DNA of 33,093 bases, from positions 1 through 33,093 of the forward strand of contig JAGNSI010000009.1 of assembly GCA_017988135.1 (NCBI GenBank), written 5' to 3'. The notes beneath the pieces are model-generated. The model did not search any database. It was not told the origin of the DNA and worked only from the letters and a program-made list of their open reading frames with translations. Every line of letters starts with the position of its first letter. Within the stretch, counting starts at the first letter, position 1. The position numbers were made by a program, and so were the translations under genes. Origin of the DNA: Pseudarcicella sp. (GTDB lineage: Bacteria > Bacteroidota > Bacteroidia > Cytophagales > Spirosomataceae). Positions 1 through 33,093 of this stretch are shown here, piece by piece.

Positions 1-1151
1 ATAGGATAGGGCGTCCAACTAATTTCATTCTTTTTTTCTCCTGCTGTAAGCGTAAAAGGAAGCGTACATATTTCCCCTATAGATTTCGTAAAATCTCTTG
101 CACCGCAAAGGCTCAATGGGACTAATTGAAAGCAAGTTTGTGGAGTAGCTGTGCTTGAAAGATCTAAAATCACATCTGTAAGCCCAGACGTTGCACTTTT
201 GTCAGACTTGAAAGGTGGCAATGAATAGTTATACGCACCCGTATTTGTTCTACTAAATACATCAAATTTCACACCACTTGAACCAATATAAGAAAGTTTA
301 AATTTATTAGGCGTACCATCTACTTCTTCTAAAGATTTCAATGTATGAGCTGGCAAAGGTGCTCCTACAGTAACAAACTGTGAAAACTCAGCAAGTGGAG
401 TGCTGTTACTTAAACAAGCTTCTTCATCATTTACTACTCCTTTTACTTTTACTTCTACATTAGTCTCACCAAGCACTCCCGAAGATTGTTTGTAAATAGC
501 CTCACTAGTACGGTCTGTAGGCGAAAATGGATGATCTAGAAGAAATGTAGAACTACCACCCATAGTAATTTCATATTTCTCAAAAGGTCTTTCATTGAGA
601 TCTGCAGGAAAGATAACTTCTATTTCCGAATCTGAACAGCTTTTGAGGGTTACATTAGGTGCAATATTGGGATCAACGACTTCAATTACTTTGCAAGCAT
701 AATAAGTTCCTGCACCTCCAATTATACTCATCATAAGATAATATTTACCTACAGTTTTGTATTCATATTTCCTATCTGCTGTATTTTTTATAGACCAATA
801 TGAAGGCGAAGGCATGTTAGAAGTATTGTAATCAAAGACAAATTTTGCATTAGTAAAACTAGCTCCAGAAGTATATGGAACCACAGTCAAAGTAGTACCC
901 TTGCATATTCTATAAGGTTCATTATTGACACCATCATCTGTAGCAGGCACAACATTGGTAATATTTCCAAGTGCATCTCTACCTTCGTATACTGAATAAT
1001 CTTTGCTAACGTCAAATAAAGAATGCTTAATAACAAAATTGCCCGGAGCATCAACACCTCTTGCTGGGCATTGCCCAAAGCCAATATTCGAGGTAAACAA
1101 CAATATTGTACTCAATAAAAAAATATAAAAACTTGGATGCGTCTTAAACAT
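1..1151 (-). CDS. Large secreted multi-domain protein, N-terminal part (cut by window edge)
   Basis: The frame is open from an ATG at 1151 down to the window edge, giving 383 visible residues. The first 27 residues form a signal peptide: MFKTHPS, then a hydrophobic stretch, ending near GFGQ/CPARG. The rest is Thr/Ser/Asn-rich and looks like beta-sandwich (PKD/Ig-like) repeats with a few Cys residues. The last visible residues (NEISWTPYP) resemble the segments that precede repeated domains in gliding-motility-associated, type IX-secreted proteins of Bacteroidota. The C-terminal sorting domain would lie outside the window, so type IX export is inference. The gene is divergent from ribBA across 282 bases. 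It is probably a surface or extracellular protein such as an adhesin; substrate and function are unknown. Confidence 0.75.
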   Translation of the reverse strand, partial: MFKTHPSFYIFLLSTILLFTSNIGFGQCPARGVDAPGNFVIKHSLFDVSKDYSVYEGRDALGNITNVVPATDDGVNNEPYRICKGTTLTVVPYTSGASFTNAKFVFDYNTSNMPSPSYWSIKNTADRKYEYKTVGKYYLMMSIIGGAGTYYACKVIEVVDPNIAPNVTLKSCSDSEIEVIFPADLNERPFEKYEITMGGSSTFLLDHPFSPTDRTSEAIYKQSSGVLGETNVEVKVKGVVNDEEACLSNSTPLAEFSQFVTVGAPLPAHTLKSLEEVDGTPNKFKLSYIGSSGVKFDVFSRTNTGAYNYSLPPFKSDKSATSGLTDVILDLSSTATPQTCFQLVPLSLCGARDFTKSIGEICTLPFTLTAGEKKNEISWTPYP

Positions 1152-1433
1152 ATCAACTTATTTTAAAATATATCAATGGTAAAAATCTTATTTTTGGAAT
1201 ACTATCTCTAATTTCTATAATATAAAGTTTAAACTTTTAAAACAGAAAAAAATTTCATACTTGTAAAAAAATATTTTAGCAATAACTATGCTAAAAAAAA
1301 CATTTAGCCTATTTCATAAAAAAACCTATGGATTGCTCAACCCAATTGCGTTTTCAAAAAATAATAATCAGTATTTTTGTATCTTGCAAAAAATACATTA
1401 CATCGGCAAACGAATAGTAAATCTAATCATAAA
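1152..1433. other. Divergent intergenic region upstream of ribBA
   Basis: This AT-rich gap of 282 bases separates the secreted-protein gene (-) from ribBA (+). It holds a perfect 14-base palindrome, AAAGTTTAAACTTT, at 1224-1237. It also holds an inverted repeat with 8-base arms, TTTTAGCA at 1274-1281 and TGCTAAAA at 1289-1296. I see no RFN-like (FMN riboswitch) conserved blocks and no convincing small ORF. Confidence 0.5.
1372..1379 (+). promoter_or_regulatory. Possible -7 box for ribBA
   Basis: TATTTTTG fits the Bacteroidota -7 consensus TAnnTTTG. A TTG at 1346-1348 lies 23 bases upstream, slightly long for a -33 element. The match supports starting ribBA at the ATG at 1434 and not at a TTG at 1377, which would fall inside the promoter. 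Such matches arise by chance in AT-rich DNA. Confidence 0.3.
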
Positions 1434-2651
1434 ATGTCAATTATAAAACTAAATACCATTGAAGAGGCACTCGAAGACATCAAACAAGGCAAAATAATAA
1501 TAGTTGCCGACGATGAGGACCGAGAAAACGAAGGTGATATGATATGTGCTTCTGAAGCTATCACCCCCGAAATTGCCAATTTTATGATCAAAGAAGCCCG
1601 TGGTTTGATGTGCGTTTCGCTTACCGAAGAGCGTTGCCACGAACTAGGCTTAGAAATGATGGTGGGTAGCAATACTGCTACACACGAAACCCCTTTTACG
1701 GTTTCGGTAGATTTATTGGGCAATGGCTGTACCACTGGTATTTCGGCACAAGATCGCTCCAAAACTATCCAAGCTTTGGTGAGCGACAATACAAAACCCG
1801 AAGACCTAGGTAGACCTGGGCATATATTTCCATTAAAAGCAAAAAAAGAAGGTGTACTTCGTCGCATAGGGCACACAGAGGCAGCTATGGACTTTGCACG
1901 TTTGGCAGGTTATAAACCATCGGGAGTGCTTATAGAAATACTTAACGAAGATGGCTCTATGGCCCGTCTTCCAGAGCTAAGAAAAATAGCAGATAAATTT
2001 GATTTAAAACTAGTAACTATAAAAGATTTGATAGCGTATAGACTCTCTAAAGAAAGCCTTATAAAGCGTGAAATAGGTGTAGATTTACCCACCGAATGGG
2101 GACATTTCGAACTGTTGGCTTTCAAGCAAATAAATACTGGGGAAACTCACTTAGCCCTGATAAAAGGTACTTGGGAGAAAGACGAACCTGTACTAGTACG
2201 TGTGCATAGCTCATGTGTAACAGGAGATATTTTCGGATCTTGCCGTTGCGACTGTGGTGGACAACTCCACAATACCATGGAAATGATTGAAAAAGAAGGT
2301 AAAGGGCTGATAGTATATATGTTTCAAGAAGGACGTGGCATAGGACTAGTAAACAAACTGAAAGCTTATAAACTCCAAGAAATGGGCCGAGATACTGTAG
2401 AAGCAAACCTTGAGCTGGGCTTCAAAATGGACGAGCGAGATTATGGCGTAGGCGCATCTATCATCAGAGATTTGGGTATAAACAAAATAAGATTGATCAC
2501 CAACAATCCTAAAAAAAGAAAAGGTTTACTAGGTTACGGTTTAGAAATAATAGACACGGTGCCTATAGAAATAAGTGCTAACCCGCACAATGAAAAATAT
2601 CTTGCCACCAAAAGAGACAAAATGGGGCATGATATAATGAATGACAAATAA
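1434..2651 (+). CDS. ribBA: Bifunctional 3,4-dihydroxy-2-butanone-4-phosphate synthase / GTP cyclohydrolase II
   Basis: This 405-residue cytoplasmic enzyme starts both branches of riboflavin synthesis. The N-terminal half makes dihydroxybutanone phosphate from ribulose 5-phosphate. The C-terminal half opens GTP to the pyrimidine precursor. The RibB half shows [10 protein letters not shown] and RPGHIFPL followed by GHTEAA. The RibA half shows the zinc motif [18 protein letters not shown] with its three Cys, [17 protein letters not shown] and TNNPKKR. Both active sites look intact and the length is normal for RibBA fusions. An in-frame TTG at 1377 would add 19 residues, but the ATG before SIIKLN fits family N-termini better. 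mlaF follows after 12 bases, so the two are probably cotranscribed. Confidence 0.95.
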
Positions 2652-2663
2652 ACTTATTTCAAA

Positions 2664-3410
2664 ATGATAGAAATAAAAAACATACATAAAGCCTTTGAAG
2701 GAAGAGATATTTTGCTCGATATAAACGGAAGTTTTAAACCAGGCGATACCTCTTTGATAATAGGTGGAAGCGGTACAGGAAAAAGCGTACTACTAAAATG
2801 TATGATAGGAATAATAAAACCTGAGCAAGGTAAAATTTTATACAACGGCAGAGACTTTCATGGCTCTGACGAAGATACCCGCAAAGACATTCGACGTGAA
2901 ATGGGCGTACTTTTTCAAGGCGGAGCTTTGTTTGACTCTAAAACAGTACTCGACAATGTAAAATTCCCCCTCAATATGCTTACCGATATGAGCGAAGAGG
3001 AAAAAACAGAAAGGGTACAATTCTGCTTACAAAAAGTAGGACTAGAAAATGCTGGAAACAGAATGCCATCTGAGATATCGGGAGGTATGAAAAAAAGAGT
3101 AGGAATAGCTCGTGCAATAGTTATGAACCCTAAATATCTATTTTGTGATGAACCTAACTCTGGGCTTGACCCGCTTACTTCTGTAAAAATAGACGACCTA
3201 ATCAAAGAAATCACAGACGACTTCAATATTACCACTATAGTAATCACACACGACATGAACTCAGTAATGGGTATTGGCGAAAAAATACTATTTCTTTACA
3301 AAGGAAAAAAACTTTGGGAAGGTGATAATGGTAATATTACAAAATCTGAGGTTACAGAGTTGAATGAATTTTTGTTTTGCAATAAACTACTAAAAGATTT
3401 GAGACAGTAA
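2664..3410 (+). CDS. mlaF: ABC transporter ATPase, MlaF-type phospholipid transport
   Basis: This 248-residue ATPase is predicted to energise lipid transport between inner and outer membrane together with an MlaE permease. Visible motifs are Walker A GGSGTGKS (34-41), signature SGGMKKR (140-146), Walker B YLFCDEP (159-165) and the H-loop ITHD (His197). SGGMKKR and DEPNSGLDP are typical of the Mla/Mkl subfamily. It follows ribBA by 12 bases and ends just before a strong terminator. The likely partner permease is not adjacent: it lies on the other strand at 11672-12415. No MlaD-type MCE protein is seen in the window. The family is confident; the exact cargo is inferred. Confidence 0.88.
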   Translation: MIEIKNIHKAFEGRDILLDINGSFKPGDTSLIIGGSGTGKSVLLKCMIGIIKPEQGKILYNGRDFHGSDEDTRKDIRREMGVLFQGGALFDSKTVLDNVKFPLNMLTDMSEEEKTERVQFCLQKVGLENAGNRMPSEISGGMKKRVGIARAIVMNPKYLFCDEPNSGLDPLTSVKIDDLIKEITDDFNITTIVITHDMNSVMGIGEKILFLYKGKKLWEGDNGNITKSEVTELNEFLFCNKLLKDLRQ

Positions 3411-3420
3411 AAAAATAAAA

Positions 3421-3453
3421 AAACCTTTAAAATTAAGTTTTAAAGGTTTTTTT
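3421..3453. terminator. Bidirectional rho-independent terminator between mlaF and gmd
   Basis: A perfect 12-base stem, AAACCTTTAAAA at 3421-3432 with TTTTAAAGGTTT at 3438-3449, closes a 5-base loop. A T-run follows on the + strand and an A-run precedes it, giving a T-run on the - strand. It sits between two convergent genes and can stop both. Confidence 0.9.
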
Positions 3454-3467
3454 TATTAATCTAAAAT

Positions 3468-4532
3468 TTACTTAGTAAACAGTGCCATATCTGCATCCAT
3501 CATATCTTTTACCAATGCTTTTAAATCGTATTTAGGCTCCCAGCCCAATTTAGTTTTTGATTTGGTAGGGTCTCCAATTAGTAATTCTACTTCTGTTGGC
3601 CTAAAGTATTTGGGATCTACTGCTACTACCTCTTTACCAATTTCTATTTGATAAGCAGGGTTATTACAAGCTTTTACTGTTCCAATTTCGTTTACGCCTT
3701 CTCCACTAAAAGCAATTTCTATACCCACTTCTGCAAAAGACATTCTTACAAATTCTCTCACTGCTGTAGTTACACCAGTTGCTATCACAAAGTCTTCGGC
3801 TACTTCTTGTTGCAAGATCAACCACATGGCTTCTACATAATCTTTGGCATGTCCCCAGTCTCTCTGAGCATCTAAATTACCCAAAAACAATTTATCTTGC
3901 TGTTTCAGTGCTATCTGAGAAACTGCTCTGGTGATTTTTCTGGTTACAAATGTTTCACCTCTCAGTGGAGATTCGTGGTTAAATAAAATCCCATTTGAAG
4001 CAAAAATACCATAAGCCTCTCTGTAATTTACAGTAATCCAATAAGCATACATCTTGGCAACTGCATAAGGCGAACGAGGATAAAATGGCGTTTTTTCTGA
4101 CTGTGGCACTTCTTGTACCAAGCCATAAAGCTCTGAGGTAGATGCTTGATAAATTTTGGTCTTTTTCACTAAATTGAGCAATCTTACTGCTTCTAATATT
4201 CGTAAAGTACCTATTCCATCTACTTGTGCCGTATATTCTGGCTCATCAAACGATACTTTCACATGTGACATAGCACCTAAATTATAAATCTCGTCGGGCT
4301 GAACTTCTTGAATAATTCTAATAATATTGGTTGAATCAGACAAATCGCCATAATGTAACTTAAAACGCACATTGCTATTGTGTAAATCTTCGTACAAATG
4401 GTCTATGCGTTGTGTATTAATCAATGAGCTACGTCTTTTTATACCATGTACTTCGTAACCTTTAGACAACAACAATTCAGATAAATAGGCTCCATCTTGT
4501 CCAGTTACTCCAGTTATTAATGCTTTCTTCAT
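3468..4532 (-). CDS. gmd: GDP-mannose 4,6-dehydratase
   Basis: This 354-residue short-chain dehydrogenase-type enzyme converts GDP-mannose to GDP-4-keto-6-deoxymannose. That is the precursor of GDP-fucose, GDP-rhamnose or related sugars for surface polysaccharide. The sequence shows the NADP-binding [11 protein letters not shown] near residues 8-17, the catalytic segment STSELYG (131-137) and the YAVAK pair Tyr156/Lys160. Length matches the bacterial family. No GDP-fucose synthase (fcl) or GDP-4-keto-6-deoxymannose reductase (rmd) gene lies beside it, so the final sugar cannot be told. It converges on mlaF and shares the terminator. The Rpn-family gene lies 95 bases upstream on the same strand. 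Confidence 0.95.
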
Positions 4533-4627
4533 TTATTTTATTTCTATTTTTTTTAGATAATGATGTTTGTATCTGTTTAATCAATACTTTTATTTTAATA
4601 ATTATGATTAGATTAAAGAATGTATAT

Positions 4628-5440
4628 TTAATTTAAACCAGAACGCATCTTTTGTATTTGATCTAAAGATAACTTAGTATGTTGAGCAATTTCAACATCA
4701 CTTAAACTTGATTTAAACAAACTTCTTGCAATATTTTTTATAGTGGCATTCATTCTTCCTTTTTCGTCTTGTTCTCGCATAAGAGCATAGTCATAAGCTT
4801 CCAATTCAGCTTTTGTCCAATTATGTTTAGATGCATCTTCATAAGCAAATCTCAAGCCTGTATCAGTTAAGTTGTCAGGTATTAAGTTTAAGTTTTCTGC
4901 ATTTTTTATAAAATATACCCATTGATCTACTACAGAATTCAATTCACTTTCTTGTTTATTAAATTTGGGCAATTCAATAAAATTAAACTCAATATCTTTT
5001 ATGTAGTTTTCATTTGTTTCTATGTCTATTATTTTATGCCTGCTGATATAACTTGGGTTTTGTGTTGCTTCAAAATCCAATATTCCTATAAAATAAGTAG
5101 GATTAAGATTTTCGTATTGATCACCTCGCTCTATTTGTGCCGAATAGCTTTTTGAAGCATAATATAATACACGTTTATCAAAAGCGTCTACTTCTGCTAC
5201 TTGCATTTCTACAATGTACTCTTTTCCATTTATATCTTTAGCTTTTATATCAACTATTGTCACTTTTCCTCCTTTTAAATCAGGTAATTGATAAGGCGTT
5301 AAAATAACTACATCAACAATTTTACAGTTTGATTCGAGTAATAAAACAGCATTTAAAAAAGAAATCAAAACTTCTTTTCTATTTTCATTTCCGAAAATTT
5401 TCCTAAATGCTACATCGTTTTTTATATCTACAAATTTCAT
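4628..5440 (-). CDS. Rpn-family PD-(D/E)XK nuclease / putative transposase
   Basis: This 270-residue protein opens with FVDIKNDVAFRKIFG and continues with ISFLNAVL, characteristic of the Rpn/COG5464 (PDDEXK_2) family. The nuclease core is visible as Asp64 in VDIKAKD and Glu78-x-Gln80 in YIVEMQV. A C-terminal segment (SLSDVEIAQHTKLSLDQIQKMRS) resembles the short helical motif usual at the end of these proteins. E. coli Rpn members promote recombination in a RecA-independent way; that role is not shown here. The gene looks complete. I see no flanking inverted repeats or target duplications, so it is not an obvious insertion sequence. It sits alone between gmd and the SPOR gene with its own promoter-like site. 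Confidence 0.85.
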   Translation of the reverse strand: MKFVDIKNDVAFRKIFGNENRKEVLISFLNAVLLLESNCKIVDVVILTPYQLPDLKGGKVTIVDIKAKDINGKEYIVEMQVAEVDAFDKRVLYYASKSYSAQIERGDQYENLNPTYFIGILDFEATQNPSYISRHKIIDIETNENYIKDIEFNFIELPKFNKQESELNSVVDQWVYFIKNAENLNLIPDNLTDTGLRFAYEDASKHNWTKAELEAYDYALMREQDEKGRMNATIKNIARSLFKSSLSDVEIAQHTKLSLDQIQKMRSGLN

Positions 5441-5526
5441 ATCTAAGGAATCTGTTATAAATAAAATTCAAAAAATGTAAACTATTATTTTTATTACCAA
5501 TGCTATATTTACTAATCAAACTCCAA

Positions 5527-5557
5527 CAAAGGTAAGCCTTTCGGGTTACTTCACCAA
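5527..5557 (-). promoter_or_regulatory. Probable promoter for the Rpn-family gene
   Basis: Read on the - strand, TTG at 5557-5555 is followed after 20 bases by TACCTTTG at 5534-5527. This fits the Bacteroidota pattern TTG-N17-23-TAnnTTTG. It lies about 85 bases before the start codon at 5440 and overlaps the 3' end of the SPOR gene, suggesting independent transcription. Confidence 0.45.
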
Positions 5558-6088
5558 CAGACCTTTTTTGATTTCTACTTTATCGGGCAATATAATGGCG
5601 GCAGGAAACGCTTCTTTGAGCTTATATAAATATTGTTCGGCTTGGGTTCTTTTCAGAAAATCTCCTACTTTAATTTTGTAAATTGGCACATTAAAATACA
5701 TGTAAGGGTCTATTTCTGGGTAATTTTTATAAATAAAAACTTTGGCTTCGTCTGCCATTGTTTTTTCATTTCCTACATATATTTGAATACGAAAACCGTT
5801 AGCAAATTTGATATTTTTTATTTGTTCGGTTATTGAATCAAGTAACGAATCTACACGACCATTGTCGTTATTTAACTTAATTTTTGATGGTTGAGCTGAT
5901 AAAGAATCTTGTAATTCGTAGTAAGCTTCTGTTGGTTTTTGAAGATTTCTATACTTAGATAGATCTTTTTGATAAAAGGTTTTCCCAGAATCAATCAAAA
6001 AAAGTGAATTATTGAGACTAAAAGCATTAATTTTAACAAAAAATACAAGTAGTGTTATAAAAATAACTTTGATACTAAATATTTGCAT
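5546..6088 (-). CDS. Exported SPOR-domain protein
   Basis: This 180-residue protein has an N-terminal hydrophobic segment (residues about 5-22, VIFITLLVFFVKINAF) that acts as signal peptide or anchor. A low-complexity linker follows. The C-terminal domain (about 97-178) matches SPOR: GFRIQIYVGNEKTMADEA, a middle PIYKIKVGDF and a last helix rich in Lys/Ala. SPOR domains bind denuded peptidoglycan glycan strands at division or remodelling sites. The start ATG immediately precedes the hydrophobic segment. It is divergent from murB, another peptidoglycan gene. A TAnnTTTG-like box (TAAATTTG on the - strand) lies at 6131-6138. The specific role is unknown. Confidence 0.8.
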   Translation of the reverse strand: MQIFSIKVIFITLLVFFVKINAFSLNNSLFLIDSGKTFYQKDLSKYRNLQKPTEAYYELQDSLSAQPSKIKLNNDNGRVDSLLDSITEQIKNIKFANGFRIQIYVGNEKTMADEAKVFIYKNYPEIDPYMYFNVPIYKIKVGDFLKRTQAEQYLYKLKEAFPAAIILPDKVEIKKGLLVK

Positions 6089-6130
6089 ATTGATTGTTTC
6101 GAACTAGATTCTTTATTTTAAATTGGCTAA

Positions 6131-6138
6131 CAAATTTA
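6131..6138 (-). promoter_or_regulatory. Possible -7 box for the SPOR-domain gene
   Basis: TAAATTTG on the - strand fits TAnnTTTG and lies 43 bases before the ATG. No clear TTG element is found at the right distance upstream, so support is weak. Confidence 0.28.
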
Positions 6139-6306
6139 ATTATTTGACTGGAATCTTTTACAGAAAAGCCATAGACGACATAAAGTTAATTCAATTTGTG
6201 TAAAATTCATAATGAGTTGTAATTATGTGATTTTAATAGACTGACATTCAATAATATTTGTAATATTTTTCAAAAAAAACTAACACTTAGATTCATTCAA
6301 ACATAA

Positions 6307-7323
6307 ATGCAAATACAAAAAAACTTTTCTTTGACCCAGCTAAATACCTTTGGAATTGAGGCTTTTGCAAAATTTTATATCGAAATAAACCAATTAGACG
6401 ATTTAAAAAATACGCTTAAAAGCTATCCTTTTGGCAGTATTGAATACTTGATATTAGGTGGTGGAAGTAACATTTTGCTTTGTGACAATTTTGATGGACT
6501 TGTTTTGAAAAACAACCTCAAAGGTATAGAAATCACTAAAGAAGAGGATGATTTTGTTTATTTAAAAGTAGGTGCTGGCGAAAATTGGCATGAATTTGTG
6601 CTTTATTGTATCAAAAACAATTATGCTGGCGTAGAGAATCTTTCGCTCATTCCTGGCACTGTAGGAGCTGCACCTATGCAAAACATTGGGGCTTATGGCG
6701 TTGAGATAAAAGATGTTTTTCATGAATTAGAAGGCTTTCACTTAAAAAAACAAGAAACAGACATTTTTCAACTCAAAGATTGTGACTTTGGCTACCGAGA
6801 AAGTGTTTTTAAAAACAAATTTAAAGGGCAATATTTCATTACTGCTGTTACTTTTAAGTTATCAAAAACACCCAATTTCAAAATCAGTTATGGTGATATT
6901 CAAAAAACTTTAGAAGCTAATCAAGTAAAAGATTTAACCATAAAAGCGGTTTCAGACGCAGTAATATCCATCAGACAAAGTAAACTACCTGACCCCCAAA
7001 AAATAGGAAACGCTGGTAGTTTTTTCAAAAACCCCGAAATATCTGTAGATAATTACAATACTTTGAAAGACAAATTCACCCAAATGCCTTCTTACATTGT
7101 AAATGAAAATACCGTAAAAGTACCTGCTGGCTGGCTAATAGAACAAGCTGGCTGGAAAGGATATAGAGAAGGTAATATAGGAGTTCATGAAAAACAGGCT
7201 TTAGTATTGGTAAATTATGGCAAAGGCAATGGCAACGATTTAGCTCTTTTGTCTGAAAAAATAAAGGCTTCAGTAATGGAAAAGTTTGGCATACAGCTTT
7301 CTACAGAAGTTAATTTCATCTAA
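6307..7323 (+). CDS. murB: UDP-N-acetylmuramate dehydrogenase (UDP-N-acetylenolpyruvoylglucosamine reductase)
   Basis: This 338-residue FAD enzyme carries out the NADPH-dependent second step of UDP-MurNAc synthesis in the cytoplasm. Visible features are the FAD-binding LGGGSNIL (about 50-57), PGTVGAAPMQNIGAYGVE (117-133), the GYRESVF loop with Arg164, the catalytic Ser238 in GNAGSFFKNP, and the terminal Glu334 in STEVNF. The YRESVF loop and overall length point to the type I (E. coli-like) class. kdsA follows after 33 bases and is probably cotranscribed. This couples a peptidoglycan gene with an LPS gene. Confidence 0.96.
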   Translation: MQIQKNFSLTQLNTFGIEAFAKFYIEINQLDDLKNTLKSYPFGSIEYLILGGGSNILLCDNFDGLVLKNNLKGIEITKEEDDFVYLKVGAGENWHEFVLYCIKNNYAGVENLSLIPGTVGAAPMQNIGAYGVEIKDVFHELEGFHLKKQETDIFQLKDCDFGYRESVFKNKFKGQYFITAVTFKLSKTPNFKISYGDIQKTLEANQVKDLTIKAVSDAVISIRQSKLPDPQKIGNAGSFFKNPEISVDNYNTLKDKFTQMPSYIVNENTVKVPAGWLIEQAGWKGYREGNIGVHEKQALVLVNYGKGNGNDLALLSEKIKASVMEKFGIQLSTEVNFI

Positions 7324-7356
7324 ATTATTTTAAAAATCGTTAAAACAGAACAAAAT

Positions 7357-8166
7357 ATGTTTATTCCAAGGTTAAAAAACACCAATAATAATAACTTTTT
7401 CTTGATGGCGGGTAGCTGTGCGATAGAAAGCAATGACTTGGCTTTTGAAATTGCAGAAAAAGTAAAAACCATTACAGACAACCTAGGTATTCCGTATATT
7501 TTTAAAGGCTCATACCGTAAAGCCAACCGCACAAAGCTAGATTCTTTTACAGGAATTGGAGATGTAAAAGCATTAGAAATATTGCAAGCAGTTGGTAATC
7601 ATTACGATTTACCCACCGTTACAGACATACACGAATCTCTCGAAGCAGACTTGGCCGCTCAATATGTGGATGTACTGCAAATTCCTGCTTTTTTGTGTAG
7701 ACAAACAGACCTTTTGGCTGCGGCAGCACGTACAGGAAAAGCGGTAAATATAAAGAAAGGACAATTTATGTCGGGAAATTCGATGAAATTTGCAGTTGAA
7801 AAAATCCTTTCTGAAAATCCTAAGGCACAGGTTTTTTTAACAGACCGAGGCAATTCTTTTGGATATGGAGATTTGGTAGTAGACTACCGAAATATCCCTG
7901 AAATGCAAGCCCACAATGTACCTGTAGTAATGGACTGTACGCATTCGCTTCAAAGGCCCAATCAAAGCAGTGGCGTTACTGGTGGACAACCGCAAATGAT
8001 AGAAGTGATTGCCAAAGCAGCTATAGCAACGGGTGCAGATGGCATTTTTATAGAAACTCACCCAAATCCTGCTATTGCCAAATCTGACGGTGCCAATATG
8101 CTCGCACTAGACAAACTTGAGAGTTTGTTAGAAAAACTTGTTAAAGTACGTCAAGCGGTAGTTTAA
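7357..8166 (+). CDS. kdsA: 3-deoxy-8-phosphooctulonate synthase (Kdo-8-phosphate synthase)
   Basis: This 269-residue enzyme condenses phosphoenolpyruvate with arabinose 5-phosphate to Kdo-8-phosphate for LPS inner core. The sequence shows KANRTKLDSFTGIGD, FLCRQTDLL, NIKKGQFM and MDCTHSLQRPN. Cys21 in AGSCAIES, the His of DCTHS, the Glu of FIETHP and the Asp of KSDGAN match the ligand set of metal-dependent Kdo8P synthases such as that of Aquifex. The E. coli type has Asn at the Cys position. Metal dependence is therefore inferred. It is second in the murB-kdsA pair and is followed by a terminator shared with the convergent gene. Confidence 0.95.
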   Translation: MFIPRLKNTNNNNFFLMAGSCAIESNDLAFEIAEKVKTITDNLGIPYIFKGSYRKANRTKLDSFTGIGDVKALEILQAVGNHYDLPTVTDIHESLEADLAAQYVDVLQIPAFLCRQTDLLAAAARTGKAVNIKKGQFMSGNSMKFAVEKILSENPKAQVFLTDRGNSFGYGDLVVDYRNIPEMQAHNVPVVMDCTHSLQRPNQSSGVTGGQPQMIEVIAKAAIATGADGIFIETHPNPAIAKSDGANMLALDKLESLLEKLVKVRQAVV

Positions 8167-8188
8167 TTGTAAGGTTAAACAAAAAAAT

Positions 8189-8220
8189 CGCATTGAAATA
8201 CATTTCGATGCGTTTTTTTT
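8189..8220. terminator. Bidirectional terminator between kdsA and the HhH/barrel gene
   Basis: A 10-base stem, 8189-8198 with 8203-8212, has a 4-base loop and one G-T pair (CGCATTGAAA with TTTCGATGCG). It is followed by eight T on the + strand and preceded by seven A, so it can also end the - strand gene that stops at 8225. Confidence 0.88.
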
Positions 8221-8224
8221 TATA

Positions 8225-10321
8225 CTAAAATTGTATTCTAGCTTGTAACTTCAAATCGTGCCGATAAGGCAGTTTTATTTCGTCTTGCCCAGACCCAAAA
8301 ACGCCATTGGGGTCAAACAAATCGCTCCTAGATATTTTCAACCAACAATCAAATGTTTTGTTTGCTTTATAATGTATCAGCCAGTAGTTTCGTAAACCAT
8401 GTTTATAATATGCTGGAAACGAAAACGCATACAAGACATCTTGTTCATAAAAATAAACGCTATTGTCGTAGCTATCTGTATTATAAAAAGCTACTCTGCC
8501 CGAAAATGACCATTTTTTATAGTCTAAATTCACATCTTGGGCTATTCCAAAACCTTGGGTAAATTTTTGCCCATAAAACTTGATAACATTATATGAAACA
8601 CGACTTTGAAGATTGATATTCGGTGTAATGTCGTAGTCGCTATAAAGATTAAAAATTGACCTTGCCCGATTGAGCAACACGGTTACATCTTTGGTTTTGG
8701 CGACACCTTTTTTGTCAAAATAAGCTTCCTGTATTTTTGTGTTTTCGTCTTTATTTTCTTGTCTGTATTGAAAATACGCATTAAAACGTTTGTTAGGTTT
8801 ATAGGTAAATCTTGCCATATAGCCTATTCCGTCGGTATTTTTAGATTTTTGTTGATAACGATACCAAGGAAATTTAAAATAATCTACATAAGCAGACAAA
8901 GTCCAGTTTTTATTCAAAACTTGTTTCAATCCATAATAAATCCCTTTTTCGTTGATGCTTCTTGAGTTTTCTACAAAACTATTGGCATAAAAGCTATGGA
9001 AATTTTTATCGTAATGCCTATACAACAAAGCCATGTCTGTATTTTTTCCCAAACTTAATAATACACCATTTACAGTGCCTATTCCGCCACTTGTAGACCG
9101 AGCTATTTCGCCAAAAAAATGTACATTTTGCCATAAATAACTATAATGAAGACTCGTCAAAAGATTGTTTTTTCCAGCAAACTCATGCTCGTTATAAGGT
9201 GCAACTGCTTTTACATAAGGTATATTTAGTTGAGAATAGAGTGTTATAAATCCTAACTGAAAATTATTTTTTTCTGACCTGTAAGTCACATCTCCACCGT
9301 AGGTTATTTCTTTCAATACATTTTTATCTTCTATTTCGCTGTTGTTTCTATGGTATCCATCTGTCAGTAAAGAAGTAACGGTATCAACTTTTACTTTTAT
9401 GGTTTTTTGAGTAGAAGGTGATTTTATGGTATTGGTTTTTTGATTGGCGTCTTTGTTTTTTTGTGAATAAAAACCCGTAATATCTATTTTACCTAACTGA
9501 TACGTTGCCGTAGCTCCTCTAAAAAAACCTTGTTCTAGCGACGAAGTATACGGTCTCACGCCTACCTGATTTCGTTTTACAGACAAAATAGGTTCCGAAC
9601 TTTTACCCAAATAAAAACCTGCTGACGACACCAAACCCTGACCAAATTGTAGCTGATAATCACCCAAAGTAATATTTTTCCAGTGCCCTTTATTTTGTAT
9701 CGATAAATGAAAAGATGTAAAATCATTCCATTTAGTTTCACCTGCATCTTTGTCGATTGTAAAGCCTGCACTTATAGACTTTGAGGTGTACATTTTGTAA
9801 CGAGCATAAAAATGAAATGGCGAACCCAAGTATTTATTTTTATTGGAAGTATCTGGTTGATAGCCTTTTGCTTGCTCTAAAGTTTGATTATAACGCAATA
9901 GCAAATAATGGTTGGTCGAAAGAATACTTTCTGAAATGCTTTTTGCAGAAATGCCTTCTTCTTGAACGTACACAAAAGGAAGTAGCCTGTTTATAGTAGA
10001 TAAATCAAAATTGGGAATAACTTGTAACTCATTGACCGACAATAATTTATTATTCAACCGATAGCTCAAAAAAGATACAATTTGTTCTTCAGAAAGTATC
10101 AACAAAGAAGATAGTTTGTTATAATCTACCGTATTCAGTTCGAGCGGATGCTCTAAGTTTTGGAGCATCATTTCATAATATTCGCTGGGCAAGTCTTCAG
10201 CCGGATTGTTGAGTATATCTTTAAGCAAAGACCTATTGTTAAGTTTTTGCAAAGAAATCTGCTGAGATTGTGAGGAATAAAAACAAAGTAAAAATATTAC
10301 TAACAAGAATAAAATTCTCAT
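8225..10321 (-). CDS. Helix-hairpin-helix and outer-membrane beta-barrel protein
   Basis: This 698-residue exported protein has a signal peptide (residues 1-20, ending SSQSQ). Residues about 61-117 (LNTVDYNKL ... INRLLPF) resemble a ComEA-like helix-hairpin-helix pair. The glycines of the hairpin turns are replaced (LLILSEEQ, IPNFDLST), so DNA binding by this segment is doubtful. From about residue 140 to the end the protein shows alternating aromatic beta-strands typical of a large outer-membrane barrel, closing with a terminal Phe (LQARIQF). Similar HhH-plus-barrel proteins are common in Bacteroidota genomes but, as far as I know, lack an assigned function. A role in DNA uptake is a guess only. 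It lies downstream of the acidic hypothetical gene with 84 bases between. Confidence 0.72.
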   Translation of the reverse strand: MRILFLLVIFLLCFYSSQSQQISLQKLNNRSLLKDILNNPAEDLPSEYYEMMLQNLEHPLELNTVDYNKLSSLLILSEEQIVSFLSYRLNNKLLSVNELQVIPNFDLSTINRLLPFVYVQEEGISAKSISESILSTNHYLLLRYNQTLEQAKGYQPDTSNKNKYLGSPFHFYARYKMYTSKSISAGFTIDKDAGETKWNDFTSFHLSIQNKGHWKNITLGDYQLQFGQGLVSSAGFYLGKSSEPILSVKRNQVGVRPYTSSLEQGFFRGATATYQLGKIDITGFYSQKNKDANQKTNTIKSPSTQKTIKVKVDTVTSLLTDGYHRNNSEIEDKNVLKEITYGGDVTYRSEKNNFQLGFITLYSQLNIPYVKAVAPYNEHEFAGKNNLLTSLHYSYLWQNVHFFGEIARSTSGGIGTVNGVLLSLGKNTDMALLYRHYDKNFHSFYANSFVENSRSINEKGIYYGLKQVLNKNWTLSAYVDYFKFPWYRYQQKSKNTDGIGYMARFTYKPNKRFNAYFQYRQENKDENTKIQEAYFDKKGVAKTKDVTVLLNRARSIFNLYSDYDITPNINLQSRVSYNVIKFYGQKFTQGFGIAQDVNLDYKKWSFSGRVAFYNTDSYDNSVYFYEQDVLYAFSFPAYYKHGLRNYWLIHYKANKTFDCWLKISRSDLFDPNGVFGSGQDEIKLPYRHDLKLQARIQF

Positions 10322-10405
10322 CTAGGCAAAACATATTTAAGCAATAAGATGAAAATCATTAAAATTTCATCCTATTGTGATTTTAATGGGAAAACTATTG
10401 AAATA

Positions 10406-11617
10406 TTATTTAAATCGATTAGCTACTAGTTCCAAAAACTCTTCTGCTTCTTCATTTGCCATCATCCAATTATAATTTGGCGACAACGATTTATTGATAT
10501 AATTACGTGCATCAAGGTAATTGGTAAAGCTGTCTAGCTCATCTACCGACTTATTGTAGGCATTGATATCACCACCAAACAATCTTCCTATAAAAATAAA
10601 TTTTTTATTTAATGATATAGACGCTGTAATACTGGCCACTTTAGTGTTCGCATTGAGCTCATGTACAGACTGCACTCCTTCCGTTTCTTGAACAAGCAAT
10701 TCTTTTATAGTTTTGGTATCTGCAAATTGATCATTCAGGCTAGCAACTGGCTCTTCTTTTAGATTGACATCTATTGGTGGAATAGAAAAGTTAGGCAATT
10801 CTGGCACTTTACTTTCTACAATTTCCTCAACAGTTTCACTTAAAACCGTTTCAACTTCTATTTCTTCTTGTATTTTTTCTTCTATTTTATTATCAATTTT
10901 TTCCTCTACTAAAGGTTCTGGTACCTTTACTTCAGAAACAGAAATGGTATCAAAAAAAGATTGATTTTCATTTAAATCTTCACTAATTACTGTACTTTTT
11001 GCGGTATTTTCCCAAAAATCGTTAGCACTAAAAGGTACTATTTTAGACATTACATCAATATAGCTTTGAGGATTTTCAAAAGCCGTCTCTTCAATATTAT
11101 TCATAAACGACACCAATGTATCGGTATCAATTTCTATGAGTTCGGTATATTTGTTGATGATTTTTTCCACAACATTTTGATGTATTTTGGTATATTTTTC
11201 CAAAACATTAGATTGCTCTCTTGTAAAATATTGGGTATCGTTATCTTTAATAAATTTTTGAAAATAAATTTTAGGCAAAAGCAATAATTCTACTGTTTGA
11301 CCAACTGAATGGCTCAAGATAGGCTCTAAATCTGCTCTTTTTATAGCAATATTTTTCGAAACCGTATTCATGAAATTTTGCAAAGCCAATGACACCTGAG
11401 GACTTTTATAATTGAAATATGGGCTTACAAACTGTTCTGTTTCTGCCTTCCATTTATTATAAATTTGGGCAATTATAAAAACGTTTATTTGCTTTAACTC
11501 AGTCAATTTAAGCAATTGTTCGCCAGAGATGGTTTCATTGTTTTGATAAAAATCGTCACATATTTTTGAAGCAAATGTGTCTGAATATGTTTGAACGGCG
11601 GAATCATTGAATTTCAT
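10406..11617 (-). CDS. Hypothetical acidic cytoplasmic protein downstream of mlaE
   Basis: I do not recognise a named family in this 403-residue protein. It has no signal peptide or membrane segment. Residues 1-190 look alpha-helical. Residues about 230-310 are low-complexity and acidic (runs of E/V/P such as EEKIQEEIEVE), probably a flexible linker. The last 90 residues form a compact block (KKFIFIGRLFGGDINAYNKSVDEL, then NYNWMMANEEAEEFLELV). The IF-x-LFGGD segment recalls a C-terminal motif I associate with uncharacterised Bacteroidota proteins, from memory only. It follows mlaE by 54 bases on the same strand and is probably cotranscribed, which hints at an envelope-related or regulatory role. 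Confidence 0.75.
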   Translation of the reverse strand: MKFNDSAVQTYSDTFASKICDDFYQNNETISGEQLLKLTELKQINVFIIAQIYNKWKAETEQFVSPYFNYKSPQVSLALQNFMNTVSKNIAIKRADLEPILSHSVGQTVELLLLPKIYFQKFIKDNDTQYFTREQSNVLEKYTKIHQNVVEKIINKYTELIEIDTDTLVSFMNNIEETAFENPQSYIDVMSKIVPFSANDFWENTAKSTVISEDLNENQSFFDTISVSEVKVPEPLVEEKIDNKIEEKIQEEIEVETVLSETVEEIVESKVPELPNFSIPPIDVNLKEEPVASLNDQFADTKTIKELLVQETEGVQSVHELNANTKVASITASISLNKKFIFIGRLFGGDINAYNKSVDELDSFTNYLDARNYINKSLSPNYNWMMANEEAEEFLELVANRFK

Positions 11618-11671
11618 AGAAGAAAAAATTAAAAGTATTTTTGTATTAATTTATGCTAAAAATAAATTTAT

Positions 11672-12415
11672 TTAAGCAGAAACCAAAAGTTGTGCCAATA
11701 AATAATCTGCTATCAAAATAGAAATACAAGAGTTAGTTACCGCTGAAGTACTAGATTGCCCAACTTCTAAAGCTCCACCTTGCGTATAATATCCTTGATA
11801 AGACGAAATAGATGCTATCAAAAAAGCAAAAACTACTGATTTAATCAAAGCAAAAGGCACATTAAAAGCCCTAAATTCGTACTGAATTCCTTGAATATAT
11901 TCTTCTGGAGAAATAGCACCTGTAAACCATCCAGCCAAATATCCCCCATAAATAGACAAAAAAGCTGCCAACGTTACCAGCAATGGAAACACTAAAATTG
12001 CTGCAACTATTTTGGGCAAAACCAAATACGAGGTAGAGTTGATACCCATCACCTCTAACGCATCTATCTGCTCGGTAATTCGCATTGTACCCAAATGCCC
12101 TGCAATATTAGACCCTACTTTGCCCGCCAACACAATGCCCGTAATGGTAGGTGCAAATTCTAAAATAGTAGAATCTCGCACTATCAACGATATAATATAA
12201 TGTGGCACAAATGGATTTTCTAAGTTTGCGGCTGTTTGTACACAGGTAACAGCACCCAAAAAAAACGACACAATCGCAACTATCAAGAGCGAACCTATAC
12301 CTATTTGATAAGCTTCGTCGAAAATCAAGCCCACGTAAACCCGTAACTTTTCACGATTCGAAAACAATCGACCCATGAAAATCAAATATTTGCCTAAATT
12401 TGTTAATATTTTCAT
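11672..12415 (-). CDS. mlaE: MlaE-family ABC transporter permease
   Basis: This 247-residue inner-membrane protein has about five hydrophobic segments and the conserved MlaE/YrbE stretch AGKVGSNIAGHLGTMRITEQIDALEVMGI (about 99-127). It would form the membrane part of a phospholipid transporter linking inner and outer membranes. The usual ATPase partner is expected beside it but is found 8.3 kb away (2664-3410). No MCE-domain (MlaD) gene is adjacent. It is the first gene of a likely unit running into the acidic hypothetical and perhaps the HhH/barrel gene, and it is divergent from the SDR gene. Confidence 0.9.
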   Translation of the reverse strand: MKILTNLGKYLIFMGRLFSNREKLRVYVGLIFDEAYQIGIGSLLIVAIVSFFLGAVTCVQTAANLENPFVPHYIISLIVRDSTILEFAPTITGIVLAGKVGSNIAGHLGTMRITEQIDALEVMGINSTSYLVLPKIVAAILVFPLLVTLAAFLSIYGGYLAGWFTGAISPEEYIQGIQYEFRAFNVPFALIKSVVFAFLIASISSYQGYYTQGGALEVGQSSTSAVTNSCISILIADYLLAQLLVSA

Positions 12416-12550
12416 CCAATGAATTTAGTCTTTATAAACAATATTAAACTCAAAAATCTCATTTCATTTTAGAAAAAATAAGACTTTCAACAAAATAGCT
12501 TAAAAAAACGTTTTTAGTTTTATGGTTTTAAAATAAATTACCCAAAGATA

Positions 12551-13255
12551 ATGAACAAAACAATAGTAGTAACAGGAGGTACCAAAGGGATTGGCAAAGC
12601 TATAGTAGAAAAATTTTGGACAAGCGGGTTCAATATCGTCACTTGTGCCAGAAATGAAGACGATTTCCATGATTTAAAAAACAGTTTAGCTCTTTCAAAC
12701 AATCAAAAAATACTTTTTTATAAAGCCGATGTTTCTAAAAAAGAAGAAGTAAAAGCTTTTGGAGATTTTATTTTAAAAAACACAGAAAACATTGATGTAT
12801 TGGTAAACAATGCAGGTTTTTTTGTTCCTGGGCAAATTCACAACGAAGAAGAAGGCATACTAGAAAGCTTGATAAATACCAACCTTTACAGTGCTTATCA
12901 CCTCACGAGAGGTTTGCTAAAAAACATGATTTCAGCTCAAAAAGGACATATTTTCAACCTTTGTTCGGTTGCAAGTATTACACCCTACGCCAATGGCGGA
13001 TCGTATTGTATTTCTAAATACGCATTGATAGGCATGAGCAAAGTACTCAGAGAAGAAATGAAACCCTACAATATAAAGGTTACATCTGTATTGCCAGGTG
13101 CCACACTTACAGACTCTTGGGCGGGCACAGAACTTCCAGTCGAAAGATTCATAAAAGCCGAAGATGTAGCAGAATTGATATGGGCGAGCTTTACTTTATC
13201 TGCAAGCACCGTTGTTGAAGAAATACTCATTAGACCAATTCTTGGCGATTTATAG
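12551..13255 (+). CDS. Short-chain dehydrogenase/reductase (SDR family)
   Basis: This 234-residue classical SDR has the dinucleotide motif TGGTKGIG (8-15), NNAG (86-89), a catalytic Ser in CSVAS (139-142), and Tyr152/Lys156 in SYCISK. The tail around IRPILGDL is short. Substrate cannot be read from sequence. Sepiapterin-reductase-like or 3-oxoacyl reductase activities are possible, but neither is supported by neighbours. It starts a + strand run and is followed after 11 bases by tsaE, so cotranscription is likely. Confidence 0.85.
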   Translation: MNKTIVVTGGTKGIGKAIVEKFWTSGFNIVTCARNEDDFHDLKNSLALSNNQKILFYKADVSKKEEVKAFGDFILKNTENIDVLVNNAGFFVPGQIHNEEEGILESLINTNLYSAYHLTRGLLKNMISAQKGHIFNLCSVASITPYANGGSYCISKYALIGMSKVLREEMKPYNIKVTSVLPGATLTDSWAGTELPVERFIKAEDVAELIWASFTLSASTVVEEILIRPILGDL

Positions 13256-13266
13256 AACACAAAAAA

Positions 13267-13695
13267 ATGACTAAAAAATTCGAAAATTGCACGCTTGAAA
13301 CAATTGTAAACATTGCCCAAGAAATAATTAGTTTCGGCAAAGACACGCCCGTTTGGCTTTTCGAAGGCGAAATGGGCGCTGGTAAAACCACCACTATTAA
13401 AGCTGTATGTAAAGCTTTGGGTATAGAAAAAAATGTTTCTAGTCCTACATTTTCTATCGTAAATGAGTACACAACCATAAACAACGATACTGTTTATCAT
13501 TTTGATTTTTATAGACTTAAAAATGAAGATGAAGCATTAGACTTTGGCGTAGAAGAATATTTAGAATCAGGAAATTATTGTTTGCTCGAATGGTCTTCTA
13601 AAATCGAAAATTTATTACCTTTGCAAACAATCACGATACAAATAAACGCCACATCCTCAACAGAAAGAACATATATTTTCAAAAAAAACGGATAG
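13267..13695 (+). CDS. tsaE: tRNA threonylcarbamoyladenosine biosynthesis ATPase TsaE
   Basis: This 142-residue ATPase works with TsaB and TsaD in transferring the threonylcarbamoyl group to A37 of ANN-decoding tRNAs. It shows Walker A GEMGAGKTT (34-42), the switch region SSPTFSIVNEY, and the HFDFYRLKNEDEALDFGVEEYL segment, followed by LLEWS. All are hallmarks of the family. It lies 50 bases before the alanine dehydrogenase gene. From memory I associate this pairing with Bacteroidota genomes. Confidence 0.93.
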   Translation: MTKKFENCTLETIVNIAQEIISFGKDTPVWLFEGEMGAGKTTTIKAVCKALGIEKNVSSPTFSIVNEYTTINNDTVYHFDFYRLKNEDEALDFGVEEYLESGNYCLLEWSSKIENLLPLQTITIQINATSSTERTYIFKKNG

Positions 13696-13745
13696 CATTG
13701 AAGCCCAATTTTATTATTTAGTTTTCAAAATTTAAAAAATAAGGC

Positions 13746-14969
13746 ATGTCGCACCCATCATCAGGTTTCAAAGAAGTATTAGCACAAACAGGCTTGCTAC
13801 CCCAAGAAGCAATAGCTTGGATAAAAGCCAACGAAACCAGCCTGCTGATAGGCATACCCAAAGAACTGCTACGTCAAGAAAAAAGAATAGCACTCACACC
13901 CGAAGCAGCAAACCTTCTTATTCATAATGGCCATGAAATACGCTTACAAACCAATGCGGGTCTCGAAGCTGGCTTTACAGACCAACAATATGCAGATGCA
14001 GGGGTAAAAATTGTATATTCGGCAGAAGAAGTATTTCAAGCCGACGTAATCATTAAAATACAAGCTCTTAGCGAACCCGAATTCAACTACCTAAAACCCA
14101 ATTCAACATTGATATCGATGTTGAACATGTATAGTCTCGAAAAATCTTATTTCGAAGCATTAGCCCGAAAAAAAATCACATCTATAGCTTACGAATACAT
14201 TCAAGACAACGTAGGCGGACTGCCACTGGTAAGGGCAATGTCTGAAATAGCAGGCAGCGCCGTAATGATGATTGCAGCAGAATGCTTAAGCAACAACAAT
14301 GGCGGTCAAGGTGTAATTATGGGTGGAATAACAGGCATCCCTCCTACCAAAGTAGTAATACTGGGAGCAGGAACAGTGTCTGAATACGCCGCAAGAATAG
14401 CCTTGAGTTTGGGAGCAGAAATAAAAATATTCGACAAAGACTTATTTAAACTTCAACGACTGAAATATAATGTTGGGCAGCAAATATTCACTTGCACCAT
14501 AGACACACACACACTTTCAGAAAGTATCAGAAATGCAGATGTTGTGATAGGCGCTTTACGGTCAGACGAAGGTTTCACACCTTGCATTATCACTTCAGAA
14601 ATGGTTTCACAAATGAAAAAAGGTGCTTTGATAATAGACGTATGTATAGATCAAGGTGGATGCTTCGAAACATCTACTACCACTACACATGACAAACCTA
14701 CTTTCAAAAAATTTGATGTCATCCATTACTGTGTACCCAATATTCCTTCTAAATTTGCACATACATCTAGCCTTGCATTGAGCAACATTTTCACTTCTTT
14801 TTTGTTAAAAGCAGGAAAAACAGGCGGTATAGATGAAATGATATACCAAAACAAACCTTTTATGAAAGGTATTTTTTGCTATAAAGGAAGTATTACAAAC
14901 GCAACTATTGCCAAAAAATTCAATTTAAATTACAAAGATTTAAGCCTACTAAGTGGACTAAGATTTTAA
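13746..14969 (+). CDS. ald: Alanine dehydrogenase family protein (active-site His substituted)
   Basis: This 407-residue member of the alanine dehydrogenase / PNT family would catalyse reversible NAD-dependent deamination of alanine to pyruvate. It shows GIPKELLRQEKRIALTP (36-52, with the substrate Arg), a Lys in VIIKIQ, RAMSEIAGSA, the Rossmann GAGTVSEYAA (about 207-216) and VCIDQGGCFETS. It matches alanine dehydrogenases better than transhydrogenase alpha subunits, for example GGITGIPPTKVVILGAGT. A ~30-residue N-terminal extension precedes the core. The position of the proposed catalytic His (His96 in the mycobacterial enzyme) appears to be Asn127 (SMLNMYS), so activity is not certain. It lies between tsaE and a small hypothetical gene. 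Confidence 0.82.
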   Translation: MSHPSSGFKEVLAQTGLLPQEAIAWIKANETSLLIGIPKELLRQEKRIALTPEAANLLIHNGHEIRLQTNAGLEAGFTDQQYADAGVKIVYSAEEVFQADVIIKIQALSEPEFNYLKPNSTLISMLNMYSLEKSYFEALARKKITSIAYEYIQDNVGGLPLVRAMSEIAGSAVMMIAAECLSNNNGGQGVIMGGITGIPPTKVVILGAGTVSEYAARIALSLGAEIKIFDKDLFKLQRLKYNVGQQIFTCTIDTHTLSESIRNADVVIGALRSDEGFTPCIITSEMVSQMKKGALIIDVCIDQGGCFETSTTTTHDKPTFKKFDVIHYCVPNIPSKFAHTSSLALSNIFTSFLLKAGKTGGIDEMIYQNKPFMKGIFCYKGSITNATIAKKFNLNYKDLSLLSGLRF

Positions 14970-14978
14970 AACTAAAAA

Positions 14979-15380
14979 ATGATAGAAGACTACCAAGCAC
15001 TTTCAAACGCAAGCAACTCTGCCGACCTCAACGGTAAATATTTAGGCATCATTTCAGCAGATTTTGTAATAGTAGCCGACATACTCAAAGACGCTTCTTA
15101 CCAAATCAGAAAAAGAGGTTTCTCTGAATACCCTGTTTTTGTTTGTTCACAAAACGACTTAGCAATCGGTCAAAAATTATTGAACATGAACGAATTCGCC
15201 AATAACAGATGGAACTACAGTGCCTCTATGATGGAAGAGTTTACCCAAAGAGAAATAATAGCCCAAGAAAATATTGAAGTTTTTAAAGGAAACTACAAAA
15301 ACCCAGACGAATACGCTTGCCTTTTTGTATATGACGGACAATTTGCCAGCTTCGTTTACATACCTTTTCCAGAAGAATAG
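14979..15380 (+). CDS. Small conserved-looking hypothetical protein after ald
   Basis: This 133-residue soluble protein has no signal peptide or membrane segment and I cannot assign a family. It has a mixed alpha/beta pattern: SADFVIVADILKDASYQIRKRGFSEYPVFVCS, then a helical part (NNRWNYSASMMEEFTQREII) and a C-terminal strand pair (ACLFVYDGQFASFVYIPFPEE). Nothing looks catalytic. It begins 9 bases after ald, so it is almost certainly cotranscribed with tsaE and ald. The coding pattern is clean and base composition matches neighbours, supporting a real gene. Confidence 0.75.
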   Translation: MIEDYQALSNASNSADLNGKYLGIISADFVIVADILKDASYQIRKRGFSEYPVFVCSQNDLAIGQKLLNMNEFANNRWNYSASMMEEFTQREIIAQENIEVFKGNYKNPDEYACLFVYDGQFASFVYIPFPEE

Positions 15381-15539
15381 TACCAAATTTAAGTACTAAA
15401 CACCCGCATTATTTTCATTAAAGGTTAGCTTGAAAGATTTTGCATGTTTTTCGGCAGAAACCCGAAAATACTATCAAATTTTCGAAAAAATATTGATAAA
15501 AAAAATCGTAGAAACAATTAAAATTCAATAAAAAAATTA

Positions 15540-15617
15540 TACTTTTGCTTAACCTATGTTAATTCTTCATTGAGTTGGATAGGTTAAACCTAAGAGTGGC
15601 GGCTCTTAGGTTTTTTT
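15540..15617 (+). ncRNA. Candidate small RNA (or remote terminator) with two hairpins
   Basis: TACTTTTG at 15540-15547 fits the -7 box TAnnTTTG. Directly after it, TTAACCTAT (15549-15557) pairs with ATAGGTTAA (15579-15587). A second stem follows at once: ACCTAAGAG (15588-15596) with CTCTTAGGT (15603-15611), a 6-base loop and a T-run to 15617, a good rho-independent terminator. The terminator is over 200 bases past the stop of the upstream + gene, and no + strand gene follows until 18200. A short independent transcript of about 65 bases is therefore plausible. No -33 TTG is visible at proper distance. The alternative is simply the end of the tsaE-ald transcript. Confidence 0.4.
15587..15617 (+). 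terminator. Rho-independent terminator (+ strand)
   Basis: A 9-10 base GC-containing stem (AACCTAAGAG with CTCTTAGGTT, 15587-15596 and 15603-15612) has a 6-base loop and is followed by T residues. The opposite strand has no T-run, so it acts on + strand transcripts only. Confidence 0.88.
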
Positions 15618-15714
15618 ATACCCTAAAAGCACGCTTAAAAATAAAATATAAAGAAAAACATTAGACAAAAAATATGTTTTCCCTGTAAAAATTAAACCAA
15701 AAATTTAGAATAGA

Positions 15715-16683
15715 TTATGCTTTTTTAGGACTAAAAAAAGTAATCAGAAAAGCTATAATTCCTAAGCCAATTTGCATCAGCATTTGTGAACCATGGATAA
15801 AAACCGCCAAATCAATGCCAGATTTTTGGCTCAATCCGTAAAGAACTAATATATTTCCTACTAAAAAATGATAAGGCCCAATACCGCCAACAGTAGGTGC
15901 TGCCATCCCCAACGACCCCATTACAAGCACTGTCAACCCAGCTTTCAAACCTAAACTTTGCGTTTCGGCTAATGCAAAAAACAAAACATAAGCAGCCAAA
16001 AAATACATCAACCAAATAACACATGTATAAAAAATAAAAGCACCTGGTTTTTTTAATTTTTTTATTCCCAAAACACCTTCAATGATACCGTTTATAAATA
16101 AATATATTTTGCCCAATAAAGGATTATTCAAGAAAAATGTCCGATACTTTTTCAATAGAAATACAAACAGTAAAAAACCTACAATACCAACAGCCATTAA
16201 ACTTAGTAGTAAAGAAATTTTCGACGAAAACTCACTAATAAAAAAATCTTTTAACCTATCAAATTCAACTAACAAATTGATAACCAACAACAATAACAAA
16301 ACAACAACATCAAAAATTCGCTCTGCCAAAACAGCTCCAAAAGAAAGTTGAAATGGTACATTATCAGACTTTTGCAATGCACTGCACTTGCTCACCTCTC
16401 CCATTCGTGGAACAATATAATTGGCAAAATAACCCAAAAAAACGGCCAAAGAAGTACCCCAAAGTGTAGGATTTTGCCCAAGAGGTTCCAAAAGCATACG
16501 CCAACGCTGAGCACGAGCGATGTGTGCTATTATCATCATGACAGTAGACAAGGCTATCCAGTAATAATTGGCACTTTGAAAAACCGAAATTAAATCAACA
16601 AACTTTATATTTTTGAAAACATAGCTCATTATAAGCCCTGTAAACACCAAGGAAACTAGGTATTGTATGATTTTTTTAGACAT
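15715..16683 (-). CDS. Lysylphosphatidylglycerol synthase TM-domain / UPF0104 family membrane protein
   Basis: This 322-residue inner-membrane protein has about eight hydrophobic segments and the family marks AQRWRMLLEPLG near residue 60, NYIVPRMGEVSKC (about 88-100) and GGIGPYHFLVG (about 264-274). Proteins of this family are related to the membrane half of MprF. Here the aminoacyl-transferase domain is absent, so lysyl transfer is not implied; lipid flipping or an unknown role is possible. It follows panD by 72 bases on the same strand and is probably third in a panC-panD transcript. Confidence 0.85.
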   Translation of the reverse strand: MSKKIIQYLVSLVFTGLIMSYVFKNIKFVDLISVFQSANYYWIALSTVMMIIAHIARAQRWRMLLEPLGQNPTLWGTSLAVFLGYFANYIVPRMGEVSKCSALQKSDNVPFQLSFGAVLAERIFDVVVLLLLLVINLLVEFDRLKDFFISEFSSKISLLLSLMAVGIVGFLLFVFLLKKYRTFFLNNPLLGKIYLFINGIIEGVLGIKKLKKPGAFIFYTCVIWLMYFLAAYVLFFALAETQSLGLKAGLTVLVMGSLGMAAPTVGGIGPYHFLVGNILVLYGLSQKSGIDLAVFIHGSQMLMQIGLGIIAFLITFFSPKKA

Positions 16684-16755
16684 TAGATAAGCAAAAAAAG
16701 GGGGAATTTGATTTAAAAAAAATCAAATAATTTAGCAAAAAAAGAAGGCTAAAAA

Positions 16756-17106
16756 CTATTCAACCAATCTATTATTATGGTCAGGAAATACCAATCTTGG
16801 CGTGAAACTAGCCGCTTCTTCTTGGGTCATAATTCCGTATGAAATGATAATCACTATATCACCCACTTGAGCTCTGCGTGCGGCAGCACCATTCAGGCAA
16901 ACCATACCAGAACCTCTTTCGCCTTTGATAACGTAAGTTTCAAAACGCTCACCATTGTTGTTATTCACTATTTGAACTTTTTCGTTTACCACAAAACCTG
17001 CGGCATCCATCAAGTCTTCATCGATAGTAACGCTACCTACATAATTAAGCTCTGCCTGTGTAATTTTTACACGGTGTAGCTTAGATTTCATGACATGTAT
17101 TAACAT
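16756..17106 (-). CDS. panD: Aspartate 1-decarboxylase precursor
   Basis: This 116-residue pyruvoyl enzyme makes beta-alanine from aspartate for pantothenate. The self-cleavage site Gly24-Ser25 is present in NYVGSVTID, along with [14 protein letters not shown], Tyr58 in the [12 protein letters not shown] segment and [12 protein letters not shown]. The chosen start (MLIHVMKSK) fits the usual N-terminus of Bacteroidota PanD, with few residues before KLHR. It lies 67 bases downstream of panC, which supplies the partner step. A TAACTTTG box on the - strand (17166-17159) lies in that gap and might give it its own promoter. Confidence 0.96.
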
Positions 17107-17158
17107 ATTGTTTTGATTTGGTTTGGAAAAAAATATTCAAATCAGTAAAAACCGAAAA

Positions 17159-17166
17159 CAAAGTTA
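17159..17166 (-). promoter_or_regulatory. Possible -7 box for panD
   Basis: TAACTTTG on the - strand fits TAnnTTTG and lies 52 bases before the panD ATG, in the panC-panD gap. There is no TTG at the expected upstream distance, so it is a weak candidate. Confidence 0.25.
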
Positions 17167-17173
17167 AGGCAAA

Positions 17174-18010
17174 TTATATAATTATATTATCTATAAGCCG
17201 AGTATTTCCTAAAAAAACAGCCACACAAAAAGCAGTTTCGTTTGGTAGATACTTACTCGAAGTTTGTAAAGAAGCCAATTGCACGATTTCAAAATACTCC
17301 AATTTTAAAGTAGATTCTTTTTCAAATCTATCGATTACCCAATTTTTAATGGATGCTAAAGAATGGGTATCAACCATTGTTTTTGCTTCTGTTAAGATCT
17401 GAAAAATAATGGGTGCTTTCAATCGTTCATCTACTGTCAAATTTTTATTTCTGGACGACATCGCCAATCCATCATTTTCTCTTCGTGTAGGGCAAATATT
17501 TATATTAATTTGAAAACTCAAATCGTTCACCAAGCGTTTTATTACCGCACATTGTTGCAAATCTTTTTGACCGAAATAAGCGTTATCTGGCTGAATGATA
17601 TTAAAAAACTTAGCGACAACTATACCTACACCATTGAAATGACCAGGTCTAAAAGCACCTTCCATTACATTTTCTAAGTCGCCAAATGATATTTTTAGTT
17701 CGGTTGCCGAACGATACATTTCCTCTACAGTAGGCGTAAAAACAACGTCGCAATGATTGTTAAGTAGCATTTCGCAATCTTTATCAACCGTACGTGGGTA
17801 TTTCGCCAAATCAGCCAGATTATTAAATTGAGTTGGATTTACAAAAATTGTACAAACCGTAATATCATTATCTTCTTTAGAAGCTTTTATTAAAGATAAA
17901 TGCCCTTCATGTAGTGCACCCATTGTAGGTACCAATCCGATGGTTTTTCCTTTTTTCCATTCAGATTTCAGAAAAGATTGAAGCTTACTTATTTCAGTAA
18001 AATGTATCAT
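17174..18010 (-). CDS. panC: Pantothenate synthetase (pantoate-beta-alanine ligase)
   Basis: This 278-residue ATP-dependent ligase joins pantoate and beta-alanine. The sequence shows VPTMGALHEGHLSLI with the HxGH signature (His34, His37), FVNPTQF, RPGHFNGVGIVVAKFFNI, FGQKDLQQ and MSSRN. All are standard, and the length is normal. The start ATG at 18010 precedes HFTEISKLQ, as in homologues. It is first in a panC-panD-membrane-protein run and divergent from the starch-synthase-like gene. The panB gene is not in the window. Confidence 0.96.
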   Translation of the reverse strand: MIHFTEISKLQSFLKSEWKKGKTIGLVPTMGALHEGHLSLIKASKEDNDITVCTIFVNPTQFNNLADLAKYPRTVDKDCEMLLNNHCDVVFTPTVEEMYRSATELKISFGDLENVMEGAFRPGHFNGVGIVVAKFFNIIQPDNAYFGQKDLQQCAVIKRLVNDLSFQININICPTRRENDGLAMSSRNKNLTVDERLKAPIIFQILTEAKTMVDTHSLASIKNWVIDRFEKESTLKLEYFEIVQLASLQTSSKYLPNETAFCVAVFLGNTRLIDNIII

Positions 18011-18141
18011 ATTAAGTTAATTTTTCTTAAAAAATAATTCCTCAATTATATAAAAATAGGCTTTAAAGTAATTTGGTAAAGCCAAAGATGATAATTTAAT
18101 TTCAAATATCACAGTATTTTCATTCTTGCGTAAAAATGACA

Positions 18142-18171
18142 TTGAAAACTGAGCTTTTTTTTGTAATTTTG
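18142..18171 (+). promoter_or_regulatory. Probable promoter of the starch-synthase-like / DUF4270 / glmS run
   Basis: TTG at 18142-18144 is followed after exactly 19 bases by TAATTTTG at 18164-18171. This is a near-ideal match to the Bacteroidota promoter pattern and lies 28 bases before the first ATG at 18200. It is the best promoter match I found in the window. Confidence 0.55.
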
Positions 18172-18199
18172 TATAAAAAATTGGATTAATCCGCAAACT

Positions 18200-19018
18200 A
18201 TGACTCAAATGTCAAAATTCCGTATCCTTTACGTTTCAAGTGAAGTAGACCCTTTTCTCAACACCACAAAAGTGGCTGATTTTGTACGAAAACTACCTAC
18301 AGCAATGCAGGAAAGAGGTTTTGAAATCAGAATTTTAGTGCCTAGATTTGGCCTAATCAACGAAAGAAAAAACAGACTTCATGAAGTAGTACGACTATCG
18401 GGCATAAGCGTACCTGTAGGAGATGACGATAAGCCACTTACCATAAAAGTCGCGAGCATACCGTCTGCAAAATTGCAAGTGTATTTTATAGATACAGAAG
18501 ATTACTTCCAGAGAAAATTTGTTTTCACTAATAAAGAAGAAGAGTTTTACGTTGATAATGACGAAAGAGCTATCTTTTTCTGTAAAGGTGCACTAGAAAC
18601 AGTAAAAAGATTAGGCTGGTCGCCAGACATTGTACACTGTAATGACTGGATGTCTGCTTTGATACCACTTTATATCAAAACGACTTACAAAAACGACCCA
18701 ATTTTCGAAAATTCGAAGGTTATATATTCTATTTACGACAATAGTTTTACCCACAAATTCAAACTAGAAGGTTTGTTTGATAAAGTAAAACAAGAAGAAA
18801 TAGAAGACAAAATGCTTACAAGTTTAACCTCTGCCGATTTCAACGGATTCACCAAAATAGCTGCAGAGTATTCAGACGTAATCATTACTTCAGAAGAAAA
18901 TATAGTAGAAAAATACAATACGATTATTAATGAATTACCTAACAAGAAAATTGAATATGTTTCAGAAGTCAATTATGACAGTTTTTACCAAATCTACCAA
19001 GAACTCGCTAACTCTTAG
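18200..19018 (+). CDS. Short glycogen/starch synthase-like protein (N-terminal GT5 domain only)
   Basis: This protein is 272 residues from ATG 18200, or 269 from ATG 18209 (MSKFRILYVSSEV). It matches the N-terminal Rossmann domain of glycogen/starch synthases: ILYVSSEVDPF, a central NDERAIFFCKGALETVKRLG, and DIVHCNDWMSALIPLYIK. It lacks the whole C-terminal GT-B domain. The ADP-glucose-binding KTGGL motif is replaced by NTTKV. Glycogen synthesis is therefore unlikely, and a binding or regulatory role is possible. From memory, similar short proteins beside panC are common in Bacteroidota. It is divergent from panC, and its 3' end overlaps the DUF4270 gene. Confidence 0.8.
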   Translation: MTQMSKFRILYVSSEVDPFLNTTKVADFVRKLPTAMQERGFEIRILVPRFGLINERKNRLHEVVRLSGISVPVGDDDKPLTIKVASIPSAKLQVYFIDTEDYFQRKFVFTNKEEEFYVDNDERAIFFCKGALETVKRLGWSPDIVHCNDWMSALIPLYIKTTYKNDPIFENSKVIYSIYDNSFTHKFKLEGLFDKVKQEEIEDKMLTSLTSADFNGFTKIAAEYSDVIITSEENIVEKYNTIINELPNKKIEYVSEVNYDSFYQIYQELANS

Positions 19019-20468
19019 ACTATTAGCCATTTTCGCATGTTTTTTTACCTACGCATGTGATGACTTAAATGAAGTAGGAACAGAAATTGTAAATACCAAC
19101 ACTGGAGTATTATATACAGATACTATGCAGGTAGAGGCATCTACTGTGTTGGTAGACTCTATAGTGACTTCCTTCAATGATTTCCTTTTTGCAGGAAGAA
19201 TGAAGGACGAGCAATTTGGGCAATTAGAAGCCGAATCATTTACTGAATTGAGCAATTATGAAACTATCAAATATAGTATTCCTAAAGGACTCTCCGACTC
19301 TACAGAATTTACGCTAATAAAAGACGAGTTAGACAATGTAAACTTGCAATTAATTTATCTAGGAATACAAGGTAATGCAAATGCGAAACAAACGGTTCAT
19401 GTATATGAATTAAACAACGACGTAAAATTAGATTCGTCAAAAGTGTATTACAGCAACAAAAATCAATTTCCTAGCATAAAACCACAGGAAATAGGTTCAA
19501 TCACGCTAGATAAAGTAAATATCTATAAAAATTCAGAAAAAAAACAGCTTGACACATTGTTAATTGATATAAAAGATGTGAATTTCAGACAAAGATTGAA
19601 TACGCTAATAACTCAATCGAAAACTGATTCGATAGCTACTGGAAATTTCAGTAATTTTGTTGCAGGCTTGGCAATCAAAACAACCAGCGACAACAATGCC
19701 GCCATCATAAAATTCAGCAAAAAAGACCTTTTATTAACTGCACGTAGAAATTTAACTTATAGTTATAAAACTAGCAAAGGTGAAAAAATAACAAACACAA
19801 AATATTATAACGTTTATCTTTTAGCAGACTTAAAAAAGCGTTATCAAAACATTTCTCCGCAACAAACGTGTGCAGGAAATATCAAAATAACGGCAAAAAG
19901 AGAAGGTAGCTTGGCTCAATTGATCAATCCAAAAGATATTATCAATGCCAAAAACACCAACAATACTGTTTTTATTCAGGAAGGAACAGGTGTTATAGCT
20001 AAAATAAACTTCCCTACATTGCAAAACTTAGCTAAAGACAAACTTATAGCCATCAATAAAGCTGAGTTGATAATAGAACCCGACGAAAATCCAGCAGGAA
20101 TTAATAAAACAAGCTTCCTTACGTTATTAAAAAACTCAAAAGGAAATGTTCCCAACAGAAATGCAGCTGGTTTAGACATAATAAATATTACAGGATCAAA
20201 TCGTGACAGCTACTACTTTAACGCTGTTGCAAAAAATAACGAATACTCTAAACAATATACTTTTGATATCACAAATCATATCAATGATCAATTTACAGCG
20301 AAAACAAAAGACGAAGGGCTTTTTATAGCACCATTTACCAAATTTGAATCTAACGTAAGTTTTGAAAATTTCAAAAACGAATACAAATTGGAAAACTTAG
20401 GAGCTAGAATGGCCATTCAAACAAAAAACATAAAGTTAAAACTCTACTATTCGTATAAACAACAATAA
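18975..20468 (+). CDS. DUF4270 family lipoprotein
   Basis: Starting at ATG 18975, this 497-residue protein begins with a lipoprotein signal peptide ending in FTYAC, with Cys28 as the lipidation site. ATGs at 18930 and 18957 are in frame but give an over-long leader. The mature part is rich in beta-strand pattern and Asn/Lys, with the family-like opening DDLNEVGTEIV and a repeated VDSIVTS / FAGRMKDEQFG region. DUF4270 proteins are surface-type proteins of Bacteroidota with no known function. The start overlaps the preceding gene by 44 bases, implying cotranscription. glmS follows 67 bases downstream. Its role next to GlmS is unexplained. Confidence 0.82.
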   Translation: MTVFTKSTKNSLTLRLLAIFACFFTYACDDLNEVGTEIVNTNTGVLYTDTMQVEASTVLVDSIVTSFNDFLFAGRMKDEQFGQLEAESFTELSNYETIKYSIPKGLSDSTEFTLIKDELDNVNLQLIYLGIQGNANAKQTVHVYELNNDVKLDSSKVYYSNKNQFPSIKPQEIGSITLDKVNIYKNSEKKQLDTLLIDIKDVNFRQRLNTLITQSKTDSIATGNFSNFVAGLAIKTTSDNNAAIIKFSKKDLLLTARRNLTYSYKTSKGEKITNTKYYNVYLLADLKKRYQNISPQQTCAGNIKITAKREGSLAQLINPKDIINAKNTNNTVFIQEGTGVIAKINFPTLQNLAKDKLIAINKAELIIEPDENPAGINKTSFLTLLKNSKGNVPNRNAAGLDIINITGSNRDSYYFNAVAKNNEYSKQYTFDITNHINDQFTAKTKDEGLFIAPFTKFESNVSFENFKNEYKLENLGARMAIQTKNIKLKLYYSYKQQ

Positions 20469-20535
20469 GCTATCCCCTTTTTTAAAGAATACTTAAATAA
20501 TTTTTTTCAAAAAATAAAATAAAACAAGATAGTAT

Positions 20536-22371
20536 ATGTGTGGAATAGTAGCATACGTAGGGCATCGCCAAGCAAGCCCATTAATTTTGAAAGGACTAAA
20601 AAGACTAGAATACCGTGGTTATGACAGCGCAGGCATAGCTTTAATAAATGATGTATTAAATATTTATAAGAAAAAAGGGAAAGTTGCCGATCTAGAAAGC
20701 ATTTTAGGCGATAAAAACCTTGATAGCCATATAGGAATAGGACATACTCGTTGGGCAACACACGGTGAACCAAACGACAGAAATGCCCATCCGCACTATT
20801 CAGCTTCACAAAAATTAGCTATTATTCACAACGGAATAATAGAAAACTACGCTTCTATAAAGAAAAATTTAATCAACAAAGGTCATGTATTCCATTCAGA
20901 TACAGACTCTGAAGTTTTTGTACATTTCATAGAAGATATTCAAGTAAAAACCAACTGTAAGCTCGAAGAAGCTGTAAGATTGGCAATGAAAGAAGTTGTA
21001 GGAGCTTATGCTATTGTTATCATGGACACTGAAAACCCTACTCAACTTATTGCAGCTAGAAAGGGTTCTCCATTAGTGATTGGTGTAGGAAATAATGAAT
21101 TCTTTTTTGCATCAGATGCCACACCTATCATAGAGTACACTAACGAAATGATATACTTGAATGACCTTGAAATAGCCGTAGTGAACAATGGTGAACTGGT
21201 CATTAAAAATATCAACAATACCATACAGTCTCCTTATATACAGACCATAGAAATGGAATTGGAAGCCATAGAAAAAGGCGGATACGAACATTTTATGCTT
21301 AAAGAAATATTTGAGCAACCTCGTTCTGTGGCAGACTGCATGAGGGGTCGCTTAAATGCAGAAAAGAATCACTTGGTATTGGGCGGGCTTAGAGATTATA
21401 TAGACAAATTGGCAACAGCCAACAGAATAGTAATCATAGCCTGTGGTACATCTTGGCATGCTGGGCTAGTAGCTGAATATATTTTTGAAGAGTTTGCTCG
21501 CATAAATGTAGAAGTTGAATACGCTTCAGAATTCAGATACAGAAACCCTATCATCAAAGAAGGAGATTTTGTAATTGCAATTTCTCAATCTGGTGAAACC
21601 GCAGATACTTTGGCAGCTATCGAATTGGCTAAATCTAAAGGAGCAACTATCATAGGTGTTTGCAATGTAGTAGGCTCATCTATACCACGTGCTACTCACG
21701 CAGGTGCATATACACACGCTGGTCCTGAAATAGGCGTAGCATCTACCAAAGCATTTACAGCCCAAGTTACTGTACTTACGCAAATGGCTATATCGGTAGC
21801 CCGCAAAAAAGGAACACTTACAGGAGATGCTTTCAGACGATTATTGTTTGAACTTGAAGCAATTCCTGCTAAAATAGAAAGAGTACTACAAAGCGACGAA
21901 AAAATAAAAACCATTGCAGCTAAATTTAAAGATGCACGAAATTTTATTTACCTAGGCAGAGGATATAACTTCCCTGTTGCACTGGAAGGAGCACTCAAAC
22001 TAAAAGAAATATCATATATTCATGCCGAAGGATATCCTGCAGCTGAAATGAAACATGGTCCAATTGCTTTGATAGACGAAGAAATGCCAGTAGTAGTAAT
22101 AGCCACAAAAGATAGCTCTTACGAAAAATTGGTTTCAAACATTCAAGAAGTAAAAGCTAGAAAAGGCGTTGTGATTGCCATAGTAACAGAAGGCGACAAA
22201 ACTATTCCTACAATGGCTGACTTTATAATAGAAATACCTGCTACACACGAAGCCCTAAATCCATTGGTTTCTGTGGTACCACTACAACTACTCTCTTACC
22301 ATATTGCGGTGATGAGAGGTTGCAATGTAGACCAACCAAGAAATTTAGCAAAATCGGTTACTGTAGAATAA
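20536..22371 (+). CDS. glmS: Glutamine-fructose-6-phosphate aminotransferase (isomerizing)
   Basis: This 611-residue cytoplasmic enzyme makes glucosamine 6-phosphate from fructose 6-phosphate and glutamine, the entry to amino-sugar and peptidoglycan synthesis. The nucleophile Cys2 in MCGIVAYVG is present, then RWATHGEPNDRNAHPH and HNGIIENY of the glutaminase half. Two SIS sugar-isomerase domains follow (AISQSGETADTLAA; GRGYNFPVALEGALKLKEISYIHAEGYPAAEMKHGPIAL). The C-terminus LAKSVTVE is typical. No glmS ribozyme-like leader is evident in the 67-base gap before it. A long terminator hairpin follows. Confidence 0.98.
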   Translation: MCGIVAYVGHRQASPLILKGLKRLEYRGYDSAGIALINDVLNIYKKKGKVADLESILGDKNLDSHIGIGHTRWATHGEPNDRNAHPHYSASQKLAIIHNGIIENYASIKKNLINKGHVFHSDTDSEVFVHFIEDIQVKTNCKLEEAVRLAMKEVVGAYAIVIMDTENPTQLIAARKGSPLVIGVGNNEFFFASDATPIIEYTNEMIYLNDLEIAVVNNGELVIKNINNTIQSPYIQTIEMELEAIEKGGYEHFMLKEIFEQPRSVADCMRGRLNAEKNHLVLGGLRDYIDKLATANRIVIIACGTSWHAGLVAEYIFEEFARINVEVEYASEFRYRNPIIKEGDFVIAISQSGETADTLAAIELAKSKGATIIGVCNVVGSSIPRATHAGAYTHAGPEIGVASTKAFTAQVTVLTQMAISVARKKGTLTGDAFRRLLFELEAIPAKIERVLQSDEKIKTIAAKFKDARNFIYLGRGYNFPVALEGALKLKEISYIHAEGYPAAEMKHGPIALIDEEMPVVVIATKDSSYEKLVSNIQEVKARKGVVIAIVTEGDKTIPTMADFIIEIPATHEALNPLVSVVPLQLLSYHIAVMRGCNVDQPRNLAKSVTVE

Positions 22372-22382
22372 AAAATATTACT

Positions 22383-22426
22383 CCACAAAAGAAGACTACC
22401 TGTTAAAGTGTAGTCTTTTTTTGTGG
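22383..22426 (+). terminator. Terminator after glmS
   Basis: A 17-base inverted repeat with one mismatch (22383-22399 with 22410-22426) has a 10-base loop. The core stem is AAGACTAC with GTAGTCTT. A T-run sits inside the descending arm (22416-22422). It lies 11 bases after the glmS stop codon. Confidence 0.85.
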
Positions 22427-22453
22427 AAAAGAAAAAACCGTAAAACAATCAAT

Positions 22454-22461
22454 TATATTTG
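22454..22461 (+). promoter_or_regulatory. Possible -7 box for thrA, with a structured leader downstream
   Basis: TATATTTG fits TAnnTTTG. The nearest TTTG upstream (22420-22423) is 30 bases away, too far for a standard -33. A leader of about 160 bases would follow, with an 8-base stem (AAGATTTG 22466-22473 with CAAATCTT 22510-22517) and an 11-base one (22560-22570 with 22573-22583). Confidence 0.35.
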
Positions 22462-22559
22462 CACTAAGATTTGACTTATAGGGTTTATCTTTTGATTTCA
22501 TCCAAATTGCAAATCTTTAACCGTAGTGTTTAAGGTATAATTTACAAATATCTACTTCA

Positions 22560-22583
22560 AGCAATTTTATGTATAAAATTGCT
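22560..22583. other. Perfect inverted repeat in the thrA leader
   Basis: AGCAATTTTAT and ATAAAATTGCT are perfect 11-base arms separated by GT. This sits 45 bases before the thrA ATG. It could fold as an RNA hairpin with a TGTA loop or act as a protein-binding dyad. It is not followed by a strong T-run. Confidence 0.55.
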
Positions 22584-22628
22584 CGGTTTATTCTTTAAAA
22601 AAGATTAACTATTGAATTATAAAATAGG

Positions 22629-25085
22629 ATGAAAATTTTAAAATTTGGCGGCACTTCTTGTGGAACTACCGAAAGCATAAAACAAGTATTGGCTATTATT
22701 GAAAAAAATAATGAGTCGAAAATTGATTTCACCGTAGTATTTTCAGCTATGGGTGGCGTAACTAATCAGCTGATAGCTGCGGGGCAATCTGCTGCCGAAG
22801 GTAATCAAGATTTTTTACAAGCTTTAAAACTTATAGAAGAACGCCATTTTGATGTAGTTCGTGATTTGATAGACGTAAAATCGCAATCAAAAGTTTTTGC
22901 CAACATACGACTAGTCATCAATGAACTAGAAGAACTCTTCAAGGGCGTATCACTGATAGGCGAAATTACCACCAGAACTTCCGATTTGATAATAAGCTTT
23001 GGCGAAAGATTATCAACATTGCTCATTCAACAAATATTAGCTGCCAAAGGTACTCCTTGCGAATTTTTGGACGCTCGAAAAATTATAAAAACGGATGAGA
23101 ATTTTGGATATGCACAAGTAAACTTTCAGCAAAGTAATTTACTGATAAAAGAACACTATCAACAAAATAATACCTTACAACTCGTTACTGGCTTTATAGC
23201 CTCAACTGAAAAAGGACAAACCACTACATTGGGGCGTGGAGGTTCAGACTATACTGCATCCATTATAGGTGCAGCACTAGATGTAGAAGAAATTGAAATC
23301 TGGACAGATGTAGATGGCATGATGACTGCAGACCCCAGAAAAGTAAAAAATGCACTCACCATTCCAAAAATCACTTATGCAGAAGCAATGGAATTGACTC
23401 ATTTTGGAGCCAAAGTGATTTACCCACCATCGTTACAACCAGCTTTTGTTAAAAATATTCCGATTAGAGTACTCAACACTTTCAATGCAAGTTTTGAAGG
23501 AACTGTTATCGACAACAACCCGACTGCATCAGAATATATAATTACTGGCATTAGCTCAATAGATAAGCTAGCATTAGTGAATGTGCAAGGTTCAGGAATG
23601 ATAGGTGTTGCCGGTGTTTCTGCCAAACTATTCAGTGTACTGGCAAAAAACAAAATATCGGTCATACTTATTTCGCAAGCATCGTCAGAACATTCTATTT
23701 GCTTTGCCATAGAACCTGCTTTTTCTGAAATCGTTAAAAATATTCTTGAAAAAGCATTTGAAAATGAAATCAAAAACGGCGATATAGAACGTATAGAAAT
23801 ACAAGAAAACCTATCAGTAATAGCTGTAGTAGGGGAAGGTATGCGTAAGCAAACAGGTGTAAGCGGTAAATTATTCTCTGTTTTAGGTAAAAATGGTATC
23901 AATATAGTTGCTACAGCTCAAGGCTCTTCTGAGCTAAATATTTCTGTTGTAATACCCAACAAAGATATTTCTAAAGCACTGAATGTTATCCACGATACTT
24001 TTTTCTATTCTCAAACCAAAGCACTCAATCTTTTTATAGTAGGCACTGGGCTGATTGGCAAAACTCTTTTAGAACAACTAAAAGGACAAGCCAACTACTT
24101 GTCTAAATACAAAGCACTGAAAATAAATGTAATAGGGCTGATGAATACCAAAAAAATGCTCATCAGCGAGAATGGAATAGATACAAATAACTGGGAGTCT
24201 TTATTGCTTGAAAGTGGAGAAACTGCTTCTTTGGAGGCATTTATTCAAAAGGCAAAAACGCTTAATCTACCCAATTCTGTATTTGCAGATTGCACAGCAA
24301 ACAAATTTATTCATACTGAATATTTAGGTCTATTTGAGTCTAATATTTCGGTAGTTACCCCCAACAAAGTAGCCAATTCGGGTCCTTACCAAGACTATGC
24401 TTTATTACACCAAACAGCTCTCAAAAAAGGAGTAAAATTTCTGTACGAAACCAATGTTGGTGCTGGCTTACCCGTTATCAACACATTGCAAGGACTAATA
24501 GCTTCTGGAGATAAATTTGAAAAAATTGAAGGTGTCCTTTCTGGAACATTATCGTTTATATTTAATAATTTCAAATCAGGTGTAAAATTTGCCGACATTG
24601 TAAAAGAAGCCAAAACAAAAGGCTATACCGAACCAGACCCAAGAGAAGATCTCAGCGGTATGGACGTTGCACGAAAAATATTAATTTTAGGACGTGAAAT
24701 AGGTTTGAAATTAGAACCTGAAGACGTTACAATAGAACAACTTTTGCCAGAAAATTGCCAAAAAGCAGCTACTGTAGACGATTTTTTCAACGAACTAAGT
24801 ATTTCAAACAGCTATTTTGAGGATATGGTAAATACAGCCGAAGCCAAAGGAGAAGTGTTAAGATTTATAGCTACATTAGAAAACAACAAAATTAATATTG
24901 GTGTAAAAAGTATCAACAAAAGCCATCCTTTTTATATGATGGATGGTGCAGATAATGTAATTTCTTTTACCACCAAACGATACAGCGACAGACCACTTGT
25001 AATAAAAGGTCCTGGAGCAGGAGCAGAAGTAACAGCTTCGGGCGTTTTTGCTGACATTGTGGCTATTGGGAGCTATTTAGGATAA
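22629..25085 (+). CDS. thrA: Bifunctional aspartokinase I / homoserine dehydrogenase I
   Basis: This 818-residue fusion catalyses the first and third steps from aspartate to threonine, methionine and the homoserine branch. The kinase part opens with KFGGTSCGT and has the catalytic region TTLGRGGSDYTAS, then TDVDGMMTADPR. Two ACT regulatory domains follow (ALVNVQGSGMIGVAGVSAKLFS; AVVGEGMRKQTGVSGKLFS), implying feedback inhibition, probably by threonine. The dehydrogenase half begins near residue 467 with FIVGTGLIGKTLLEQL and contains TPNKVANSGPY, FLYETNVGAGLPVI, GVLSGTLSFI and TEPDPREDLSGMDVARK. thrB follows after 36 bases. Confidence 0.97.
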   Translation: MKILKFGGTSCGTTESIKQVLAIIEKNNESKIDFTVVFSAMGGVTNQLIAAGQSAAEGNQDFLQALKLIEERHFDVVRDLIDVKSQSKVFANIRLVINELEELFKGVSLIGEITTRTSDLIISFGERLSTLLIQQILAAKGTPCEFLDARKIIKTDENFGYAQVNFQQSNLLIKEHYQQNNTLQLVTGFIASTEKGQTTTLGRGGSDYTASIIGAALDVEEIEIWTDVDGMMTADPRKVKNALTIPKITYAEAMELTHFGAKVIYPPSLQPAFVKNIPIRVLNTFNASFEGTVIDNNPTASEYIITGISSIDKLALVNVQGSGMIGVAGVSAKLFSVLAKNKISVILISQASSEHSICFAIEPAFSEIVKNILEKAFENEIKNGDIERIEIQENLSVIAVVGEGMRKQTGVSGKLFSVLGKNGINIVATAQGSSELNISVVIPNKDISKALNVIHDTFFYSQTKALNLFIVGTGLIGKTLLEQLKGQANYLSKYKALKINVIGLMNTKKMLISENGIDTNNWESLLLESGETASLEAFIQKAKTLNLPNSVFADCTANKFIHTEYLGLFESNISVVTPNKVANSGPYQDYALLHQTALKKGVKFLYETNVGAGLPVINTLQGLIASGDKFEKIEGVLSGTLSFIFNNFKSGVKFADIVKEAKTKGYTEPDPREDLSGMDVARKILILGREIGLKLEPEDVTIEQLLPENCQKAATVDDFFNELSISNSYFEDMVNTAEAKGEVLRFIATLENNKINIGVKSINKSHPFYMMDGADNVISFTTKRYSDRPLVIKGPGAGAEVTASGVFADIVAIGSYLG

Positions 25086-25121
25086 ATTTTAAAAAATAAA
25101 TCCTAGAGATTTATTAACAAT

Positions 25122-26057
25122 ATGACAGATTCGATAAAAGTTTTCGCCCCTGCTACAGTCGCCAATGTTGCTTGTGGTTTTGATATTTTTGGTTTTGCGG
25201 TAGACAATCCTGGAGACGAACTTATACTCAGAAAAACAAATAGCAAGGGTATAATTATCAAAAAAATAGAAGGAGACGATGGCAGATTACCGCTTGAAGC
25301 CTCAAAAAATACGGCAGGAATAGCCATTATCAAATACCTTGAAGCAATAGAACAAACTGGACAAGGCTTTGAAATTGAACTTAAAAAACTCATGCCACTT
25401 GGTAGTGGTTTGGGCTCTTCGGCCGCTTCTGCAGTGGCTGGTGTTTTTGCGGTAAACGAACTTCTAGGAAAACCTTTAGCCCAAAAAGACCTTCTACCTT
25501 TTGCAATGGAAGGCGAAAGAATAGCCTGTGGATCAGCTCATGCAGACAATGTAGGCCCTAGCTTAATGGGTGGATTTGTGGTCATAAGAAGTTATCAGCC
25601 TTTGGATATTATTCAACTAAAAACGCCTCAAGAGCTGTATGCAACCATTGTGCACCCACATATTGAAGTAAACACAAAAGATGCTAGAAATATTTTAAAA
25701 AGAGAAATATCACTACAAAATACCATTACTCAGATGGGAAATGTAGCGGGCTTGGTGGCGGGCTTAATGTTACCTGATTACGATTTAATAGCGAGATCGC
25801 TGGTAGATGTAATTATTGAACCAATAAGATCTATACTCATTCCCCAGTTTGATATTGTAAAAAACGAAGCACTACAAAATGGTGCGTTGGGTTGCTCTAT
25901 TTCAGGTTCAGGACCTTCTATGTTTGCCCTTTCTAAAGATCTTTTTACCGCCAACAGAGTTGGGAAAGCCATGCAAGATGGTTTTGCTAAAGTAGGTATT
26001 GGGTCGGAATGTTATGTTTCGGGCATTAACCAAGCTGGACCAGTTATTTTAGGTTAA
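25122..26057 (+). CDS. thrB: Homoserine kinase (GHMP family)
   Basis: This 311-residue kinase phosphorylates homoserine, committing it to threonine. It shows the GHMP ATP-binding motif PLGSGLGSSAAS (92-103), the N-terminal APATVANVACGFDIFGFAV and the C-terminal GCSISGSGPSMFAL. It is cotranscribed with thrA. The expected third gene, thrC, does not follow: the next gene is folK on the opposite strand, whose stop codon overlaps the thrB stop (26054-26057). Threonine synthase must be encoded elsewhere. Confidence 0.96.
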   Translation: MTDSIKVFAPATVANVACGFDIFGFAVDNPGDELILRKTNSKGIIIKKIEGDDGRLPLEASKNTAGIAIIKYLEAIEQTGQGFEIELKKLMPLGSGLGSSAASAVAGVFAVNELLGKPLAQKDLLPFAMEGERIACGSAHADNVGPSLMGGFVVIRSYQPLDIIQLKTPQELYATIVHPHIEVNTKDARNILKREISLQNTITQMGNVAGLVAGLMLPDYDLIARSLVDVIIEPIRSILIPQFDIVKNEALQNGALGCSISGSGPSMFALSKDLFTANRVGKAMQDGFAKVGIGSECYVSGINQAGPVILG

Positions 26058-26518
26058 GCATTTTGCACGTTGTGTAATAATTGATTTAAAGTAACTTTTA
26101 AAACAGGGTGAATCAAATCTGGATTTAACTGACACAAAGGCATAAGAACAAATAATCTTTCGTGCAAAAATGGATGAGGAATAGTCAATAAAGTATCATT
26201 GAGTACATAATCATCCATAAGTACAATGTCTATATCTATGAGTCTTTCACCCCATTTTTCTTGCCTAATTCTTCCCATTTGGGTTTCTATATCCTGAATA
26301 ACGCTTAAAACTTCGTGAGGACTTAGAGTTGTTTTAAACCAAAGTGCGGCGTTTAGAAAATCATTCTGATCGGTTTTACCCCAAGGTTTAGTCACTAAAT
26401 ATTCCGATTTTTTCACCAATACTCCTACCCTTTCTTCAAGCAATGCAATAGCAGTATTCAGGTTAGTATAGGTATCTCCTAGGTTTGAACCAATTGAAAA
26501 ATATACGTTTGCGACCAT
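26054..26518 (-). CDS. folK: 2-amino-4-hydroxy-6-hydroxymethyldihydropteridine pyrophosphokinase
   Basis: This 154-residue enzyme transfers pyrophosphate from ATP to the pterin in folate synthesis. It has the N-terminal YFSIGSNLGD, FLNAALWFKT, a TQMGRIRQEKWGERLIDIDIVLMDD segment with the two metal Asp, and IPHPFLHERLFVLMPL. Length is normal. It begins 49 bases after the feoB stop, so it may be read through from feoAB. Its stop codon overlaps the convergent thrB stop, leaving no room for a terminator between them. Confidence 0.95.
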   Translation of the reverse strand: MVANVYFSIGSNLGDTYTNLNTAIALLEERVGVLVKKSEYLVTKPWGKTDQNDFLNAALWFKTTLSPHEVLSVIQDIETQMGRIRQEKWGERLIDIDIVLMDDYVLNDTLLTIPHPFLHERLFVLMPLCQLNPDLIHPVLKVTLNQLLHNVQNA

Positions 26519-26567
26519 TGAAAAATAAATCTGATTGTTTTTTTGACCCTAAATTTTATCTTGATTT

Positions 26568-28688
26568 TTATTTTAAAACTTGATAGACCAATAGTGCCGA
26601 AAGGTAAGCAAGGGTAGTCATATAGCCGAATTGCAAAAGGGGATATTTCCACGATTTGGTTTCACGAAAAGTTACCGCCAATGTACTCATACATTGCATG
26701 GCGAAGGCATAAAAAATCAACAACGAAAAACCTAAAGCAGTATCATACAATGGTTTGCCTGTTTTGGGATTGATTTCGGATCTCATTCTTTGCATAACAG
26801 TAGTATTCTCATTATCATTTTCTGAGCCTAAACTATAAATGGTAGACATAGTACCTACAAAAACTTCACGGGCAGCAAATGATGTTATAAGAGCTATTCC
26901 TATTTTCCAGTCATAACCCAAGGGTTTTATGAGTGGTTCTAAGGTTTTACCAAACACTCCTGCATAAGAATTTTCTAATTTTTGAGCTGCTATTTTATTC
27001 TCCAGTTGTATGCCACTAAGTTGAGGATTTTCTTGCCTTACTTTCACTTCGGCATTTTTCATTGCATCTTTAGGCCCATAGCTTGCCATAACCCAGAGCA
27101 AAATAGAAACGGCTATGATTATTTTACCTGCATCTAACACAAATGCTTTGGTAGAGTTGAATATACTCAACGCAATATGTGAGAGTTTGGGGCTTTTATA
27201 AGAAGGTAATTCCATTATAAAATAGCTTCTTTCTTTTACTTTCAACAACATTTTCATTACCCAAGCCGAAGCCAAAGCCATAAAAAATCCTAACAAGTAC
27301 ATGCCAAAAAGTGCTAATCCTTGTAGGTTGAAAAAACCAAATGTATGGCTATTTTCGGGAACCACTAATGCTATAAGTACGGTATAAATAGGCAATCGTG
27401 CAGAACATGACATCAGCGGCGTTACCATAATGGTAATGAGCCTATCTTTGCGAGAATCTATGCTGCGTGTACTCATAATAGCGGGTACTGCACACGCCAT
27501 TCCTGATATGAGTGGCACCACTGATTTACCATTGAGTCCAAACCTACGCATAAGCTTGTCCATGATAAACATTACCCTAGACATGTAGCCCGTTTCTTCT
27601 AAAAGTGCGATAAAGAAAAACAAAAAAACTATTTGTGGAACAAAAATAAGTACGCCACCAATGCCTGCAATAAGACCATCTGTGAGCAAAGAAGTAAGCT
27701 TACTTGGTGGTAGTATATCTTTCAGAAAAACATTAAATTCAGCTATACCATTGTCTATCAAACTCATAGGCAAAGACGACCAAGTAAAAATAGATTGAAA
27801 TAGTATAAATAAAATTCCTAAAAATATAATATAACCTCCTACTGGATGCAAAAATATTTTATCCAGCTTATCTGTCCAAGTATGGATAGGCGACTCCTGA
27901 ACAGGTGTTTTATGCAAACAATGGTCTACTATTTCGCTCAGTTCTTTATACCTATCTATGGTTTCTTTTGCTTGAGATTTTTGCGAATCCCAATTGTTTT
28001 GTTTGATTATTTTATCGAAAAATACTTTTTCAGTGTTATTAAATTGCTTTAAATTATCGTGTTCAGCTAACCACAAGAGAGCATGATAATCTGTAATAGT
28101 AGGATATTTGGTTTTTACTTGTTCTACAATTTCAGTATTATATTCAAATGGCAAACCGTCGTTTGAGTTGTACAATGTTGCCAATGTTTTGTTTACTGAT
28201 AATCTCAAACCATTCAATCCAATACCTTTTTTGGCATTTATTTCGCAAACTTCTACATTGAGCTCTTTGGCTAGTTTCAATGAGTTTACTACTATTCCTT
28301 GATTTTCGGCACTATCTATCATGTTCAGTGCCAGCACTGTAGGTATTCCTAAATCTCTAACTTGTGCAAAAAGTAAAAGATTTCGCTTGAGATTTGAAGC
28401 GTCTACTACCACTATGGCTAAATCTGGAAAATCTACATGATCTGGATTGGCAAGTATGTTTATCACAACTTGCTCGTCCATAGTTTTGGGATAAATACTA
28501 TAAATACCTGGTAAATCTATTATTTGAGCATCATCTCCTGCCTCTATTTTCCATTTGCCGATGAGCTTATCCATGGTTACTCCAGGAAAATTGCCCGTTT
28601 TTTGGCGAAGCCCCGTCAATGAATTAAACAATGACGATTTTCCTGCATTTGGATTGCCAATAAGTGCTATTTTAGGAAATTTTTTCAA
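26568..28688 (-). CDS. feoB: Ferrous iron transporter B
   Basis: This 706-residue inner-membrane protein takes up Fe(II). The N-terminal G domain shows the P-loop GNPNAGKSSLFNSLTG (12-27), DLPGIYSIYP and LNMID (G4). Helical linker residues follow. From about residue 285 several membrane helices carry two Gate regions (GCVPAIMSTRSI-like ACAVPAIMSTRS; FAAREVFVGTMSTIY). The middle segment with AMKNAEVKVRQENPQLSGIQLENKIAA is the usual soluble insertion. It follows feoA by 14 bases on the same strand. No FeoC is seen. Confidence 0.96.
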   Translation of the reverse strand: MKKFPKIALIGNPNAGKSSLFNSLTGLRQKTGNFPGVTMDKLIGKWKIEAGDDAQIIDLPGIYSIYPKTMDEQVVINILANPDHVDFPDLAIVVVDASNLKRNLLLFAQVRDLGIPTVLALNMIDSAENQGIVVNSLKLAKELNVEVCEINAKKGIGLNGLRLSVNKTLATLYNSNDGLPFEYNTEIVEQVKTKYPTITDYHALLWLAEHDNLKQFNNTEKVFFDKIIKQNNWDSQKSQAKETIDRYKELSEIVDHCLHKTPVQESPIHTWTDKLDKIFLHPVGGYIIFLGILFILFQSIFTWSSLPMSLIDNGIAEFNVFLKDILPPSKLTSLLTDGLIAGIGGVLIFVPQIVFLFFFIALLEETGYMSRVMFIMDKLMRRFGLNGKSVVPLISGMACAVPAIMSTRSIDSRKDRLITIMVTPLMSCSARLPIYTVLIALVVPENSHTFGFFNLQGLALFGMYLLGFFMALASAWVMKMLLKVKERSYFIMELPSYKSPKLSHIALSIFNSTKAFVLDAGKIIIAVSILLWVMASYGPKDAMKNAEVKVRQENPQLSGIQLENKIAAQKLENSYAGVFGKTLEPLIKPLGYDWKIGIALITSFAAREVFVGTMSTIYSLGSENDNENTTVMQRMRSEINPKTGKPLYDTALGFSLLIFYAFAMQCMSTLAVTFRETKSWKYPLLQFGYMTTLAYLSALLVYQVLK

Positions 28689-28702
28689 CGATATTTATTT
28701 TA

Positions 28703-28927
28703 TTAAACAATTTCAATGTTTGCTGCCTCTATTTTGCGCATGGATAATATATAGCCAGAAATTTTTATAGCAATAGGGTCGCCAAATGGTGCTATATGCC
28801 TCAATATTACTTCGGAACCTGGTAAACAGCCCATTTCTAATAGTTTCACAGAAAGACTTTCGTCTTTGAAACCAACGATAATACCGTTTTCACCCTTTTT
28901 TAAGTCGGCTATGGTTTTTGTTCCCAT
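28703..28927 (-). CDS. feoA: Ferrous iron transport protein A
   Basis: This 74-residue cytoplasmic SH3-like protein has ADLKKGENGIIVGF, a middle KLLEMGCLPGSEVILRHIAPFGDPIAIKI and a C-terminal YILSMRKIEAANIEI, all typical of FeoA. It is thought to act with FeoB, possibly as a regulator of its G domain. It is the first gene of the feoAB(-folK) run and divergent from the ccm genes. Confidence 0.94.
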   Translation of the reverse strand: MGTKTIADLKKGENGIIVGFKDESLSVKLLEMGCLPGSEVILRHIAPFGDPIAIKISGYILSMRKIEAANIEIV

Positions 28928-28974
28928 TTATTCTTTTTGAATGTTTTTTATTTAGATTAATTCAAAACAAAAAT

Positions 28975-29014
28975 CAAAATTACTAAAAATTAACGTTTAA
29001 TAAATTAATTAAAC
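28975..29014 (-). promoter_or_regulatory. Candidate feoA promoter and dyad operator
   Basis: On the - strand, TAATTTTG (28982-28975) fits the -7 box and lies 47 bases before the feoA ATG. Upstream of it, over the -33 region, lies a dyad GTTTAAT-N6-ATTAAAC at 28995-29014. This position suits a repressor site. No TTG is found at the normal -33 distance. The binding protein (iron regulator or other) is unknown. Confidence 0.38.
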
Positions 29015-29070
29015 AAAACATTTTTTATGAATTTGTAATTTTTGAAGATTCATTCAAATCAATAATGTTG

Positions 29071-29078
29071 TAACTTTG
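29071..29078 (+). promoter_or_regulatory. Possible -7 box for the ccm operon
   Basis: TAACTTTG matches TAnnTTTG and lies 66 bases before the ccmB start. A TTTG at 29041-29044 is 26 bases upstream, longer than the usual spacing, so the match is partial. Confidence 0.35.
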
Positions 29079-29144
29079 CATGAAAATTTAAATAAAATTC
29101 GTTTGTTTTTTTAATTATATAAAACAAATATTATTCCCTAAAGT

Positions 29145-29846
29145 TTGGATATTAGTCTGCGACATTCAAATCAAAAAGCGTTGTTAAAAACCATTAAAAT
29201 ACTGATTCAGAAAGAGATTACTTTAGAGTTGCGTCAAAAAACAGCACTTTATAGTATGATTTTATATGTGGTAAGTACAGTGTATTTATGTTATTTATCT
29301 TTTAAATTAAAAACCAACGACCTCAACCCTATCACTTGGAATACCATTTTTTGGATAATTACACTTTTTTCGGCAGTAAATACTATCTCCAAAAGCTTTA
29401 CTCAAGAACGACAAGAGCGTATGTTGTATTATTATACCATTGCCAACCCTGTGTCTATCATTTTATCCAAAACGATATATAATGCCTTGCTGATGGTTGT
29501 GCTCACGATGGGTGGATTTCTATTTTATATTTTGGTAATGGGAAATCCTGTGCAAGACGTTTTATTGTATCTTACAAGTGTTGTTTTGGGAGCACTGGGC
29601 TTTGCTGCCACTTTAACGATGGTGGCTGGTATTGCTGCAAAAGCAAACAATTCGGCAACGCTTATGGCGGTATTGAGTTTTCCAGTGGTAATACCTATGC
29701 TGGTAATGGTGTTGAAAATTTCTAAAAATGCAATGGATGGACTAGACAGGTCTCTTAGTTATAAAGAAATAGCCACCATGTTGAGTGTAGATGCTATAAT
29801 AATAGTTTTGAGCGTAATTCTTTTTCCTTTTTTGTGGAGGAGCTAA
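29145..29846 (+). CDS. ccmB: Haem exporter permease CcmB
   Basis: This 233-residue inner-membrane protein is part of the system I cytochrome c maturation ABC complex. It has six hydrophobic segments, an N-terminal amphipathic QKEITLELRQK stretch and FTQERQERMLYYYTIANPVSIILSK, typical of CcmB. The start shown is a TTG at 29145, just after an in-frame stop at 29139. A second in-frame TTG at 29181 is possible. No ATG is available before the first membrane helix. The ATPase ccmA is not upstream: feoA is divergent there. The 3' end sits 14 bases before the likely ccmC ATG. Confidence 0.88.
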   Translation: MDISLRHSNQKALLKTIKILIQKEITLELRQKTALYSMILYVVSTVYLCYLSFKLKTNDLNPITWNTIFWIITLFSAVNTISKSFTQERQERMLYYYTIANPVSIILSKTIYNALLMVVLTMGGFLFYILVMGNPVQDVLLYLTSVVLGALGFAATLTMVAGIAAKANNSATLMAVLSFPVVIPMLVMVLKISKNAMDGLDRSLSYKEIATMLSVDAIIIVLSVILFPFLWRS

Positions 29847-29860
29847 ATTTTTTAAAACAA

Positions 29861-30523
29861 ATGATTAAAAATTGGTATAAAATAGTAGGTTCTTTGTTGT
29901 TGCTATATGTGGTAATAATGGGTTTTTTGGGTCAAGTACCTAGACAAGCTATATTAAACGAAACGGTCAGAAACCTATATTTTCATGTTACGATGTGGTT
30001 TTCTATGATTTATCTATTAGGAACTTCGGTTTTTTATGCCATAAAATATTTAAAAAATCCATTGGAAGAATATGATGTAAAGTCTGAAAGCTTTGCATAT
30101 GTAGGCATTTTGTTTGGTACGTTTGGTATGATTACGGGAAGTATTTGGGCAAAATACACTTGGGGATATTGGTGGACAAACGACCCCAAACTCAACTCTG
30201 CTTCCATAGGAATGCTTATATATTGTGCCTATCTGATATTAAGAGGTTCATTTTCTGACGAGCAAAGAATGGCACGTATTTCGGCGGTTTACAATATTTT
30301 TGCTTTTTGCATATTTATGGTACTTATCTGGATTTTGCCTCGCCTCACAGAGTCGTTACACCCTGGCAATGGTGGTAATCCTGGTTTTAAGATTTACGAT
30401 ACAGACCATTTGATGCGAATAGTTTTTTATCCTGCCATTATAGGCTGGATTATGTTGGGTTACTGGATTAGTAATCTGACAATTAGACTGAAACAATTGA
30501 ACAACAAGCTAAACGAAGCTTAG
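29861..30523 (+). CDS. ccmC: Haem handling protein CcmC (CcsA/CcmC family)
   Basis: This 220-residue inner-membrane protein starts at ATG 29861 (MIKNWYKIVGS). A GTG at 29834 would add nine residues and overlap ccmB. It has about six hydrophobic segments and the tryptophan-rich haem motif WGYWWTNDPKLNS. The conserved His residues appear in NLYFHVTMWFSMI and in LTESLHPGNGG. In system I, CcmC loads haem onto CcmE in the periplasm. The neighbours ccmB, ccmD, ccmE and ccmF support this assignment. Confidence 0.92.
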   Translation: MIKNWYKIVGSLLLLYVVIMGFLGQVPRQAILNETVRNLYFHVTMWFSMIYLLGTSVFYAIKYLKNPLEEYDVKSESFAYVGILFGTFGMITGSIWAKYTWGYWWTNDPKLNSASIGMLIYCAYLILRGSFSDEQRMARISAVYNIFAFCIFMVLIWILPRLTESLHPGNGGNPGFKIYDTDHLMRIVFYPAIIGWIMLGYWISNLTIRLKQLNNKLNEA

Positions 30524-30557
30524 TTTGTTTACTAAAAAATTAGAATTAATAATAAAT

Positions 30558-30800
30558 ATGGATACAATGAAAAATATATTTTTTCCAAAAATTAAAACAT
30601 TTTTTGTGATAGCCTTGGCAACATTATTTTCGCATGTTGCTCTGGCTCAAGAACCTGTAGAAATGGCAGACAAGCTACGTGAAGACGGAAAAATATATGT
30701 TGTAGTGCTGGTACTCGCCGTGATTTTTGCAGGAATCATTGGTTATTTGGTTTATTTAGACAGAAAAATCACGAAACTCGAAAAACAACACAACCAATAA
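30558..30800 (+). CDS. ccmD: CcmD-like small membrane protein
   Basis: This 80-residue protein starts at ATG 30558 (MDTMKNIFF); a TTG at 30525 would add eleven residues. It has a hydrophobic N-terminal segment ending HVALAQ, like a signal peptide. A single membrane helix (YVVVLVLAVIFAGIIGYLVYL) and a charged tail with RKITKLEKQ follow. Position between ccmC and ccmE and size match CcmD, which helps release holo-CcmE from CcmC. Sequence conservation in this family is low, so the call rests mainly on context. Confidence 0.75.
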   Translation: MDTMKNIFFPKIKTFFVIALATLFSHVALAQEPVEMADKLREDGKIYVVVLVLAVIFAGIIGYLVYLDRKITKLEKQHNQ

Positions 30801-30835
30801 TCAAAAAAAATATTGGTTTTAAATAATCCAAAAAG

Positions 30836-31270
30836 GTGAAAAAAATACATTTAATAGGAATTATAGTAGTAGCTATAGCCATATCTATAATAGTAGCAAC
30901 TAGCTCAGATGCAAGCGTTTATACAGATTTTGGCGAAGCTAAACGTTTAAAAAACGATGGAAGCAATAATGCTGTGCATGTAGTTGGTAAGCTTAAAAAA
31001 GGAGCTGACGGCAAAATCACAGATATGTTTTACGAGCCTACAGTAGATGCCAATCATTTTGAGTTCAAGATGATAGACCTAAAAGGAAACGAGCAAAAGG
31101 TTGTTTACAATGCCCCAAAACCCAAAGATATAATAAGTGCGGAGCAAGTGGTTATTGTAGGTAAAATGAATGGTGAGGTATTTGAATGCGACAAAATTTT
31201 GTTGAAATGCCCTTCCAAATACCAAGACGGTAAAACGGATTTTGTAGAACAAAAAAAAGAAAATAATTAG
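30836..31270 (+). CDS. ccmE: Cytochrome c maturation haem chaperone CcmE (CxxxY type)
   Basis: This 144-residue periplasmic haem chaperone is anchored by an N-terminal helix (IGIIVVAIAISIIVATS, about 7-23). The OB-fold domain carries VHVVGKLKKG, DANHFEFKMIDLKGNE and EQVVIVGKMNGEVFECDKILLKCPSKY. The haem-binding His of the E. coli type (HxxxY) is replaced by Cys125 in CPSKY (Cys125/Tyr129). This CxxxY variant is known from archaea and some sulfate reducers. The start is GTG at 30836; no ATG fits before the helix. ccmF follows 43 bases downstream. Confidence 0.93.
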   Translation: MKKIHLIGIIVVAIAISIIVATSSDASVYTDFGEAKRLKNDGSNNAVHVVGKLKKGADGKITDMFYEPTVDANHFEFKMIDLKGNEQKVVYNAPKPKDIISAEQVVIVGKMNGEVFECDKILLKCPSKYQDGKTDFVEQKKENN

Positions 31271-31313
31271 TCAAAAAAACTTCTAAAGCGGCTTTCAATA
31301 TCGCTTTTGCATT

Positions 31314-33093
31314 ATGCTACACACAACTATTGGGAGTATCGGGCATTTATCTACAATAATTTCTTTTGTAGCCACTTTGCTATCTGTCATAGCTTATTTC
31401 AAAGCAACTCAAACTACTGAAATCGAGCAACATCAATCATGGAAATCTTTTGCTCGAATTGCCTTTTATGTACATGTAATTGCTGTATTAGGCATTATTG
31501 CCAGTCTATTTGGCATTATTTACAATCATTATTTTGAGTATCATTACGCTTGGCAGCACTCTTCGAGGGCTTTACCTGTTTATTACATTATTTCTTGCTT
31601 TTGGGAAGGACAAGAAGGAAGCTTTTTGCTATGGATTTTTTGGCATGCAGTGTTGGGCTTAATTTTGATAAAAACCAATAGCCGTAGTAAACAAACTATA
31701 GTAAACACTTCTACTGAGGTTAATAAAAACTTTGGATGGGAAACTCCCGTAATGTTTGTATTTGCATTGGTTCAAGCGTTTTTATGCTCTATGATTTTGG
31801 GTGTAATAGTGCCTGGTTTTGACATAAAAATAGGTTCATCGCCATTTTTACTATTAAAAGAAGCCATGCCTAATCTGCCAGTGTGGGCTATGAAACCCAA
31901 TTTTATTCCAGAAGACGGCAACGGACTGAATCCTTTATTACAAAATTATTGGATGGTAATACACCCACCGACCTTGTTTTTAGGCTTTGCTACTACCTTA
32001 ATTCCATTTGCTTTTGCAATGGCTGGTTTATGGAAAAAAAACTACTCCAATTGGATCAGACCAGCATTGCCATGGGCTTTGATTTCTGCTTTAATATTGG
32101 GTGTAGGTATTATTATGGGTGGTTATTGGGCTTACGAAACACTCAACTTTGGAGGATATTGGAATTGGGATCCTGTAGAAAATGCTTCGTTTGTACCTTG
32201 GCTTATTTTGGTGGCTGCCTACCACTGTATGATTATTTATAAAAATTCTGAAACTGCACTTAGAGCTTCATTTATACTCGTTGTAGCTACTTTTATACTG
32301 GTATTATATTCAACTTTTTTGAACAGAAGTGGTGTGCTTGGCAATGCTTCGGTACATTCTTTTACAGATTTGGGGCTTTCGGGTCAGTTGTTGATTTACT
32401 TATTTACATTTTTACTAGCAGCTGTATTTTTGCTGGCTATCAGATGGAAATATATTCCTACCAACGAAAAAGAAATATCTGCATATAGCCGTGAATTTTG
32501 GATTTTTTTAGGAGCTACTACCCTTTGCTTGTCTGCTTTTCAAATCATAACTACCACATCTATACCAGTTTACAACAAAATAGCCGAAGCATTTGGTTTT
32601 GTATCAAACATGGCAATGCCAGTAGACCAGCCAGCACATTATTCTAAATTTCAATTATGGTTTGGCTTGGCAATCGCTTTTTTTTCGGGATTAGGTCAGT
32701 TTTTTTGGTGGAAAAAAATCAATCCACAAAACCTTGCCAAATACCTCTTAACGCCTTTTATCATAGCGGTACTTTTCACAGCAATAGCCATGTATTTTAC
32801 AGCAAAAAACGAAATTGGTGATTTCTTCGAAAACCCAAACTATATATTGCTTTTGCTGGCAGCTATTTATTCTTTAATAACCAATGCGAGTATTTTTTGG
32901 AACGTAATAAAAGGAAACTACAAACTATCTGGCGGAGCAGTCACTCACATGGGAGTAGCCTTAATGTTGATAGGAATATTGTTTTCTTCGGGATATTCAA
33001 AAATAGTGTCGCTCAATAGAAGTGGCATGAACATCTCTAATGACCCTGCTTTTACCAAAGACGACAACCAAGGCAACAGAGAAAACCTGATAC
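31314..33093 (+). CDS. ccmF: Cytochrome c haem lyase subunit CcmF (cut by window edge)
   Basis: The frame is open from ATG 31314 to the window end, giving 593 visible residues without a stop. It has at least ten hydrophobic segments and the system I haem-lyase marks: VIHPPTLFLGFATT near residue 218, then the tryptophan-rich GGYWAYETLNFGGYWNWDPVENASFVPWL (about 267-295) and LNRSGVLGNASVHSFTD. CcmF receives haem from CcmE and attaches it to apocytochrome. An in-frame stop at 31284 precedes it, so the ATG is the first start. The C-terminus and any ccmG/ccmH genes lie beyond the window. Confidence 0.94.
   Translation, partial: MLHTTIGSIGHLSTIISFVATLLSVIAYFKATQTTEIEQHQSWKSFARIAFYVHVIAVLGIIASLFGIIYNHYFEYHYAWQHSSRALPVYYIISCFWEGQEGSFLLWIFWHAVLGLILIKTNSRSKQTIVNTSTEVNKNFGWETPVMFVFALVQAFLCSMILGVIVPGFDIKIGSSPFLLLKEAMPNLPVWAMKPNFIPEDGNGLNPLLQNYWMVIHPPTLFLGFATTLIPFAFAMAGLWKKNYSNWIRPALPWALISALILGVGIIMGGYWAYETLNFGGYWNWDPVENASFVPWLILVAAYHCMIIYKNSETALRASFILVVATFILVLYSTFLNRSGVLGNASVHSFTDLGLSGQLLIYLFTFLLAAVFLLAIRWKYIPTNEKEISAYSREFWIFLGATTLCLSAFQIITTTSIPVYNKIAEAFGFVSNMAMPVDQPAHYSKFQLWFGLAIAFFSGLGQFFWWKKINPQNLAKYLLTPFIIAVLFTAIAMYFTAKNEIGDFFENPNYILLLLAAIYSLITNASIFWNVIKGNYKLSGGAVTHMGVALMLIGILFSSGYSKIVSLNRSGMNISNDPAFTKDDNQGNRENLI

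Follow-up and report, generated by a model that had tools for sequence, protein, structure and literature searches.

A core gene of Bacteroidia directly upstream of bamH encodes a GT5 N-domain protein that lacks the donor domain and is very likely non-catalytic

We found that a gene in the window (the whole 33,093-nucleotide stretch of DNA that was analysed) encodes a GT5 N-domain protein, here named GTN, which is a class-wide core gene product of Bacteroidia and is encoded directly upstream of the gene for BamH, a surface lipoprotein of the Bacteroidota BAM complex. We computed the fold of GTN, its loss of donor-site residues and of a domain, its retention, the identity of bamH, the promoter and the gene order. 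The reading that we favour, with a probability of about one half, is that GTN is a non-catalytic, cytosolic former GT5 enzyme from which the donor domain would have been excised, which would act by binding and be made together with BamH.

The GTN open reading frame (ORF) was intact. It matched Pfam Glyco_transf_5 with 188.6 bits (cut-off 22.7), with protein residues 8–235 covering profile positions 1–220 of 239, in agreement with the GT5 N-domain signatures pointed out in the sequence-only reading; the motif IVHCNDW occupies residues 144–150. That reading had also described a replacement of KTGGL by NTTKV and a missing C-terminal GT-B half, and both were borne out: the replacement lies at residues 21–25, no second GT domain scored above the cut-offs in the ORF, the C-terminal donor domain is absent and the DUF4270 ORF overlaps the 3′ end. 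Translation probably begins at the ATG at 18209, since the corresponding Met4 is present in 97% of the aligned relatives. Profile matches placed each neighbour where it had been claimed to be, with panC and panD divergent and the DUF4270 gene and glmS downstream (Table 1). The promoter upstream of GTN is real: the pattern TTG-N17-21-TAnnTTTG preceded 90 of 155 GTN relatives, compared with 1.9 expected from single-base shuffles, and its −7 part alone was observed in 144 of 155 against 23.1 expected.

Table 1. Positions of GTN, its features and its neighbours in the window
Feature	Position	Strand	Basis or remark
panD	16756..17106	-	
panC, divergent from GTN	17174..18010	-	
Bacteroidetes-type promoter TTG-N19-TAATTTTG upstream of GTN	18142..18171	+	kept among relatives
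GTN (GT5 N-domain protein), 272 aa	18200..19018	+	ORF with ATG; Glyco_transf_5 match
NTTKV replacing KTGGL, GTN residues 21-25	18260..18274	+	sequence and alignment of relatives
Tyr179 codon of GTN, His161 position of E. coli glycogen synthase	18734..18736	+	alignment
bamH (DUF4270 surface lipoprotein)	18957..20468	+	start 18957 or 18975; overlaps GTN 3′ end
C-terminal helix of GTN, residues 258-270	18971..19009	+	resembles last helix of full-length GT5
glmS, next gene after bamH	20536..22371	+	TIGR01135 829 bits, cut-off 418

GTN matches were present in 190 of the 198 sampled genomes of the class, in 173 of the 175 of good quality (completeness of 90% or more, contamination of 5% or less) and, within the order, in 96 of 98. 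We took the class to be Bacteroidia because the named relatives were mostly Cytophagales. Frame lengths were taken from the matches listed; one genome counted as a match (G364) has a frame of only 60 aa, and an apparent longer form of 472 aa (G264) proved to be this short protein read in a frame that is too long. No GT5 N-domain other than GTN was found in the window's own genome (2.7 Mb, 253 contigs, completeness 100). Across 80 named loci, chosen from 387 as those matching GTN itself best and hence biased, the median identity to the window was 64.8% for GTN, 52.3% for PanC (70 loci), 76.7% for GlmS (69), 73.0% for PanD (40) and 24.7% for BamH (41 with a long enough match). The corresponding values for the class loci, a non-random set of about one per family from the matches listed, were 45.8% (76), 44.5% (58), 68.1% (47), 63.4% (30) and 24.8% (25). 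GTN exceeded PanC only in the biased named loci; its conservation is similar to that of PanC, and we claim parity at most.

A gene for a DUF4270 protein lay on the same strand within 1.5 kb downstream of GTN in 64 of the 80 named loci and 65 of 75 class loci (76 less the full-length L260), as the sequence-only reading had led us to expect; the DUF4270 profile was built from matches in these very neighbourhoods, and some of the surveyed loci stop at contig ends. On the same terms, panC was divergent from GTN in 70/80 and 58/75 loci, and glmS was within 1.5 kb in 41/80 and 39/75. All seven loci of family f7 that were picked around DUF4270 had the order panD-panC, divergent, then the GTN gene, DUF4270 and glmS. 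At three loci (L225, L227 and L234, from G002, G007 and G350), no DUF4270 gene was detected beside GTN; panC stays there, and DUF4270 is encoded elsewhere in the genome. At L250 (6946–8369), flippase-like and HldE-like nucleotidyltransferase genes, named by eye, sit beside GTN and recall the sugar-phosphate genes near the sister-class GT5 operon described below.

The DUF4270 lipoprotein of the window is BamH. It matched Pfam DUF4270 with 100.4 bits (cut-off 27). A single-sequence phmmer search with this protein alone found no credible PDB match; a profile of 28 sequences with the window's first (A3) matched 9hjm_G (8.1e-51), 9n2d_C, entitled ‘Bam H’ (4.8e-45), and 9his_G (6.9e-29). The same three BAM-complex chains were the top hits of its AF2 model (pLDDT 75.6; E 7.0e-21 to 2.3e-18), and a relative with a short GT5 gene directly upstream (L312) matched 9n2d_C at 8.9e-187. 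The lipoprotein cysteine, C34, is invariant in alignments A3 and A4, and by eye the sequence CDDLNE has the form of a surface export signal, a Cys followed by acidic residues. BamG is encoded on another contig of the window's genome (323.6 bits; cut-off 250). The suggested role in amino-sugar supply draws on glmS, a looser neighbour of GTN than the DUF4270 gene; with the DUF4270 protein being BamH, the context is outer-membrane assembly.

In the BAM papers, BamH carries the names Fjoh_0823 and Bt4306 (PMC12611786, PMC12578637; accessible text), and from locus numbers and gene order fjoh_0824 and BT_4307 are presumed to be the GTN orthologues. According to the accessible text of PMC12611786, attempts to delete bamG and bamH in F. 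johnsoniae failed, except that bamH could be removed in the presence of a bamA suppressor, and the fjoh_0824 promoter was used for expression; in B. thetaiotaomicron, bamH was deletable, with growth and stress defects (PMC12578637, accessible text). The word ‘glycogen’ is absent from the main texts of these two papers, and their accessible parts describe no cytosolic input to BAM.

We compared the residues of GTN with the contacts of E. coli glycogen synthase to ADP-glucose, which include K15, G18, H161, N246, R300, K305 and E377, among others (PMC6210743, PMC7137382; accessible text). K15 aligned with N21 and H161 with Y179, and R300, K305 and E377 fall in the half that GTN is missing. Among 192 unique relatives (after removal of duplicates, of frames outside 230–344 aa and of hits scoring 200 bits or less), the K15 position held Q in 59, K in 42 and E in 40, the G18 position E in 55, D in 36 and A in 17, and the H161 position Y in 166, F in 16 and H in 4. 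Acceptor-side residues were partly retained, with E9 present in 33/33 sequences and D137 in 9/33, where 23 have G instead. GTN matched 11 NCBIfam models, each below its cut-off; the best was the starch synthase PRK14098 (NF010698; 206.1 of 754 bits). Of the marks of a GT5 glycogen synthase, GTN thus has the N-domain and lacks KTGGL, His161, the C-terminal donor domain and an NCBIfam score above cut-off. Like GlgA (PF08323 plus the GT-B C-domain), it has the N-domain fold and sequence, the terminal helix, E9 and the HC(N)DW region; unlike GlgA, it is without the donor domain, with K15, G17, G18 and H161 mostly replaced, and it adjoins bamH, whereas the canonical GlgA of L299 and L301–L305 adjoins a glgC-like gene (by eye).

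Judged from these residues, GTN is very likely non-catalytic. Loss of KTGGL alone is no proof of a dead enzyme, given that the full-length GT5 of L300 has RVSSL in its place; this gene (G153, 5287–6753) adjoins a BchL-like gene (by eye), and the sampled genomes of its family mostly have one GT5. The replacement of most K15, G18 and H161 residues argues against sugar-nucleotide sensing by the old donor site, one of the roles that had been considered. The broader proposal of a repurposed, non-glycogen protein stands, with the donor motif and C-terminal half lost and the donor contacts mostly replaced.

The AF2 model of GTN, made from 46 sequences (pLDDT 80.9, pTM 0.86), aligned to known starch and glycogen synthase structures, namely 6gne_B (Z 27.4, 253 residues, 2.6 Å) and 2qzs (Z 24.6, 242 residues, 2.6 Å); structure prediction had been proposed as a check. 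In the alignment to 2qzs, the first and last aligned chain residues were 1 and 477. A profile made from the 13 residues of the C-terminal helix had its best window at most four residues from the C-terminus in 20 of 22 bamH-linked full-length GT5 proteins; in L279 the best window was 19 residues from the end, and in L272 the terminal window ranked second. Over all 36 full-length proteins, it came first and within five residues of the end in 28 and not in eight. The scores are modest, reaching as low as −4.0 in those 28, and the proteins are related to one another, which makes this support and not proof. Because the model aligns as far as residue 477 of 2qzs and the C-terminal helix profile matches, excision is preferred over simple truncation: the two results suggest that the donor domain was cut out and that the helix crossing back to the N-domain was kept. 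By its title, an engineered sucrose-phosphate synthase (27–220 plus 406–426; 6ldq) likewise joins the N-domain to a terminal segment, but that layout is man-made and that of GTN is natural.

Full-length GT5 genes in sister classes pointed to the origin of this arrangement. All 20 sister-class stretches picked by GT5 match encoded full-length proteins, each followed on the same strand by a BamH-like gene (20/20; E up to 1e-3 with filters off, weakest 1e-4 in L276 and 2e-5 in L274; gaps up to 2.3 kb). These stretches came from the best GT5 matches, G144 being chosen for its match to GTN, and for G097, G078 and G128 short flanking sequences had shown the BamH-like neighbour beforehand. Among 16 further full-length GT5 proteins, a BamH-like gene was downstream in three (L291, L292 and L294) and not in 13, and it followed canonical GlgA in 0/6 (L299, L301–L305). 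Three short forms outside the class, of 266 aa (L297 and L298) and 288 aa (L296), each had a BamH-like gene downstream. No match to PanC, PanD or GlmS was found near the 36 full-length sister GT5 genes or the three short forms. Because the sister-class full-length genes precede a BamH-like gene in 20/20 stretches, the GT5-bamH pairing appears to be older than the excision.

A tree of 72 rows and 229 columns, in which L244 and L252 are on long branches, placed the 33 class GTN sequences in one clade (100/97), joined by L297/L298 (100/99); a larger group added six bamH-linked GT5 proteins and L300 (99/95), and L296 fell elsewhere. The comparison with full-length GlgA that had been called for found the closest sequences to be bamH-linked full-length GT5 proteins. 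The position of L296 in the best tree would fit two independent excisions, but under the AU test one common origin for every short form was not rejected (p 0.141). These bamH-linked proteins are nearest to GTN in the tree and share its downstream neighbour, but are unlike it in length (about 490 aa) and in keeping K15 in 22/22 and His161 in 21/22. For nine sister genomes (G120, G097, G004, G164, G078, G125, G039, G133 and G137), the matches listed include no GT5 besides the bamH-linked one, which could therefore be a genuine glycogen synthase in those genomes.

The sister-class loci also have a gene order of their own. A HAD phosphatase with a DRDGT/K motif lay within 1.5 kb downstream at 14 of the 22 bamH-linked full-length loci (L268–L287, L291 and L294). 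For the barrel after the BamH-like gene, compared at nine loci, NCBIfam BamG scored above 250 in L268, L269, L271, L273, L280, L296 and L297 and below this cut-off in L279 (235.7) and L294 (130.5). The order read from L268, L270, L271, L273, L276 and L296, with genes outside the searches named by eye from their N-termini, is GT5, GmhB-like phosphatase (absent from L273), BamH-like lipoprotein and BamG or BamG-like barrel; several loci then carry RpiB-like, GlyA-like and TatC-like genes (by eye). This order links BAM genes to sugar-phosphate enzymes. A link to ADP-heptose was dropped, as two GmhB-like proteins scored 171.5 and 166.2 bits against the NF006506 cut-off of 178.

GTN was also found in genomes in which BamH was not detected. 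Pfam DUF4270 proved too strict a measure of BamH absence, as it misses divergent BamH: two genomes without a Pfam match (G049 and G363) have an adjacent DUF4270 gene by our own profile (288 and 257 bits), and so do G301, G340 and G204 (L253, L257 and L250). GTN was kept without a Pfam DUF4270 match in four f57 genomes (G216, G230, G244 and G257; 1.0–1.2 Mb) and in G307, and our own profile found no DUF4270 in loci L242, L243, L249 and L252; because Pfam misses divergent BamH elsewhere, we grade BamH in these genomes as ‘not detected’. G307, a single 0.49-Mb contig, retains GTN at 36% identity; its short GT5 gene (L252, 5986–6840) is flanked by gyrB-like and eno-like genes (by eye), and BamH went undetected. 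Both GTN and DUF4270 were undetected in G252, G282, G370 and G400, and the 60% complete G458 has DUF4270 and no match to GTN. GTN is not simply an accessory of BamH, being retained by some reduced genomes in which BamH was not detected.

In our favoured explanation, the ancestor would have been a full-length GT5 encoded upstream of bamH, a position retained in most Bacteroidia. Excision of the donor domain would have left the N-terminal, acceptor-side Rossmann domain and the terminal GT-B helix, and GTN would most likely work through binding, as an adaptor or regulator that responds to a ligand and is co-expressed with BamH as part of cell-envelope assembly. GTN is probably cytosolic, as no signal peptide was seen by eye; a cytosolic GTN and a surface lipoprotein cannot touch directly, which counts against this explanation. 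A more specific proposal, which we regard as rather doubtful, makes GTN a cytosolic control arm that reads a sugar, nucleotide or cobamide and sets BamH/BAM output or BAM-linked glycosylation. GTN could instead be a housekeeping binding protein unrelated to BAM, for example with a cofactor or pantothenate/CoA role, with bamH merely co-transcribed. Its retention without detectable BamH and the frequent divergent panC speak for this, as does a vitamin B12 photoprobe study in which 16 proteins were enriched in each of two screens, BT_4307 being one of them (log2 2.61 and 1.05; PMC8941943, accessible text). That list also includes trigger factor and a porin (same source), however, and 36 sister-class GT5 stretches gave no match to PanC, PanD or GlmS (E up to 1e-3), with a BamH-like gene downstream in 26, leaving a housekeeping role somewhat unlikely. 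The enrichment suggests that the BT_4307 protein is made and that a cobamide is one candidate ligand.

The predicted intact N-domain fold and the invariant E9 would also suit one half of a split glycosyltransferase, with a donor domain encoded elsewhere joining in trans. Alg14 with Alg13 offers the comparison, as a split enzyme whose halves join in trans. This is quite improbable for GTN, in whose relatives K15, G18 and H161 are mostly replaced; a separate C-terminal half nearby, which would have spoken against repurposing, was not found, and a search of the window's genome with a related GT5 C-half gave two weak matches only (E 3.4e-6 and 0.005; frames of 379 and 427 aa) and no lone GT5-like C-half. 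An active short glycogen synthase, as annotated, has the database name and the citation of BT_4307 as a potential glycogen synthase (PMC10797578, accessible text) on its side, but the missing donor domain, the replaced N-domain contacts and the sub-threshold NCBIfam scores rule it out for practical purposes. Equally far-fetched is a decaying relic without function: it would account for the lost motif and domain, but not for the wide retention, an identity close to that of PanC in the class loci or the conserved promoter.

Earlier mentions of the gene are few. One sentence in a review refers to a GlgA-GT5 fragment in Bacteroidetes (PMC11046441, accessible text); this is very likely the GTN gene, mentioned there, in the accessible part, without function, structure, origin or a link to bamH. 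BT_4307 has been named a putative glycogen synthase (PMC8941943) and cited as a sign of glycogen storage (PMC10797578), both in the accessible text. No link between GTN and BAM was found in open PMC papers. New here are the Tyr at the His161 position, the apparent excision of the donor domain, the identity of the DUF4270 protein as BamH and the seemingly older GT5-BamH pairing.

The database name ‘glycogen synthase’ is probably wrong for GTN, so the class has a core gene under a misleading label. GTN resembles a naturally occurring excision of a GT-B domain, and its position directly upstream of bamH allows a direct test of whether it is a cytosolic partner of Bacteroidota outer-membrane assembly.
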